Shown one piece after another: positions 1-64,000 of a stretch of 64,000 nucleotides of DNA. Both the position numbers and the translations under genes were made by a program. How positions within the stretch are numbered: the stretch's first letter is position 1; every line of letters begins with the position of its first letter. Under the pieces are notes generated by a model. The model ran no database searches and was not told where the DNA came from. It saw nothing but the letters and a program-made list of their open reading frames with translations. Source of the stretch: Brevundimonas subvibrioides (GTDB taxonomy: Bacteria > Pseudomonadota > Alphaproteobacteria > Caulobacterales > Caulobacteraceae); NCBI GenBank assembly GCA_002280475.1, contig NCEB01000009.1, positions 1 through 64,000 of the forward strand, given 5' to 3'.

Positions 1-25
1 TTCTTATAAACAATCCGGGTGCAGT

Positions 26-2341
26 TCAACAGCTACGACGGTCGCACCGAGCGATCTGAAAATCTCCGTCCGCTCGCCAACCCATCAGGATGAGGAAAGC
101 GACACCTTCCATGTGCATGTCGATGAAGATCTCGCCGAGCTCTCCGTCGTCGTACTCGCCGGTGTGAACATAGACCTTGTGGCCGCCGACGGCCGCCTTC
201 TGGATGTAGCCTTTTCGGCGATCCGGCAGTTTGCGCCGGGTCCGGTCGCGTTCGACGACGCGTTCGACGACGGTCTCGATCGTGCGGGACGGGGCGGGGT
301 CCGGGGTTCGGCGCGCCTCGGACTCCGGCAGGACCAGGACCGGCTGGGAGGGCGGCGCGGTGGGAACGAGGGTGATCGGCCCGGTACCCACGGCTTTGGC
401 GTCGCGGATCAGGTCTTCGACCTCGGCGGCGGTGGAGGTCCAGGGCAGGATCGTTATCGTGGGCAGGGGCGCGTCGCCGAAGCGGGCGAAGGCGAGCCAC
501 AGCTCCGTCTCGACGGCGGCGGGGTCTGACAACAGATCGCCGAGAGCCTCGGGCGCCTGAGGCCAGTCGGACAGGTCAGAGTGGCCGAAGACATGCGCGC
601 GCGCGGCGTCCAGAGCGTCGACGGGGGCCAGGGCGGCGAGCAGGGCGGGGGCGTCGGTCGTTTCGGGGTCGAGGCCCAGAACGTCTCGGATGAAGCCGGC
701 GTCCAGAACCGGCGGAGCGAAGGCGTCGTCCAGCGTCTGGACGATGGCGAGGGCGCGTTCGACGGCCTCCAGCTCCGCGTCCGTGAAGCCGAGGCCGCGC
801 AGCCGGTCGTGGTCGAGGCCGGGCGCCCCGACGAGGGTCCGGCGGCCAAGGACCCAGCGTTCGGCGTCCTCCGGATCGCCGCCCTTGGCCGCGATCACCG
901 CATGGATCGCGCAATGCAGCCGGCGCGTGGTCTCGCCGCCCTCCGTCTGGGCGACCTGCCGGGTCGTCAGGGCCCCCAGACCGAGGCGCAGGGTGGTCTC
1001 CGGACCGGGGGGGGTCACGGCGATCCGACCATGACGCCGCCCCGAGCGACCCGCGGCGGTCCGCGCCGCCTCGAGGGCGTTCCGCGCCCGACCCCCGAGG
1101 CCATCTTCGGCCAAGGATGACAGGCGAGCGTCCGTCTGCGCGTCCAGGCGGGAAGAGACGCCCGGCCAGATCGGGGTGGGATGGAGGGCCACGGCCAGTT
1201 CGCTGGAGGTCTGGGCGGCGGTGGCGGCCATCAGGGCGACGAGGGCCGTCATCTCCTCGGCCGCCTCCAGCCCCCGCCCGGCGGACAGGAAGCCCTCGAG
1301 CACGCCCTCGAGCCACAGATTGATCGGGCGGGCGGTATGGCGGCGCACGGCCGAAGCCCCGTCGGCGGAGAACCCGGAGGCGAGCTCGATCTCGAGCGCG
1401 GTGGTCCAGAGCCTGGACAGTGACTCAAGAGCCGAGACGGCGTCGCCGCCGAGGCCGCAAAGCGCCGGCCAGGACAGGGCGGCGGACGGGGCGTCGGCTG
1501 CCTCCGCCAGGGCCTCGGCCGTGTCGGGGTCGAAGGCGAGCGTCAACGGCCCCGCGAGCGCGGCGCGAATGGCGGCGTCGATCTCGGCCTGGCCTGCGTC
1601 AGGCCTCAGAACCGCCAGGCGGGTCGGTCGTTCCGGCTGGGCGTCGGGCGCGGCGAAGGTCTCGCCGGCCATGGCGCGCAGGATCGCGGCATCGTCAGCG
1701 CCGGCCTGACGCGCGGCCAGGGCGGCGCGGGCGAGGGCCGGATTGGCGGCTGGATCGGTACAATCGGCGGCCGGACCCTGGCAGCGCGCCACGGCGTCGG
1801 CAACGGCGTTCAGCGTGGCGCACAGGCGACCGAGCGAGGACGCGGCGAAGCGTTCGCCCTGAACGGCGCGCGTTTCGACCTCGAACGCCGCGCGGGCCAG
1901 ATCGTCTTGCAGATCGGCGACAGGGCTGTGAGGCACGGCCGGGATCAGGTCGTCGGCGATCGGATGGACGCGGGCCCCCACCAGGCGGACCGGACCGGGA
2001 GCCGCCAGCCCGAGCAGAACGGATGCGGTCAGATCGTCGGCGAAGGCGCGTGCGTCCTTCTCGCCGGCGAACACGCCCATGGCCCGGCCCCAGGCAGCCA
2101 GGCGATGGGACCAGCGGTCCACGGCACCATCCAGAACCGGCGAGGGCATGGGCGGTGCTCCGTCGCCGAGCCGGGGCAGGTCCCTGGGAAGCGCAGCCGC
2201 CCAGTCCAGCCAGGCCTCGATCCGGGCATCCGTCCAGCCGGACGGAACGACGACGGTGACGTGGCCGCCCGGACGCTCGACCACGCGCCGCTCCAGCCGG
2301 AGGTCGCGAGGGAGGTCGGAAAAGCGGGGCGTGAAGCGCAT
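26..2341 (-). CDS. TSCPD-domain protein related to B12-dependent ribonucleotide reductase
   Basis: Protein of 771 residues. Residues ~700-745 match the TSCPD domain found at the C-terminus of adenosylcobalamin-dependent ribonucleotide reductases ([20 protein letters not shown], then [15 protein letters not shown]). The preceding ~690 residues are Ala/Arg-rich; no catalytic reductase core is recognised, so it is better seen as a TSCPD-bearing paralogue than as an enzyme. The domain normally continues past the DMHKEGAAF-type motif with a conserved Ser-Leu-Met-Asn stretch. Here it changes abruptly to an unrelated 20-residue tail and stops, so the gene appears truncated or rearranged close to the window edge. 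Function is unknown; nucleotide or metal binding is only an inference from the domain name. Confidence 0.75.
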
Positions 2342-2546
2342 ACGCTGGGCTCGGGGTGCGGTTTCCTGATTCTATGCCCCGGTGATGGCGGGTCGCAATA
2401 GATATGGGGAGGAAGCGCGGGGTTACCCCCAAGATGTTGATCAAAGAGCCGTCGCGCGCGCGCTGGACGCGAGGCCTCCTGGTTTCTATGATCGCGGACA
2501 GTGGCCCGGCCTCTCCCGCCGGCGGATTTCTCGGACGGAACAGCCA

Positions 2547-2939
2547 GTGCTGGGCAGGATCTTCGGTTGGACCTCGGGCGCGACGCTCGGGACGTTCTTC
2601 ACCATCGCCAAGCGCGGCGAACTGATCGGCTCCGACGAGCACGGGAACCGCTATTACCAGTCGCGCGACAACACCAGCTATGACGGTCGCCGTCGCCGCT
2701 GGGTCATCTACAACGGCTATGCCGATGCGTCGAAGGTGACACCGGACTGGCACGGATGGCTGCACTACACCTTCGACGAGCCGCCAACCGAGGCCCCCCT
2801 GCCGCGCCGCCGGTGGGAGAAGGATCACCGTCCGAACATGACCGGCACGCCCCTGGCCTGGCGTCCGCCGGGCTCGCTCGCGGCCGAGGGCGTGCGGCCC
2901 GCCGCCGTGGGCGACTACGAAGCCTGGAAGCCGGAATGA
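2547..2939 (+). CDS. NADH:ubiquinone oxidoreductase accessory subunit, NDUFA12 family
   Basis: About 130 residues. The NDUFA12/B17.2 family is an accessory subunit of respiratory complex I found in mitochondria and alphaproteobacteria. Typical motifs are GNRYYQSRDN, RRWVIYNGYADASKV, WHGWLHYTFDEPP and MTGTPLAWRPPGSL, ending GDYEAWKPE. The open frame extends upstream to 2382, but family homology begins at a GTG (2547) preceded by a purine-rich GGACGGAA, so that start is preferred. The stop overlaps the ATG of the DUF2155 gene (ATGA). Its linkage to DUF2155, aat and accC, away from the nuo operon, is usual in alphaproteobacteria. Confidence 0.9.
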   Translation: MLGRIFGWTSGATLGTFFTIAKRGELIGSDEHGNRYYQSRDNTSYDGRRRRWVIYNGYADASKVTPDWHGWLHYTFDEPPTEAPLPRRRWEKDHRPNMTGTPLAWRPPGSLAAEGVRPAAVGDYEAWKPE

Positions 2940-3610
2940 GCCGGACCCGTCTGCTGACCGTCGGCGCGGCGGCCGTGGCCCTGACGATCGCGGGCGGCGT
3001 CGTGGCGGGCGGGATGCAGGACGCTCCAGCCCAGGACGCGACGCCCGCCGCCGATCCGATCGCCGAGGCCCTGCGTGAGGACGCGAACGCCGACTCCGCG
3101 CCCGCCGGGGACCCCGCTCCGGCCAATCCTGTGGCGATCATACCCGCCGCGCCCAGCATCGAGACCGCCGCGCTCGAGGAAGAGGTCGCCGGGGAAGACG
3201 AGGAGACGGCGACCGACGAAGAGGACGACGAGGAGGGCGAGACCGATGAGGAGAAGGCCGAGCGCCTGGCTCCCGAGACGCCCACCCCGCGCCAGCGCCG
3301 CCGCGTGGCCATCGTCGAGGCCATCGACAAGATCACCGCCGAGAGCATGCGGTTCGAGGTCGAGGTCGGCGGTCGGCCGGTGCGGTTCAACCAATCGCTG
3401 ATCTTCACCGCCCGCGCCTGCGAAGTCGCCGCCGAGAACGAACTGGTCGCGGACTCGATCGCCTATCTGGAGGTGACGCTGCAGCCGCGCGGGACGGTCC
3501 GGGCCGAGCCGCGCCAAATTTTCCGAGGCTGGATGTACGCCTCGACGCCGGCGCTGAGCGGGTTGCAGCACCCGATCTATGACGCCTGGGTCGTGGGCTG
3601 CAAGGAATAG
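2936..3610 (+). CDS. DUF2155 domain secreted protein
   Basis: 224 residues. The N-terminus [20 protein letters not shown] looks like a signal peptide or anchor. A Pro/Ala/Glu-rich linker with a long acidic run (residues ~75-110) follows. The C-terminal ~110 residues are DUF2155 ([60 protein letters not shown]). The start overlaps the NDUFA12 stop by four bases. The family is conserved next to this complex I subunit in alphaproteobacteria and is thought to be periplasmic, but its function is not established. Its last 34 bases overlap the end of the convergent aat gene. Confidence 0.85.
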
Positions 3611-4242
3611 GCGACGGCCTCGGTGCCCGTCAGCGGGCGTGACAGGGCGGTCGGACCGGGGCGGGCCTTCAGAGCGGCCTCCAGCATGCGCAGATAGACG
3701 ACCTGCGGCGTCTCGATCAGGCCGAACTGATCGAGGTGCGGCGTGCGGAACTGGGCGTCCAGCAGGCGCCAGCCGCCGAGCTTCAGTCTCGCGACCAGAT
3801 GGACCAGGGCAACCTTGGACGCGTCCGTGGCGCGGCTGAACATGCTCTCGCCGAAGAAGGCTGCGCCGAGGGTGACTCCATACAGGCCGCCGACGAGGGC
3901 CTCGTCTCGCCAGCACTCGATCGAATGGGCGCGGCCGAGCGCGTGGAGTTCCAGATAGAGCCGCCGGATGGGTCCGTTGATCCAGGTGTCCTCGCGGCCT
4001 GGGGCCGGTGAGGCGCAGGCGTCGATGACAGCCCCGAAGGCGGTGTCGACGCGGATGGCGAACGGCTCGCCACGGACGGTGCGGCGCAGGCGGGTGGGGA
4101 TCCGGAAGGCGTCCAGCGGGATGATCCCGCGCATCTCGGGCTCGACCAGGAAGACGCGGGGGTCGTCGCGCGCCTCGCCCATGGGGAAGATGCCGCGGGC
4201 GTAGCAGCCGAGGAGGTCGTGGGCGGTGAAGGTAGGCGTCAT
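3577..4242 (-). CDS. aat: Leucyl/phenylalanyl-tRNA--protein transferase
   Basis: 221 residues, normal for the family. Aat adds Leu or Phe from charged tRNA to proteins with N-terminal Lys or Arg, marking them for ClpAP in the N-degron pathway. Family motifs are [81 protein letters not shown] and [11 protein letters not shown]. The start codon directly abuts a palindromic repeat, whose terminal GGGAGAAGG serves as the Shine-Dalgarno sequence. It converges on, and slightly overlaps, the DUF2155 gene. Confidence 0.95.
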
Positions 4243-4397
4243 CCTTCTCCCCCTGAGGGAGAAGGTGGCAGCCGGAGGCTGACGGATGAGGGGTGGAACT
4301 CGGTCTGCGAGATGGGGGCTATCCGAACAGGCGCGTACGCGTCGACATACCCCTCATCCGGCCCTCCGGGCCACCTTCTCCCGCAAGGGGAGAAGGG
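4243..4397. repeat. Palindromic repeat pair, family A
   Basis: Two related arms in inverted orientation (about 4243-4295 and 4350-4397) flank ~54 bases. Each arm contains a hairpin of CCTTCTCCC / GGGAGAAGG type followed by a GGTGGC...CCGGATGAGGGG block. A related copy lies at 20581-20760. The element fills the gap between aat and accC; its left end provides the aat ribosome-binding site. Confidence 0.85.
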
Positions 4398-4398
4398 A

Positions 4399-5745
4399 TC
4401 AGCCCGCCCGCTTCTTGGCCCACTGTTCCAGCCAGTGGATGTCGTAGTCGCCGGTCAGGATGTCGGGCTCGGCCAGCAGGCGCTGGAACAGGGGGATGGT
4501 CGTGTCGATGCCGCCGATGACCATCTCGTTCAGGCTGCGCTTCAGCCGGGCGATGCATTCCGGCCGGTCGCGACCGTGGACGATCAGCTTGCCGATCAGG
4601 CTGTCGTAGTAGGGCGGGATCGAATAGCCGGCGTAGATGGCGCTGTCCAAACGCACGCCAAGCCCGCCGGGCGCGTGGAAGTCGGTGACGGTACCCGGCG
4701 AGGGTGCGAAGGTCTCGGAGTTCTCGGCATTGATCCGGACCTCGATGGCGTGGCCTTCGAAGTGGATGTCTTCCTGGGTGAAGGACAGGGGCAGGCCCGC
4801 GGCGATGCGGATCTGTTCGCGCACCAGGTCGACGCCGGTGATGGCCTCGGTGACCGGGTGTTCGACCTGCAGGCGGGTGTTCATCTCGATGAAGAAGAAC
4901 TGGCCGTCCTCCCACAGGAACTCGATGGTGCCGACGCCGAGGTAGCCGATCTTGCCGATGGCCTTGTTCACGACCTCGCCGATCTGGACGCGTTCGGCGG
5001 CAGACAGGGCGGGCGAGGGGGCCTCTTCCAGCACCTTCTGGTGGCGGCGCTGAAGGGAGCAGTCGCGCTCGCCCAGGTGGACGACGTTGCCGTGGCTGTC
5101 GGCCACGACCTGGATCTCGATGTGACGAGGCTTCTGGAGGTAGCGTTCCATATAGACTGCGCCGTTACCGAAGGCGGCTTTCGCTTCGGTCTGGGCGGTC
5201 TGGACGGCCTCGACCAGGTCGTCGGCGGTCAGGGCCACCTTCATGCCGCGCCCGCCGCCGCCGGCCGCCGCCTTGACGATCAGGGGAAAGCCGATGTCCT
5301 TCGAGGCCGCGATGGCCTCCTCGACGGTCTCGACCTCACCCGCCGAGCCGGGGACGCAGGGGATGCCGGCTTCCAGCACCGTCTGTTTGGCGGTGATCTT
5401 GTCGCCCATGACGCGGATGTGCTCCGGCGTCGGGCCAATGAAGGTCATGCCATGGGCATTCACGATCTCGGCGAAGCGGGCGTTCTCGGACAGGAAACCG
5501 TAGCCCGGGTGGATGGCCTGGGCCCCGGTGATCTCGGCCGCCGCGATGATCGAGGGGATGTTCAGATAGGATTTGGCGGCCGGGGCCGGGCCGATGCAGA
5601 CGCTCTCGTCGGCCAGCCGCACCCACATGGCACCGCGATCGGCCTCGGAATGCACGGCGACGGTGGAGATACCCATCTCCTTGCACGCGCGGTGGATGCG
5701 CAGCGCGATCTCGCCGCGGTTGGCGATCAGGACCTTGGTGAACAT
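4399..5745 (-). CDS. accC: Acetyl-CoA carboxylase, biotin carboxylase subunit
   Basis: 448 residues. It carboxylates the biotin carried by AccB with bicarbonate and ATP, the first half-reaction of malonyl-CoA synthesis. The start is [19 protein letters not shown] (5745), typical of AccC; the frame runs a little further upstream without homology. Visible motifs are [15 protein letters not shown], the glycine-rich ATP loop [33 protein letters not shown], and the catalytic [16 protein letters not shown]. It lies seven bases downstream of accB in the apparent aroQ-accB-accC operon. Confidence 0.97.
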
Positions 5746-5752
5746 GGCGGCC

Positions 5753-6268
5753 TCAGGCCTCGACGAGGACGACGAGGGCCTCACCGAACTCCACCGGCTG
5801 GGCGTCGCCGACCAGGATCTCCTGAACCACGCCGTCGCGCGGGGCCTGGATCGGGTTCATGGTCTTCATGGCCTCGATGATCAGCAGGGTCTGGCCCTTC
5901 TTGACCTTGTCGCCGGCCGCGACGAACGGATCGGCCTCGGGCGAGGGCTGCAGATAGACGGTGCCGACCATGGGCGACTTCACCTGTTCGCCCGACTTGG
6001 CGACGATCGTGGCGGGGTCCGACGGCATTGAGGCGGGCGCTGCCGGTGCGGGCGCGGCGGCCGGAGCCGGGGCGTGAGCGGCCGGCGGGGCGGCGTAGTG
6101 CATGACCGGGGCGGCCGTGACCTCGCGCGCGACGCGGATGCGCAGATCGCCGCGCTCGACCTCGATCTCGGTCAGGCTGGTGTCGTTGAGGATGTCGGCC
6201 AGCTGCCGCACCAGGGCCGCGTCGATGACCTCGGTCGGTTCGTTCTTCAGCGTCTTGTCGGTCGCCAT
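5753..6268 (-). CDS. accB: Biotin carboxyl carrier protein of acetyl-CoA carboxylase
   Basis: About 171 residues from the ATG at 6268. The N-terminal region ([20 protein letters not shown]) is followed by an Ala/Pro-rich flexible linker and a C-terminal biotinyl domain, with the biotinylated lysine in [18 protein letters not shown] at 6298 overlapping the aroQ stop is an alternative start. The ATG is preferred because it gives the usual family length and has AAGGCGA upstream. It is co-transcribed with aroQ and accC. Confidence 0.95.
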
Positions 6269-6294
6269 GGAAAGCGTCGCCTTGTGATCGGGGT

Positions 6295-6756
6295 TCAACG
6301 GGCCGGCCGGGCGCTGCGTTCCCGCGCCAGCCGGAGAGCGGCCTGGACCGCCAGTTCATAGGAGTGGGCGCCGAAGCCCGAGACGATGCCGGTCGCCGCC
6401 AGGGAGACATAGCTGTGGGCCCGGAAATCCTCGCGCGCGGCGGGGTTGGACAGATGGCATTCGACGACCGGGATGGTCAGGGCCTTCAGCGCGTCCAAGA
6501 GGGCGATGGAGGTGTGACCGTAGCCGGCGGGGTTGAGGACGAGGGCGGACGCCTCGGTCCGCGCCTCCTGCACCCAGTCGATCAACTCGCCCTCGCGATT
6601 CGACTGACGGAAGACAACGGTTGCGCCTTCGGCCGCCCGCTCGCAGATCGCCTGGACGTCGGCCAGGGTCTCGCGCCCGTAGATGTGCGGCTCTCGCACC
6701 CCCAGGAGGTTGAGGTTGGGCCCGTTCAGGACGTAGAGGACGGGGGTTTCGGGCAT
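6295..6756 (-). CDS. aroQ: Type II 3-dehydroquinate dehydratase
   Basis: 153 residues. It dehydrates 3-dehydroquinate to 3-dehydroshikimate in the shikimate pathway. Motifs are [54 protein letters not shown] and [19 protein letters not shown]; the tyrosine of the first block (HIYG) and the histidine in VECHLSN are the family's catalytic or binding positions. The start at 6756 has CGGAG upstream. Placement ahead of accB-accC is common in alphaproteobacteria. Confidence 0.96.
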
Positions 6757-6863
6757 TCGCTCCGGACGGCAGTGGCGGCGCTGTGAAGCGCGGCCTTTTA
6801 GCGGAACCGGGCGCGGCGTCAAAGCGGACGACCGCGCCGGTATGGACGGATTGACGTAGCGGC

Positions 6864-7061
6864 ATGCGCATCCAAGTCAACGGAGATACGCGAGAGGTCG
6901 CCGCCCGGACGGTGTCGGCCCTGGTGGAAGAGCTGGGTTTCGACGTGCGCAAGGTCGCCGTGGAGCGCAACCTGGCCATTGTGCCGCGCTCGCTGCACGC
7001 CACGACCGCGCTGGAGGACGGGGACCGGATCGAGCTGGTCCAGTTCGTCGGCGGAGGGTGA
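6864..7061 (+). CDS. thiS: Sulfur carrier protein ThiS
   Basis: 65 residues, ubiquitin-fold sulfur carrier for thiamine thiazole synthesis. It begins [12 protein letters not shown], contains [15 protein letters not shown] and [13 protein letters not shown], and ends in the Gly-Gly tail that is adenylated and thiocarboxylated. It is divergent from aroQ. thiG follows in the same direction but ~390 bases away, separated by a palindromic repeat. No TPP riboswitch was recognised upstream. Confidence 0.93.
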
Positions 7062-7454
7062 GGGCCGGTTGGACTCGGGCGGTACCGGGTGCAACGAGTG
7101 CAAATGCTGCCGTTCAGCTTTATGTAAGCTATGCAAGATACTGATTGGTATGAATTGTTAGTGACTGACGCGTTCGGTCCTTGAGCTCCACCGAAGCCTT
7201 TCCATGCACTCCGTCATCCTCGGACTTGATCCGAGGATCGGATGTTCAGCAGCGAATTGCTGGCGATTGGCGCATCGACATGGCGGCACTTCCGACGCGT
7301 CTCGCCGCGGTTGGTCCGATCCTCGGATCAAGTCCGAGGATGACGGCAGGGGGGTGAGCAAGGCGAAGATGATCCCGGTCCAGGCGGGCGTCGCTTGCAC
7401 CGGCAATGGGCGCGAACGGTTTCGTCCGGCTGTCCAAGCGCCTAAGTAGGGCCC
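7062..7454. other. thiS-thiG gap with AT-rich patch and repeat
   Basis: 393 bases without a credible gene. Positions ~7095-7165 are clearly more AT-rich than the surroundings and include a small AGCTT...AAGCT dyad. The rest is dominated by the family C palindromic repeat (7212-7345). The 81-codon frame across the repeat is a by-product of the repeat sequence. No riboswitch or tRNA was seen. Confidence 0.6.
7212..7345. repeat. Palindromic repeat pair, family C, copy 1
   Basis: Two 31-base arms (7212-7242 and 7315-7345) are perfect inverted copies of each other. Each arm contains its own small hairpin, TCCTCGG-ACTTGAT-CCGAGGA. The 72-base interior is not shared with copies 2 and 3 (36172-36308 and 37750-37858). 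The layout resembles a REPIN or a MITE-like element; no transposase lies nearby. Confidence 0.9.
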
Positions 7455-8261
7455 ATGAACGCGCCCTTCGCTCCGCCCGCCGTCGAGACCGCCGCTGACA
7501 CCTGGACCGTCGCCGGGCGGACCTTCACCTCGCGCCTGATCGTCGGGACCGGCAAGTACAAGGATTACGCCCAGAACGCCGCCGCCGCAGAGGCCGCGGG
7601 GGCCGAGATCGTGACCGTGGCCGTGCGGCGGGTGAACCTGACCGATCCCAGCCAGCCCATGCTGGTCGATCATGTGAAGCCCGACCGATTTACCTTCCTG
7701 CCCAACACCGCCGGGTGCTTCACCGGCGAGGACGCGGTGCGGACGCTGCGGCTGGCGCGCGAGGCGGGGGGGTGGGACCTGGTCAAGCTGGAGGTGCTGT
7801 CGAACACGGCGCACCTGTATCCCGACATGGTCGAAACGCTGCGGGCGCTCGATCTGCTCATCAAGGACGGCTTCCAGGTCATGGTCTACTGCACCGACGA
7901 CGTCGTCATGTGCCGCAGGCTGGAGGAGGCAGGAGCGGCGGCGATCATGCCGGCGGCGGCGCCGATCGGCTCGGGCCTGGGGCTGCAGAACCGGGTCAAT
8001 ATCCGACTGATCGTCGAACAGGCCAAGGTGCCGGTGCTGGTGGACGCGGGCGTCGGCACGCCGTCGGACGCCACCTTGGCGATGGAGCTGGGCTGCGACG
8101 CCGTGCTGATGAACACGGCCATCGCCGAGGCGAAGGATCCGATCCTGATGGCCTCGGCCATGAAACATGCGGTGATCGCCGGGCGTCAGGGCTATCTGGC
8201 CGGGCGGATGGCCAGGCGCATGTATGCCGATCCGTCGTCGCCGCTGGCGGGCCTGATCTGA
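7455..8261 (+). CDS. thiG: Thiazole synthase
   Basis: 268 residues. It makes the thiamine thiazole phosphate from DXP, dehydroglycine and ThiS-thiocarboxylate. Motifs are [11 protein letters not shown] near the start, the Schiff-base lysine in [36 protein letters not shown] (phosphate loop), [14 protein letters not shown] and [15 protein letters not shown]. The N-terminal ~15 residues are a short extension. thiC, thiE and thiH/thiO are not in the window. Confidence 0.96.
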
Positions 8262-8317
8262 GGCTCTTGGCGGCCTGAGCGGTCTGCCGCATGGTGTCGC
8301 CGGGCGGGAGACGACCG

Positions 8318-10024
8318 ATGCGATCACGATTTCTGGCGTTCACGGCGGCGGCGATCTGTCTGAGCGCGCCGGCGGCGGTGGCGGACGCGTCGCAGGCGGC
8401 CGCCGATGCGGCGGCCAGCGCGGCCCTGATCCAGAACCCGCGGGGTTGCGGCACCGTCGGATCGGTGCTGGACGCGGCCTCGGCCACTGACATGGTGATG
8501 GTCGACGGCTTCGGTGAGGCCTCTTGGGCCGTCGATACGACCAACCCGGAGGCCCAGGCCTGGTTCGACCACGGCGTGCGGCTGCGCTGGGCGTTCGAGC
8601 ACAAGGAATCGGTGCGGGCTTTCCGCCGGGCGCAGGCGCTGGACCCGAACTGTGGTCTGTGCGCCTGGGGCGAGGCCTGGGCGCTGGGGCCGAACCTGAA
8701 CGGCGGCGGCAACGACGACGCCTCGATGAACGAGGGGCGGCGGCTGGCGCAGATGGCGCGGAGGAAGGCGCGGGACGCCACCCCGGTGCAGCGGCGCATG
8801 ATCGACGCGATGATCCAGCGATACTCCGGATTCAAATCCAGCCGCGCCGTCCGTTTCGCCCGATCCATGGACCGGATCGCGGCGGATCACGCCGATGATC
8901 CGATGATCGTCGCCGTCACGGCGGACGCCTGGATGCTGAAAGCCGACGAGTGGTGGGACGAGGACGGTCAGGCCAAGGACCCCGGCATCACCCGCGCCAT
9001 GAACCTGCTGGAGGCGTCGCTGGAACGCACGCCGAACGATCCGGGCACCATCCACCTGTATATCCATCTGACCGAGTGGTCGGACGATCCTCACAAGGCC
9101 ATCCCCTATGGCGAGCGGCTGGCGGCCCTGACGCCGGGGGCCAGCCACCTGGTGCACATGCCGTCGCACACCTTCTATCGGGTGGGGCGCTATCGCGACG
9201 CGATGACGTCCAACGTCAACGCGGTGGCGCTGGATCAGCGGTACGATGAACTGGCCCGGCCTCCGGGCGGGGTGCCGGGGATGGCCCTGCATGCCCACAA
9301 CGTCCATTTCGGCATGGGCGGGGCCTTGATGGCGGGCGGAGCCGAGGCGGGGCTGCTGCTGGGGCAGCGGTTCCTGGCGACCTATCCGGACATTCCGGCC
9401 GACAACGCCTGGCGTCAGATGATGGCCCACAACGCCTATGCCATCCACGGTCGGTTCGGGCCGGCGGAGCAGGTGGCGGCGCTGGTCGAGCCGCCCGAGG
9501 ACCGGCCGATGCTGCGGGCCAGTTGGCGCTATGCCCGGGGCGAGGCTGCGGCGCGTGCGGGCGACGCCCGGGCCGCGCGCGCCGAAGCCGAGGCGATCCG
9601 GGCGATCCGCGACGGCGGGACCATCGGCGGTGGGCGGGGCAATGACGGCAACGACTTCGTCGAGGTGTTCCAGCGCGTGCTGGAAGGTCGGGCGGCCATG
9701 ATCGAGGGGAATCCGGCGGCGGCGATGGTGGCTTTCGGCCGGGCGGCCGAGATCCAGGGCTCGGGGCCCGAGGGGGGCGATCCCCCGGTGATCTGGTATC
9801 CGACGCGCCGCAGCCTGGCGGCGGCCATGCTGGCGAGCGGCGACGCGGCGGGGGCCAGGGCCAAGATCGAGGAACTGCTGATCGACTGGCCGATGGATCC
9901 CTACAGCCTGTGGGTGCTCGCCGAGGCAGAGACGGCGCTGGGCAATGCCGAGGCCGCCGAGGCGGCGCGGGCTAGGGCGCGAGTGGAATGGATCGGCGGG
10001 GCGATGACGCTGGGGCTGGCTTAG
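8318..10024 (+). CDS. Secreted TPR-repeat protein of unknown function
   Basis: 568 residues. A signal peptide is clear (MRSRFLAFTAAAICLSAPAA, processing near AVA-DAS). The mature part is a run of tetratricopeptide-type helices, for example AWFDHGVRLRWAFEHKESVR with AFRRAQALDPNCGLCAWGEA and later EAEAIRAIRDGG. Two short Cys pairs (GCGT, CGLC) are present. The family is widespread in proteobacteria as a TPR protein with no assigned role. The start at 8318 has GGGAG eight bases upstream; a frame-open ATG at 8291 is not preferred. Confidence 0.8.
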   Translation: MRSRFLAFTAAAICLSAPAAVADASQAAADAAASAALIQNPRGCGTVGSVLDAASATDMVMVDGFGEASWAVDTTNPEAQAWFDHGVRLRWAFEHKESVRAFRRAQALDPNCGLCAWGEAWALGPNLNGGGNDDASMNEGRRLAQMARRKARDATPVQRRMIDAMIQRYSGFKSSRAVRFARSMDRIAADHADDPMIVAVTADAWMLKADEWWDEDGQAKDPGITRAMNLLEASLERTPNDPGTIHLYIHLTEWSDDPHKAIPYGERLAALTPGASHLVHMPSHTFYRVGRYRDAMTSNVNAVALDQRYDELARPPGGVPGMALHAHNVHFGMGGALMAGGAEAGLLLGQRFLATYPDIPADNAWRQMMAHNAYAIHGRFGPAEQVAALVEPPEDRPMLRASWRYARGEAAARAGDARAARAEAEAIRAIRDGGTIGGGRGNDGNDFVEVFQRVLEGRAAMIEGNPAAAMVAFGRAAEIQGSGPEGGDPPVIWYPTRRSLAAAMLASGDAAGARAKIEELLIDWPMDPYSLWVLAEAETALGNAEAAEAARARARVEWIGGAMTLGLA

Positions 10025-10032
10025 GCGAAATC

Positions 10033-10184
10033 TTCTCCCTCCCCCTTGGGGGAGAGCAGGTCGCGAAGCGACCGGGTGGGGAGGGCCAGGCGATCCATGG
10101 CGATGTCGGAGTCTGGCTCACCCGGCCGCCCCCACCCGGTCTCCGCTGCGCTTCGACCACCCTCCCCTCGGGGGAGGGAGAAGG
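10033..10184. repeat. Palindromic repeat pair, family B, copy 1
   Basis: Left arm ~10033-10084 and right arm ~10127-10184 are inverted relatives, with a CCCTCCCC...GGGGAGGG hairpin plus a GGTCGCGAAGCGACC hairpin. The second copy is at 33399-33526. It sits between convergent genes and its right end reaches the stop of the DsbA-like gene. Confidence 0.8.
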
Positions 10185-10187
10185 ACG

Positions 10188-10976
10188 CTACCTCGCCTTC
10201 GCCGCCTCGATCGCGGCGGAGACCTCCACCGGGTTGATCGTCGAGGTGGTGCGACCGTTGATGAGGAAGGTCGGGGTGCCGACCAGACCGAGGGTCTGGC
10301 CGGTGCCGTTGATGTCGGCGATCAGGGCGTCGGTCTCGGGCGAGGCCATGGCGGCCCGGGCGCGGGCCAGGTCGACGCCGTTCTCGGTCAGAATCCGATC
10401 GACCGCCGCCGGGTCCAGCGCGGCCTCGGCCATCAGGGCCTGGTGGACGGGCAGGTAGCGACCCTGCGCATGGGCGGCGAGGGCGGCGCGGGCGGCGTAT
10501 TGCGACGTCGTATCGTCGCCCCGGTCCAGAATCGGCCATTCCTTGAAGACGAAGCGGACATCAGGATGGCTGCGGATCAGGGCCAGATAGTCCTCCGACA
10601 CCGCCTTGCACCCGGGGCAGCGGTAGTCGAAGAACTCGATGACCGTGACCTTGGCGTCAGCGGGGCCAACGGCCGGATCGCGGGGGTCAGGGGCCAGAAG
10701 GGACGCGTTGGCGGCGACGGTGGCGTTGATCGTCTCGACGCGGTTGGTCTCCTCGGCCGCCTGACGGGCCTGGACGGCCTCGTCCAGAACCTGGGGATTG
10801 GCGACCAGATAGGCGCGGACCTTCTCGCCGAAGCCGCCGCCTGTCGCATAGGGCGCGATCGAAAGGCCCAGGGCCAGGACCGAGATCGCCACGGCCAGGG
10901 CGCCGCCCCGGCCTGAGCCGAAGAAGGCGAGGGGGTCACGCGCGGGCGGAGGCGTCGGGGCGTCGGGGTCGGTCAT
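10188..10976 (-). CDS. DsbA-family thiol:disulfide protein, membrane anchored
   Basis: 262 residues. A single membrane segment near residues 27-46 (ALAVAISVLALGLSIAPYA) anchors a periplasmic thioredoxin-fold domain. The redox motif is CPGC in VIEFFDYRCPGCKAVSEDYL and the cis-proline loop is LVGTPTFLINGR. The ~50-residue helical segment before the domain resembles ScsC/BdbD-like proteins with an oligomerising stalk. Likely role is disulfide formation or isomerisation; a dedicated partner is not visible. It is followed on the same strand by no other gene, and the M48 protease lies just upstream. Confidence 0.88.
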   Translation of the reverse strand: MTDPDAPTPPPARDPLAFFGSGRGGALAVAISVLALGLSIAPYATGGGFGEKVRAYLVANPQVLDEAVQARQAAEETNRVETINATVAANASLLAPDPRDPAVGPADAKVTVIEFFDYRCPGCKAVSEDYLALIRSHPDVRFVFKEWPILDRGDDTTSQYAARAALAAHAQGRYLPVHQALMAEAALDPAAVDRILTENGVDLARARAAMASPETDALIADINGTGQTLGLVGTPTFLINGRTTSTINPVEVSAAIEAAKAR

Positions 10977-11000
10977 TCGGCTCTCGGAAGGGAAGGTGGA

Positions 11001-12428
11001 TCAGGCGCCGGGGGGCAGGATCGCGGGGCCGCGTTCGCGACGGCGCTCCTCGCGGGCGTCCAGATCGTCGATGTCGTCCATGGTGGCGCCGGACGCCAGG
11101 ACGATGTCCATGGCGCGCCGCCATTCGATGGAGCCACGAGGCAGCATGTCGCGGGCGCGCAGGGCGAACTGGGTGGCCTGTTCCTCGCCGCCCGCCGCGA
11201 AATAGAGCTCGGCCGAGGCCAGACGCGCCTCGCCCTCCTTGCCCTGGCTGGAATAGGCCTGGGACAACAGCCGCCAGGCCAGGGTGTTGTCGCCCTCGCG
11301 CGCCGTGGCGGTCTTCAGGTGATCGACGGCCTCGTCCAGCCGGGTCGCGTCATTGGTCTCTATCAGGGCGTGGGCGAGGTTGATGCGGAGCAGGGGGGCG
11401 TCGGGCAGGAACTCGACAGCGCGGCGGTGGGCGGCGATGGCCTCTTCCGGGCGGCCTTCCTCGAACAGGATCTGGCCCCTCAGTTCCCAGAGATAGGGAT
11501 TGTCCTGATCCTCGGCGATCAGGGCGTCCGTAGCGTCCAGCGCGCGCTGGGTCTGGCCGTCGCGATACCAGGCGATGGCCCTGGCATAGCGGGCCGGGAA
11601 GGAGGTGTCGGTCTCCAGATAGGTCCGCAGCGTCTGGGTCGGCGGGTTCATGAAGGCCTGGATCTTGGCGCGGATCAGGGCGTGCTGGGCCATGCGTTCC
11701 GGGCTGTCGACCTGGTCATAGTTGGACATGGCCTCGACGGGGCGTCGCAGGGCCTCGATGCGCTGGCCCGACAGCGGGTGGCTGCGGAAATAGGGATAGC
11801 GGCGGGCGTCGGAGAAGACTTCCTGGCTGCGGAAATTCTCGAAGAAGGACACCAGGCCCCGACCGGACTCGCCGGCGGCCTCGAGGCCGCGCGCGGCGGT
11901 GATATCGGCCTCGCCCTCCTGGCTCTGGAGATAGCGCAGGGCGCCCAGGGTGCCGAAATACTGGCCAGACCCCAGCAGGGCCGCTCCGGCACCCGGCTCT
12001 CCCGCCAGGATGGCGAGGGCACCCAGGGCCATGGACATGATCATCGGCTGCATGCCGGCACCCTGGGCCCCGTCGCGCAGGGTGTGACGGTTCTTGATGT
12101 GACCGGCCTCGTGCGCGATGACCCCCAGCAGCTGGTTGGGGTCTTCGGTCCGCAGGATCAGGCCGGTGTTGATGCCCATGATCCGCCCGCGCGTTGCGAA
12201 GGCGTTCAGGTCATTGTCGGCCACCAGCAGGACCTCGACTTCCGCCGGATCCAGCCCCATGGCGACGAAGACCGGGTCGGACCAGTCGCGGATGATGCCC
12301 TCGATCTCGGTGTCGCGGATCGTGGATTGGGCCGCGGCGGGGCCGGCCGTCGCCGCGAGGACGACGGCCATGACCGCAGCGACGGCCCCGGCGAGGGGTC
12401 GAAAGGCGACACGGGTCTGCCGGATCAT
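11001..12428 (-). CDS. M48-family zinc metalloprotease with C-terminal TPRs (BepA-like)
   Basis: About 475 residues. N-terminal signal peptide (RPLAGAVAAVMAVVLAATAG, cleaved near AAA-QST). The M48 catalytic motif is HEAGHIKNRH with a downstream glutamate region, QSQEGEADITAARGLEAAG. The C-terminal third is TPR-like (ELRGQILFEEGRPEEAIAAH, LAWRLLSQAYSSQGKEGEAR). The architecture matches BepA/YfgC, which degrades or assists misfolded outer-membrane proteins and LptD. The ATG at 12428 has CAGGAG six bases upstream and is preferred over the TTG at 12434. Confidence 0.93.
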   Translation of the reverse strand: MIRQTRVAFRPLAGAVAAVMAVVLAATAGPAAAQSTIRDTEIEGIIRDWSDPVFVAMGLDPAEVEVLLVADNDLNAFATRGRIMGINTGLILRTEDPNQLLGVIAHEAGHIKNRHTLRDGAQGAGMQPMIMSMALGALAILAGEPGAGAALLGSGQYFGTLGALRYLQSQEGEADITAARGLEAAGESGRGLVSFFENFRSQEVFSDARRYPYFRSHPLSGQRIEALRRPVEAMSNYDQVDSPERMAQHALIRAKIQAFMNPPTQTLRTYLETDTSFPARYARAIAWYRDGQTQRALDATDALIAEDQDNPYLWELRGQILFEEGRPEEAIAAHRRAVEFLPDAPLLRINLAHALIETNDATRLDEAVDHLKTATAREGDNTLAWRLLSQAYSSQGKEGEARLASAELYFAAGGEEQATQFALRARDMLPRGSIEWRRAMDIVLASGATMDDIDDLDAREERRRERGPAILPPGA

Positions 12429-12484
12429 GGCCAACTCCTGCGAACGACGCCCCCGCCTGTGATGCCTAGCCTAGGACCGATCGG

Positions 12485-15112
12485 TCACAGACGCCACCAC
12501 CCGCGCTTGGGTTTGGGCGGGGGTGCGGTGATCTGCGCCGGATCGTTGGCGATGATCTCGGCCAGGTCAGGTACCGGGGCGGGCTCGGGAGCCGGCTCGA
12601 GCGCGGGCTCTGGCGCGACCTCGGTCTCGACCGGGGATGGGGCCTCGGCCTGAACCGCTTCGGGCTCGATCGCTTCGACGGCCGGTTCGGACGCGACTTC
12701 GGCGACGACAGTCTCGGCTTCGATCGAAGCCTCTTCGACCGGGGCGTCGGTCGCGGCGGCCGTCTTGCGGCGGACCCGGCGGCGCTGGGGCTGCGGCGCG
12801 ATGTCCGGCGTCGGCTCGACGGCGACCGCGGTGTCATCCGCGGGCGCGGCTTCGGAGGCGGCTTCGGCGATCTCGGCCTGATCCGCGCCTTCGCCACCGA
12901 CGCGGTCGCCGCCGCGACCCCGGCCGCGACGGCGGCGACGACGGCCACCCTCGCGTTCGCCCTGACCTTCGGCGTCCGAGCGTTCGAACGATCGGGGCTG
13001 GCGGTCCTCGCCGATAGCGGCCTCGGCCGCCGGCTCGGCGCGCGGTTGCGGGTTCAGCGGGTCGAACCAGACATAGGGGTCTTCCAGCGACGGCGTGCGG
13101 CCGCGCACCCAGAAGAAGGTCGACGACCCTTCGGTCTCGCCCTCCTCGCGCATGCGCCGACCGCCGCGACGGCCCCGACGGCGACGGCGACCATCGGCGT
13201 CCTCGTCGTCGCCGGAGACGCCCGGGATCTCGGCGTCGGCGGCCACGGGCGCGGCCTCCTCGTCGCGACGACCGCCCCGACGGCGGCGTCCCCGACCGCG
13301 ACGGCCGTCGCCGTCCGGACGCTCGGCGCGCTCGGCCCGCTCGCGCGGCTCGTCGTCATCGGCGTCTTCGCGATCGAGCTGATCCTCGTCCTCGTCGTCG
13401 CCGAGGAAGAGGTCGTCGTCGAAGTCTTCCTCGTCGTCATAGGCGGCGTCGTCGAAGTCGTCGTCGAGGTCGGCCAGCGACAGGGTGGTCTCCGGCGGGC
13501 TGAAGTCCTCGTTGGTCTCGGTGCGCTCGATGGCGCTTTCGCCCTGACCCAGCCGGTCGTCGATCTGGATGACGACGGCCAGGCCGCGCGTCTGGAGCAG
13601 GTGCTGCAGGTAATCGCGCTTGTGGTTCAGGATGTAGAGCGCGACGGCCGAAGAGACCTTCAGGTTGATCGACCCGGCACCGTTCTTGCCGGCCTCGATG
13701 TCGACGGCGCGCAGGACCATCAGGGCGGCGCTCTCGGCGGAGCGGACGCGGCCGGCACCGGCGCAGTGCGGGCAGACCTCGGTGGCGCCCTCGATGACGC
13801 CGAGGCGTCGACGCTGGCGGCTGATCTCCATCAGGCCGAAGCCCGAGATGCGGCCCATCTGGATGCGCGCCCGGTCGCGCGACAGCTCGTCCTTCAGGAT
13901 GCGTTCGACGGTCCGGTTGTTCTTGGACTCGTCCATGTCGATGAAGTCGATGACGATCAGACCGGCCAGGTCGCGCAGGCGCAGCTGGCGCGCGGCCTCT
14001 GCGGCGGCTTCGCAGTTGGTCTTGAAGGCCGTGGCCTCGACGTTGCGTTCCTTGGTGGCGCGGCCGGAGTTGACGTCGATGGCGACGAGGGCCTCGGTCT
14101 GGTTGATGACCAGATAGCCGCCGGACTTCAGCGGCACGACCGGCTGGTGGATCTGGGTCAGCAGCTCCTCGATGCCGTTGGCGGCGAACAGGGGCTTGGA
14201 GCCCTGGTACAGATGCACCTTCTTGGACTGCGACGGCATCAGCACGCGCATGAAGTCGCGCGCCTCCTTGAAGCCCTCGATACCCTCGACCTGGATGCCG
14301 TCGAAATCCTTGTCGAACATGTCGCGCACGGCGCGGCGGACCAGGTTCTCTTCCTCATAGATCAGCGAGGGGGCGTGGGAGGCGAGGGTCGTCTCGCGGA
14401 TCGTCTCCCACAGGCGCAGCAGATACTCGTAGTCGCGCTTGATCTCGGCCTTGGTGCGCTTGGCGCCGGCGGTGCGGATGATCAGGCCCATGCCGCGCGG
14501 CACGTCCAGGGCGGCGGCGGCGGCCTTGAGGCGCTTCCTGTCCGTGGCCTGGGTGATCTTGCGGCTGATGCCGCCGCCCTTGCCGGTGTTGGGCATGAGC
14601 ACGCAGTAGCGACCGGCCAGCGACAACCATGTGGTCAGGGCCGCGCCCTTGCCGCCGCGCTCGTCCTTGACGACCTGCACCAGCAGGATCTGGCGGCGCT
14701 TGATGACGTCCTGAATCTTGTAGCGGCGCATCAGGCGACGCTTCAGGCGCTCCTCTTCGGCCAGGCCGCCTTCGGATTCGCCGTCGTCGGATTCGCGGGC
14801 GGACTCATCGTCCTGATCGTCCTCGGCCGAATGGGCCTCGGCCATGATCGCGTCGCGGTCCGCCGCCGGGATCTGGTAGTAGTCCGGGTGGATCTCGTTG
14901 AAGGCCAGAAAGCCGTGGCGATTGCCGCCGTACTCGACGAAGGCGGCCTGCAGGCTGGGCTCTACGCGGGTGACCTTGGCGAGGTAGATATTGCCGCGCA
15001 GCTGGCGCTTGGTCTTCGACTCGAAGTCGAATTCCTCAACCTGGCGGCCGTCCACGATGGCGACGCGGGTTTCTTCCGCGTGCGCCGCATCGATAAGCAT
15101 GGTCTTTGACAT
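12485..15112 (-). CDS. rne: Ribonuclease E/G
   Basis: 875 residues, the main mRNA-decay endonuclease and degradosome scaffold. It starts MSKTMLIDAAHAEETRVAIV; the S1 domain (~35-165) carries an acidic insert (residues ~93-118), as in other alphaproteobacterial enzymes. Catalytic core motifs are VAIDVNSGRATKERNVE and VIDFIDMDESKNNRTVE; the zinc-link is CPHCAGAGRV. The C-terminal ~350 residues are low-complexity acidic and Arg-rich, then Ala/Pro/Glu-rich. The end is KPKRGWWRL; in Caulobacter a GWW motif at this place binds polynucleotide phosphorylase. A 485-base gap precedes the gene. Confidence 0.97.
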   Translation of the reverse strand: MSKTMLIDAAHAEETRVAIVDGRQVEEFDFESKTKRQLRGNIYLAKVTRVEPSLQAAFVEYGGNRHGFLAFNEIHPDYYQIPAADRDAIMAEAHSAEDDQDDESARESDDGESEGGLAEEERLKRRLMRRYKIQDVIKRRQILLVQVVKDERGGKGAALTTWLSLAGRYCVLMPNTGKGGGISRKITQATDRKRLKAAAAALDVPRGMGLIIRTAGAKRTKAEIKRDYEYLLRLWETIRETTLASHAPSLIYEEENLVRRAVRDMFDKDFDGIQVEGIEGFKEARDFMRVLMPSQSKKVHLYQGSKPLFAANGIEELLTQIHQPVVPLKSGGYLVINQTEALVAIDVNSGRATKERNVEATAFKTNCEAAAEAARQLRLRDLAGLIVIDFIDMDESKNNRTVERILKDELSRDRARIQMGRISGFGLMEISRQRRRLGVIEGATEVCPHCAGAGRVRSAESAALMVLRAVDIEAGKNGAGSINLKVSSAVALYILNHKRDYLQHLLQTRGLAVVIQIDDRLGQGESAIERTETNEDFSPPETTLSLADLDDDFDDAAYDDEEDFDDDLFLGDDEDEDQLDREDADDDEPRERAERAERPDGDGRRGRGRRRRGGRRDEEAAPVAADAEIPGVSGDDEDADGRRRRRGRRGGRRMREEGETEGSSTFFWVRGRTPSLEDPYVWFDPLNPQPRAEPAAEAAIGEDRQPRSFERSDAEGQGEREGGRRRRRRGRGRGGDRVGGEGADQAEIAEAASEAAPADDTAVAVEPTPDIAPQPQRRRVRRKTAAATDAPVEEASIEAETVVAEVASEPAVEAIEPEAVQAEAPSPVETEVAPEPALEPAPEPAPVPDLAEIIANDPAQITAPPPKPKRGWWRL

Positions 15113-15597
15113 TGAAGGTTTCTCTCTGGCGCGCTCGGCCGGCCCGTGAGGGGGCATCAGCGGCTCGCCGAATGGGGGAGGGGGCGTCGGCGCGCGTCAG
15201 CCCCGCGTCCTGGCCTTGGCCGAGAACGGCGACCGGCCCGGCCCAGGAACATCCTGAAGCGGCTGGCGGTCGGGGGGTGACGAAGGCGTATGAGCCCATG
15301 GGTTATGGTCGGTCCTGGAGCCCTCTGCGCCACGAGGCGGGGTGAGGCTCCGGTTCGGGGGCCCGGCTCCGTCGATCCTCGGGCATTGCCGAAGGGGTCT
15401 CGAAAGGCGGGAAGTCAGCGCCGCGCCGGCACCGCGCCGACCCGATGAACCGGCGGCGCGATCGTTCGCGGACGGACGCAAGCATAGGCATGGTTGGTGT
15501 GAATGAAAAGGCGCGCATGTTTGTCGGGCGCGCTTAACCCAATCCACACGACGATCCGGCAGGATGATCCCAACAATAAAGGTGGGTCGCCGTCAGA
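15113..15597. other. Divergent rne / amidase intergenic region
   Basis: 485 bases without a convincing gene. It must hold the promoters and leaders of both divergent genes, and most of it is probably the rne 5' leader. Only short G/C-rich dyads are visible; I found no consensus promoter I would defend. A long rne leader is notable because E. coli RNase E autoregulates through its own leader, but no similar structure can be claimed here. Confidence 0.5.
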
Positions 15598-16815
15598 ATG
15601 CCGCGTCCGATACGTTTCAACCTGTCCGCCTGGTCTCTGCGCGAGTGGGGCCTGACCCTGCTGGCGCTGGGCGTGCTGGCGGCCGTCCTGGCGATCGCGA
15701 GTCACGGCCGCGCGACGGGCGTGACCGGCGATGTGCGCGGCGTGCGCTTCGGCGGTGACGCGGCGCGTACCCGGGTCGTCATCGATCTGGACCGCTCGGC
15801 GCGCGGCGAGGTCGTCGACGCGGGCGGGAGCGGCCAGGTTGTCCTGACCCTGTCGGGTGTCGGAGCCGGTCGTGGTGTCGACGGGCAGGGCAGGGGCCTG
15901 GTCAGGGACTGGCGGGTCAGCGCGTCCGGCACGGCCTCGCGCGTCCAACTGGGCCTGTCACGCACCGCGCGGATCGAGCGGCGTTTCCTGCTGCCGCCGG
16001 GCGACGGCGTGTCTCACTATCGCTATGTCATCGATATCGCCTCGACCGGCGGCGCGGTCACGGCCCCGCCTCGCCAGCCCCCCCGCGCGACGCCGCGCCG
16101 CGCCGAACGGCCCCTGGTCGTGATCGACGCCGGCCACGGCGGCCGTGATCCCGGCGCGACCGGGCAGGAACGATCCGAGAGCGAGATCACCCTGGCCGCC
16201 GCCCTGGCGCTGAGGGACGAGTTGAACCGCACCGGTCGCTACCGGGTCATGCTGACACGCGACAGCAACGTCTATGTTGGCCTGAACCAGAGGGTCCGGA
16301 TCGCGCGTCAGGCGGACGCGGATCTGTTCATCTCGCTGCATGCCGATGCGGGCGCCGATCCGGCCACGCGGGGCGCCAGCGTCTATACCTTGTCCGAACA
16401 GGGGGCGTCGCGCGCCGTGCGCGAGGTCACGCGGTCCGAGGACTGGCACCGCGACCTGCACCTGCCCGGTCGCGATCCGTCGGTCGACCGTATCCTGCTG
16501 GACATGACCCAGAGGGCGACCCAGAACCGCTCGGCCCAGTTCGCGCGGGTGCTGCTGACCCATCTGGAGGCGGCCGACCATCCGCTGCTGCGCCGGAGCC
16601 ATCGCGACGCCGGTCTGGCGGTGCTGCTGGCCCCCGACGTGCCCGCCGTGCTGCTGGAAATGGGCTTCATCACCAATCCGGACGACGAGCGCGCCCTGGC
16701 CGACAGCCGCCGACGTCAGCGCCTGATGCGCGCGGTGGCGGAAGGCATCGACCGCTATTTCAGCCAGCCGGCCGCCGGAACGATGATCGCCGGAATGCCC
16801 GGCAGGGCCGGCTGA
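15598..16815 (+). CDS. N-acetylmuramoyl-L-alanine amidase (AmiC-type)
   Basis: 405 residues. N-terminal signal or anchor (WGLTLLALGVLAAVLAIASH), an AMIN-like beta domain (VRFGGDAARTRVVIDLDRSA, IERRFLLPPGDG), then an Amidase_3 catalytic domain from ~residue 170. Zinc-site motifs are VVIDAGHGGRDPGATG, the glutamate in ERSESEITLAAALALRDEL, and LFISLHADAGADP; the catalytic glutamate is in VLLEMGFITNPDDE. It cleaves the glycan-peptide amide bond during septal splitting. PBP1A lies 81 bases downstream on the same strand. Confidence 0.95.
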   Translation: MPRPIRFNLSAWSLREWGLTLLALGVLAAVLAIASHGRATGVTGDVRGVRFGGDAARTRVVIDLDRSARGEVVDAGGSGQVVLTLSGVGAGRGVDGQGRGLVRDWRVSASGTASRVQLGLSRTARIERRFLLPPGDGVSHYRYVIDIASTGGAVTAPPRQPPRATPRRAERPLVVIDAGHGGRDPGATGQERSESEITLAAALALRDELNRTGRYRVMLTRDSNVYVGLNQRVRIARQADADLFISLHADAGADPATRGASVYTLSEQGASRAVREVTRSEDWHRDLHLPGRDPSVDRILLDMTQRATQNRSAQFARVLLTHLEAADHPLLRRSHRDAGLAVLLAPDVPAVLLEMGFITNPDDERALADSRRRQRLMRAVAEGIDRYFSQPAAGTMIAGMPGRAG

Positions 16816-16896
16816 CCCGACAGACCGTTTCCGGCCTTTCCGGCGGACCCGGCGCGGGCTAAACCCAACACGGGCGTCAGTCGGAGAGTCCCTGAA

Positions 16897-19314
16897 GTGA
16901 AGGTTGCCGAGCGTTGGTTCGTGATGGCGGGGGTGGCCCTGCTGGGCGCGATCGCGCTCGCCGGGCTGCTGGTGGCCATCTATGCGGCGTGGCTGTTGCA
17001 CGACCTGCCCGATGCGTCCGAACTGGCCGACTATCGTCCTCCGACCGCGACGCGGGTCTATGCCGGCGACGGCACCCTGATCGGCGAGTTCTCGGACGAG
17101 CGGCGCATCTATGTGCCCTATGAGCAGATCCCGACCAGCCTGGTGCAGGCGTTTCTGGCCGCCGAGGATCGCAGCTTCTTCCAGCACGGCGGCATCGACG
17201 TGTCGGGCCTGGGCCGTGCCATGTTCAAGAACGTCTTCAACGTCCTGACCGGGCGTCGGCTCGAGGGCGGATCGACGATCACCCAGCAGGTGGCCAAGAA
17301 CGTCCTGCTGACCAATGAATCGACCATCGGCCGCAAGCTGAAGGAAGCCATCCTGTCCAGCCGGCTGGAGGCGACCCTGTCCAAGGAGCAGATTCTCGAA
17401 CTCTATTTGAACGAGATCTTCCTGGGGTATCGCAGCTACGGCGTGGCGTCTGCGGCGTTCAACTATTTCGGCAAATCGCTTCAGGACCTGACGCCCGAAG
17501 AGGCGGCGTTTCTGGCGGCTCTACCCAAGGGTCCGAACAACTATCACCCCAAGCGCCACCCTGAAGCGGCCAAGGGTCGCCGCGACTGGGTCCTGGGTGA
17601 GATGCTGCAGAATCGGTTCCTGACCCAGGCGGCCTATCAGACGGCGGTCTCCGCGCCGCTCACGACGCGCGAGGCCCCGCGCCGGGCCGAGTATCAGGAC
17701 GCCGATTTCTTCGTCGAGGAGGCGCGCCGCATCGCGCGGGCGAACCCCGACTTCGGCGAGCAGCTGAACGCCGGTGGCTTCTACATGCGCACGACGCTCG
17801 ATCCGTCGCTGCAGACAACGGCGCGCGACGCCCTGATGCGCGGGCTGGAGAACTATGACCGTCGTCATGGCTGGCGGGGTGCCTGGGGGACGACGGACTT
17901 CGCGCCGGGCTGGCAGGCGGTCGCTTTGCGCGAACAGGCCCCGCCGGAACGCCGCGAATGGCGCGCCGCCGCCGTCGAGAGCGTCTCGGGCAACACCGTT
18001 CGTGTCCGCACGGCCCGCGACGACGCGACCGGCGCCCTGATCGCCGCCGACGTCGCCTGGGCCAACGCCAACCGGCCGCTCCAGCGTGGCGACCTGATCT
18101 TCGTGGAGCCGAGGAACGGCCAGTTCGCGCTGAAGCAGGTGCCCGCCGTGAACGGGGCCCTGGTCGCCATCGAACCCCAGTCCGGGCGGGTGCTGGCCAT
18201 GGTGGGGGGGTATTCCTTCGCCCTGTCGAGCTTCAACCGGGCGACCCAGGCGTTTCGTCAGCCCGGTTCGGCTTTCAAGCCCTTCGTCTATGCCGCCGCG
18301 CTGGAAGGGGACTTTACCCCGGCCTCGATCGTCATCGACGGGCCGATCAGCTTCGCAGGCGGGCCGGGCGGGCGCCGCTGGACGCCCGAGAATTACAGTC
18401 GGCGCTACTATGGCCCCCAGACGCTGAGACGCGGGCTGGAGCTGTCGCGCAACGTCATGACGGTGCGCCTGGCCAATTCGATCGGCATGGACAAGGTCGT
18501 CGACCTGTCGCGGCGCATGGGCGTGGCCGAGAATCTGCAGCCAAACCTGTCGGTGTCGCTGGGGGCGGGCGAGGTGTCGGCCTTCGACATGACGGCCGCC
18601 TACGCCGCCTTCGTCAACGGCGGACGGCGGATCGATCCCTATCTGATCGAATATGTCCAGGACCGCGACGGCGAGACCATCTACCGGGCCGATCAGCGTC
18701 GGTGCCGGGATTGCGGTCGAGCCTTCACCGGCCAGGCCTCGCCCATGCTGGAACCGCGCGGCACCCAGGTGATCGACCCGATCACCGCCTATCAGATCAG
18801 CTCGATGCTGGAGGGCGTGGTTCAGCGCGGCACGGCGGCCAGCGCGCGGGGTCTGGGCGACTGGGTCGGCGGCAAGACCGGCACGACCAACGAATATCGC
18901 TCAGCCTGGTTCGTCGGCTTCACCACGGACATCGTGGTGGGCATCTACATCGGCTTCGACGACAATCGTCCCCTGGGATATGGAGAGACGGGGACGACAG
19001 CCGCCGTGCCGGTCTTCATCGACTTCATGGAGGACGCCCTCAGAGAGCGGCCGGCGCGGCCGTTCGTGCGTCCGCGCGGGGCCGTGTTCCGCACCGTGCG
19101 TGGGATCGAGGAGGCCTTCCGCCCCGGCACGGAGCGTCGCCGCGAGGAGGAGCAGGAGGATCGGGGTCCCGTGACCCCGACCGGTCCGCAGAACTACAAC
19201 GACGTGATCCGGCGCGAGCAGGAAGCCGCCGCGGCCGCCGCCGCCGCGCCTCCGCCACAGGCGCCGCCGCCGCGGAAGCAGGAACCGGCGGACGATCTGG
19301 ACGGGTTGTTCTAA
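16897..19314 (+). CDS. mrcA: Penicillin-binding protein 1A, bifunctional
   Basis: 805 residues. A cytoplasmic/TM start (AGVALLGAIALAGLLVAIYA) is followed by a GT51 glycosyltransferase domain with AAEDRSFFQHGGID, GGSTITQQVAKNVLLTNE and LYLNEIFLGYRSYGVASAA. An OB-like linker and the transpeptidase domain follow, with the SxxK serine in GSAFKPFVYAAALEG, SRN in LELSRNVMTVRLAN and KTGTTNEYRSAWFVGF. The end is a Glu/Arg-rich then Ala/Pro-rich tail. It polymerises and cross-links peptidoglycan. Some annotators use ponA. Confidence 0.96.
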   Translation: MKVAERWFVMAGVALLGAIALAGLLVAIYAAWLLHDLPDASELADYRPPTATRVYAGDGTLIGEFSDERRIYVPYEQIPTSLVQAFLAAEDRSFFQHGGIDVSGLGRAMFKNVFNVLTGRRLEGGSTITQQVAKNVLLTNESTIGRKLKEAILSSRLEATLSKEQILELYLNEIFLGYRSYGVASAAFNYFGKSLQDLTPEEAAFLAALPKGPNNYHPKRHPEAAKGRRDWVLGEMLQNRFLTQAAYQTAVSAPLTTREAPRRAEYQDADFFVEEARRIARANPDFGEQLNAGGFYMRTTLDPSLQTTARDALMRGLENYDRRHGWRGAWGTTDFAPGWQAVALREQAPPERREWRAAAVESVSGNTVRVRTARDDATGALIAADVAWANANRPLQRGDLIFVEPRNGQFALKQVPAVNGALVAIEPQSGRVLAMVGGYSFALSSFNRATQAFRQPGSAFKPFVYAAALEGDFTPASIVIDGPISFAGGPGGRRWTPENYSRRYYGPQTLRRGLELSRNVMTVRLANSIGMDKVVDLSRRMGVAENLQPNLSVSLGAGEVSAFDMTAAYAAFVNGGRRIDPYLIEYVQDRDGETIYRADQRRCRDCGRAFTGQASPMLEPRGTQVIDPITAYQISSMLEGVVQRGTAASARGLGDWVGGKTGTTNEYRSAWFVGFTTDIVVGIYIGFDDNRPLGYGETGTTAAVPVFIDFMEDALRERPARPFVRPRGAVFRTVRGIEEAFRPGTERRREEEQEDRGPVTPTGPQNYNDVIRREQEAAAAAAAAPPPQAPPPRKQEPADDLDGLF

Positions 19315-19410
19315 GGGTCGAGGGACGAGGGGCGAGGGCCGGGAAAGTGACGATTCGTCGTCGCCGGTCCGCGGGTAGCCACATTCGACCCTCGACCCTC
19401 GACCCTCGAC
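19315..19410. repeat. GGGTCGAGGG-type inverted repeat between PBP1A and prfB
   Basis: A tandem GGGTCGAGGGACGAGGGGCG-like run immediately after the PBP1A stop (19315-19338) faces CGACCCTCGACCCTCGACCC-like units (19386-19410). The arms can pair into a long hairpin around a ~47-base loop. It may act as a terminator or 3'-end stabiliser; no T-run follows. Confidence 0.7.
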
Positions 19411-19451
19411 GCTTTATGTCCGCCCCTCACTTTGGACTCGCGGAGTTTGCG

Positions 19452-20574
19452 ATGAGACCGGATGTCGAGGCCATGAAGGCCGACATCGAGCAGAGCGTCG
19501 CTCTGCTCAGGAGGCGTCTTTGACTGGGATGTCGCCCTACGAAAGCTGGATGAGCTGAACGCCCGGGTCGAGGACCCGACCCTGTGGGATAGACCCGACG
19601 AGGCCCAGGCGGTCAGCCGGGATCGCTCGCGCCTGGAAGCCCAGATCAACGCCGTCAAGGAGATGGAGCGTGAGCTGGAGGACGGCGTCATGCTGTCCGA
19701 GATGGCCGACGAGGAAGGCGACGAGGCCACCCTGGAAGAGGCGCGCGCCCAGCTGAAGGCCATCAAGGACCGTGCCGCGCGGGCCGAGCTGGAGGCGCTG
19801 CTGTCGGGCGAGGCGGACGGCAACGACGCCTATCTGGAGGTCAACTCCGGTGCCGGCGGCACCGAGTCCAACGACTGGGCCGGCATGCTGCTGCGGATGT
19901 ATTCGCGCTGGGCCAAGGCGCATGGCTATGAGGTCGAGATCGAGGCCGAGGAATCCGGCGAGCAGGCCGGGATCAAGTCGGCGACCATCCAGATCAAGGG
20001 GCCCAACGCCTATGGCTGGCTGAAGTCCGAGTCCGGCGTCCATCGCCTGGTGCGGATCAGCCCTTATGACGCGGCGGCCAAGCGGCACACCAGCTTCGCC
20101 TCGATCGGCGTGTCGCCGGTGGTGGACGACACCATCGAGATCGACATCAACCCTTCGGATGTGCGCACCGACACCTATCGCGCGTCCGGAGCCGGTGGTC
20201 AGCACATCAACAAGACCGATTCGGCCGTGCGTCTGACGCATATCCCGACCAACACCGTCGTGGCCTGTCAGGCGGGCCGGTCGCAGCACCAGAACCGCGA
20301 ACAGGCGTGGAAGATGCTGCGGGCGCGGCTGTACGAGCTGGAACTGCAGAAGCGCGAGGCGGCGGCCCAGGCGTTGGCGGACGCCAAGACCGACATCGGC
20401 TGGGGCCACCAGATCCGGTCCTACGTTCTGCAGCCCTATCAGATGGTCAAGGACCTGCGGACGGAGGTCGAGACCTCGGACACCGACGGGGTGCTGAACG
20501 GCGACCTGGATCGGTTCATGGGCGCGGCCCTGGCGCAAAGGGTCGGCGAGACGCGTGGGTCGACGGTGGAGTGA
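19452..20574 (+). CDS. prfB: Peptide chain release factor 2, with programmed +1 frameshift
   Basis: The 373-residue product is made by joining 23 codons (19452-19520) to the +1 frame from 19522. The zero frame ends VALLRRRL then TGA (19521); skipping one T continues into [20 protein letters not shown]. The site has AGGAGG followed shortly by CTT-TGA-C, the classical RF2 autoregulatory signal. Later motifs are the GGQ tip in [19 protein letters not shown] and [22 protein letters not shown]2 terminates at UGA and UAA. The ATG at 19452 has CGGAG six bases upstream; an in-frame ATG at 19416 is a less likely start. Confidence 0.96.
19509..19524 (+). promoter_or_regulatory. prfB programmed +1 frameshift site
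   Basis: The sequence AGGAGGCGTCTTTGAC holds an internal Shine-Dalgarno-like AGGAGG three bases before CTT-TGA-C. When RF2 is scarce, ribosomes pause at TGA and slip +1 from CTT to TTT, allowing synthesis of more RF2. This follows the known mechanism; the spacing matches. Confidence 0.93.
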
Positions 20575-20580
20575 CGGGTT

Positions 20581-20760
20581 CCTTCTCCCCTTGCGGGAGA
20601 AGGTGGCCCGAAGGGCCGGATGAGGGGGCTGTGTCATCAGACCGGGACGCGAGACGTCGCCCCCTTTTGGCTGGAGTGTTTCACCCCTCACCCGATCGCG
20701 CGAGAACGACGGGCTGCGCCCGCCGTGCGCGATCTCCCTCTCCCGCAAGGGGAGAGGGGA
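20581..20760. repeat. Palindromic repeat pair, family A, copy 2
   Basis: The left arm (20581-20627) is close to the family A arm near aat, with the same CTTCTCCCC...GGGAGAAGG hairpin and GGCCGGATGAGGGG end. The right arm (~20683-20760) is more diverged, with an extra palindromic stretch at 20700-20732. It separates prfB from the convergent bactofilin gene. Confidence 0.75.
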
Positions 20761-20764
20761 CGGG

Positions 20765-21328
20765 TCAGATCGTCTTCATCTCGATGGTCTGGGGCGCTTC
20801 GGCCGCCGGAGCGGGCGCAGGCGCAGGAGCCTCGACCGGGGCGGGACGCGGCGCAGGGGCGACGGGGGCCGGGGCCTCGCGACGGCTTTGCAGGACGCGA
20901 CCCTGGAAATAGGCACCGATGTCGATCGACAGCTGTTCGGCGGTGATGTCGCCGTCGACATAGGCGGTCGAGACCAGCTTGACCTGCTTGCCCGAGACCG
21001 CGCCGACGACGCGGCCGCGAACCTCGAGGTAGTCGGCGGTGACATTGCCTTCGATGGCGCCGGTCTCGCCGACGATCAGGCGGCCGACGCGGACGTCGCC
21101 CTTGATCGAGCCGTCGACCTGAAGGTCGCCGGCGCCCGAGACATGGCCTTCGAACTGCAGGTCCGACGACAGGGTCGACAGGCCGCGCGACGAGGCGACC
21201 GGCGAGGGCGCCGGCGCCGGGGCGGGGGCGCGTCCGGTATTGGACGACGGCAGGTCCGGCAGCGGCGGGATCGGGATCGCGCTGGAGGGGCGATCAGGCG
21301 TGACGGGGGGTTTGGCTTTATTGAACAA
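20765..21328 (-). CDS. Bactofilin
   Basis: 187 residues. The central bactofilin domain (residues ~55-145) has the repeated beta-helix pattern LQFEGHVSGAGDLQVDGSIK, GDVRVGRLIVGETGAIEGNV and DYLEVRGRVVGAVSG. Both ends are Pro/Ala-rich and disordered, as in polymerising bactofilins. Bactofilins form cytoskeletal filaments or sheets that localise cell-wall enzymes. The gene overlaps the end of the M23 peptidase gene by 11 bases; a bactofilin and an M23 endopeptidase of this arrangement (BacA-LmdC) control shape in Hyphomonas, which is the likely parallel. Confidence 0.93.
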   Translation of the reverse strand: MFNKAKPPVTPDRPSSAIPIPPLPDLPSSNTGRAPAPAPAPSPVASSRGLSTLSSDLQFEGHVSGAGDLQVDGSIKGDVRVGRLIVGETGAIEGNVTADYLEVRGRVVGAVSGKQVKLVSTAYVDGDITAEQLSIDIGAYFQGRVLQSRREAPAPVAPAPRPAPVEAPAPAPAPAAEAPQTIEMKTI

Positions 21329-22463
21329 GGGTGTCTCCGGCTCTCATGAAGCGGGCGGGATTCTGGGGTCGTCCGTCCATCCAGACTTCGTAGTGCAGAT
21401 GCACGCCGGTCGAGCGACCGGTCGTGCCCATGGCGCCGATCCGCTGGGTCAGCGCGACGCGCTGGCCCGGACGGACGGCCACGGAGTTCAGATGGGCGTA
21501 GCGGGTCTTGAAGCCTCGGCCATGGTCTATCTCAACGGTGTTGCCATAGCCTGAACGAACGCCGGCGAAAGACACGATCCCGGGAGCGGTGGCATAGATG
21601 GGCGTGTTCAGCGGCGCGGCAAAGTCCTGGCCCTGGTGAACGGCGGGGCGGCCGTTGAAGGGATCGAAGCGAACACCGAACCCCGAGGTGGTGCGCGCCT
21701 CGGTGGGACGGTCGAACGGCAGGCCCTCGGCGGCGTCGGCGAGACGGCGCATATCGGTCAGGTTGTCGGCGGCGTGACGGATGCGGACCGCGAAAGGCTC
21801 GTCCACATCCAGGATCGTCGCCAGGGCCTCGGGGTCGTTGGCTTCGACCAGCGGGCCGCCCAGGGCCGAGCCCGAGGCGGCATAGGCGGCGGGATTGAGG
21901 CCCGCGAGGCGGAAGGCGAGGCGGAGGCGTTCGGCGCGCGTCTGGGCGAAGTCGCCGGCCCGTTCGATCAGCCGCTCCTGGTCCATGCGGACCGCGACGA
22001 TGCGCTGGACGGGCCCTGCGGCGCCTTCCGTGGGTATCGGCGCAGGGGCCATGACGGTCTCGGCGCCCTCGACGCCCCGGAACATGCCCATGACGTTCGA
22101 CAGGGCGGCGTGACGGCGCTCGACCATCTGGGCCATTTCGTCCAGGCCGCCCGTCGTGGCCGACATGCGGACCACAGCGGTCTCCAGACGGGCCTGGAGA
22201 TCGGCGTTGAGACGCTCCGAAGCGGCGCGGGCCCGAACGATCTCGTCGTCGGCGCTGCGCGAGACCACCATGTCGAAGAGAAAGCCGCCGGAGGCCACCA
22301 GGGTCCAGGCCGCGGCCACGGCGGCGACACCTGCCATCATCATCTGCCGGCCGCTGGTCAGAACATATCCGCGCGTCTCGCCGTGCTGGCGCAGATAAAC
22401 GTGACGCTCGGGAAACCAGCGGTCGATCAAAGATCGACTGACCGTTCCCTGTTCTTCAGTCAT
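21318..22463 (-). CDS. M23-family peptidoglycan endopeptidase, membrane anchored (LmdC-like)
   Basis: 381 residues from the ATG at 22463 (an in-frame ATG at 22478 is possible). A short cytoplasmic segment and one membrane helix (MMMAGVAAVAAAWTLVASGG) are followed by a periplasmic helical region with coiled-coil character. The C-terminal LytM domain has zinc-site motifs VHQGQDFAAPLNTPIYA and GVHLHYEVWMDGRPQNP, with KTRYAHLNS between. All expected His/Asp residues are present, so it should be active on peptide cross-links. It is co-transcribed with, and overlaps, the bactofilin gene. Confidence 0.93.
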   Translation of the reverse strand: MTEEQGTVSRSLIDRWFPERHVYLRQHGETRGYVLTSGRQMMMAGVAAVAAAWTLVASGGFLFDMVVSRSADDEIVRARAASERLNADLQARLETAVVRMSATTGGLDEMAQMVERRHAALSNVMGMFRGVEGAETVMAPAPIPTEGAAGPVQRIVAVRMDQERLIERAGDFAQTRAERLRLAFRLAGLNPAAYAASGSALGGPLVEANDPEALATILDVDEPFAVRIRHAADNLTDMRRLADAAEGLPFDRPTEARTTSGFGVRFDPFNGRPAVHQGQDFAAPLNTPIYATAPGIVSFAGVRSGYGNTVEIDHGRGFKTRYAHLNSVAVRPGQRVALTQRIGAMGTTGRSTGVHLHYEVWMDGRPQNPARFMRAGDTLVQ

Positions 22464-22496
22464 GTAACACGCCCCCATGCACGAGCAGCGTTATCC

Positions 22497-22528
22497 GTGA
22501 ACTGTTGCCGCTCGGCAATACCGTTCAC
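22497..22528. promoter_or_regulatory. Nested dyad upstream of the M23/bactofilin operon
   Basis: GTGAAC...GTTCAC encloses a tight TTGCCG-CT-CGGCAA hairpin, 34 bases upstream of the M23 gene start. It could be an operator or a leader structure. No regulator is identified. Confidence 0.45.
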
Positions 22529-22668
22529 GCAATCTTAACCACGTTGCCCGCGGGCTTTCGCCTCAACGAATCTGAACGGAGTCAAAGTTCGCCTCTCGGG
22601 CGATCTGTTACATCTGTCGGTTTCAACAACTGGACTGTCGAAACCATCCGCGACCGGACGAGCGTGCT

Positions 22669-23124
22669 TCACAGGGCCTGAGCGGCGGCCAGGACGTCCT
22701 CGGCGTGGCCCTTGACCGAGACCTTGCGCCAGACGCGGCGGACGACGCCCGCGCCGTCGATCAGGAAGGTGGCGCGCTCGATGCCCATATAGGTCTTGCC
22801 GTACATGCTCTTCTCGACCCAGACGCCGTAGGCCTCGGTCACGCCGGTCTCCTCGTCCGAGGCAAGTGTGACCTTGAGGTCGTATTTGGCCTTGAACCTG
22901 TCGAGCTTCTTCACCGGGTCCTTTGACACGCCGATGACGGTCACGCCGGCCTGGGCGAAGGCCTCGGCGTGCTCGGTGAAGTCCCTGGCCTCGTTGGTGC
23001 AGCCGGGCGTGTCGGCCTTGGGATAGAAGTAGAGGACGGTGGGACCCGAGAGGGACGCGCGACCGCCGCCGTCGGCGGGCATGTCGAACGCGGGGGCCTT
23101 GGAGCCTTCGGTGATCTCGGTCAT
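22669..23124 (-). CDS. bcp: Thiol peroxidase, Bcp/peroxiredoxin Q family
   Basis: 151 residues from an ATG preceded by a strong AGGAGGAAG. It reduces peroxides with thioredoxin-type donors. The peroxidatic cysteine is in YFYPKADTPGCTNEARDF; the position five residues later, where many Bcp proteins carry the resolving cysteine, is Arg here, so the protein probably works as a 1-Cys enzyme or uses another partner. Other family motifs are VIGVSKDPVKKLDRFKAKY, LASDEETGVTEAYGVW and GIERATFLIDGAG. Confidence 0.93.
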   Translation of the reverse strand: MTEITEGSKAPAFDMPADGGGRASLSGPTVLYFYPKADTPGCTNEARDFTEHAEAFAQAGVTVIGVSKDPVKKLDRFKAKYDLKVTLASDEETGVTEAYGVWVEKSMYGKTYMGIERATFLIDGAGVVRRVWRKVSVKGHAEDVLAAAQAL

Positions 23125-23139
23125 GTCTTCCTCCTGCCG

Positions 23140-23260
23140 CTCATCCCGGCGAAAGCCGGGACCCAGTCCTTTCGCGAGACGGTCTCGGACCGGCAACGCG
23201 ACCTATCGCCACCACGGATCGCCCAAAGCACTGGGTCCCCGCTTTCGCGGGGATGAGCGG
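23140..23260. repeat. Palindromic repeat pair, family D, copy 1
   Basis: Left arm ~23140-23166 (CTCATCCCGGCGAAAGCCGG then GACCCAG) and right arm 23231-23260 (CTGGGTCCCCGCTTTCGCGG then GGATGAGCGG) are inverted relatives, each with its own hairpin. It lies between tyrS and bcp. A single-hairpin relative is at 42734-42765. Confidence 0.85.
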
Positions 23261-23261
23261 A

Positions 23262-24557
23262 TTAAATGGGGCGAACCAGCTTGATCGGTCCACTTTTTCC
23301 AATCTGCACCACGAACGCACCCGCATTGGGATCGACCTGTTCCCGCGCGAATGCTTGTTTTGGATTGTTCACCGGCACACCGTTGATCCGAACCCCACCG
23401 CCAGTGATTTTGAGGGCCGCTTGTTTGATCGACGGGACGAGCCCAGATGCCTTGAGTAGGGCCTCTGCGCGTCTTTCCGAGAATGGCTTGCCGTCATTGC
23501 GGGCGATCTCGTCTTCGGTGCCAGCCCACAGAAGATCGATTGGCGCGCCATCAACGATCTGCTCGCCAGCCTGAACTCGTTCGGCGCGGTTGCGAGCATC
23601 CTGAGCCGCCTCCACCCCATGCAGCATCGTCGTGGCGGCGTCGGCGAGGGCCTTCTTGGCCTCGTTGATCTCGGCGCCTTGCAGGGCCTCAAATCGGGCG
23701 ATCTCGTCCAGCGGCAGGTCGGTGAACAGGCGCATGAAGCGGCCGACGTCGGCGTCTTCGGCGTTCCGCCAGAACTGCCAGTAGTCGAAGGGCGACAGCT
23801 GGTCGGCGTTGAGCCACACCGCCCCTTGCGCCGTCTTGCCCATCTTGCCGCCCGAGGCCGTGGTCAGCAGCGGCGTGGTCAGGCCGAAGGCGGCCTTCTG
23901 GTCAACGCGGCGGACCAGGTCGACGCCGGAGACGATGTTGCCCCACTGATCCGAGCCGCCCATCTGCAGGGTGACGTTGCGCGCGCGGTTCAGCTCCAGG
24001 AAATCCACCGACTGCATCAGCATGTAGTTGAACTCGAGAAAGGTCATCGGCTGCTCGCGCTCCAGCCGCAGCTTGACCGAGTCGAAGGCCAGCATGCGGT
24101 TGATCGTGAACTGGGTGCCGAAGTCGCGCAGGAACTGGATGTAGCCATAGCCGGACAGCCAGTCGTCGTTGTTGACCATGACAGCGTCCGTCGGGCCGTC
24201 TCCGAAGGTCAGGAATTTCTCGAACACCGTGCGGATCGAGGCCAGGTTCGAGGCGATGGTTTCGTCGGTCAGTTGGGGCCGCGAGGTGTCCTTGCCCGTA
24301 GGATCGCCCACCTTGGTCGTGGCCCCGCCCATCAGAACGACGGGCTTGTGGCCGGTCTGCTGCAGGCGGCGCAGCATCATGATCTGGATCAGACTGCCGA
24401 CATGCAGGCTGGGCGCGGTCGCGTCGAAGCCGATGTAGCCTGAGACCACGCCGGCTTTCGCCACCGCGTCGAGCTCCGCTGGATGGGTGATCTGGTGGAT
24501 GTAGCCGCGCGCTTGGAGCGTCTGCAGAAATTCGGACTGGAAAGAAGGGTCGGTCAT
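23262..24557 (-). CDS. tyrS: Tyrosyl-tRNA synthetase
   Basis: 431 residues, normal length for TyrS. It charges tRNA-Tyr. Class I signatures are the HIGH equivalent HVGS in GFDATAPSLHVGSLIQIMML and the KMSKS equivalent in SGGKMGKTAQGAVWLN. The middle motif MGGSDQWGNIVSGVDL recognises tyrosine and tRNA. The C-terminal S4-like region (LKITGGGVRINGVPVNNPKQ) binds tRNA. The C-terminal third is visibly lower in GC than the rest (rows at 23281, 23341 and 23401 count 53, 58 and 57% GC against 68% at 23881), suggesting a mosaic gene. Confidence 0.97.
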   Translation of the reverse strand: MTDPSFQSEFLQTLQARGYIHQITHPAELDAVAKAGVVSGYIGFDATAPSLHVGSLIQIMMLRRLQQTGHKPVVLMGGATTKVGDPTGKDTSRPQLTDETIASNLASIRTVFEKFLTFGDGPTDAVMVNNDDWLSGYGYIQFLRDFGTQFTINRMLAFDSVKLRLEREQPMTFLEFNYMLMQSVDFLELNRARNVTLQMGGSDQWGNIVSGVDLVRRVDQKAAFGLTTPLLTTASGGKMGKTAQGAVWLNADQLSPFDYWQFWRNAEDADVGRFMRLFTDLPLDEIARFEALQGAEINEAKKALADAATTMLHGVEAAQDARNRAERVQAGEQIVDGAPIDLLWAGTEDEIARNDGKPFSERRAEALLKASGLVPSIKQAALKITGGGVRINGVPVNNPKQAFAREQVDPNAGAFVVQIGKSGPIKLVRPI

Positions 24558-24631
24558 CGTTCAGGCGGGCTTGGCTTTGGGAGGAGGGCGGGCTGTAGCA
24601 TGTCCCAAGGACCGGGGCGAAGGGGCTGTTG

Positions 24632-24667
24632 GTGAGAGTCCGGCGATCGAGTGGGAGTGACTCTCAC
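24632..24667. promoter_or_regulatory. Inverted repeat in the divergent tyrS / DOMON-like gap
   Basis: GTGAGAGTC (24632-24640) and GACTCTCAC (24659-24667) form a perfect 9-base inverted repeat, and the second half is also part of a near-palindrome AGTGGGAGTGACTCTCACT. It lies 75 bases before tyrS and 124 before the DOMON-like gene, so it could be an operator or leader hairpin. Confidence 0.4.
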
Positions 24668-24790
24668 TTCTCTCATGGCCAGTGGATGCGCGCCGACCGG
24701 CGGAACGATCCGACTGTAACCGCCGCCTACGTCAGGATCGGACGCATCCCCTCGCTTGGCCATCGAGGCTCAGCGTGGCAGTCAGGCGGA

Positions 24791-25303
24791 ATGTTCGAGC
24801 CAACCGACAGTCCGACGATGCTGGAAGTCCGGCTGAAGCCGCACCCGGCGTCGCCCGAGAGCCCGATCGACAGCCTGACGGTCCTGTTCGAGCGCGACGG
24901 GCTGGCGCTTTGGCTGCGTTTCATCGCCGAGGGTCAGATGCCGGAGGTGGTCTGGCCCGGACCGGCGGAGCCGGGGCGCGCCGACGACCTGTGGCGGCAC
25001 AGCTGCTTCGAGGCCTTCGTTCAGACCGACGACGGCTATGTGGAATACAATCTGTCGCCTTCCGGTCAGTGGGCGACCTATCGGTTCGATTCCCCGCGTC
25101 AGGGGATGCCGGGGGAACTGGATCTCGCCTGGGACATGCTGGCGCTGGAGACGCGGATCGAACTGCCGAACGGCGCGACGCGGCTCGGGTTGTCCGCCGT
25201 GATCGAGGCCATCGACGGCTCCTTCTCCTACTGGGCCCTGGCCCATCCGTCGGATAAGCCCGACTTCCATCATCCCGACAGCTTCGTCCTGGACCTGCCA
25301 TGA
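24791..25303 (+). CDS. DOMON-like domain protein
   Basis: About 170 residues. The sequence has the beta-sandwich look of the DOMON-like family: LTVLFERDGLALWLRFIAEG, DDLWRHSCFEAFVQTDDGYV, EYNLSPSGQWATYRFDSPRQ, and the ending FHHPDSFVLDLP. DOMON folds bind heme or sugars; here no ligand can be assigned. No signal peptide is seen, so it may be cytoplasmic. The stop overlaps the ATG of the NamZ-like gene by four bases, so the two are likely translated together. The start is uncertain; an ATG at 24818 is also possible. Confidence 0.75.
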   Translation: MFEPTDSPTMLEVRLKPHPASPESPIDSLTVLFERDGLALWLRFIAEGQMPEVVWPGPAEPGRADDLWRHSCFEAFVQTDDGYVEYNLSPSGQWATYRFDSPRQGMPGELDLAWDMLALETRIELPNGATRLGLSAVIEAIDGSFSYWALAHPSDKPDFHHPDSFVLDLP

Positions 25304-26499
25304 CCTTCGGCATCGACCGCCTGCTCGCCGAACCGGCCCTGCTGGACCCGCTGAAGGGGCGCAGGGTGGCGCTGCTGGCGCATCCCGCGTCGGTGACGGC
25401 GGACCTGACGCACTCCATCGACGCCCTGATGGCGGCGGGCGTGCGGATCAGCGCCGCCTTCGGGCCCCAGCACGGGATGAAGGGCGACCTGCAGGACAAT
25501 ATGATGGAGAGCCCGGACGAGACCGATCCGGTCCACGGCTTTCCGGTGTTCAGCCTGTATGGCGAGGTGCGTCGGCCGACCGGCCAGATGCTGTCGACGT
25601 TCGACGTCATCCTGGTGGACCTGCAGGACCTGGGGTGTCGCATCTACACCTTCGTGACGACGCTGCTCTATGTGCTCGAAGCTGCCGCCGAGACGGGCAA
25701 GACGGTCTGGGTGCTGGACCGGCCCAACCCCGCCGGACGGCCGGTCGAGGGGACGACGCTGGTGGCGGGCTGGGAGAGCTTCGTCGGGGCCGGGCCCATG
25801 CCGATGCGGCACGGACTGACCCTGGGCGAGATGGGCCACTGGTTCATCGACCACTTCAAGCTGGACGTCGATTATCGCGTCATCGAGATGCAGGGTTACG
25901 ACCCCGAGGCTGGGCCGGGGTTCGGCTGGCCGTTGAACCAGCGCGCCTGGATCAACCCCAGCCCCAACGCGCCGAACCTGTCGATGGCGCGGGCCTATCC
26001 CGGCACGGTGATGCTGGAGGGGGCGACCCTGTCGGAAGGGCGGGGCACGACCCGGCCGCTGGAGCTGTTCGGAGCCCCCGATATCGACGCCAAGGCCGTG
26101 ATCGCCGAGATGCAGGCCTTCGCGCCCGACTGGGTCCGAGGCTGCGCCCTGAGACCGATGTGGTTCCAGCCAACCTTCCACAAGCATGTCGGCCAGCTGT
26201 GTTCCGGCGTTCAGATCCACGTCGAGGATCCGCATTACGATCACGCCGCCTTCCGGCCCTGGCGACTGCAGGCGGCCGGGTTCAAGGCGATCCGGCGGCT
26301 CTATCCCGATTACGACCTGTGGCGGGACTTTCCGTACGAGTACGCCTTTGGAAAGCTGCCGATCGACGTGATCAACGGGGGGCCGGCGCTGCGGGAATGG
26401 GTCGATGACGCGGCCGCGCAGCCGGGCGACCTGGACGCCATCGCGGGCCGGGACGAGGCCGCGTGGATCGAGGCTAGGCGGCCGTTCCTGATCTACTGA
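25300..26499 (+). CDS. NamZ-like exo-beta-N-acetylmuramidase (DUF1343)
   Basis: 399 residues, full length for DUF1343, whose characterised member NamZ (GH171) releases MurNAc from peptidoglycan fragments. Motifs are RVALLAHPASVTADLTHSID, AAFGPQHGMKGDLQDNM, DVILVDLQDLGCRIYTFVTT, VLDRPNPAGRPVEGTTL, MRHGLTLGEMGHWFID and ATLSEGRGTTRPLELFGAPD. No signal peptide is evident at the chosen start, so it may act in the cytoplasm on recycled muropeptides. It is translationally coupled to the DOMON-like gene. Confidence 0.88.
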   Translation: MTFGIDRLLAEPALLDPLKGRRVALLAHPASVTADLTHSIDALMAAGVRISAAFGPQHGMKGDLQDNMMESPDETDPVHGFPVFSLYGEVRRPTGQMLSTFDVILVDLQDLGCRIYTFVTTLLYVLEAAAETGKTVWVLDRPNPAGRPVEGTTLVAGWESFVGAGPMPMRHGLTLGEMGHWFIDHFKLDVDYRVIEMQGYDPEAGPGFGWPLNQRAWINPSPNAPNLSMARAYPGTVMLEGATLSEGRGTTRPLELFGAPDIDAKAVIAEMQAFAPDWVRGCALRPMWFQPTFHKHVGQLCSGVQIHVEDPHYDHAAFRPWRLQAAGFKAIRRLYPDYDLWRDFPYEYAFGKLPIDVINGGPALREWVDDAAAQPGDLDAIAGRDEAAWIEARRPFLIY

Positions 26500-26503
26500 G
26501 GGA

Positions 26504-27316
26504 TCAGAACCGGCGCGCCAGACCGACGCCGAACTCGATGTCCGGGGCGTCGTCGTTCAGTCCGAAGTTGAGCCCGAAATCCAGCTGGGCGTCGGGCAGG
26601 GACGGCGGGCTCCAGACGGCGATGAGGTCGAGGGTGGACGGCGTCGTTGAGCCCAGCGGGTCGTCGTCATGGCTGATCCAGACCTCGGCCCCCAGGGTCC
26701 AGTCGCCGAAGCCCCGGTCGGTGCCGATCACCAGGCTGTAGGCGGCGTGCGAACCCTCGCCGTCCGCGTCGCGGATCGCTTCGATGAAGGGCGAGACGCC
26801 CAGACTCCACTCAGAGCCGGTGTCGAAGGCCATGGGCAGGGCGACGCCGGCCTCGATGCCGCTGGCGCGGACCTCGTCGTCGCCGGTCGGGACCGTGCCG
26901 AACACGGTGACGGCCATGCCGAAGGGTTCGCCGTCGGGGTTGATGAGGCTGTGGCGCATGGCCAGGAACAGGTCGCCGATGCCCTCGGCGGTGCCGGCCA
27001 GACCGGTAGCGCGGTCGGTCGCCTCCTCGCGCGTGGCAAGGGACACGCCGGCCTGCACCTCTGTGCGCGGACCGACCCCGTAGCGGACGGTGACCGAGCC
27101 GGCGGCCCATCCCTCGACGCGGGTCGCGTCATCCTCCTGCTCGAAGCCGTCGAACAGGCCGACCTCGATCTGGATCACGCCGGGGTCGATGACGCAGGTC
27201 GAGTCGCCCTTGCCCGGCCGGTCGGGGCAGAAGGGGCGAAGATCGCGTTCCTGGGCCGCCACGCCGCCCGCGATGAGCGATGCCGCCAGCGCGAGCGCGC
27301 CGATGCGAAGTGCCAT
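26504..27316 (-). CDS. Putative outer-membrane beta-barrel protein (transporter-like)
   Basis: 270 residues. A signal peptide is clear (MALRIGALALAASLIAGGVA, cleaved near AQE). The N-terminal mature segment RPFCPDRPGKGDSTCVIDPG has two cysteines. The rest alternates beta strands with glycine turns and ends in an aromatic residue (EFGVGLARRF), typical of outer-membrane barrels of the MetA/phenol-degradation transporter type. The start has GGGGGAAG upstream. No substrate can be inferred. Confidence 0.7.
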   Translation of the reverse strand: MALRIGALALAASLIAGGVAAQERDLRPFCPDRPGKGDSTCVIDPGVIQIEVGLFDGFEQEDDATRVEGWAAGSVTVRYGVGPRTEVQAGVSLATREEATDRATGLAGTAEGIGDLFLAMRHSLINPDGEPFGMAVTVFGTVPTGDDEVRASGIEAGVALPMAFDTGSEWSLGVSPFIEAIRDADGEGSHAAYSLVIGTDRGFGDWTLGAEVWISHDDDPLGSTTPSTLDLIAVWSPPSLPDAQLDFGLNFGLNDDAPDIEFGVGLARRF

Positions 27317-27386
27317 GGTCTTCCCCCTGATTCCCGAAGGCATCCTAGGGGCTAAGGTGGGCGAGGGAAGCGGCCGTCAGACGCCG

Positions 27387-28048
27387 TCAGGCCGGCTCGG
27401 CCTCGAGCCGCTTGTCCAGATAGGCCCCGACGCGGGTCTCGACCGCGCCGATGTGGTCCTGCCAGAAGTGGGTCGCGCCTTCTTCCAGCTCGTAGTCGAT
27501 GACGATGCCCTTCTGGGTGCGCAGCTTGTTGACCACGCGCTCGACCTCGACCGGCGGGACGATGGTGTCGGCCGTGCCGTGCAGGAACAGGCCGGACGCC
27601 GGGCAGGGGGCCAGGAAGCTGAAGTCGTACATAAGTCGTACATGTTGGACGGCGGCGAGACCGAGATGAAGCCGTCGGTCTCGGGCCGGCGCATCAACAG
27701 CTGCATGCCGATGTAGGCGCCGAACTGATAGCCGGCGACCCAGGTCTGGGTCGCGGCGGGGTTGTTGGACTGGAGCCAGTCCAGGGCCGTGGCCGCGTCG
27801 GCCAGTTCGCCGATGCCGGAGTCGAACTCGCCCTGGGACTTGCCGACGCCGCGCGAATTGTAGCGCAGGGTGGCGAAGCCGCGCTTCTGGAACAGCTGAT
27901 AGAGGGTCACGGCGACCGGATTGTTCATGTGCCCACCCGCCTTGGGGTGGGGATGCAGGATCAGGGCGATGGGGGCGTTGGCGCGTTTGCCGGGGGAATA
28001 GCGGCCCTCGATGCGGCCGGAGGCGCCGGGCAGGATGACTTCAGGCAT
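27387..28048 (-). pseudogene. Alpha/beta hydrolase-fold protein, frameshifted by an 11-base tandem duplication
   Basis: The first ~136 codons (from 28048) read PEVILPGASGRIEGRYSPGK, LILHPHPKAGGHMNNPVAV, RYNSRGVGKSQGEFDSGIGE and WVAGYQFGAYIGMQLLMRRP. After SPPSNMYD the frame is lost, because ATGTACGACTT is repeated in tandem (27622-27643). The rest of the protein (FSFLAPCPASGLFLHGTADT, then ATHFWQDHIGA) continues in another frame to 27387. Removing one 11-base copy restores a ~216-residue protein of the YfhR-like family. The usual nucleophile serine of the GxSxG motif is Gln here (GYQFG), so activity as a hydrolase is doubtful even if intact. Confidence 0.85.
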
Positions 28049-28094
28049 GGGGCTCTGGAATCCGTTCAACTGTCATTTCGCGGCCCTGAAATAC

Positions 28095-28124
28095 TTGACC
28101 GCCGGGGTAGGACTTTCTAAGTCC
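28095..28124 (+). promoter_or_regulatory. suf operon promoter with IscR-type operator
   Basis: A candidate -35 TTGACC (28095-28100) and -10 TAAGTC (28118-28123) are separated by 17 bases. A perfect 15-base palindrome GGACTTTCTAAGTCC (28110-28124) covers the -10. Its core GACT-N5-AGTC is the core of the type 1 IscR site of E. coli, and the first downstream gene encodes an IscR-type regulator, so negative autoregulation is likely. Confidence 0.65.
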
Positions 28125-28204
28125 AACCTGCGCCGGGCCGCCTCGCGAAGCGGCGGGTCATAGCACAGGACCCCTGAAAAGCGCGCGGTTTTTGAAGGAC
28201 GACG

Positions 28205-28675
28205 ATGCGCCTGTCGACCAAGGGACGATACGCCGTGATGGCGATGGCCGACCTGGCCCGGAACGGGCGAGGCGAGGCCGGTCAGGCGCGCGCCGTGTCC
28301 CTGGCCGAGATCGCCACGCGGCAGGAAATTTCATTGAGTTACCTCGAACAGCTGTTCGCGCGGCTGAGAAAAAGCGGCCTGGTTCAGAGCGTCCGCGGTC
28401 CGGGCGGTGGCTATCGCCTGGCCAAGACGGCGGGCGAGACCGTGGTGTCCGAGATCGTCCTGGCGGTCGATGAGCCGATCCGCGCGACGCGGTGCGCGGC
28501 CCATTCCTCGCCGCGCGGCTGTATGATGGCCGGCGAACGCTGCATCACCCACAATCTTTGGGAGGACCTGGGCGACGAGATCCATCGCTATCTGTCCAGC
28601 GTGTCGCTGGAGGACGTGGTTCTGAACCGGACGCGGCGGGCGCCGACCGTCGCCGATGTCGGGGTGGCGGCATGA
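28205..28675 (+). CDS. iscR: Rrf2-family iron-sulfur regulator, IscR type
   Basis: 156 residues. The N-terminal winged helix is MRLSTKGRYAVMAMADLA, with ISLSYLEQLFARLRKSGLVQ and SVRGPGGGYRLAK. Three cysteines in ATRCAAHSSPRGCMMAGERC followed by ITH match the Cys3-His cluster ligands of IscR. It should repress the suf genes when its cluster is loaded. The gene opens the suf operon and overlaps the downstream cysteine desulfurase by four bases. A SufR name is also used in some annotations. Confidence 0.92.
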   Translation: MRLSTKGRYAVMAMADLARNGRGEAGQARAVSLAEIATRQEISLSYLEQLFARLRKSGLVQSVRGPGGGYRLAKTAGETVVSEIVLAVDEPIRATRCAAHSSPRGCMMAGERCITHNLWEDLGDEIHRYLSSVSLEDVVLNRTRRAPTVADVGVAA

Positions 28676-29811
28676 GCCCGGTCTATCTGGACTACAACGC
28701 CTCGGCCCTGGTGCGGCCGGAGGTGCAGGCGGCGATGGCCGAGGCCCTGGCCGACAACGGCAATCCGTCGGCGGTCCATGCGGCCGGACGGCGGGCGCGG
28801 GCGCGGGTCGAGACGGCGCGGGCGCGGGTGGCCGATCTGGTCGGGGCGGATGCGCAGTCCGTGGTGTTTTCCTCAGGCGGGACGGAGTCCAATGCCCAGG
28901 CGATCGCCAGCGCGATCGCGGCGGGGTGCGAACGGCTGATCGTCTGCGCCTCCGAGCATCCTTGCGTCGCTGAGGCGGCCAAGGCGTCGGGCAAGCCGGT
29001 CAAGGTGCTGCCGGTCGATGGGCGCGGCGTGATCGACCTGGGCAAGCTGTCCAAGCTGCTGGCCGCGCCCGGCAAGGCGGTTGTCGCGATCCATCATGCC
29101 AACAACGAGAGCGGCGTGATCCAGCCGATCCGCGAGGCCGCGACCCTGGTGCGCGAGGCCGGCGGCTGGCTGCACGTCGACGCCATCCAGTCGGCGGGCA
29201 AGATTCCGGTGTCGATCGCGGGGCTGAAGGCCGATACCCTGACGCTTTCGGCGCACAAGCTGGGCGGACCGCAGGGCGTGGGCGCGCTGGTGCTGGGCGA
29301 AGGCCGGTCGGCGGTGCAGATCGTGCGGGGCGCCGGGCAGGAGCGGGGCCTGAGGGCCGGCACGGAGAACGTGCCGGGCATCCACGGCTTCGGCGTCGCG
29401 GCGGACTGCGCAGCGCGGGATCTGCCGACGGCGGAGGCCCATGCCGTCTGGCGCGATGCGGCCGAGGCGGCGGTCGAGAAGGCCGGGGCGACGATTATCG
29501 GCAAGGGCGCGCCGCGTCTGCCCAACACCCTGTTCCTGTCCGTGCCGGACTGGGAGAGCCCGCAGGCCCTGATCGTGCTGGATCTGGAGGGCGTCATGGT
29601 CTCGGCCGGCAGCGCCTGTTCGTCCGGCAAGACCAAGCCGAGCCGGACGATCGTGGCCATGGGGCGGATGGATCTGGCGACCGGAGGTGTGCGCGTCTCG
29701 GGCGGCTGGAGCACGACGAAAGACGATTGGTCGCGCTTCTCTGCGGCGTGGACGACCGCATATGCCCGGTACCGCGCCCGTCAGTCCGCGCGTGTAAAGG
29801 AAACCGCCTAA
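28672..29811 (+). CDS. Cysteine desulfurase, NifS/IscS type
   Basis: 379 residues. A fold-type I PLP enzyme that takes sulfur from cysteine. It begins SPVYLDYNASALVRPEVQAA; the PLP lysine is in LTLSAHKLGGPQGVGAL and the active cysteine in VSAGSACSSGKTKPS, on the longer loop of group I desulfurases. A second desulfurase of SufS type sits at the other end of the operon. The ATG overlaps the iscR stop. Confidence 0.93.
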   Translation: MSPVYLDYNASALVRPEVQAAMAEALADNGNPSAVHAAGRRARARVETARARVADLVGADAQSVVFSSGGTESNAQAIASAIAAGCERLIVCASEHPCVAEAAKASGKPVKVLPVDGRGVIDLGKLSKLLAAPGKAVVAIHHANNESGVIQPIREAATLVREAGGWLHVDAIQSAGKIPVSIAGLKADTLTLSAHKLGGPQGVGALVLGEGRSAVQIVRGAGQERGLRAGTENVPGIHGFGVAADCAARDLPTAEAHAVWRDAAEAAVEKAGATIIGKGAPRLPNTLFLSVPDWESPQALIVLDLEGVMVSAGSACSSGKTKPSRTIVAMGRMDLATGGVRVSGGWSTTKDDWSRFSAAWTTAYARYRARQSARVKETA

Positions 29812-29814
29812 GTC

Positions 29815-31277
<1,463 letters not shown>

Positions 31278-31281
<4 letters not shown>

Positions 31282-31715
31282 GCGATCCGTTTGAAACCGC
31301 GATGGCAGCGGCAGAAGCGAAAGAGGCTGCCGTGCAAGCCTCGATAGACGCACGCAAAGCAGAAGAGGCGGCGAAAGAGCGGACGAAACACGCTGCACTC
31401 GAAGAACGGCTAGCCCACCTTAAATCGGTCGTTCTTCAAAAGGAGTCAGCTATCGCAGCGCGCGGCTTCAGCGTCACAGAGTCCATCGATAAGCAGCGCT
31501 TCAGCTACGGACTTTTGTTGAGCGGTGGTCGGAAGCGCATCGAAGTCGATCTCAAGGCTCCAGACGCTTACCGCCTTCACGTCTATTGGCACGGTGTCCG
31601 CGACGATGACGGTTGGCAGGTCGTGATCAAGAGCGAAGATGCTGCCACCACGGATGAGGTGATGGCCATCCTTGGCGAGTGGCTCATCACCTACGGACAA
31701 ACCGAGATTAAATGA
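31278..31715 (+). CDS. Unknown protein with N-terminal coiled coil
   Basis: 145 residues, GTG start overlapping the sufB stop. The first ~60 residues are Ala/Glu/Lys-rich and helical ([20 protein letters not shown]), probably a coiled coil. The C-terminal half is a mixed alpha/beta domain with [40 protein letters not shown] and [15 protein letters not shown] recognise no family. Base composition is lower in GC than the suf genes (two rows counted, 31381 and 31501, give 52% and 55%), suggesting foreign origin. It overlaps the sufC remnant start by four bases. Confidence 0.7.
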
Positions 31716-31867
31716 CCATCTCCAACCTCCACGTCTCCTTCGGCGACAAGCCGATCCTCAAGGGGCTGACGCTCGACGTCCCGGCCGGCGAGGTGCGCGC
31801 GATCATCGGGTCGAAGGGCGAGGGCAGGGCGATGCTGTGGTATGCTCACCTCTGGAGGTCGCGATGA
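31712..31867 (+). pseudogene. Degenerate duplicate of the sufC 5' end
   Basis: A 51-codon open frame whose first ~33 codons repeat the start of SufC (ISNLHVSFGDKPILKGLTLD, VPAGEV). By hand alignment, 113 of 132 bases match the intact sufC. Early differences are mostly third-position and silent. The Walker A loop GPNGAGKST has become GSKGEGRAM, and homology ends after the Trp-Tyr-Ala codons. It cannot be a working ATPase. It ends in a 4-base overlap with the antitoxin gene, so it could act as a translated leader. Confidence 0.9.
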
Positions 31868-32334
31868 GCGCATTGCCGAAGCCACACACCCGGCTCCTGA
31901 CCATCGAGGTCGAGGACGACATCGCGCAGCGGTTCAAGGATGCGGCGGATGAACGCGGCATTTCGCTGTCTGAACTGATGGTCGGCTTCACGGAGTGGGA
32001 ACTGACACAGCAGGACTCGATGACGGCTGAGCCTTTCACGGCCGAACAGATCGCTGAGATCGAGGAAAGTCTTGCTCAGATCGAGCGGGGCGAGACGGTC
32101 AGCAACGAGGAGGTCTTCGCCAAGCTGAAGGAGCGGTATCCCGATCAGACCGGGCGGGAGATCATCGAGGAGGCCATCAAGGCCTACGCTGAACTGTCGA
32201 GCTATGCCGTCGACATGGTCGTGGTCGAAGAGGACGCCAGGGCTCTGATGGCTGCAGGGATCGCGGACATGGAAAGCGGCAACGAGATCGATCAGGAGGA
32301 GCTCTTCGCACGCTGGCAGGCGAAGTACGGGTGA
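31864..32334 (+). CDS. Antitoxin-like protein with duplicated C-terminal motif
   Basis: 156 residues. The N-terminus TRLLTIEVEDDIAQRFKDAA, with GISLSELMVGFTEWEL, fits a ribbon-helix-helix DNA-binding domain. Two related segments follow: LAQIERGETVSNEEVFAKLK with ERY (residues ~70-95) and IADMESGNEIDQEELFARWQ with AKYG (the C-terminal end). This motif is common once at the C-terminus of type II antitoxins. It is directly followed by, and overlaps, a RelE/ParE-type toxin gene, so it is most likely its antitoxin. A role in repressing its own promoter is unclear here, because it is embedded in the suf operon. Confidence 0.78.
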   Translation: MSALPKPHTRLLTIEVEDDIAQRFKDAADERGISLSELMVGFTEWELTQQDSMTAEPFTAEQIAEIEESLAQIERGETVSNEEVFAKLKERYPDQTGREIIEEAIKAYAELSSYAVDMVVVEEDARALMAAGIADMESGNEIDQEELFARWQAKYG

Positions 32335-32633
32335 GACCTGTCAGATGGACCGTCGCCGCACTCCGCTCAGCCGAGAGCTATCTCGACTATCTGGCCGAGC
32401 AGAATGCGTCAGCGGCGCGACGCGCCAGTCTCGAGATCAGGGCCGTCAGCCGCCAACTGACCTATGTGCTGACGCCGGGGCGGCCGTCCGTCCGCTGGGA
32501 CGGTTTTCGAGAGTTCACCTTGCGGCGATGGAAGAAGCTGATCGTCTTCAAGATTCTGCCCGACCGCATCTCGGTCGTCGCCTTCTACGACATGCGTCAG
32601 GACCTCGACGCCTTGCCTCCTCCTTTTGAATGA
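32331..32633 (+). CDS. RelE/ParE-family toxin
   Basis: 100 residues, GTG start overlapping the antitoxin stop. The pattern VRWTVAALRSAESYLDYLAE, with GFREFTLRRWKKLIVFKILP and RISVVAFYDMRQDLDAL, is that of the RelE/ParE superfamily. Toxins of this fold are mRNA interferases or gyrase inhibitors; which applies here cannot be told. The stop overlaps the ATG of sufC, so translation of the toxin may feed into SufC synthesis. Confidence 0.8.
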   Translation: MRPVRWTVAALRSAESYLDYLAEQNASAARRASLEIRAVSRQLTYVLTPGRPSVRWDGFREFTLRRWKKLIVFKILPDRISVVAFYDMRQDLDALPPPFE

Positions 32634-33388
32634 AACCCATGCTCTCCATCTCCAACCTCCACGTTTCCATCGGCGACAAGCCGATCCTCAAGGGGCTGAC
32701 GCTCGACGTTCCGGCGGGCGAGGTGCACGCCATAATGGGGCCGAACGGGGCGGGCAAGTCGACGCTGGGCTATGCCCTGTCGGGGCGACCCGGCTACGAG
32801 ACGGTCGAGGGGTCGGTCGAATGGCGGGGCGAGAGCCTGCTGGACCTCGACCCGGCGGCGCGGGCGGCCAAGGGCGTGTTCCTCTCGTTCCAGTATCCGA
32901 TCGAGATTCCTGGCGTGCCGGCCCTGACGTTCGTGCGGACGGCGCTGAATGCGCAGAAGCGGGCGCGCGGCGAGGAGGAGGTGTCGGCGCCGGCGTTCCT
33001 GAAGATGGTCCGGGCGGCGTCGGCGGCGCTGAAGATGGATTTCGACATGCTGAAGCGGCCGCTGAACGTCGGCTTTTCCGGCGGCGAGAAGAAGCGGATG
33101 GAGATCCTGCAGATGGCGCTGTTGGAGCCGTCGCTGCTGATTCTGGACGAGACCGATTCCGGCCTCGACATCGACGCCTTGCGGATCGTGTCGGAGGGGG
33201 TGAATGCGCTGCGGTCGCCGGACCGCGCGATGCTGGTGATCACCCACTATCAGCGGCTGCTGGACTACATCAAACCCGACCGGGTGCATGTGCTGGCGGC
33301 GGGGCGGATCGTGGCCTCAGGCGGGCCGGAGCTGGCGCACCAGCTGGAGGCGGAAGGGTACGACAAGTATCTGCCGGTCGCGGCATGA
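32630..33388 (+). CDS. sufC: Fe-S cluster assembly ATPase SufC
   Basis: 252 residues, ABC-type ATPase of the SufBCD complex. Walker A is GPNGAGKSTLGYALSG, the signature is GFSGGEKKRMEILQMALLEP and Walker B is LLILDETDSGLDIDAL. An alternative ATG at 32639 (MLSISNLHV) corresponds to the usual SufC start; 32630 overlaps the toxin stop. This is the intact copy; a fragment of a second copy lies ~920 bases upstream. Confidence 0.96.
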   Translation: MKPMLSISNLHVSIGDKPILKGLTLDVPAGEVHAIMGPNGAGKSTLGYALSGRPGYETVEGSVEWRGESLLDLDPAARAAKGVFLSFQYPIEIPGVPALTFVRTALNAQKRARGEEEVSAPAFLKMVRAASAALKMDFDMLKRPLNVGFSGGEKKRMEILQMALLEPSLLILDETDSGLDIDALRIVSEGVNALRSPDRAMLVITHYQRLLDYIKPDRVHVLAAGRIVASGGPELAHQLEAEGYDKYLPVAA

Positions 33389-33398
33389 ACCGCTCAAT

Positions 33399-33526
33399 CC
33401 TCACCCGCATCGCGGGGGAGGGGGACCGCGAAGCGGTGGAGGGGGCGACCCCAGACACGGTGCTCGCGTCCGCCCCCTCCACCACCCTTCGGGCGGTCCC
33501 CCTCCCCCGTGAACGGGGGAGGAGAC
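33399..33526. repeat. Palindromic repeat pair, family B, copy 2
   Basis: Left arm 33399-33447 and right arm 33471-33526 are inverted relatives with CCCTCCCC/GGGGAGGG and GGACCGCGAAGCGGT-type stems. It fills the sufC-sufD gap. Its right end GGGGGAGGAGACG runs straight into the sufD ATG and acts as the Shine-Dalgarno sequence. Confidence 0.85.
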
Positions 33527-33527
33527 G

Positions 33528-34541
33528 ATGAGCGCCGTCGATCTGCGCGACCCTTCGACCTTCCCGTCGCGGCGGGTCGAGGCGTGGAAATACACCGACC
33601 TGGCCCGCGTGCTGCGCCAGACGCCGCCGCCGTCTCCGGCCGTCGAGATCGCGCTCGGCGGGCCGTTCGCGGACCTGGGCGGAGAGGAGATCGCCTTCGC
33701 CAATGGCCGGGCGGTCGGGGCCGACGCCTTCGTCGCCTCGGGCGAGCAGACGCTGCGGCTGAGGTTCGTATCGGACGCGACGGGCACGGGGCACGGCGCC
33801 TCGGTACGGATCGCGGTCAAGCCGGGCGCGAAGCTGACGCTGCTGGAAAGCCATGAGGGCGCGGGCGCAGGGTATGTCGCCAACTATCGGATCGATCTCG
33901 ATGTTCCGGCCGGGGCCGAGGTCACGCGGGTCGTCCTGATCGACGAGCCGGCGGACGCGATCTCGGTTTCGGTGGCGCATGTGAAGACGGCACCCGGCGC
34001 GGTCTATCGTCAGACGACGATCACGAGCGGCGCGAAGCTGCAGCGGCAGGAAACCCACCTGGCCCATGGCGGGGAGGCGACCGAGGTGACGCTGGACGGC
34101 CTCTACGCCCTGTCCGGCGAGCGCCACACCGATCTGACCAGCGTCGTGCGCCACGGCGGCCTGAACGGCCTCACCTCTCAGCTGACCAAGGGCGTCGTCC
34201 GCGACACCGCGCGCGGCGTGTTCCAGGGCAAGATCGTGGTCGAGCGCGGGGCCGATGGCACCGATGCGCGGATGGGGCACCATGCGCTCATTCTCGGCGA
34301 GCGGGCCGAGGTGGACGCGAAGCCGGAGCTGGAAATCTATGCCGACGACGTTCAGTGCGCGCACGGCAATACGGTCGGCAATCTGGACGAGAGCGCCCTG
34401 TTCTACATGCAGCAGCGCGGCATTCCGGCGGAAGAGGCGCGGGCCCTGCTGACCCAGGCGTTCCTGTTCGAGGTGATCGATCGCATCGCGCACGAAGGCG
34501 CGAGAGAGGTGGTGAGGTCATGGCTGACGGCTCGGCTGTAA
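33528..34541 (+). CDS. sufD: Fe-S cluster assembly protein SufD
   Basis: 337 residues. Paralogue of SufB and partner in the SufBCD scaffold. Motifs are SRRVEAWKYTDLARVLRQTP near the start, YALSGERHTDLTSVVRH, FQGKIVVERGADGTDARM and AKPELEIYADDVQCAHGNTV with GNLDESALFYMQQRGIP. The gene follows a palindromic repeat that supplies its ribosome-binding site, and it overlaps sufS by 22 bases. Confidence 0.96.
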   Translation: MSAVDLRDPSTFPSRRVEAWKYTDLARVLRQTPPPSPAVEIALGGPFADLGGEEIAFANGRAVGADAFVASGEQTLRLRFVSDATGTGHGASVRIAVKPGAKLTLLESHEGAGAGYVANYRIDLDVPAGAEVTRVVLIDEPADAISVSVAHVKTAPGAVYRQTTITSGAKLQRQETHLAHGGEATEVTLDGLYALSGERHTDLTSVVRHGGLNGLTSQLTKGVVRDTARGVFQGKIVVERGADGTDARMGHHALILGERAEVDAKPELEIYADDVQCAHGNTVGNLDESALFYMQQRGIPAEEARALLTQAFLFEVIDRIAHEGAREVVRSWLTARL

Positions 34542-35758
34542 ATCGCTTCGACCCCTATGCCGCCCGCGCCCAGTTCCCGATCCTGTCGCGGACGGTGAAC
34601 GGCAAGCCGCTGGTCTATCTGGACTCGGCCGCCTCGGCGCAGAAGCCGCGCGCGGTGATCGACGCCCTGACGGCGGCGATGGAGGGGTCCTATGCCAACG
34701 TCCATCGCGGCTTGCACACCCTGGCCAATGAGACGACCGAGGCGTTCGAACAGGCGAGGGAGACCGTCGCCCGGTTCCTGAACGCCGAGAGTCCGGACCA
34801 GATCGTCTGGACCAAGGGCGGGACCGAGGCCTTCAATCTGGTCGCGGCCGGTCTGGCGCAAAGCCTCAAGGCCGGCGACGAGATCGTCACGACCCAGATG
34901 GAGCACCACGCCAACATCGTGCCCTGGGCCATGCTGAGGGACCGGTTCGGCGTCGTGCTGAAATGGGCACCGGTGCTGGACGACGGATCGCTGGACATGG
35001 TGGCCCTGGCCGACCTGATCGGACCGAGGACCAGGCTGGTCGCGGTGACCCATATGTCGAACGTGCTGGGCACGGTGAACGACGTCCGCGTCGTCGCCGA
35101 TCTGGCGCATGCGGCGGGCGCTCTGCTGCTGGTCGACGGGTGCCAGGGGGCGGTGCATTGCAGCCCGGACGTTCAGGCGCTGGACTGCGACTTCTACGTC
35201 TTCACCGGCCACAAGCTGTATGGCCCCACGGGCATAGGCGGGATGTACGGCAAGCGCGCCGCGCTGGAGGCTCTGCCGCCCTATCAGGGCGGGGGCGAGA
35301 TGATCGCGACCGTGACCGAGGACGCGGTGACCTATGCCCCCATTCCGCACCGGTTCGAGGCGGGGACGCCGCCGATCCTGGAGGCGATCGGTCTGGGGGT
35401 CGCGCTGGAATGGTTCATGGGCTTCGACCGCCAGGCGATCGCGGCGCATGAGATGGCGGTCTATGACCACGCCGTGGCGCGGCTGTCGGGGCTGAACTGG
35501 CTGAGGATCATCGGCGAGGCGCCCGGCAAGGGGGCAATCCTGACCTTCACGGTCGAGGGGGCCCATGCCCATGACGTGGCCCAGGTGATGGACCGATATG
35601 GCGTGGCCGTGCGGGCCGGACTGCACTGCGCCGAGCCTTTGTCGCGCCGATTTGGACTGACTTCGAGCGCGCGGGCCAGTTTCGCCCTATATAACACCGT
35701 GGAAGACGCGGACGCCTTCGCGGACGCCCTCATCAAGGCTCGGGAATTCTTCGTGTGA
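34520..35758 (+). CDS. sufS: Cysteine desulfurase SufS
   Basis: 412 residues. Group II cysteine desulfurase of the SUF system. The start is preceded by GAGAGGTGGTGAGG inside the sufD end. Motifs are PLVYLDSAASAQKPRAVIDA, GTEAFNLVAAGL, MEHHANIVPWAML, the PLP lysine in YVFTGHKLYGPTGIGG and the active cysteine in AVRAGLHCAEPLSRRFG. SufS normally needs a SufE or SufU partner; none is encoded in this window. Confidence 0.96.
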   Translation: MADGSAVNRFDPYAARAQFPILSRTVNGKPLVYLDSAASAQKPRAVIDALTAAMEGSYANVHRGLHTLANETTEAFEQARETVARFLNAESPDQIVWTKGGTEAFNLVAAGLAQSLKAGDEIVTTQMEHHANIVPWAMLRDRFGVVLKWAPVLDDGSLDMVALADLIGPRTRLVAVTHMSNVLGTVNDVRVVADLAHAAGALLLVDGCQGAVHCSPDVQALDCDFYVFTGHKLYGPTGIGGMYGKRAALEALPPYQGGGEMIATVTEDAVTYAPIPHRFEAGTPPILEAIGLGVALEWFMGFDRQAIAAHEMAVYDHAVARLSGLNWLRIIGEAPGKGAILTFTVEGAHAHDVAQVMDRYGVAVRAGLHCAEPLSRRFGLTSSARASFALYNTVEDADAFADALIKAREFFV

Positions 35759-36150
35759 GCGAGACGGACGAAAAGATCACCACCAGCGAGACCTTCGCCG
35801 AGACCTGGGCGGAGCCGCAGGCGGCTGCGATGGATCAGGCCGAGATCGACCGGCTGACCGACGACCTGATCGCGGCGCTTAAGACGGTGTTCGACCCGGA
35901 GATCCCGGTCGACGTCTATGAATTGGGCCTGATCTACAAGGTCGACCTGTCGGACGATCGCGATGTCCTGATCGACATGACCCTGACGGCGCCCGGCTGT
36001 CCGGTGGCCGGCGAAATGCCGGGCTGGATCGAGGACGCGGTGAAAAAGGTCGAGGGCGTGCGCTCGGCCCGTGCCAACCTGGTGTTCGAGCCGCCATGGG
36101 ATCCGTCCAAGATGAGCGATGAGGCCAAGCTCGCCCTGAACATGTTCTGA
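35755..36150 (+). CDS. sufT: SUF-associated DUF59/MIP18 protein SufT
   Basis: 131 residues, GTG start overlapping the sufS stop. The C-terminal ~100 residues are a DUF59 domain: KTVFDPEIPVDVYELGLIYK, LIDMTLTAPGCPVAGEMPGW and RANLVFEPPWDPSKM. The conserved cysteine in TAPGCP is present. SufT proteins help Fe-S maturation, probably in target delivery. The first ~25 residues are a variable acidic tail. Confidence 0.9.
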   Translation: MSETDEKITTSETFAETWAEPQAAAMDQAEIDRLTDDLIAALKTVFDPEIPVDVYELGLIYKVDLSDDRDVLIDMTLTAPGCPVAGEMPGWIEDAVKKVEGVRSARANLVFEPPWDPSKMSDEAKLALNMF

Positions 36151-36171
36151 TGACGCACGCTGTTTTCACAT

Positions 36172-36308
36172 CGTCGTCCTCGGACTTGATCCGAGGACCG
36201 GATCGTCCTCACGCAAGACAGGAGTCAGGTCGCGTTGGCTGCACCGCGTCCTCCGTCTTCGTACGAGCCGCTGGAAATCCGATCCTCGGGTCAAGCCCGA
36301 GGATGACG
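36172..36308. repeat. Palindromic repeat pair, family C, copy 2
   Basis: Arms 36172-36202 and 36278-36308 match the family C arms with a few substitutions, again inverted and enclosing 75 unrelated bases. It lies between sufT and sufA, 14 bases before the sufA ATG. Confidence 0.88.
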
Positions 36309-36322
36309 AACGGGGTGGTGCA

Positions 36323-36721
36323 ATGACCGACCTGCAGACCACAGACCGCCCCCGCCGCCCGCGCCCCAAGGTCGTCACCCTGACCGAGGCCGCGGCGGCG
36401 CGCGTGCGCGAGATCATGGAGGGGGCCGACAAGCCCTATGTCGCCCTGCGCGTCGGGGTGAAGAACGGCGGCTGCGCGGGGCAGGAATACACCTTCGCCT
36501 ATGCCGAGACGATCGAGCCGATGGACGAGCTGGTCGAGGACAAGGGCGTGACCATCCTGATCGAGCCCAAGGCCATCCTGTTCCTGATCGGGTCGGAGAT
36601 CGACTACGAGACGACCAAGCTGGCGTCCAAGTTCGTGTTCCGCAATCCGAACCAGACCGACGCCTGCGGGTGCGGCGAGAGCGTGACCATCATCCCCGCA
36701 GCGGCGCTCGAGACCGACTGA
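36323..36721 (+). CDS. sufA: A-type iron-sulfur carrier SufA/IscA
   Basis: 132 residues. The A-type carrier fold is seen in VTLTEAAAARVREIMEGADK, LRVGVKNGGCAGQEYTFAYA and FVFRNPNQTDACGCGES; the three cluster-binding cysteines (GGCAG, CGCG) are all present. The first ~15 residues are a basic extension. It closes the suf operon, one base before metN, which may be read through from it. Confidence 0.94.
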   Translation: MTDLQTTDRPRRPRPKVVTLTEAAAARVREIMEGADKPYVALRVGVKNGGCAGQEYTFAYAETIEPMDELVEDKGVTILIEPKAILFLIGSEIDYETTKLASKFVFRNPNQTDACGCGESVTIIPAAALETD

Positions 36722-36722
36722 C

Positions 36723-37721
36723 ATGATCCGGCTGGAAGGCGTGACCAAGCGCTATCGCAGCGCCGCGGGCGAGCGCGTGGCGCTGGACGCCATCGACCTG
36801 ACGGTGGGCCGGGGCCAGGTGTTCGGCGTGGTCGGGCGCTCGGGCGCGGGCAAGTCGACGCTGGTCCGAACCATCAACCGCCTGGAAACGCCGAACGCGG
36901 GCAAGGTCTTCGTCGGCGATCAGGAGATCACGGCGCTGAAGCCCGCCGCCCTGCGCGCGGCACGGCGGCGGATCGGGATGATCTTCCAGCATTTCAACCT
37001 GCTGAACGCCAAGACCATAGAAGAGAACGTGGCCTTCCCGCTTCGGCTGGAGGGGCGGCCGGACGTGGAGGTTCGAGCGAGGACGACCGAGCTGCTGGCG
37101 CGGCTGGGGTTGGCTGAGCATGCGAAGAAGCATCCGGCCCAGCTGTCGGGCGGGCAGAAGCAGAGGGTGGGTATCGCGCGGGCGCTCGCCTGCGGGCCCG
37201 AGGTCCTGCTGTGCGACGAGGCGACCAGCGCGCTGGACCCCGAGACGACGGACGAGATCCTGAGCCTGCTGGACGAGCTGAACCGCGAACTGGGCCTGAC
37301 CATCGTGCTGATCACCCACCAGATGGAGGTGGTCCGCCGCGTCTGCGACCGGGTCGCGGTGTTGAAGGACGGGCGCGTGGTGGAGGAGGGGGCGACGGCC
37401 GACGTCTTCCTGCATCCGAAGTCGCCCGTGACCCGATCCATGCTGGCGGAAGGCGAGGGGGGCGAGAGCTTCGACGCCTCCATCGTGCCGGTCGGCGGGC
37501 GGCTGGCGAAGCTGACGTTCCGGGGCACGGCGACCTATGAGCCCGAACTGAGCCGCGTCGCGCGGTCCGTCGGCGTGGATTATTCGATCCTGTCGGGACG
37601 GATCAGCCGCATCCGGGGCGAGCCCTATGGCCAGATGGTCGTGGCCTTCACCGGCGGCGACGCCGAGGCCGCGGTGGCGCGGCTGAGCGAACGGGGCGTG
37701 GTGGTGGAGGCGGTGTCGTGA
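36723..37721 (+). CDS. metN: Methionine ABC transporter ATP-binding protein
   Basis: 332 residues. Walker A is VGRSGAGKSTLVRTINRLE, the signature is AQLSGGQKQRVGIARALACG and Walker B is VLLCDEATSALDPETT. The C-terminal ~80 residues (FRGTATYEPELSRVARSVGV and on) are a NIL domain, which in MetN binds methionine and inhibits transport when it is plentiful. It starts one base after sufA. The metNIQ order is preserved, with a repeat between metN and metI. Confidence 0.95.
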   Translation: MIRLEGVTKRYRSAAGERVALDAIDLTVGRGQVFGVVGRSGAGKSTLVRTINRLETPNAGKVFVGDQEITALKPAALRAARRRIGMIFQHFNLLNAKTIEENVAFPLRLEGRPDVEVRARTTELLARLGLAEHAKKHPAQLSGGQKQRVGIARALACGPEVLLCDEATSALDPETTDEILSLLDELNRELGLTIVLITHQMEVVRRVCDRVAVLKDGRVVEEGATADVFLHPKSPVTRSMLAEGEGGESFDASIVPVGGRLAKLTFRGTATYEPELSRVARSVGVDYSILSGRISRIRGEPYGQMVVAFTGGDAEAAVARLSERGVVVEAVS

Positions 37722-37749
37722 GCCTCCTGTTCGTCGTTCAATCCAGTCT

Positions 37750-37858
37750 CGTCATCCTCGGGCTTGACCCGAGGATCGGACGCTCAGCGGACTGTGCTTT
37801 GGTTCCGTCGCACGAGCAGACGGACAATCCGGTCCTCGGGTCAAGCCCGAGGATGACG
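37750..37858. repeat. Palindromic repeat pair, family C, copy 3
   Basis: Arms 37750-37780 and 37828-37858 are family C arms in inverted orientation with 47 bases between. It lies between metN and metI and ends ten bases before the metI ATG, placing GACGGAG near the ribosome-binding position. Confidence 0.88.
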
Positions 37859-37868
37859 GAGTAAGGGT

Positions 37869-38531
37869 ATGGAGTTCTTCCAGAACGTCGATTGGCCCGA
37901 GATCGCGCGGGCCACGCGCGACACCCTGCTGATGCTCGGCGGGTCGATGGCCCTGACCGTGCTGTTCGGCATCCCGCTGGGCGTGCTGCTGTATCTGTCC
38001 GGCAAGGGGCGACTGGCGGCCAATCCGGTGCTGAACGGGGTGTTGTCGCTGATCGTCAACATCCTGAGGTCCGTGCCCTTCATCATCCTGCTGATCGTCA
38101 TGCTGCCGTTGACGGTGATCCTGGTCGGGACGTCGCTGGGCGTGGCCGGGGCGATCCCGCCGCTGGTGGTCGGAGCCGCGCCCTTCTACGCGCGCCTGGT
38201 CGAGACGGCGCTGCGGGAGGTCGACAAGGGCGTGGTCGAAGCCACCCAGGCCATGGGCGGCTCGACGTTCCAGATCGTGACCCGGGCCCTGCTGCCGGAG
38301 GCCATGTCGGGGATCGTCGCAGGCGCGACGGTCACGGCGATCGCCCTGGTCAGCTATACGGCCATGGCGGGCGTGGTGGGCGCGGGCGGTCTCGGCGACC
38401 TGGCTGTGCGGTTCGGCTATCAGCGGTTCCAGACCGACGTCATGGTCGTGACCGTAGTTTTGCTGCTGGTGCTCGTACAAATTCTGCAGATGCTCGGCGA
38501 CGCCCTGGTCGCTAGGGTCTCGCACCGCTGA
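37869..38531 (+). CDS. metI: Methionine ABC transporter permease
   Basis: 220 residues with about five membrane helices (TLLMLGGSMALTVLFGIPLG, VLNGVLSLIVNILRSVPFII, and others). The EAA coupling loop is TQAMGGSTFQIVTRALLPEA. The conserved end GAGGLGDLAVRFGYQRFQ with LGD is typical of MetI. It works with MetN and MetQ. Confidence 0.95.
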   Translation: MEFFQNVDWPEIARATRDTLLMLGGSMALTVLFGIPLGVLLYLSGKGRLAANPVLNGVLSLIVNILRSVPFIILLIVMLPLTVILVGTSLGVAGAIPPLVVGAAPFYARLVETALREVDKGVVEATQAMGGSTFQIVTRALLPEAMSGIVAGATVTAIALVSYTAMAGVVGAGGLGDLAVRFGYQRFQTDVMVVTVVLLLVLVQILQMLGDALVARVSHR

Positions 38532-38554
38532 TGTCCTAGCTCAAAGGCCCGCCC

Positions 38555-39355
38555 ATGCTTCGCCGCTCGCTCCTGATCGCCGCCGCTTCGATGATTCTCG
38601 CCGCCTGCGGGCAGGGGGCCGAGAAGGCCGACGGCACGGGGCCGCTGGTCGTGGGCGCGACGGCCGTCCCCCACGCGGAAATCCTGGAGTTCCTGGCTCC
38701 GTCTCTGGCCGAGGCCGGGACGCCGATCGAGGTGCGGGTGTTCAACGACTACGTCCAGCCCAATACCCAGCTGGTCGAGGGCGGGCTGGACGCCAACTAC
38801 TTCCAGACCAAGCCCTATCTGGACGAGTTCAACGCGGCGCGCGGCGCCACCCTGGTGACTGTGGCCGGCATCCACGTCGAGCCGCTGGGGGCCTACTCGC
38901 GGCGGTTCCAGACGCTGGCGGCCCTGCCGGACGGGGCCGATGTGGCCATTCCCAACGATGCGTCGTCGGTTGGGCGCTCGTTGATCCTGCTGCAGACGGC
39001 GGGACTGATCCGGCTGGCGGACCCGACGAACCCGTCTCAGAGTCTGCGCGACATCACCGAGAACCCCAAGAACCTGCGCTTCCGCGAGCTGGAATCCGCG
39101 ACCCTGCCGCGCGTGCTGGACCAGGTCGACATGGCCGTCATCAACACGAACTACGCCCTGGATGCCGGGCTGAACCCGCGCGAGGACGCGCTGACGATCG
39201 AGGGCGGCGACAGTCCCTATGTGAACTATCTGGTCACCCGCGCGGAGAACCAGAACGACCCGCGCGTTCAGGCGCTGGCCACGGCGCTGCGCAGTCAGGC
39301 GGTCAAGGACTTCATCGCCGAAAAGTATGATGGCGCGGTGATCCCGGCGAACTGA
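38555..39355 (+). CDS. metQ: Methionine-binding lipoprotein MetQ
   Basis: 266 residues. Lipoprotein signal with lipobox LAAC (MLRRSLLIAAASMILAACGQ). Family motifs are VVGATAVPHAEILEFLAPSL, VFNDYVQPNTQLVEGGLDAN, YFQTKPYLDEFN, DVAIPNDASSVGRSLILLQT and AVINTNYALDAGLNP. It delivers methionine to MetNI. The end FIAEKYDGAVIPAN is usual. Confidence 0.95.
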   Translation: MLRRSLLIAAASMILAACGQGAEKADGTGPLVVGATAVPHAEILEFLAPSLAEAGTPIEVRVFNDYVQPNTQLVEGGLDANYFQTKPYLDEFNAARGATLVTVAGIHVEPLGAYSRRFQTLAALPDGADVAIPNDASSVGRSLILLQTAGLIRLADPTNPSQSLRDITENPKNLRFRELESATLPRVLDQVDMAVINTNYALDAGLNPREDALTIEGGDSPYVNYLVTRAENQNDPRVQALATALRSQAVKDFIAEKYDGAVIPAN

Positions 39356-39385
39356 CCGCCTGATGTCCCGGGCAAGAGCGCCGGC

Positions 39386-39949
39386 CTAGCCGACCATGGC
39401 TTCCAGGCAGGCGGCCTTCTTGGCCTCGAGCGCGGGATCGCTGACCGCGTCGACCGAGGGTCTCAGGGCCGCAACGGTTTCCGCCTCGTCGCTGGCGCAG
39501 ACGGCCTGGGGCGACAGACGCTGACGGGCGGGCTCGAGCACCCGCAGGGTGGCGGTGGCGTCGGCGGCCAGGGCGGCCTTCAGCACCCCGTCCAGGGAGT
39601 CTGCGCTCGGTCCGGTGACTCCGGGCTCCAGGGCGGCGGCGACGCCCAGCCATGCCGGGTCTGCGGAGGCGATGCCTGACATGACCGTATTCCAGCGGGA
39701 CCGGGGCTGGTCGGAGCCAAGTTCCTCGATCGCGCCCGCCGGGCCGTTCAGCCCGACCAGATTGATCACCTCCTCCGCCGTCACGGCCGCGCCGCCTGAC
39801 CAATAGTCCTGAACCTCGGCGACATAGGCCTGGCTGATCGGCGATGGCGCAGCCGGCGCGGCGGGCTCGATCGAAGCGGCGGGCTCCTCCGGCTGGGAGC
39901 AGGCGGCGGCGATGGCGGCAATGGCGACGATGGACAGGCGACGGATCAT
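39386..39949 (-). CDS. Putative lipoprotein of unknown function
   Basis: 187 residues. A lipoprotein signal is seen: MIRRLSIVAIAAIAAACSQP with lipobox AAAC. An Ala/Pro-rich spacer is followed by an alpha-helical domain (YVAEVQDYWSGGAAVTAEEV, ATLRVLEPARQRLSPQAVCA, and the C-terminal EAKKAACLEAMVG) with two cysteines that might pair. No family is recognised. It is convergent with metQ and divergent from the ArsC-like gene. Confidence 0.7.
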   Translation of the reverse strand: MIRRLSIVAIAAIAAACSQPEEPAASIEPAAPAAPSPISQAYVAEVQDYWSGGAAVTAEEVINLVGLNGPAGAIEELGSDQPRSRWNTVMSGIASADPAWLGVAAALEPGVTGPSADSLDGVLKAALAADATATLRVLEPARQRLSPQAVCASDEAETVAALRPSVDAVSDPALEAKKAACLEAMVG

Positions 39950-40044
39950 GGACGGGTCTCTTGCGACGACGACCCGTGGTCTGCCGGGCCGGACATAAAG
40001 GTCCAGCCTTGCCGGACCCCACCGGGCAGTTCTATCCCCGCTTC

Positions 40045-40392
40045 ATGACACCGACACTGTATGGCATCCCCAACTGCGACACGGTCAAGAAGGCCCGGAC
40101 CTGGCTGGACCAGAACGGCCGCGCCTTTGTCTTTCACGACTACAAGAAGGCTGGCATCGACCGGCCGACGCTGGAGGGCTGGGTCCAGACCCATGGCTGG
40201 GAGACGGTGCTGAACCGTGCCGGCACCACCTTCCGCGCCCTGCCCGAGGCCGACCGCGCCGGGCTGGACGCCGACAAGGCCATCGCCCTGATGCTGGTCC
40301 AGCCCTCGATGATCAAGCGGCCGGTGCTCGACCTGGGCGTTCGCACGGTCGTCGGATTCAAGCCGGAGATCTATGCTGTGGCTTTCGGCTAG
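40045..40392 (+). CDS. ArsC/YffB-family reductase-like protein
   Basis: 115 residues, the length of YffB/Spx-type ArsC-fold proteins. It begins TPTLYGIPNCDTVKKARTWL, with one active-site cysteine, then FVFHDYKKAGIDRP, NRAGTTFRALPEADRAGLDA and MIKRPVLDLGVRTVVGFKPE. Arsenate reduction is not assured; YffB is a glutathione-dependent relative of unknown substrate. No ars genes are nearby. Confidence 0.9.
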   Translation: MTPTLYGIPNCDTVKKARTWLDQNGRAFVFHDYKKAGIDRPTLEGWVQTHGWETVLNRAGTTFRALPEADRAGLDADKAIALMLVQPSMIKRPVLDLGVRTVVGFKPEIYAVAFG

Positions 40393-40628
40393 CCTTGGAC
40401 GTCGGTGTCCGGCCGGTCGTGGCCGTCGGCGCGCTCGGTGATCCAGCTACCCTCCCTGTCCTCATATTCGATGTAGGCCGTCTGATCGGCGACCCGCTGT
40501 TCGCGGCTGGCTGCGACGGCGGCGGCGCGCGCGGCGTCGTGATTGGGGAAGGTCTCCGAGAAGGTGTCGCCGACCTTGTAGGCCCAGCCGCCGTCGTGCT
40601 CGACGATGCGATAGGTGACGTGGCTCAT
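40389..40628 (-). CDS. Small DUF2188-like protein
   Basis: 79 residues from an ATG with CAGGAG upstream. The pattern VTYRIVEHDGGWAYKVGDTF, with HDAARAAAVAASREQ and YIEYEDREGSWITE, is that of DUF2188, a small alpha/beta protein of unknown role. It converges on the ArsC-like gene with a 4-base overlap. Confidence 0.8.
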   Translation of the reverse strand: MSHVTYRIVEHDGGWAYKVGDTFSETFPNHDAARAAAVAASREQRVADQTAYIEYEDREGSWITERADGHDRPDTDVQG

Positions 40629-40720
40629 CGGGGCGCTCCTGAAGGGATGTTTCTCAGTCATAGATCGCACGTTCCGCCCCGCCGTGCACCCGCGAGCGAC
40701 GGTGGGGCGCAGGCGCTCGC

Positions 40721-41035
40721 CTATCGGATCGCGCGCAGACGCCCGGCCTCGGCCAACTGCTGCATCCGGGGGGCGGGCAGGGCGCGGTAGGCGAGGCGGC
40801 GCATCTCGGCCCGGCAGACCGAGACTTCACCCAGCCGATCGGGCGTGACGATCTCTATGCGGTCGCGGCAATAGTCGCGGCTGGCGGCATGGACGCGGCG
40901 GACGAACTCGTCCTGGCCGCTGTCGCGGGTGAAATCCAGATCGCCGATGGCGACACGCATTTCGGGCGCGGGGGCGGCCGCCTGGGCGGGGGACGAGGCC
41001 ACAAGGGTGGTGGCCAGGATCAGGGACGGGGACAT
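40721..41035 (-). CDS. UrcA-family secreted protein
   Basis: 104 residues with a signal peptide (SPSLILATTLVASSPAQAAA). The UrcA pattern follows: EMRVAIGDLDFTRDSGQDEF, VRRVHAASRDYC and SVCRAEMRRLAYRAL; the two cysteines probably pair. UrcA proteins are periplasmic, found in Caulobacterales and sphingomonads, with no known function. Confidence 0.85.
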   Translation of the reverse strand: MSPSLILATTLVASSPAQAAAPAPEMRVAIGDLDFTRDSGQDEFVRRVHAASRDYCRDRIEIVTPDRLGEVSVCRAEMRRLAYRALPAPRMQQLAEAGRLRAIR

Positions 41036-41259
41036 AAGGAAACTCCGATGACTATGGGCGGGATCGCCAATGCGTCAGAGCCGCCCGCCGTCGTCGCCGG
41101 ATGCGAAGCGTCGCATTAAGTTTCGTCCATCCACGACGGGCGTCGCCTTACGAAGAATTCATGTGCATCCGCGCATCCGCCGGGGCCCGTCGCCGCCTCT
41201 TGTGGTCATGAGGCCCGGGCATCAGGCTCGCGCCGTCAGGACAAACGAGGGGACCACCC

Positions 41260-41673
41260 ATGGAAGACTTCATTCCGATCTTCGCCATCTTCGCCGTGTT
41301 CGGCACCATCACGGCCATCATCGTCGGCCCCACCTATTTCAAATCGCGCGAGCGCCGCGAGATGCAGGCGACCGTTCGCGCCGCCATCGACAAGGGTCAG
41401 CCCCTGCCGCCCGAGGTCATCGAGGCCCTGAGCACCGAGGCGAGCAAGGGCGTTCCCAGCCGCACCCGCGACATCCGCCGGGGCATCATCTGGCTGGCGG
41501 TCGGTATTGGCATGGCGGCGTTCAGCCTCGTCAACGAGACCCTGGGACACCATGGCGACGACTGGAGCGACGGCCCCAACTTCGACGGCAGCCTGCTGGG
41601 CCTGTCGGCGATCCCGATCACGATCGGCCTGGCCTTCATCGTTTTGAGCTTCTTCAACAAGAACAAGGACTGA
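41260..41673 (+). CDS. DUF6249-type membrane protein
   Basis: 137 residues with two to three membrane helices (FIPIFAIFAVFGTITAIIVG, RGIIWLAVGIGMAAFSLV and LSAIPITIGLAFIVLSFF). A cytoplasmic basic loop (KSRERREMQATVRAAIDKGQ) sits between helices 1 and 2. Such proteins commonly precede an ECF sigma-factor gene in this group, as here, and may be part of the same stress locus. Function is unknown. Confidence 0.8.
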   Translation: MEDFIPIFAIFAVFGTITAIIVGPTYFKSRERREMQATVRAAIDKGQPLPPEVIEALSTEASKGVPSRTRDIRRGIIWLAVGIGMAAFSLVNETLGHHGDDWSDGPNFDGSLLGLSAIPITIGLAFIVLSFFNKNKD

Positions 41674-41719
41674 GCCGCGGCTGGCCAAATCTCTCAGAAG
41701 AGTTGGGGGAATATCTGTC

Positions 41720-42298
41720 ATGGCCCAGTCCCTATTGGCCAAATCGCTGAAGGATCGGCACGACGTGGAGCTGGCGGCCCTGGCGGCCGCCGGCGGCCGG
41801 CGCGAGTTCGGCGAGCTGGCGCGTCGCCACGGCTCCGCGGTGCGCGGCCTGCTGCGGCGGATGGGGGCGCAACCCTCGGAAGCCGATGACGTGGCCCAGG
41901 ACGCCTTCCTGCAGGCGTTCGAGAAATGCGCCGAGTTCCGGGGCGAGGGTACCTTCGCCGCCTGGGTCAAGCGCATCGCCGCGCGCCTGTATCTGAAGCG
42001 CAAGGCCAGGAACGCCCGCTATGTCGCCGAGCTGGAGCCCGAACAGGCCGAAGGCGTGGCGGCTCCGGACACGGCGGGTCACGTCGACCTGGACGAGGCG
42101 CTGAAAAGCCTCAGCGAAGTCGAGCGTCTGTGTGTCTCCCTGTGTCACGGCGCGGGGCTGTCTCATCCCGAGATCGCCTCCGCCATGAATCTGCCGCTTG
42201 GAACGGTGAAGTCTCATGTCAAACGTGGTCTGGATAAACTCCGCGCCCGGCTTTCGCCGGATGGGGAACGATCGGGGAGGGCGGCCCATGTCTTCTGA
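41720..42298 (+). CDS. ECF-type RNA polymerase sigma factor
   Basis: 192 residues. Region 2 is in EADDVAQDAFLQAFEKCAEF with TFAAWVKRIAARLYLKRKAR. Region 4 is in LSEVERLCVSLCHGAGLSHP with EIASAMNLPLGTVKSHVKRG, a typical helix-turn-helix. It overlaps a downstream membrane protein gene that could be its anti-sigma factor. Target genes cannot be named; an autoregulatory promoter was not identified. Confidence 0.92.
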   Translation: MAQSLLAKSLKDRHDVELAALAAAGGRREFGELARRHGSAVRGLLRRMGAQPSEADDVAQDAFLQAFEKCAEFRGEGTFAAWVKRIAARLYLKRKARNARYVAELEPEQAEGVAAPDTAGHVDLDEALKSLSEVERLCVSLCHGAGLSHPEIASAMNLPLGTVKSHVKRGLDKLRARLSPDGERSGRAAHVF

Positions 42299-42707
42299 CG
42301 AATTCGATCCGATGATCGAGCGGCTGTTCGCCCGCTCGCCGCAGATGGCCGACGCCCCGCTGTTCGCGGCGGGCGTGGAGGCCAAACTCCAGTCGTCCAG
42401 CCGGGTCCGGACCGTCGCCCTGACGGTCGCGGGTCTGATCGGGGGCGTCATCGCCGTGCGCGAATCGACCAATGTCAGCTTCACCCTGTCCGACGCCCAG
42501 GCCCCCGTGGCCGGTCGCGCCATCGGCCAGGGCATCCAGAGCGCCAGCCTGAACGTTCAGGAAGCGGTCGGCTCGGGCCTGGCGCAGTTCGGTCTGGCCG
42601 ATCTGTCGCTTGGGTCGATGGGCGGGATGCAGCTGTTCTGGCTGGCCGCCGGGGCGTTGATCGCGCTCGCCGCCGCGGGCGTGATGAAGTTGTCCCAGGA
42701 GGTCTGA
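42288..42707 (+). CDS. Membrane protein, candidate anti-sigma partner
   Basis: 139 residues, ATG with GGGGAGG upstream, starting inside the sigma-factor gene. A short cytoplasmic N-terminus (DEFDPMIERLFARSPQMADA) is followed by a helix at ~43-58 (VRTVALTVAGLIGGVIAV) and a C-terminal helix (LFWLAAGALIALAAAGVM). There is no HxxxCxxC zinc motif of ZAS anti-sigma factors. Position suggests an anti-sigma role; sequence does not prove it. Confidence 0.65.
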   Translation: MSSDEFDPMIERLFARSPQMADAPLFAAGVEAKLQSSSRVRTVALTVAGLIGGVIAVRESTNVSFTLSDAQAPVAGRAIGQGIQSASLNVQEAVGSGLAQFGLADLSLGSMGGMQLFWLAAGALIALAAAGVMKLSQEV

Positions 42708-42733
42708 TCGTGTCGAGGGGGTTCTTTCCCTCT

Positions 42734-42765
42734 CCGCTCATCCCCGCTTTCGCGGGGATGAGCGG
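42734..42765. repeat. Palindromic repeat, family D, single hairpin
   Basis: A perfect 14-base stem (CCGCTCATCCCCGC / GCGGGGATGAGCGG) with a 4-base loop TTTC. It matches one arm of the family D repeat at 23231-23260. It follows the sigma/anti-sigma pair and precedes panB, and could end transcription or stabilise the 3' end; no T-run is present. Confidence 0.88.
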
Positions 42766-42808
42766 AAATGATAGAAGACCCGGCTGATCGGCAGCCGAGT
42801 ATTGAATC

Positions 42809-43645
42809 ATGTCCAAGCAGACGAACGATGCCACACGTCGGTTGGCCGCCCCCGACATCATGAAGCGGAAAGGCGGGGAGCCGATCGTCTGCCTGACCGC
42901 CTATGACGCGCCCACGGCCGCGCTTCTGGACGATCATTGCGACCTGCTGCTGGTCGGCGACAGCGTCGGCATGGTGGTGCACGGCCTGCCCAACACCGTG
43001 GGCGTCACGCTGGAGATGATGATCCTGCACGGGCAAGCGGTCATGCGCGGGTCCCGCCGGGCCATGGTCGTCATCGACATGCCGTTCGGCAGCTATGAGG
43101 GCGGCAAGGAAATCGCCTATGAGAACTGCGCGCGGGTGATGAAGGAGACCGGGGCGCAGGCGGTGAAACTGGAGAGCGGACCCACCGTGCCCCAGACCAT
43201 CGAATATCTGGTCCAGCGCGGTATTCCGGTGATGGGCCACGTTGGCTTGCGTCCCCAGGCGGTGCTGACCGAGGGGGCGTTCAAGGCCAAGGGCAAGACC
43301 GACGACGAGCGCCTGCGCGTCATCGCCGAGGCCGAGGCCACCGCCGACGCGGGCGCCTTCGCCATCGTGGTCGAGGGCACGGCCGAGCCGGTCGCGGCCG
43401 AGATCACCCGATCCATCGACAAGCCGACCATCGGCATCGGGGCCTCGGCCGCCTGCGACGGCCAGATTCTGGTGACGCCCGACATGCTGGGCCTGTTCGA
43501 CTGGACGCCAAAATTCGTGCGTCGCTACGCCGACCTGAGGGGCGAGATCGACCGGGCGGTCGCGGGCTATGCCGCCGATGTTCGCGCCCGCCGTTTTCCT
43601 GCCGAAGTCGAGACCTACTTCTCGAAAAAGCCCGCCGCGACCTGA
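42809..43645 (+). CDS. panB: 3-methyl-2-oxobutanoate hydroxymethyltransferase
   Basis: 278 residues. The first committed step to pantothenate. Motifs are [87 protein letters not shown] and [20 protein letters not shown]. Metal and substrate residues of these blocks are intact. panC is not in the window. Confidence 0.97.
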
Positions 43646-43744
43646 GGTCCGTCTTCCTGACGGACAGCGTTGCGGGCGCGGGGTCGAACCTCTAGGGTCC
43701 GCGCCGATTGGCTTTTCAGCGTTTTTTCCGGGGCGGCGTTTCAC

Positions 43745-44512
43745 GTGACTGATGTCTTCGAAGAGGTCGAGGAGGAGATTCGCTCCGAACGCCTCAAGCG
43801 CCTCGCGCGCCAGTGGCTGCCCATCGTCGGCGGCATCCTCGCCGTCGCCCTGATCGCGGCCCTGGCCTGGTGGGGCTGGCAGGCGATGCAGACCGGCCGC
43901 GCCCATGACGCCTCGGTCGCCTATCAGCGCGGGCTCGAGGCCCTGCAGACCGGCAATCAGGCGGGGGCCGAGAGCGCCTTCACCGAAGCCGCCGAAAAGG
44001 GCAATGGCGCCTACAAGGCCCTGGCCCTGCAGCAGCGCGCCGGCATCGCCGTCGCCGCCAACCGCATCCCCGACGCCATCGCCCTGTTCGATCAAGCGGC
44101 AGACGCCGCGGGCGATCCGATTCTGGCCGACCCGGCCCGGTTCAAGGCGGCGTTGCTGGTAATGGACACCGGCACGCTGGACGAGATCGAGACCCGGCTG
44201 GAGCCCCTGACCGAGGAGGGCCGTCCGATGCGCCCCTTCGCCCAGGAGGCCCTGGGTCTGGCGCGCCTCCAGTTTGGCCAGCCCGCCGAGGCGCGCGAGC
44301 TGTTCACCCTGCTGACCCTCGGCCAGGACGTGCCCGAAGCCGTGCGCCAGCGCGCCCAGGCGGCCATCGGCCTGATCGACAGCGAGACGGCCGCCGGCAT
44401 CGCTGCCATCGTCGCCGCCCAGCAGGTCAACCCGCCAGCGCCGGTTCTGCAAGGTCCGCCCGTCGGCGAAACGGCCCCGGCTCAGGCCCCGGCCGAGGCG
44501 CCTGCCCCGTGA
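43745..44512 (+). CDS. YfgM-like membrane-anchored TPR protein
   Basis: 255 residues from a GTG (VTDVFEEVEEEIRSERLKRL). One membrane helix, QWLPIVGGILAVALIAALAW, is followed by a periplasmic TPR-type domain (DASVAYQRGLEALQTGNQAG, NGAYKALALQQRAGIAVAAN) and a Pro/Ala tail. The gene sits before bamB and der, as yfgM does in E. coli; YfgM is a chaperone-network partner of the Sec translocon and PpiD. The stop overlaps the GTG of the bamB open frame. Confidence 0.85.
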   Translation: MTDVFEEVEEEIRSERLKRLARQWLPIVGGILAVALIAALAWWGWQAMQTGRAHDASVAYQRGLEALQTGNQAGAESAFTEAAEKGNGAYKALALQQRAGIAVAANRIPDAIALFDQAADAAGDPILADPARFKAALLVMDTGTLDEIETRLEPLTEEGRPMRPFAQEALGLARLQFGQPAEARELFTLLTLGQDVPEAVRQRAQAAIGLIDSETAAGIAAIVAAQQVNPPAPVLQGPPVGETAPAQAPAEAPAP

Positions 44513-44532
44513 GTTTCGAGACCGGAGTTCGG

Positions 44533-45984
44533 ATGACGACCGTGACGCGCGCCTTAAAGATCGTGGCCGTGGTCGGCCTGGCGGCCGCCCTGGCCTCCTG
44601 CGCCTCGGCGCGCCGCATCCTGCCGTTCGGCCTGGGCCAGGACGACGCCCCCCAGGCGACGGCCAGCGCGGGGGACCGGGTCTCGATCCTGTCGTTCGAG
44701 CAGTCGCTGACGCCGTCCGCAGCCCTGTCGGGACGTGACTTCTTCCTGCCCGGCCCGGTGTCCCGGACGGCCTGGCCGATGGCCGGCGGCACGCCCGAGA
44801 ACCTGGTCGAGCACAGTATCGCGGCCCCGAGCTTCGAGGTCGCCTGGCGTCGCGGCATCGGTCGCGGTTCCAGCCGCACGACGCAGGTCATGGCCCCGCC
44901 GGTCGCGGCGGACGGCCGAATCTACGCCATGGACGGCGACTCGACCGTGACGGCCGTGGACGCCACCTCTGGCGAGGTGGTCTGGCGCCAGAATATCAAG
45001 CCGGACGGGCGCGAAGCCTCGGGCGGCGCGGCGGTGTTCGGCCTGCCGGTCCCGTTCGTCAGTTCGGGTGGTGGCGCGCTGGAAGGCGGCTTCGGCGGCG
45101 GTCTGGCGGTCGCGGGCAATCGCCTGTTCGTGGCCTCGGGTTATCGCACCATGTCGGCGCTGGACGCCGCGACGGGCGATGTCGTGTGGAGCCAGAACGT
45201 GGACGTGCCTCTGCGCGGCGCCCCCACGGTCGCGGCCAACCGGATCTATGTCGTCGATGTCGACAACCAGATCATCGCCTTCAATGCCGAGACGGGGGCC
45301 CAGGAGTGGTCCTATCGCGGCATCGCCGAACCGGCTCGGGTGATGCGGGCGTCCAGCCCGGCGGTCAGCGGCGACACGGTGATCGCGCCCTTCTCGTCCG
45401 GCGAGGTCGTGGCTCTGCGCGCTTCCAACGGCCAACCGGTCTGGACCCAGGTGCTGTCGCGCACCAGCCGCACCAGCGCCCTGTCCGAGATCCGTGACGT
45501 CGCCGGTCGCCCCGTCATTTCGCGTGGCTTCGTCTATGCCGTCGGTCACTCGGGCGTCATGCAGGCCATGGACCTGCGGACCGGTCAGCCGCGCTGGTCC
45601 GTGCCGATCGCGGGCGTCAACGCGCCGCTGCCGGCCGGAGACGTCGTTTATGTCGTGTCCAAGTCCGGTGAACTCACCGTGGTCAATCGCGACACGGGCG
45701 CCGTCTACTGGACCCGGGACCTCAACGAGGGCCGTGTACGTCAGGAGGGTGGGTTCTTCGGTCTCGGCGACCGCACGGTCAGGCCGGAGTGGTCGGGCCC
45801 AGTCCTGGCCTCCAACCGGCTGGTGCTGGTCAACTCCGACGGCGAGGCGGTGGCGTTCGACCCCAAGACCGGAGCCGAGACCGCGACGATCCGACTGGGC
45901 GGCGCGGCCTATCTGGCGCCGATCGCCTACAACGGGGCGCTCTATGTCCTGACCGACGAAGGCGATCTGGTCAGCATTCGCTGA
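44533..45984 (+). CDS. bamB: Outer-membrane assembly lipoprotein BamB
   Basis: About 483 residues. The ATG at 44533 (GGAG seven bases upstream) gives a lipoprotein signal with lipobox LASC in VVGLAAALASCASARRIL. The mature protein is an eight-blade PQQ-like beta-propeller: GRIYAMDGDSTVTAVDATSG, MSALDAATGDVVWSQNVDV, DVDNQIIAFNAETGAQEWSY and GAVYWTRDLNEG. BamB is the substrate-handling lipoprotein of the BAM complex. A GTG at 44509 overlapping the previous stop is an alternative start but would bury the signal. Confidence 0.93.
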   Translation: MTTVTRALKIVAVVGLAAALASCASARRILPFGLGQDDAPQATASAGDRVSILSFEQSLTPSAALSGRDFFLPGPVSRTAWPMAGGTPENLVEHSIAAPSFEVAWRRGIGRGSSRTTQVMAPPVAADGRIYAMDGDSTVTAVDATSGEVVWRQNIKPDGREASGGAAVFGLPVPFVSSGGGALEGGFGGGLAVAGNRLFVASGYRTMSALDAATGDVVWSQNVDVPLRGAPTVAANRIYVVDVDNQIIAFNAETGAQEWSYRGIAEPARVMRASSPAVSGDTVIAPFSSGEVVALRASNGQPVWTQVLSRTSRTSALSEIRDVAGRPVISRGFVYAVGHSGVMQAMDLRTGQPRWSVPIAGVNAPLPAGDVVYVVSKSGELTVVNRDTGAVYWTRDLNEGRVRQEGGFFGLGDRTVRPEWSGPVLASNRLVLVNSDGEAVAFDPKTGAETATIRLGGAAYLAPIAYNGALYVLTDEGDLVSIR

Positions 45985-46015
45985 CGACCCCACCAAACTG
46001 CGTTAGAAGGCCGGC

Positions 46016-47629
<1,614 letters not shown>

Positions 47630-47635
47630 GCGGCC

Positions 47636-49123
47636 CTACTCCGGGATGTCGCGGAAGTTTCCGTAGCGACCGCTGTGGGCCAGGTTGCCGAATTTGGTCG
47701 TATCGGAATCGAAGCTCAGCTTGACGATGCCGATCGGGCCATGCCGCTGCTTGCCGATGACGACCTCGGCGACGCCGCGCAGCAGGTCCATCTCCTCCTG
47801 CCACTTCAGATGCTCTTCGGAGCCCTCGCGCGGTTCGGCCCGTTCCTTGTAGTAGCTCTCGCGGTAGACGAACATAACGCAGTCGGCGTCCTGCTCGATC
47901 GATCCGGACTCGCGCAGGTCCGACAGCTGGGGCCGCTTGTCCTCGCGGTTCTCCACCTGACGCGACAGCTGCGACAGGGCGACGATCGGAACGTTCAGCT
48001 CCTTGGCCAGGGCCTTCAGGCCGCCGGTGATCTCCGACACCTCCTGCACCCGGTTCTTCTGGCCGTTGCCCTCGCCCACGGTGATCAGCTGCAGGTAGTC
48101 GACGATGATCAGATCGAGCCCCTGTTCAGCGCGTTTCAGGCGGCGCGCGCGGGCGGCGAGCTTGGAGATCGCCAGGCCGCCGGTGGCGTCGATGTAGAGA
48201 GGGCTCTCGCCGATCTCGATAGCGGCGTCGCGCACCTTGCCGAAGTCGGCGGCGTCGATCTCGCCCTTCCTCAGCCGATCGGACGAGACGCCCGATGCGT
48301 CGGCCAGGATCCGCATCGCCAGCTGTTCGGCGCTCATTTCCAGGCTGAAGAAGGCGACGACCCCGCCCGAAACCGTCTTTCGCCCGTCCGGCGTCGGCTC
48401 CCAGCGATAGTTGCGGGCCACGTTGAAGGCGATGTTGGTCGCCAGCGCCGTCTTGCCCATCGACGGACGGCCCGCGAGGATCAAGAGGTCGGAAGGATAG
48501 AGGCCGCCCAGCTTCTGATCCAGGTCGTCCAGATGGGTGGCCAGGCCCGCCAGCTTGCCGTCACGCTGATAGGCCTCTCCGGCCATCTGGACGGCGCCGG
48601 CCAGCGCCGTCGAGAAGCTGACGAAGCCGGAGGAGGGGGCCCCGGTCTCAGCCAGCGAATACAGCGTCAGCTCCGCCTGTTCGATCTGTTCGATGGCGGG
48701 CGTCTCGGGATCGGGCGCCTCCTTGATGATGTCGCCGCCGATACGGATCAGGTCGCGACGCAGCGCCAGGTCATAGACGACGCGCGCATAGTCCGGGGCG
48801 TTCGCCCCGGGCGGGGCGCGGTCCATCAGGTCGGCGAGATAGCGCAGGCCGCCGAACTCGGCGAAGGCCGGGTCCTGCTTGAACCTTTCCATCAGGATCG
48901 TCGGCTCGGCCAGCAGGCCCTGGCGGATGTGATCCTCGATCGCGTCGTACAGGCGCTGGTGGAAGGGCTCGTAGAAATGCGAGCCGCGCAGCCTATCGGA
49001 CAGTCTTTCGAAGACCGCGTTGTCGAACATCAGCGCGCCCAGCAGCGCCTGCTCGGCCTCCAGGTTGTGAGGCAGGGACGGGATCGAGACGGTGTCGGCG
49101 GAGATGGGGGCGTAGGCGTTCAT
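47636..49123 (-). CDS. dnaB: Replicative DNA helicase
   Basis: 495 residues. The N-terminal DnaB domain (LPHNLEAEQALLGALMFDNA) and C-terminal RecA-like motor are complete. Walker A is LAGRPSMGKTALATNIAFN and Walker B is LIIVDYLQLITVGEGNGQKN; the arginine-rich ending includes QVENREDKRPQLSDLRESGS and IEQDADCVMFVYRE. It unwinds DNA at the replication fork. No intein or frameshift is seen. Confidence 0.97.
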   Translation of the reverse strand: MNAYAPISADTVSIPSLPHNLEAEQALLGALMFDNAVFERLSDRLRGSHFYEPFHQRLYDAIEDHIRQGLLAEPTILMERFKQDPAFAEFGGLRYLADLMDRAPPGANAPDYARVVYDLALRRDLIRIGGDIIKEAPDPETPAIEQIEQAELTLYSLAETGAPSSGFVSFSTALAGAVQMAGEAYQRDGKLAGLATHLDDLDQKLGGLYPSDLLILAGRPSMGKTALATNIAFNVARNYRWEPTPDGRKTVSGGVVAFFSLEMSAEQLAMRILADASGVSSDRLRKGEIDAADFGKVRDAAIEIGESPLYIDATGGLAISKLAARARRLKRAEQGLDLIIVDYLQLITVGEGNGQKNRVQEVSEITGGLKALAKELNVPIVALSQLSRQVENREDKRPQLSDLRESGSIEQDADCVMFVYRESYYKERAEPREGSEEHLKWQEEMDLLRGVAEVVIGKQRHGPIGIVKLSFDSDTTKFGNLAHSGRYGNFRDIPE

Positions 49124-49246
49124 CGGGTTAACGCTTACCTGTCGCAGCCCCCTGCGACAGTCCCGGACGCACCCTTGGCCGGGGATCGAATCGGTCGTGC
49201 TGTGGACCGCTGGAAAATCCCTAGGCGGATCAGTTGCGGAGGCGCG

Positions 49247-49627
49247 TCAGGCCGCCGGGCAGGGATAGCGGGACGCCAGCCAGCCGCGGATCCCGTCCGT
49301 CGGGGTCATCTGACGGCGGCGGGTTTGGGGAATGGCGTTCAGGTAATCCAATAGCTGGCGCGGGTTCATCTGGATGCGCTCGGGCGGGCAGGCAGGCGGG
49401 GTTCGGCCGGCCGCGCGGGCGGTGCGGACTTCGATGCTGACGGCGGACATGGAGGCGTTGAACTCCCGCACCAGTCTTCGGGCGTCCGAGCGGATGGCCG
49501 AGGTCGGGTTCAGCGGAATGCGATTCGCCTCGGTGACGAAGGTGTCCAGGGTCCGCGTCTGCGCGCTCGCCGATACGGCGCACGCGAGCAGGGACGCCGT
49601 CGCGACGGCGGCAAGAATGAGTTTCAT
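49247..49627 (-). CDS. Small secreted protein of unknown function
   Basis: 126 residues. Signal peptide MKLILAAVATASLLACAVSA, cleaved near ASA-QTR. The mature part is helical (DARRLVREFNASMSAVSIEV, RQLLDYLNAIPQTRRRQMTP) and ends GWLASRYPCPAA; two cysteines may form a disulfide. The tail weakly recalls Rap1a/Tai-like proteins, not enough for an assignment. The ATG at 49627 has CCCGGGGGACCC upstream. Confidence 0.6.
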   Translation of the reverse strand: MKLILAAVATASLLACAVSASAQTRTLDTFVTEANRIPLNPTSAIRSDARRLVREFNASMSAVSIEVRTARAAGRTPPACPPERIQMNPRQLLDYLNAIPQTRRRQMTPTDGIRGWLASRYPCPAA

Positions 49628-49747
49628 GGGTCCCCCGGGGTTCTGACCCGACCTTTGCAGCGGCGCACCACGGCGAATCCAAGGCGCGACCATGAAAACG
49701 GCGCGAGGATCGCTCCCCGCGCCGTCGTCAGTCGGTTGTTCGCCTGG

Positions 49748-52216
49748 TCAGAAGCTGTAGCTCAGGCGGCCGTAAACGAAGCGCCCGTTGAAGCCGTAGG
49801 GCGAGAACTGCGGGAAGCCGACCGATCCCGTAGGCGGGTTCAGGTTCGCCGGGGTGAAGTTCGGATATTCGTCGAACAGGTTGTTCACGCCGAACGCGGC
49901 GGTCACGCCGATCGGGAACTCATAGCGGCCTTCCACATCGACCAGGGTGTCGTCGCCGGTCTCATAGTCCAGGGCGGACGCGTTGTTGGCGATCAGCACG
50001 CTGTCGTAATAGGTCGCCCGCGCCGTGGCGGAGAAGTCGCCCAGGGACCAGTCCACCGAACCGACGATCTTGGACGACGGCGTCCCTTCCTCGAAGGCGA
50101 GGATGTTGGACCGGTCGAACAGGAAGTTCGGCGAGACGGGGATCGACACGACCGGCACGCCCGGCACCGAGTCGACCGAGGTGTCGTTGAAGTTCCCGGC
50201 CAGCGTCAGGTCGAAGCGGCCCGCGGTGTCGGTGTCGAGCCGATAGCGGCCGACGATGTCGATGCCCTGGGTGGTCGTCTCCAGGCCGTTGGTGAAGAAG
50301 CGGGCCGAGGACACGCCCAGAGGCTGGATGATGCCCAGGACCGCCGCGGTGGTCGCCGCCGACTGGCTGGGGCGGGTCGGGCCGAGGTTCTCGGACAGGA
50401 TGATCCGGTCCTCGATCTCGATCTGATAGGCGTCGATGGTCAGCTCGAACGGCCCGCTGCGGAAGACGGCTCCCAGCGAGTAGTTGACCGACTCTTCCGG
50501 CTCCAGGTCCCGGGCCCCCAGGGCGATCGACACCGGATCGTCGACGCGGAAAGTGCCCGACTGGATCAGGTTGGTCACCGGCACGCCGCCCACGACCGTC
50601 GTGACCAGATTGGTCGCGATGTAGCTGAAGTACTGCTGCTGGAGCGCCGGGGCCCGGAAGCCGGTCGAGACCGCGCCACGCAGGGCGAAGGCCGGCGAGA
50701 AGTCATAGCGCGCCGAGACCTTGCCGGTCAGGGTGTCGCCGAAGTCGCTGTAGTCCTCGTAGCGCGCGGCCACGCCGAACGTCAGGGCCTCGGTCAGATT
50801 GCCCTCGATGTCGACATAGGCCCCGATGTTGCTGCGATCGCGCTGGGTCGCGTTGGCAGGGCTGAACCCGGGGAAGCCTTGGGAACCGCCCGTCGCGCTG
50901 CTTCCCGGCACACGGATGTAGGACGCCTGCTGGCCCGCGGTCTGCTGGAAGTCCTCGTTGCGGTACTCCACGCCGAAGGCGAGGTTGACCGGCTCGGCCA
51001 GGCCGATGTCGAGGGGGCGGACGCCATCGACGGCGAAGGTCGCCTGTTCGTACACCAGCCCCCCGGCGCGGAAGCTGCGGAGCGAGGCCGCGCCGAAAGA
51101 GGCGTTGATGGAGTTCTCGACCCGGTAATCCAGGGCGTTGCGACCCCAGCTGGCCGAGATATCCCAGTCAATACCCCAGGCCGGACCGCGGAAGCCGCCA
51201 AACAGGTTGTAGTCGTTGATGTGGGTCTCGATCAGCGGCAGGAAGCCGTTGGGGTAGACCGACAGCACGTTGTTGGAATTGTTGAAGGCGCGCGCCGTCG
51301 CCGCCGACGAGCTGTCCTTGTCCACCACGCCGCCGAAAGCATAGACCTCCCAGCCCGCATCGAGCGGGTTGCCGAGGTTGAACCACAAGGAGCGCGACTC
51401 GACCTCGGGATCGCCGAAGCGACCCAGGACCGTCGTGGTCGAGCCGGTCGGCGTGGCGGCGGGCGTGGCATAGTCGGATCGGTTGGTCGGATCGCGCCGC
51501 TGCAACTCGCCCGAGAGGGTCAGGAAGCCGTCGTCGTAGAACGGAAGGCCGATCCAGCCGGCGACCGAGACCTGCTCGCCGTCGCTCCGGCTGTGCGAGC
51601 CTCGCGCTGTGTCGAAATCGGTTTCATAGCGGCCGTAGTTCACGGTGACGTTCCCGCCACTGTTCGCTTCGCGCAGGCGCAGGTTCACGACGCCGGCGAT
51701 GGCGTCGGAACCATACTGCGCCGAGGCACCGTCACGCAGCACCTCGACCGAGCCGAGTGTCACCGACGGAATGGTGTTCAGGTCGAAGGCGGCGGCGCCA
51801 CGACCCAGGCTTCCGTTGACATTGACCAGGGCGCTGATGTGGCCGCGCTGGCCGTTGATCAGCACGAGGGTCTGATCAGGCGCGAGGCCACGCAGGGTGG
51901 CGGGGCGAACGTGGTCCGAGCCGTCCGAAATGGCCGGGCGCGGGAAATTGATCGAGGGCGCAGAGGCGGACAGTGCGGCGGCCAGTTCGGTGCCTGTGCC
52001 CTGGCGGGTCAGGACCTCGCCAGAGATCACGTCGACCGGCGCGATGGTGTCCAGCCGCGTCCGGCCGACGGTGCGGGTGCCGGTGACGACGATCTCGTCG
52101 ACCGTGGTCGCGTCGTCCTGGGGCGCGCTCTGCGCGAAGGCGGGCGCGGCCATGCAACTGAGGGCGACCACCGAGGCGAAGCCGAGGAGGTGGGCGCGGG
52201 ACGTTCTGTGGGTCAT
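49748..52216 (-). CDS. TonB-dependent outer-membrane receptor
   Basis: 822 residues. Signal peptide RAHLLGFASVVALSCMAAPA, ending AFA-QSA; TonB box region DEIVVTGTRTVGRTRLDTIA. The plug domain has SLRG-type features (RPATLRGLAPDQTLVLINGQ, VEVLRDGASAQYGSDAIAGV) and the 22-strand barrel ends GRFVYGRLSYSF. Such receptors import siderophores, vitamins or carbohydrates; substrate is not evident and no partner enzymes are adjacent. The start ATG follows CAGGATTGAAC. Confidence 0.93.
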   Translation of the reverse strand: MTHRTSRAHLLGFASVVALSCMAAPAFAQSAPQDDATTVDEIVVTGTRTVGRTRLDTIAPVDVISGEVLTRQGTGTELAAALSASAPSINFPRPAISDGSDHVRPATLRGLAPDQTLVLINGQRGHISALVNVNGSLGRGAAAFDLNTIPSVTLGSVEVLRDGASAQYGSDAIAGVVNLRLREANSGGNVTVNYGRYETDFDTARGSHSRSDGEQVSVAGWIGLPFYDDGFLTLSGELQRRDPTNRSDYATPAATPTGSTTTVLGRFGDPEVESRSLWFNLGNPLDAGWEVYAFGGVVDKDSSSAATARAFNNSNNVLSVYPNGFLPLIETHINDYNLFGGFRGPAWGIDWDISASWGRNALDYRVENSINASFGAASLRSFRAGGLVYEQATFAVDGVRPLDIGLAEPVNLAFGVEYRNEDFQQTAGQQASYIRVPGSSATGGSQGFPGFSPANATQRDRSNIGAYVDIEGNLTEALTFGVAARYEDYSDFGDTLTGKVSARYDFSPAFALRGAVSTGFRAPALQQQYFSYIATNLVTTVVGGVPVTNLIQSGTFRVDDPVSIALGARDLEPEESVNYSLGAVFRSGPFELTIDAYQIEIEDRIILSENLGPTRPSQSAATTAAVLGIIQPLGVSSARFFTNGLETTTQGIDIVGRYRLDTDTAGRFDLTLAGNFNDTSVDSVPGVPVVSIPVSPNFLFDRSNILAFEEGTPSSKIVGSVDWSLGDFSATARATYYDSVLIANNASALDYETGDDTLVDVEGRYEFPIGVTAAFGVNNLFDEYPNFTPANLNPPTGSVGFPQFSPYGFNGRFVYGRLSYSF

Positions 52217-52306
52217 GTTCAATCCTGATGCCGTGAGCCAACGCACATGCGCTGGCGTGCCGTATGTCGGCCCCCAGCCGGAGCCGACGATTGGCGCGCG
52301 TTTGGC

Positions 52307-52325
52307 GACGCAAGAATCTTGCGTC
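52307..52325. promoter_or_regulatory. Perfect palindrome upstream of the TonB-dependent receptor
   Basis: GACGCAAGA-A-TCTTGCGTC is a perfect 9-base inverted repeat around one base, 91 bases before the receptor ATG. Its centre contains GAATC, a GANTC (CcrM) methylation site. It is a plausible operator for receptor control; no regulator is adjacent. Confidence 0.5.
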
Positions 52326-52490
52326 CTGCGTCGCGGTCGCGCGTCCGATTGGAAGCTGTGTCGTCCGATGAGCATGCGCAAGCAAGCGACATGCGAACAC
52401 GGCTCGTTCGTTGCATTTTTGACATAGTTCAGATCGAGCGCGCCGGCATCGGTGTCTCACCGGCCCGAGTGCCCGGACGCCCGGACATCG

Positions 52491-52522
52491 AAAAGGGCGC
52501 GCCCCGCTGGAGCGCGCCCTTC
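52491..52522 (-). terminator. rho-independent terminator after rplI
   Basis: Read on the minus strand, AAGGGCGCGC and GCGCGCCCTT form a strong stem around a short loop (CCAGCGGG region) and are followed by TTTT. It lies ~42 bases after the rplI stop. Confidence 0.85.
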
Positions 52523-52564
52523 AAGATTTCGACGTGGCGGCCGAAGCCGTCGCGCGTCCCCGGA

Positions 52565-53149
52565 TCAGGCCTCGGAGCCGAGACCGTCCTGCTGGCCGGC
52601 GCCGCCCTCGACCATGTCGCGGGCCTGTTCGGCGGCGGCGTTGCGATCTTCGTCGTAGGCCGACTTGATCACGTCCTCGCCCTTGGCCTGACGCTCGGCC
52701 TCGTCGGCCGAACGGGCGATGTTGATCTTGACCGTGGCCGAGACCTCGGCGTGCAGGCGCACGACGACTTCGTGGACGCCCAACGTCTTGATCGCGGTGT
52801 TGAGCGCGATCTGGCTGCGCTCGACCTTGCCGCCTTCGGCCTGGATGGCCTCGGAGACGTCGCGACCGGCGACCGATCCGTAGAGCTGACCGGTTTCGCC
52901 GGCCTGGCGGATCATGACGTAGGTCTGGCCGTCGATCTTGTCGGCGACCTTCTGGGCCTCGGCCTTGTTCTTCTCGTTGCGGGCCTCGATGGCGGCGCGG
53001 TCGAGTTCGAACTTCTCCAGGTTCTTGGAGGTGGCGCGAAGGGCCTTTTCCCGCGGCAGCAGGAAGTTGCGGGCGAAGCCGTCCTTGACGGTGACGACGT
53101 CGCCGATGGCGCCGAGGTTCTCGACGCGTTCGAGCAGAACGACCTTCAT
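52565..53149 (-). CDS. rplI: 50S ribosomal protein L9
   Basis: 194 residues. The conserved N-terminal domain is MKVVLLERVENLGAIGDVVT with VKDGFARNFLLPREKALRAT, then the connecting helix and the C-terminal domain (QLYGSVAGRDVSEAIQAEGG). The acidic ~40-residue end (KSAYDEDRNAAAEQARDMVE) is an extension typical of Caulobacterales. It is the last gene of rpsF-rpsR-rplI. Confidence 0.97.
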   Translation of the reverse strand: MKVVLLERVENLGAIGDVVTVKDGFARNFLLPREKALRATSKNLEKFELDRAAIEARNEKNKAEAQKVADKIDGQTYVMIRQAGETGQLYGSVAGRDVSEAIQAEGGKVERSQIALNTAIKTLGVHEVVVRLHAEVSATVKINIARSADEAERQAKGEDVIKSAYDEDRNAAAEQARDMVEGGAGQQDGLGSEA

Positions 53150-53150
53150 C

Positions 53151-53444
53151 TTACTTCACCACATAAGGCAGGAGGGCCAGATAGCGGGCGCGCTTGATGG
53201 CCTTGGCCAGTTCGCGCTGCTTGATCTGGGACACGGCGGTGATGCGCGAGGGCACGATCTTGCCGCGTTCGGAAATGTAACGCTGGAGCAGCTTGACGTC
53301 CTTGTAGTCGATCTTCGGCGCGCCTTCGCCCGAGAACGGGCAGGTCTTGCGACGACGATTGAAGGGACGACGGCCACCGCCGGAGGCGTTGACGGGTGTG
53401 CCGGGCGTGTTGCCCGAGGCGGATGCGGAATAGGTGTCGGACAT
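53151..53444 (-). CDS. rpsR: 30S ribosomal protein S18
   Basis: 97 residues. The S18 core is [40 protein letters not shown] and [20 protein letters not shown]. The ~22-residue Ser/Gly-rich start is an added tail. One base separates it from rplI. Confidence 0.97.
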
Positions 53445-53459
53445 ATCTGTGATCCCTTC

Positions 53460-53843
53460 TTACGCGGCCACTTCGGCGTCTTCACGCGGCGTGCGCTCGC
53501 GATCGCGCTCACGCTCGCGCTCGCGGCGGGCCAAGAGCGGCGACAGCTCCAGGTCCAGCTCCTCGACGCGGACGGTCAGCCAGCGCAGAACGTCCTCATT
53601 GATGCCCAGCTGACGCTCGACCTCAGCCATGGCGGCGGGCGGGCAGTCGATGGCCAGCAGCGAATAGTGCGCCTTGCGGTTCTTCTTGACCCGATAGGTC
53701 AGGTTCCTGAGACCCCAGTACTCGATCTTGGCGACGGTGCCGCCGCCGGCCACGATCAGGTCCTTGATGGTGTCGTTCAGGGCTTCGGCCTGTTGCGCGC
53801 TGATATCCTGGCGCGACATGACCGTGTGCTCGTAAAGAGCCAT
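53460..53843 (-). CDS. rpsF: 30S ribosomal protein S6
   Basis: 127 residues. Typical S6: [60 protein letters not shown] and [17 protein letters not shown], with a charged C-terminal tail rich in Arg/Glu. It is first in the rpsF-rpsR-rplI operon. S6:S18 complexes bind a leader RNA in many bacteria, but no such structure is claimed here. Confidence 0.97.
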
Positions 53844-53985
53844 AGAGCAGTCTCCCTTGTGGGGCGTCGGCGCGGACGGACCGGGTTAAAGTCCAAATCC
53901 ACGATGGATCCCGAGGCGGCGGCCGGGAGGACTTCCCGAACCCTTTGGAGTTCCGCTCCGGGACCGAAGCCCTGGAAAGCGGGCG

Positions 53986-54014
53986 CATATAGGGGAAAAG
54001 GGGGCCAGTAGCAA
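53986..54014 (-). promoter_or_regulatory. Candidate promoter of the rpsF operon
   Basis: On the minus strand, -35 TTGCTA (54014-54009) and -10 TATATG (53991-53986) are exactly 17 bases apart, ~143 bases before the rpsF start. The match to the housekeeping sigma-70 consensus is good. Confidence 0.55.
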
Positions 54015-54094
54015 CCGGTGGGCCGTCCAGCTTGCCGAGGTCCTTCAACCGGCCTACCCCTCCGCGCTTCTGACAACCCTTTACGGACCCACTC

Positions 54095-55045
54095 ATGACC
54101 CTCGCCCTCCTGTTCCCCGGCCAAGGCAGCCAGGCGGTCGGCATGGGGGCGGCGCTGGCCGACGCCTTCGCCTCGGCGCGCGAGGTGTTCGCCGAAGTGG
54201 ATCAGTCGCTGGGGCAGGACCTGTCGGGCCTGATGCGGAACGGGCCCGAGGATCAGCTGACCCTGACCGAGAACGCCCAGCCGGCCCTGATGGCGGTGTC
54301 GCTGGCGGTGATTCGCGTGCTGGACAAGGAGTTCGGGGTCGGCTTGGACCGAGCGGGCTTCGTCGCCGGACATTCGCTGGGCGAGTATTCGGCGCTGGCG
54401 GCCGTGGGCGCGCTGTCGCTGAGCGACACGGCGCGTCTGCTGAAGCTGCGCGGTCAGGCCATGCAGCGGGCGGTGCCGGTCGGACAGGGGGCGATGGCCT
54501 CGCTGATCGGGCCCAAGACGGATCTGGCCCTGGCCGAGGCCGCCGCTGCGGCGGGTGCCGAAGTCGGGGTCTGCGTCGTGGCCAACGACAATAACAACGG
54601 CAATGTGGTCATCTCCGGCGAGAAGGCCGCTGTGGATCGCGCCATCGAGAAGGCCAAGGAACTTGGGGCGCGGGCGATCCCGCTGAACGTCTCGGCGCCC
54701 TTCCACTGTCCGCTGATGCAACCGGCCGCAGACGAGATGGCGACGGCCCTGGCAGCGGCGGCGCTGAATGCGCCGTTTGTGCCAGTGGTGGCCAACGTCA
54801 CCGCTCGGCCCGAGCGGGACGCCGACACGATCCGCCGCCTGCTGGTCGAACAGGTCACGGGCCGGGTGCGCTGGCGCGAATCGATGGAATGGATGGCGAC
54901 GCAGGGAGGCGTCACCCGCTTCGTCGAGATCGGCTCGGGCAAGGTGCTGACCGGCATGGCCAAGCGGATCGCGCCCGACGCCGAAAGCCTGGCGCTCAAC
55001 ACGCCCGAAGACATCGCGGCGTTTGCCGCCTCGCTGGCGCAGTAA
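54095..55045 (+). CDS. fabD: Malonyl-CoA:ACP transacylase
   Basis: 316 residues. It transfers malonyl groups to ACP to start fatty-acid elongation. Motifs are LALLFPGQGSQAVGMGAAL, the nucleophile serine in VAGHSLGEYSALAAVGA, and the catalytic histidine in NVSAPFHCPLMQPAADEM; the end RFVEIGSGKVLTGMAKRIAP is standard. It starts the fab cluster fabD-fabG-small ORF-acpP-fabF. Confidence 0.97.
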   Translation: MTLALLFPGQGSQAVGMGAALADAFASAREVFAEVDQSLGQDLSGLMRNGPEDQLTLTENAQPALMAVSLAVIRVLDKEFGVGLDRAGFVAGHSLGEYSALAAVGALSLSDTARLLKLRGQAMQRAVPVGQGAMASLIGPKTDLALAEAAAAAGAEVGVCVVANDNNNGNVVISGEKAAVDRAIEKAKELGARAIPLNVSAPFHCPLMQPAADEMATALAAAALNAPFVPVVANVTARPERDADTIRRLLVEQVTGRVRWRESMEWMATQGGVTRFVEIGSGKVLTGMAKRIAPDAESLALNTPEDIAAFAASLAQ

Positions 55046-55055
55046 GGAGAAAGCC

Positions 55056-55796
55056 ATGTTCGACCTGACGGGCAAGACCGCCCTTGTGACCGGGGCCACC
55101 GGCGGCATCGGTGGTGCCATCGCCCGCGCTCTTCATGCTCAGGGCGCGACCGTCGTCCTGTCCGGCACGCGCGAGGCGGTGCTGGCCGAGATCGCCGGCG
55201 AACTGGGCGAGCGGGCCTTCGTCGCCGCCGCCAACCTGTCGGATGCCGCCTCGGTCGACGGTCTGGTGGGCCGGGCCGAAGAGGTCGCGGGCGCGCCGCT
55301 GGACATCCTGGTGGCCAACGCCGGGATCACCAGGGACGGCCTGCTGCTGCGCATGAAAGACGAGGATTTCCAGTCGGTGCTGACTGTCAATCTGGAGAGC
55401 TATTTCCGTCTGAGCCGCGCCGCGCTGAAGGGCATGATGAAACGCCGGGTCGGGCGGATCATCGGCATCACCTCCGTCGTCGGGGTGACCGGCAACGGCG
55501 GCCAGACCAACTACGCGGCGTCCAAGGCCGGCATGATCGGATTCTCCAAATCGCTGGCCCAGGAAGTCGGCAGCCGAGGCGTGACGGTCAACTGCATCGC
55601 CCCGGGTTTCATCGCTTCGCCCATGACCGACGTGCTGAACGAGCAGCAGCGCGAGGGCATCCTGAGGAACATCCCCGCCGGGCGCCTGGGCGAGGGACCG
55701 GAGATCGCTGCCGCCGCCGTCTATCTGGCCTCCGACGAGGCCGCCTACGTCACCGGGCAAACGCTGCACGTCAACGGCGGGATGGCGATGATCTGA
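55056..55796 (+). CDS. fabG: 3-oxoacyl-ACP reductase
   Basis: 246 residues, AAGGAGA upstream of the ATG. SDR fold with the NADP loop LVTGATGGIGGAIARALHAQ, NAG in LVANAGITRDGLLLRMKDE, the catalytic serine in GRIIGITSVVGVTGNGGQTN and Tyr/Lys in NYAASKAGMIGFSKSLAQEV. The ending AYVTGQTLHVNGGMAMI is typical FabG. Confidence 0.97.
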   Translation: MFDLTGKTALVTGATGGIGGAIARALHAQGATVVLSGTREAVLAEIAGELGERAFVAAANLSDAASVDGLVGRAEEVAGAPLDILVANAGITRDGLLLRMKDEDFQSVLTVNLESYFRLSRAALKGMMKRRVGRIIGITSVVGVTGNGGQTNYAASKAGMIGFSKSLAQEVGSRGVTVNCIAPGFIASPMTDVLNEQQREGILRNIPAGRLGEGPEIAAAAVYLASDEAAYVTGQTLHVNGGMAMI

Positions 55797-55999
55797 TGAT
55801 CGTCCTTCGTTATCTGGCCACGATCCTCTGCGGCCCGCTGTTGCTGGTCGGAATCATCTGGGTGTTGCAGGGGCTGAATATCCTCCCCGGCAGTTTCATG
55901 ACCGGCCAGATCATCTGGGCCATCTACGGCGCGCCGATGGCCCTGGCGGGGGCAGGCCTGCTTTGGTGGGTCAATCGCCGACCGACCGGGCTCAAGTAG
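55796..55999 (+). CDS. Small two-helix membrane protein
   Basis: 67 residues, ATG overlapping the last base of the fabG stop. Two hydrophobic helices (YLATILCGPLLLVGIIWVLQ and AIYGAPMALAGAGLLWWVNR) with a short loop, and a basic end. No family recognised; proteins like this are common small passengers in Caulobacterales fab or lipid operons. It is likely translated with fabG. Confidence 0.7.
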   Translation: MIVLRYLATILCGPLLLVGIIWVLQGLNILPGSFMTGQIIWAIYGAPMALAGAGLLWWVNRRPTGLK

Positions 56000-56170
56000 C
56001 GCGACCGCGCGATAGCCCATCAACAGTCTATTTCCCCCCGCGAGGGGTGTGCTAAAGGCTCGGCAACCGGTTGGGTCATGCGGGCGTTGCCCCTTGCGCA
56101 AGCGGGGCCGTCGTGAGACGGCAGACAATCACTACGCCGCCCCGGGCGGCCCCATAAGGCAGAGACACCC

Positions 56171-56410
56171 ATGTCCGACACCCTGGAACGCGTCCGCAAG
56201 ATCGTCATCGACCACCTGGACGCCGATCCGGACAAGGTCACCGAAAAGGCCAGCTTCATCGACGACCTGGGCGCCGACTCGCTCGACAACGTCGAACTGG
56301 TCATGGCTTTCGAGGAAGAGTTCGACATCGAGATCCCCGACGACGCCGCCGAGCACATCCAGACCGTCGGCGACGCGGTCAAGTTCATCGACGAGAAGAC
56401 CGCGGGCTGA
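56171..56410 (+). CDS. acpP: Acyl carrier protein
   Basis: 79 residues, acidic. The 4'-phosphopantetheine serine is in [20 protein letters not shown], with [20 protein letters not shown] after it. It carries the growing acyl chain for FabD, FabG and FabF. A strong hairpin separates it from fabF, allowing acpP to be made in excess. Confidence 0.97.
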
Positions 56411-56432
56411 ACCGCGCTTCACTCGGCAGCCG

Positions 56433-56473
56433 ATGGCCGCCCGGCGCTCCTAGCGGAGAGGCCCGGCGGCCAT
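56433..56473 (+). terminator. Hairpin between acpP and fabF (possible partial terminator)
   Basis: ATGGCCGCC (56433-56441) and GGCGGCCAT (56465-56473) form a perfect 9-base stem. The following bases TACTGTTTCTG have only a weak U-tract. It could attenuate read-through into fabF or protect the 3' end of the abundant acpP transcript. Confidence 0.55.
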
Positions 56474-56516
56474 TACTGTTTCTGAATCACGCTTGAAGGT
56501 GCCGGAGGTCGAATCC

Positions 56517-57797
56517 ATGCGTCGCGTCGTCGTCACCGGTCTCGGCCTTGTCACGCCCCTCGGCACGGGCGTCGAACACAGCTGGCAGGGGATCGTCGAA
56601 GGTCGCTCGGGCATTCGTCCGATCACCGCCTTCGATACCGAAGGCTTTGGCTGCACCATCGCGGGCGAGGTGCCCAGCGTGGATGGGCGCGGCGGCGGCG
56701 GAGCGGACGTGCCCGGCAGCTTCGATCCCGACGCCATCATGTCGCCGAAGGAGCGCAAGCGGGTCGACGACTTCATCCTGTTCGGCATCGCCGCAGCGGA
56801 TGAGGCGCTAAACGACGCGAACTGGCATCCCGAGAGCGACGAGGACAAGGAACGCACCGGCGTCATGATGGGCGCCGGGATCGGCGGTCTGGGCCCCATC
56901 GCTGACAGCGCCCAGATACTGGCCGAGAGTGGCCCCCGGCGGATCAGCCCCTTCTTCATCCCCTCGGCCCTGATCAATCTGGTCTCGGGCCAGATTTCGA
57001 TCCGGCATCAGTTGAAGGGCCCGAACCACGCGGTCGTGACGGCCTGCGCCTCGGGCGTCCACGCCATCGGCGACGCGGCCCGGATGATCGCCTTCGACGA
57101 CGCCGACGTGATGGTGGCGGGTGGGGCCGAGAGTTCCATCGTGCCGATCGGCATCGCCGGCTTCCTGGCCTGCAAGGCCCTGTGCACCGCCTACAACGAC
57201 ACGCCGGAGAAGGCGTCGCGCCCCTATGACCGGGGCCACGCCGGCTTCGTCATGGGCGAGGGGGCGGGCGTCCTGGTCCTGGAGGAGTACGAGCACGCCA
57301 GGGCGCGCGGGGCCAAGATCTATGCCGAGGTGATCGGATACGGCATGAGTGGCGACGCCTATCATATCACCGCTCCGTCCGAGGACGGCGACGGGGCCTA
57401 CCGGGCCATGAAGGCGGCCGTGAAGCGGGCGGGCATCGACGTGACCGACATCGACTACGTCAACGCCCACGGCACCTCGACCATGGCCGACTGGATCGAG
57501 TTGCGCGCGGTCGAGCGGCTGATGGGCAACCATGCCGGCCATGTCGCCATGTCCTCGACCAAGTCCATGACCGGCCATCTGCTGGGCGCGGCCGGTGCCA
57601 TCGAGGCGGTGTTCAGCGTGTTGGCCATTCGCGACCAGATCGCCCCGCCCACGATCAATCTGGATGACCCGGAACACGAAACCGCCATCGACCTCGTGCC
57701 ACACAAGGGTAAGCCCATGGAGATCGACGTGGCCATGTCCAACAGCTTCGGGTTCGGCGGCACCAACGCCTCCATCCTGTTCCGCAAGGTGGCCTGA
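56517..57797 (+). CDS. fabF: 3-oxoacyl-ACP synthase II
   Basis: 426 residues. The condensing enzyme of elongation. It begins RRVVVTGLGLVTPLGTGVEH; the active cysteine is in HAVVTACASGVHAIGDAARM and the two histidines are in YVNAHGTSTMADWIELRAVE and TKSMTGHLLGAAGAIEAVFS. The ending SNSFGFGGTNASILFRKV is typical. The ATG at 56517 has CGGAGG upstream. Its stop overlaps mltG. Confidence 0.97.
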   Translation: MRRVVVTGLGLVTPLGTGVEHSWQGIVEGRSGIRPITAFDTEGFGCTIAGEVPSVDGRGGGGADVPGSFDPDAIMSPKERKRVDDFILFGIAAADEALNDANWHPESDEDKERTGVMMGAGIGGLGPIADSAQILAESGPRRISPFFIPSALINLVSGQISIRHQLKGPNHAVVTACASGVHAIGDAARMIAFDDADVMVAGGAESSIVPIGIAGFLACKALCTAYNDTPEKASRPYDRGHAGFVMGEGAGVLVLEEYEHARARGAKIYAEVIGYGMSGDAYHITAPSEDGDGAYRAMKAAVKRAGIDVTDIDYVNAHGTSTMADWIELRAVERLMGNHAGHVAMSSTKSMTGHLLGAAGAIEAVFSVLAIRDQIAPPTINLDDPEHETAIDLVPHKGKPMEIDVAMSNSFGFGGTNASILFRKVA

Positions 57798-58993
57798 TGG
57801 CGTCCGGGGGGGCGCCGGGGGCGAAGAAGCGTCCCGGCCTGATCGCGGCTCTGCTGGCGGCCTCGGCGACGTTCAGCCTGTTCCTGATCGCGGCCCTGGC
57901 CTGGGCCTGGAGCGTCTACTATTCGCCGGGCCCGCCTGCGCGCGACGGGGAGGCGACCGTCGTCACCCTGCCCAGCGGATCGGGCGTCTCGGCCATCGCG
58001 GCGCGTCTGAAGAACGCCGGCGTCATTCGGTCGGTCGACATGTTCAGGGCCGCCGCGACCCTCACCGGGGCGGACCGGCGGCTGAGGGCGGGCGAGTACG
58101 AGGTGCCCAGCCGGGCGTCGCTGAAGACGGTCATCGGCCTGCTGACCGACGGCCGGGTCGTTCGCCACTTCGTGACCATCCCCGAGGGCTGGTCCTCGGC
58201 CCAGGCGGTCGACATCCTGAACGCCGAGCCGGTCCTGACCGGAACGATCGACGAAATCCCCGAAGAGGGGTCTCTATGGGCCGAGACCTATGAGGTCACG
58301 CGCGGCGAGACGCGCCAGGCCGTCGTCGCCCGCATGCAGCGTGCGGCCGAGGAGAACCTCGCCGAGCTGTGGGCGGCTCGGAGCCCCGACACCGTGGTCC
58401 GCACGCCCGAAGAGGCCGTGATCCTGGCTTCCATCGTCGAGAAGGAAACCGGCGTCGGGGCGGAGCGGCCGCGCGTCGCCGCCGTCTTCTCCAACCGCAT
58501 CCGGCTGGGCATGCGGCTGGAGAGCGATCCGACCATCATCTACGGCATCACCCAGGGCCGGCCGCTGGGCCGCGGCATCCGGCGCTCGGAGCTGGAGCGG
58601 GACACAGGCTACAACACCTATCTGATCGACGGCCTGCCGCCGACGCCCATCGCCAATCCGGGACGCCAGTCGCTGGAGGCGGTGCTCAATCCTCCGCGCA
58701 CGGACGACCTGTTCTTCGTCGCCGACGGCACGGGCGGCCACGCCTTCGCCCGGACCTATGAGGAGCATCTGAGGAACGTCGCCCGGTGGCGCGCGATCGA
58801 GGCGCAGCGCGCCGGAGCGCCGGCCGAGACGGTTCCCCCAAGCGTCGTTCCGAACGCGCCCATCGAGGCCGCGCCTGCGCCGGCCGGAGACGCCGTCATC
58901 ACCATGCAGCCGCCCGGGGCCTTGCGTCCCGCGACGCCCGCGCGCACCACCGTGCCTTCCCCGACCCAGACCAGCCCTTCGGCCCAAGGTTAG
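57797..58993 (+). CDS. mltG: Endolytic murein transglycosylase MltG
   Basis: 398 residues. One membrane helix near the start (LIAALLAASATFSLFLIAAL) is followed by a LysM-like segment and the YceG catalytic domain. Family motifs are VTIPEGWSSAQAVDILNAEP, the catalytic glutamate in AVILASIVEKETGVGAERPR, VFSNRIRLGMRLESDPTIIY and YNTYLIDGLPPTPIANPG. It cuts nascent glycan strands. A Pro/Ala-rich tail of ~50 residues ends it. It is coupled to fabF as in many alphaproteobacteria. Confidence 0.95.
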   Translation: MASGGAPGAKKRPGLIAALLAASATFSLFLIAALAWAWSVYYSPGPPARDGEATVVTLPSGSGVSAIAARLKNAGVIRSVDMFRAAATLTGADRRLRAGEYEVPSRASLKTVIGLLTDGRVVRHFVTIPEGWSSAQAVDILNAEPVLTGTIDEIPEEGSLWAETYEVTRGETRQAVVARMQRAAEENLAELWAARSPDTVVRTPEEAVILASIVEKETGVGAERPRVAAVFSNRIRLGMRLESDPTIIYGITQGRPLGRGIRRSELERDTGYNTYLIDGLPPTPIANPGRQSLEAVLNPPRTDDLFFVADGTGGHAFARTYEEHLRNVARWRAIEAQRAGAPAETVPPSVVPNAPIEAAPAPAGDAVITMQPPGALRPATPARTTVPSPTQTSPSAQG

Positions 58994-58994
58994 A

Positions 58995-59636
58995 ATGTCC
59001 AATGACCGCACGCCCCGCCGGGGCGTCCTCCTGATCGTCGCCAGCCCGTCCGGCGCCGGCAAGACCAGCCTGTGCCGCCGCCTGATGGCCGACCACGGGG
59101 GTCTGGAACTGTCCGTCTCGATGACCACGCGCGATATCCGCCCGGGCGAGGTGGCCGGCCGTGACTATCATTTCGTCGACCATGCCGCGTTTCAGCGCGG
59201 CATCGACGCCGACGCCTTCCTGGAATGGGCCGACGTCCACGGCAATCGCTATGGCAGCCCCCGCGCGCCGGTCGACAAGGCCTTGTCCGAGGGTAGGGAC
59301 GTCCTGTTCGACATCGACTGGCAAGGGGCCCGCCAGATCGCCGAGAAATGCCCGGGCGACGCCGTGCGCGTCTTCATCCTGCCGCCCAGCCTGGAGGAGT
59401 TGCGCCGCCGCCTGGTGACCCGGTCGCAGGACGCCGACGAGGTCATCGAGCGGCGCATCAAGAACGCCAAGGGCGAGATCGAGCACTGCGCGGAGTTCGA
59501 CTATGTCTTCGTCAACGACGACTTCGACCGGTCCTATGCCGAGCTGGCGCACATTTATCATGCCGAGCGCAGCCGCCGGTTCAGGAATACCTGGGTCGAG
59601 GCCTATCGCGAAGGGCTGCTGTCGGAAGACGTCTAA
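58995..59636 (+). CDS. gmk: Guanylate kinase
   Basis: 213 residues. P-loop VASPSGAGKTSLCRRLM; LSVSMTTRDIRPGEVAGRDY and HFVDHAAFQRGIDADAFLEW bind GMP. It phosphorylates GMP to GDP. It lies one base after the mltG stop and overlaps the end of the convergent DUF305 gene by four bases. Confidence 0.97.
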   Translation: MSNDRTPRRGVLLIVASPSGAGKTSLCRRLMADHGGLELSVSMTTRDIRPGEVAGRDYHFVDHAAFQRGIDADAFLEWADVHGNRYGSPRAPVDKALSEGRDVLFDIDWQGARQIAEKCPGDAVRVFILPPSLEELRRRLVTRSQDADEVIERRIKNAKGEIEHCAEFDYVFVNDDFDRSYAELAHIYHAERSRRFRNTWVEAYREGLLSEDV

Positions 59637-60157
59637 CTCAGCCGGGTCTCGACCGATGGCGCGCCGGATGATGAATCGGCCGGCGGCAGGGTCTGCGAGC
59701 CGGAGGGCACCGGCTCGCTCGAGAGCTCGGCGATCAGGGTCTCCATTTCGGCGATCTCGCGAATCTGGGCGTCGATGATCCGATCGGCCAGGTCCCTGAC
59801 GCGCGGATCCCGGATCTGGGCGCGACGCGAGGTCATCACCGCGATCGAATGATGAGGGATCATGGCCTTCATGTATGAGACGTCGTCGACCGTTCGCTGG
59901 CTGCGCACCAACGTCAGCGAACCGGCGAACACCACGGTGGCGGCGGCCAGAATGGCGATGTTCGCGCGGCGATTCGGGTACATCGAGAACATGTAACCCA
60001 TCATGATCAGGGCCATCACCGCCCCCATCAGCAGGGCCATCCAGGCGCGCGTCTGGCTGAACCAGACGTGGTCCATGGCATAGGTGTTCAGGTACATCAG
60101 CCCGAACATCACCACCGTGGAGGTGGCGATCATCAGAGCGAAGCGAGGATAGGTCAC
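59633..60157 (-). CDS. DUF305 membrane protein
   Basis: About 174 residues from a GTG at 60157 with GGAGAG six bases upstream (an ATG at 60193 is possible). Helices are ALMIATSTVVMFGLMYLNTY, MALLMGAVMALIMMGYMF and NIAILAAATVVFAGSL. The periplasmic part has the DUF305 pattern VSYMKAMIPHHSIAVMTSRR, where His-His-x4-Met may bind copper, and ends in a Pro/Ser-rich tail. Some DUF305 proteins take part in copper handling; a role here is inferred only. Confidence 0.85.
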   Translation of the reverse strand: MTYPRFALMIATSTVVMFGLMYLNTYAMDHVWFSQTRAWMALLMGAVMALIMMGYMFSMYPNRRANIAILAAATVVFAGSLTLVRSQRTVDDVSYMKAMIPHHSIAVMTSRRAQIRDPRVRDLADRIIDAQIREIAEMETLIAELSSEPVPSGSQTLPPADSSSGAPSVETRLS

Positions 60158-60208
60158 GACGGTCTCTCCATAAGCGATGCGTGACCAACGCATCTCCGGA
60201 GGAACCGA

Positions 60209-61345
60209 TCAGAGGGGCGGTCTGGCCGCGAACCAGGGTTCCATCCGGCGAAGCGCCTCCTCGATCTCGGGCGTCGAGACGGCGAAGCTGAAGCGCATGA
60301 AGCGGTGGCCCTCGACGGGGTCGAAGTCGACGCCGGGGGCCGTGGCGACGCCCGTGTCCCTCAGCAGGGCCTCGCAGAAGCCAACGCTGTCGTCGGTCAG
60401 ATGGCCGATGTCGGCCCAGATGTAGAAGGCGCCGTCGGGCGGGGCGATGGTCTTCAGCCCCAGGCGCGGCATGGCCGCCAGCATCCGCTCGCGGTTGGCG
60501 CGATAGACGGCGATATGGCCCTCGAGCACCTCATCCTCGTCCATGGCCACCAGGCCCGCGTGCTGGCTCAGCGACGGCGGGGTCAGAAACAGGTTGCCGA
60601 TATAGGCCCTGGCCGTCTCGATGTGGTGGCCGGGCACCAGCAGCCAGCCCAGCCGCCACCCCGCCATGCTCCAGTATTTCGAGAAGCTGTTGATGACCAT
60701 GGCGTCCGGCGCGTGCGCCAGCATCGTCGGCTGGGGCCCGATATAGCTGAGGCCGTGATAGATCTCGTCCGAGATGATCTGAATATTCCGTATACGGCAT
60801 ATATCGGCGATGCGGGCCAGTTCCTCGTCGGCGATGACCGATCCGGTGGGGTTGGCGGGGCTGGCGACGATCAGCCCGGCCGGGGCGGGGTCCAGCGCCT
60901 CGATCGCCGCCGCCGTCAGCTGATAGTGCTCGGCCGGTCCGCAGGCGATCTCGACCGCCTGCATGTTCAGCCCCTTCACGACGTTGCGATAGGCGACGTA
61001 GCCGGGCCGGGCCATGGCGATCCGGTCGCCGGGCTGGAACCGCGACGACAGGGCCAGCACCAGGGCCGGTGAGGCGCCGCACGTCAGCAGCAGCCGGTCG
61101 GGGGTGACCTCGACGCCGTAGCGATCCTGATACAGCCGCGCGATCCGCGCCTTCAGCGGCGCGCTTTCCCAATAGCCCATGCCGTCTTGACCCAGCACCC
61201 GCTGCGCCTGTGCGATCGCGCGGGGAGGGGCTCCGGTCGAGGGTTGGCCGAACTCCATGTGGATAACGCTGCGTCCCTCCGCCTTCAGGGCGTGGGCCAG
61301 GCGGCTGATGACGATGGCGCGGAAGGGCTCGATGGCGGTGGTCAT
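60209..61345 (-). CDS. Class I/II PLP-dependent aminotransferase
   Basis: 378 residues. Motifs of the aspartate-aminotransferase superfamily: HMEFGQPSTGAPPRAIAQAQ, IVASPANPTGSVIADEELAR, IQIISDEIYHGLSYIGPQP, the PLP lysine in VINSFSKYWSMAGWRLGWLL and the substrate arginine in GHRFMRFSFAVSTPEIEEAL. Substrate cannot be told from sequence; the family includes aspartate, alanine and aromatic aminotransferases. Confidence 0.92.
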   Translation of the reverse strand: MTTAIEPFRAIVISRLAHALKAEGRSVIHMEFGQPSTGAPPRAIAQAQRVLGQDGMGYWESAPLKARIARLYQDRYGVEVTPDRLLLTCGASPALVLALSSRFQPGDRIAMARPGYVAYRNVVKGLNMQAVEIACGPAEHYQLTAAAIEALDPAPAGLIVASPANPTGSVIADEELARIADICRIRNIQIISDEIYHGLSYIGPQPTMLAHAPDAMVINSFSKYWSMAGWRLGWLLVPGHHIETARAYIGNLFLTPPSLSQHAGLVAMDEDEVLEGHIAVYRANRERMLAAMPRLGLKTIAPPDGAFYIWADIGHLTDDSVGFCEALLRDTGVATAPGVDFDPVEGHRFMRFSFAVSTPEIEEALRRMEPWFAARPPL

Positions 61346-61406
61346 GCCCGGCTGTCTAGCGGTGGGCGGGCTGGAAGACGAGAGGCGGGCCGGCTATCGT
61401 CGCGGC

Positions 61407-61934
61407 ATGCGTTTGATCTTCATCCATGGCACCGCCGCGGCGGGCAAGTTCACTGTCGGCCGCGAACTGGCTCGGCTGACGGGACTGCCCCTGTTTCACA
61501 ACCACCTGGTGGTCGATGCCGTCACCGCTGTCTTTCCGTTCGGAACCGACCCGTTCATCCGTCTGCGCGAGAGCTTCTGGGTCCAGACGTTCGCCGAAGC
61601 GGCCAAGGCCGACCGTTCGCTGATCTTCACTTTCCAGCCGGAGCCGACGGTCTCGCCGGGCTTTCCCGATCAGGTGCGCGAGATCGTCGAGGGCCATGAC
61701 GGCTCCCTGTTCATGGTCGCCCTCGATGTGTCCGCCGCCGCGCAGGAGCGACGGATCGGCGATCCGGGCCGAGCGAAATTCGGCAAGCTGGTATCACGGG
61801 ATCTTCTGCGTGAGCTGCGGGAGAGCTTCGACGCCAGCATGGCGGCCATGCCGGCTCCCGACCTCAGGATTGACACCGAGTCCTGCGATCCGATCGACGC
61901 CGCCACACGCATCCGGGATATCGCCGGCCTCTGA
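61407..61934 (+). CDS. P-loop NTPase / shikimate-kinase-like protein
   Basis: 175 residues. It begins with a Walker A-like loop FIHGTAAAGKFTVGRELARL. The middle has DRSLIFTFQPEPTVSPGFPD and VALDVSAAAQERRIGDPGRA with KFGKLVSRDLLRELRES, which recalls small-molecule or nucleoside kinases of the AAA_18 type. Substrate is unknown. It is divergent from the aminotransferase gene. Confidence 0.75.
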   Translation: MRLIFIHGTAAAGKFTVGRELARLTGLPLFHNHLVVDAVTAVFPFGTDPFIRLRESFWVQTFAEAAKADRSLIFTFQPEPTVSPGFPDQVREIVEGHDGSLFMVALDVSAAAQERRIGDPGRAKFGKLVSRDLLRELRESFDASMAAMPAPDLRIDTESCDPIDAATRIRDIAGL

Positions 61935-61982
61935 CAAAGGCTCTGACGATCAGGCTCGAGCCCGGCACCTGGCCTGTCCGCC

Positions 61983-62906
61983 TCAAGCCGTAATCCTGTT
62001 GCGCGTGTGCATGTTGAACCACGCCAGCGTCCGGTCCCAGGCCTGGGCGGCGGTGGTCGGGTTGTAGCGTTCCGGCGTCGCGTCATTGAAGAAGCCATGG
62101 ACCGATGCGGGCCACAGGTGACCCTCGTGCGTCACGCCGTGCCGCTCGAGCTCGGCAATCTGGGCCGGATAGGCCTCGGCCAGGCGCGTATCCAGCGCCC
62201 CGTGGTGGATCAGGATGGCGGCGCGGATGGCGGGCACCAGCTCCGGCGGCGTGGCCCCGCCGTAGAAGGGCGCGGCGGCGGCGAGCTCGGTCCCCATCAT
62301 GCCGGCGAGCAGGTTGGACTGGGCCCCGCCGAAGCAGAAGCCGGTCGCCGCGATCCGCCCGTTGCAGTCCGGCCGCGCCTTCAGCCAGCGCGCCGCCGCG
62401 ATCAGATCTTGCGTCATCTTGTTCCGGTCCAGCGAGGCGAACAACTGGCCACCCTGATAGTCGTCGCCCGGATAGCCGCCGACGCTGGTCAGGGTGTCGG
62501 GCGCGAAGGCCATGAAGTTCGCCAGGGCGAAGCGGCGCGCCACGTCCTCGGTGTGCGGGTTCAGCCCCCGGTTCTCGTGGATCACGACGACGCCGGGCAG
62601 GCGGGCGGGCTCGGCGCTGCGCGAGTCCGCGCTGAACGGCCGGACCAGATAGCCCCGGATGAAGCCATATCCGTCCGGTGACGGCACGGTGACGTAGGAG
62701 GCGCGGATGCGTTCGTCCTCGCGCGCCACCTGCTGGCCCAGCGCATAGTTGGGCATCAGGGCTTCGACGATGACCGAGGCGGTCAGGCCCGCGACGGCAT
62801 AGCGGCTGACGCCCCGGGCGAAGGCGCGGCGATCGATCTCGCCATGGATGAAGCGGGTGTAGAGGTCCACGGCTTCGGCCGGGATCTTCTTCTTGTCGTC
62901 GCTCAT
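61983..62906 (-). CDS. Dienelactone hydrolase-family protein
   Basis: 307 residues. An N-terminal RRAFARGVSRYAVAGLTASV segment resembles a twin-arginine signal or anchor. The catalytic triad is visible as Cys in GRIAATGFCFGGAQSN, Asp in LIHHGALDTRLAEAYPAQIA and His in ASVHGFFNDATPERYN. The motif VVVIHENRGLNPHTEDVARR is characteristic of this family. The natural substrate is unknown. Confidence 0.9.
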   Translation of the reverse strand: MSDDKKKIPAEAVDLYTRFIHGEIDRRAFARGVSRYAVAGLTASVIVEALMPNYALGQQVAREDERIRASYVTVPSPDGYGFIRGYLVRPFSADSRSAEPARLPGVVVIHENRGLNPHTEDVARRFALANFMAFAPDTLTSVGGYPGDDYQGGQLFASLDRNKMTQDLIAAARWLKARPDCNGRIAATGFCFGGAQSNLLAGMMGTELAAAAPFYGGATPPELVPAIRAAILIHHGALDTRLAEAYPAQIAELERHGVTHEGHLWPASVHGFFNDATPERYNPTTAAQAWDRTLAWFNMHTRNRITA

Positions 62907-63000
62907 GTCCGCCCCCCGTTACGTCCCTCCTGCCGGAGACATTGGCAATCTGGATCAAGGCGCGGTTGGAAGCCACCGGTTCCAGCGCCGCAGGTCGCCG

Positions 63001-63999
63001 TCAGTCGTTCGGCTGTTCGTCATTCGAAGGGGGCTGCTGCATGGCCCAGGCCATCACATGATAGATCAGATGCTGCTCGATCGTGCCCTGGAACAGATGG
63101 GCCCAGGGCCCGGCCGCGCGCACCGCGACATCCTCGCCGCCATGGCTTGCCGAGCCGAGAGGCACCAAGGACTGTTGTCGGTACTCCAGCGACGTCGTGT
63201 CCGAGGCGCCGGGATCGGGACGGGCTCCGATGACGGCGCCCGGGCCGTTGGCGTATCCGAGGGTCGTGTAGGGGTGGCCGTCGCGGGCCTGGGCCTGACG
63301 TCCATCGACGTCCACCACCAGGCCCAGGATCGGATTCCCGCGCTGCGGATAGCCGGCCATGGTGAAGTTGTGGCTGTGATCGGCCGTGACGATCACCAAG
63401 GTGTCCGACAGATCGACCCGCGCCATCACGGCCGCGACGGCGCGGTCGAGCTCAACGGTCTCGCTGAGCGCCAGGGCAGCACCGCCCAGATGGTGGGCGT
63501 GATCGATCCGGCCCGCTTCGACCATGAGCACATAGCCGTCGTCGCCATCGAGAAGATCGATGGCCTTGAGCGTCATCTCCGTCAGCGAGGGCTCGCCTGC
63601 GGAGTCCTGATCGCGCAGCGCCTCGAACTCCATGTGATCGCGCTCGAACAGGCCCAGCACGGGACGCGCCGTGGCCAACTCGGCGAACTGGCCAGCGTTC
63701 CAGATATAGCGACCCTGCGGATGGCGGGCTCGCCATTCCTGTGTCAGGTCGCGACCGTCGTCCCTCAGGCCCCGGCTCTGCAAATCCTCCGGGTCGTATG
63801 CCGTGTCGGGCAGAAACTGCGCGCGGCCGCCGCCCAGAATGACGTCCAGGCCATCGCCGTGCGGCCACTCGACCATCTGACGGGCGATGTCGATGCACCC
63901 GGCCGCCCTGGCCTCGGCCGGCAGTTCGCTGCTGTTCTCCCAGTCGCGATTGGCGATATGGGCGAAGGCCGCGGCTGGCGTCGCGTGTGTGATGCGCGC
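63001..63999 (-). CDS. Alkaline phosphatase, partial (N-terminus beyond the window)
   Basis: 333 codons visible; the frame runs off the right edge. The alkaline phosphatase family is seen in ITHATPAAAFAHIANRDWEN (histidine of the metal site), DVILGGGRAQFLPDTAY, LMVEAGRIDHAHHLGGAALA and VIVTADHSHNFTMAGY, which carry the zinc/magnesium ligands. A later SASHGGEDVAVRAAGPWAHL holds another conserved His. The nucleophile serine and any signal peptide are outside the window. It releases phosphate from organic esters, normally in the periplasm. Confidence 0.92.
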   Translation of the reverse strand, partial: ARITHATPAAAFAHIANRDWENSSELPAEARAAGCIDIARQMVEWPHGDGLDVILGGGRAQFLPDTAYDPEDLQSRGLRDDGRDLTQEWRARHPQGRYIWNAGQFAELATARPVLGLFERDHMEFEALRDQDSAGEPSLTEMTLKAIDLLDGDDGYVLMVEAGRIDHAHHLGGAALALSETVELDRAVAAVMARVDLSDTLVIVTADHSHNFTMAGYPQRGNPILGLVVDVDGRQAQARDGHPYTTLGYANGPGAVIGARPDPGASDTTSLEYRQQSLVPLGSASHGGEDVAVRAAGPWAHLFQGTIEQHLIYHVMAWAMQQPPSNDEQPND

Positions 64000-64000
64000 C

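Follow-up and report, generated by a model that had tools for sequence, protein, structure and literature searches.

The stretch of Brevundimonas subvibrioides DNA analysed here, 64,000 nucleotides long and called the window throughout, is part of contig 21 of an assembly that consists of 75 contigs (3.13 Mb, 95.14% complete). Positions 27387-28048 of the window hold, on the minus strand, a gene of the alpha/beta-hydrolase fold, which starts with an ATG at 28048 and whose frame is shifted by a short tandem duplication. The 11-base unit AAGTCGTACAT is present in two identical, directly adjoining copies in direct orientation, the first at 27622-27632 and the second at 27633-27643 (no strand assigned to either). 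The upstream part of the gene (codons 1-138; 27635-28048, minus strand) matches Peptidase_S15 and Hydrolase_4, which are the Pfam families above the cut-off for the broken gene and both belong to the alpha/beta-hydrolase fold. The upstream frame has no stop at the duplication and extends out of frame as far as 27377. The downstream part, with the stop, lies in the shifted frame (27387-27632, minus strand) and is 81 residues long when counted from an ATG within the repeat, at 27632; judged by motif, it contains the acid and the histidine expected for the catalytic triad.

The unit occurs exactly twice in the window, whereas 100 shuffled versions of the window contain it 0.00 times on average. 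Tandem Repeats Finder describes positions 27622-27643 as 2.0 copies of period 11 with a 100% match, and this is the sole perfect non-triplet tandem repeat with a period of at least 10 in the window. The first-pass annotation had reported a perfect 11-base tandem that breaks the gene into two frames, and this description proves accurate. It was also right about the alpha/beta-hydrolase fold and the length of about 216 residues. The relatives carry one copy of the 11-mer and one frame of 216 residues. No near-identical second copy of the gene that could rescue the broken one was found in the genome, where the only other DNA match is a stretch of 27 bases.

The divergent neighbour of the gene encodes an Rrf2-family (IscR-like) regulator (28205-28675, plus strand; Pfam PF02082, E 3.7e-36). 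On the same strand as the regulator are the genes for a cysteine-desulfurase-like class V aminotransferase (28672-29811; PF00266, E 1.3e-55) and for a SufB-like protein of the SUF Fe-S cluster system (29815-31281; PF01458, E 1.7e-77). Farther along the suf region, a spacer of about 140 bases (33389-33530) contains GC-rich direct and inverted repeats and, by eye, looks like an intergenic repeat element.

Conservation and selection among relatives

In all 109 Brevundimonas loci read at the DNA level, the orthologue is a single intact frame of exactly 216 residues; these are the best-scoring loci, with some genomes fetched twice, and they represent 84 different proteins. A genus set of 131 genomes, one per species, gave matches to the first part of the gene in 130 genomes and to the last part in 129. 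Both parts are found in each of the 110 genomes whose completeness is 90% or more and whose contamination does not exceed 5%. The 130 matches to the first part include a weak one (43%) in G073, for which orthology is improbable. Two matches are partial: the first 61 residues are absent from G070 because of a contig end, and the two pieces of the gene lie on two contigs in G107. In wider samples, a search at E 0.001 finds the gene in 199 of 200 genomes from the order and in 270 of 289 from the class, a few of these matches being weak enough to be paralogues. The doubled 22-mer, searched for as the exact unit so that variants of it would escape, is present in the window's own genome and in none of the 130 other genomes of the genus.

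The protein is under strong constraint, with a median dN/dS of 0.095 for 300 random pairs from 90 different coding sequences. When the window copy is compared with these 90 sequences, its N-terminal part has a median pN of 0.026 and a median pS of 0.327, against 0.032 and 0.318 among the relatives. The corresponding values for the C-terminal part are 0.051 and 0.250, against 0.051 and 0.289. Judged by pN and pS in the two halves, neither relaxed selection nor further decay is seen on either side of the break, and the window copy does not have these marks of a pseudogene.

The surroundings of the gene are conserved as well. An IscR-like gene is found in the fetched flanks (up to 4 kb) of 80 out of 80 named Brevundimonas loci. 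At a distance of up to about 1.5 kb it is present in all 27 order and family loci (Brevundimonas included), in all 20 hand-picked loci and in 19 of 27 loci from the class; in the remaining eight from the class, a cysteine-desulfurase-like gene is close by. Orientation was examined for the window. Across the alphaproteobacterial loci examined, the proximity of the hydrolase-fold gene (27387-28048 in the window) to iscR and the cysteine-desulfurase-like genes (28205-31281) is conserved.

Frame breaks elsewhere in the assembly

The soundness of the assembly was examined in 789 kb of the window's genome, the window included. A reference of 1.2 Mb came from the one-contig relative G119, and 400 kb from two other one-contig relatives served as control targets. 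In an overlap-resolved frame scan against the G119 ORFs, five of 189 orthologues from the window's genome and one of 105 from the controls are split over two frames. This difference is not significant (Fisher p 0.43), and the weight of the scan rests on which genes are split and not on the counts, from which partial hits (21 own, 7 control) were left out. The five split genes are clpB, sdhA, trpS, an amidohydrolase gene and the alpha/beta-hydrolase gene of the window; sdhA encodes the flavoprotein of succinate dehydrogenase and trpS the tryptophan-tRNA ligase. The single split control gene is less similar in its protein (79-83%), shows several gaps of 1-3 bases and is probably not an assembly error. 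Alignment of the DNA brings in two more broken genes, atpG, which encodes the gamma subunit of ATP synthase, and ku; the broken genes were identified by NCBIfam and Pfam. A first frame-break scan, the 20 rows of which were mostly antisense shadow ORFs of GC-rich DNA (ten sequences judged by eye), was replaced by the one described here. The first scan also gave one pair in L203, at about 16464-17471.

When a flank identity of 85% or more is required, seven clean non-triplet indels are found in 145 orthologues of the window's genome and none in 84 controls (Fisher p 0.049); this cut-off was picked once the data had been seen. The next flank values under this cut-off are 0.84 and 0.80 for the window's genome and 0.80 for the controls. 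Lowering the cut-off to 80% gives eight own indels (nine if both the 0.84 and the 0.80 cases are added) versus one in the controls. The full set of non-triplet gaps comprises 79 own and 25 control cases, most of which have poor flanks and resemble alignment noise. Six of the seven clean indels are deletions, of 10, 62, 86, 88, 92 and 149 bases, and the seventh is the 11-base duplication. Microhomology is limited to 0-1 base at the five deletions that were realigned, a set that does not include the one in atpG.

Only one trpS was found in this genome, and the 86-base deletion splits it (L243, about 2047-2102; on contig 12, near 62050-62100). Likewise, atpG was found in one place only and is split by a deletion in L233 (contig 6, 45417-46200). 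The other clean frame-breaking deletions, which affect sdhA, clpB, the amidohydrolase gene and ku, lie at about 12160 in L232, 4356 in L228, 10600 in L198 and 10005 in L243. A second trpS or atpG was not found in this genome; as the assembly is 95% complete, a further copy of either could sit in the missing portion. Within one contig, trpS is split in three of the 130 genomes with a match (G000, G003 and G061) and atpG in four of 123 (G000, G001, G049 and G120), counts from which genomes were left out if they had just one partial match or if the pieces were spread over several contigs. The window's genome, G000, is the only one that appears in both lists. A cell in which TrpS and the gamma chain of ATP synthase are both broken is not credible, and at least some of the breaks are therefore errors. 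The assembly has been scaffolded, as indicated by a run of 46 Ns on the window's own contig 21 (L189, 6640-6685).

Perfect non-triplet tandems with a period of at least 10 were counted in the same 789 kb, the window included, and amount to five, compared with one in 800 kb of three control genomes. A class of tandem-duplication errors spread over the assembly was considered and dropped: the 17- and 20-base tandems each coincide with the end of a short open frame or come close to it, and two 10-base tandems appear by eye to lie inside continuous frames. A class of deletion errors is thus demonstrable in this assembly and a class of tandem duplications is not. Further perfect tandems are present in the genome at L206 4112-4151 (20 bases, two copies), L187 11243-11283 (17 bases, 2.4 copies) and L240 10360 (63 bases, two copies); they could be real or could have the same origin as the 11-base duplication.

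Origin of the duplication

By combining these observations, it is possible to propose how the duplication arose. It is most likely an error of the assembled consensus or of a scaffold join that the living chromosome does not share. In the organism itself the 11-mer is probably single and the protein, of 216 residues, intact. Such an error is the best explanation because it is hard to believe that a living cell carries broken trpS and atpG genes. Moreover, indels break a few per cent of the tested orthologues, and the frameshift is unique in a widespread and constrained gene, so that an error is likelier than an event. Two features expected of an artefact are found: the doubled 22-mer is confined to one genome of 131, and the same assembly breaks genes that are hardly dispensable (trpS, atpG, sdhA and clpB). 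Of the three readings offered by the first-pass annotation, sequencing error thus receives the best support, a recent inactivation keeps a small share of the probability, and a switch is unsupported.

If neighbouring pieces were joined without knowledge of the true gap between them, a single process would account for both kinds of break. An overlap of a few bases between the pieces, left unmerged, would appear as a short perfect tandem duplication. A short stretch absent at the join would result in a clean deletion without microhomology. Errors at short gaps and contig joins in draft and metagenome assemblies are alike in that clean short indels fall in the housekeeping genes of one assembly; for the window's genome, in contrast to those known errors, we infer the joining mechanism, and also that the duplication and the housekeeping-gene breaks share a cause. 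Several points count against an artefact. The remaining breaks are deletions, whereas the 11-base one is an insertion, and a second clearly artefactual tandem duplication was not found in the 789 kb examined. Splits of trpS or atpG occur in a few other assemblies of the genus and are therefore not peculiar to this one. Finally, living cells also produce short perfect tandem duplications, by replication slippage.

The main rival is a real and very recent slippage duplication of 11 bases in the sequenced strain, or in part of its population, which has inactivated the gene; it is unlikely, but by far less so than the readings that follow. Such a duplication would revert or be removed by selection. 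Short tandem duplications are a recognised class of mutation, and the perfect copies, the lack of added decay and the constraint on both halves, which is as in the relatives, are all consistent with an event of this kind. Loss of the gene, however, is strongly disfavoured by the 109 intact loci out of 109 and by the matches, a few of them weak, in 270 of 289 class genomes. The breaks of trpS and atpG in the same assembly, which are hardly real, also argue against it.

It is highly improbable that the split is tolerated, with the downstream frame starting at the ATG of the repeat and the 81-residue C-terminal piece working together with the N-terminal piece. An ATG-initiated ORF of 81 amino acids does begin at 27632, but the upstream frame runs without a stop until 27377, which excludes a restart coupled to termination. 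No Shine-Dalgarno-like sequence is evident by eye ahead of this ATG, and the break would fall inside what is presumably a single alpha/beta-hydrolase domain. A restart at the ATG within the repeat was considered and rejected.

The phase-variation-like switch of the first-pass annotation, in which slippage between one and two copies would toggle the gene, can practically be dismissed: the perfect tandem itself speaks for it, but the exact doubled unit is in 0 of the 130 other genus genomes, one intact frame is seen at 109 of 109 loci with no variation in repeat number among the relatives, two copies of an 11-mer without a longer array make a poor contingency locus, and typical phase-variable genes are surface genes, unlike this widespread and strongly constrained hydrolase-fold gene.

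An assembly error thus remains the preferred explanation, and the duplication itself is most likely not a real feature. When a perfect short tandem duplication is encountered in one draft genome, the essential genes of that assembly should be checked before a switch or a loss is called.

Residue 108 of the hydrolase-fold protein

A second lead from this gene, the loss of a presumed catalytic serine, is worth more than the duplication. Codon 108 (CAG, Gln; 27725-27727, minus strand) is at the nucleophile-elbow position and corresponds to Ser108 in the nearest solved structure, 2I3D (Atu1826 from Agrobacterium). The Brevundimonas relatives have GYQFG-A/S at the elbow, where the window has GYQFGA. 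An intact Brevundimonas orthologue (L006) is similar to 2I3D over its full length (phmmer E 7.8e-84, residues 1-214) and shares the length and fold family of the Atu1826-like alpha/beta hydrolases. PMC7034887 assigns Atu1826 to a SCOP family of its own, with Ser108 as the nucleophile. The Brevundimonas loci examined differ from Atu1826 in having Gln at this position, and the window copy is frameshifted in addition.

Residue 108 was surveyed in 183 loci, in which some genomes are represented twice and the loci from outside Brevundimonas are best-scoring or hand-chosen and not random. All 127 Brevundimonas loci have Gln there, as does the window, and none has a serine nucleophile at this position. 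The 24 loci from other Caulobacteraceae have Ser (14), Asp (8) or Gln (2), and Ser is present in 32 of 32 loci from other Alphaproteobacteria. Loci with a variant residue include the window (27725-27727), L131-L135, L167-L168, L172 and L174-L175; the remainder of the protein is highly conserved. In a tree with 88 rows, a single change is enough for Gln (in 64% of the bootstrap trees) and two are needed for Asp, which is found in two clades outside Brevundimonas. The histidine motif A-S/T-H-F-W is present in all 127 Brevundimonas loci, and the downstream part of the window's gene has ATHFW.

As the nucleophilic serine is replaced by Gln in the Brevundimonas loci examined, the sequences make it doubtful that "hydrolase" describes the activity of the protein. 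Tentatively, and with a likelihood a little short of even, the iscR/suf-linked protein of the Caulobacteraceae might be a strongly constrained pseudo-hydrolase. Its serine would have given way to Gln in Brevundimonas and a second genus, and elsewhere in the family to Asp, in the simplest case on two occasions, with the rest of the protein almost unchanged. Its conserved role next to the Fe-S assembly genes would then do without serine chemistry, perhaps across the Alphaproteobacteria. In the portions of the literature covered by the search, a Gln or Asp nucleophile in the Atu1826-like family is not mentioned, which does not by itself make the observation an unpublished one. A protein that is widespread in the Alphaproteobacteria and encoded beside Fe-S assembly genes has, in one family, lost the serine presumed to be catalytic and yet kept its constraint, so its role is amenable to direct test.

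A gene in the same place is described in Rhodobacter sphaeroides. PMC6956336 presents RSP_0444 of the isc-suf region as a putative hydrolase upstream of iscR and transcribed in the opposite direction, as is the hydrolase-fold gene of the window. The same paper gives this position as common to most Rhodobacteraceae and Rhizobiaceae and the function of RSP_0444 as being without experimental data. Judging from its position and the class-wide search, and not from the sequence of RSP_0444, the two genes are presumably orthologous. A weak likeness also exists to SglT, a type IV pili motility protein treated in PMC9108774: residues 16-140 of a 230-codon frame match NCBIfam NF058544 with 65.3 bits, far under the family cut-off of 300 bits.
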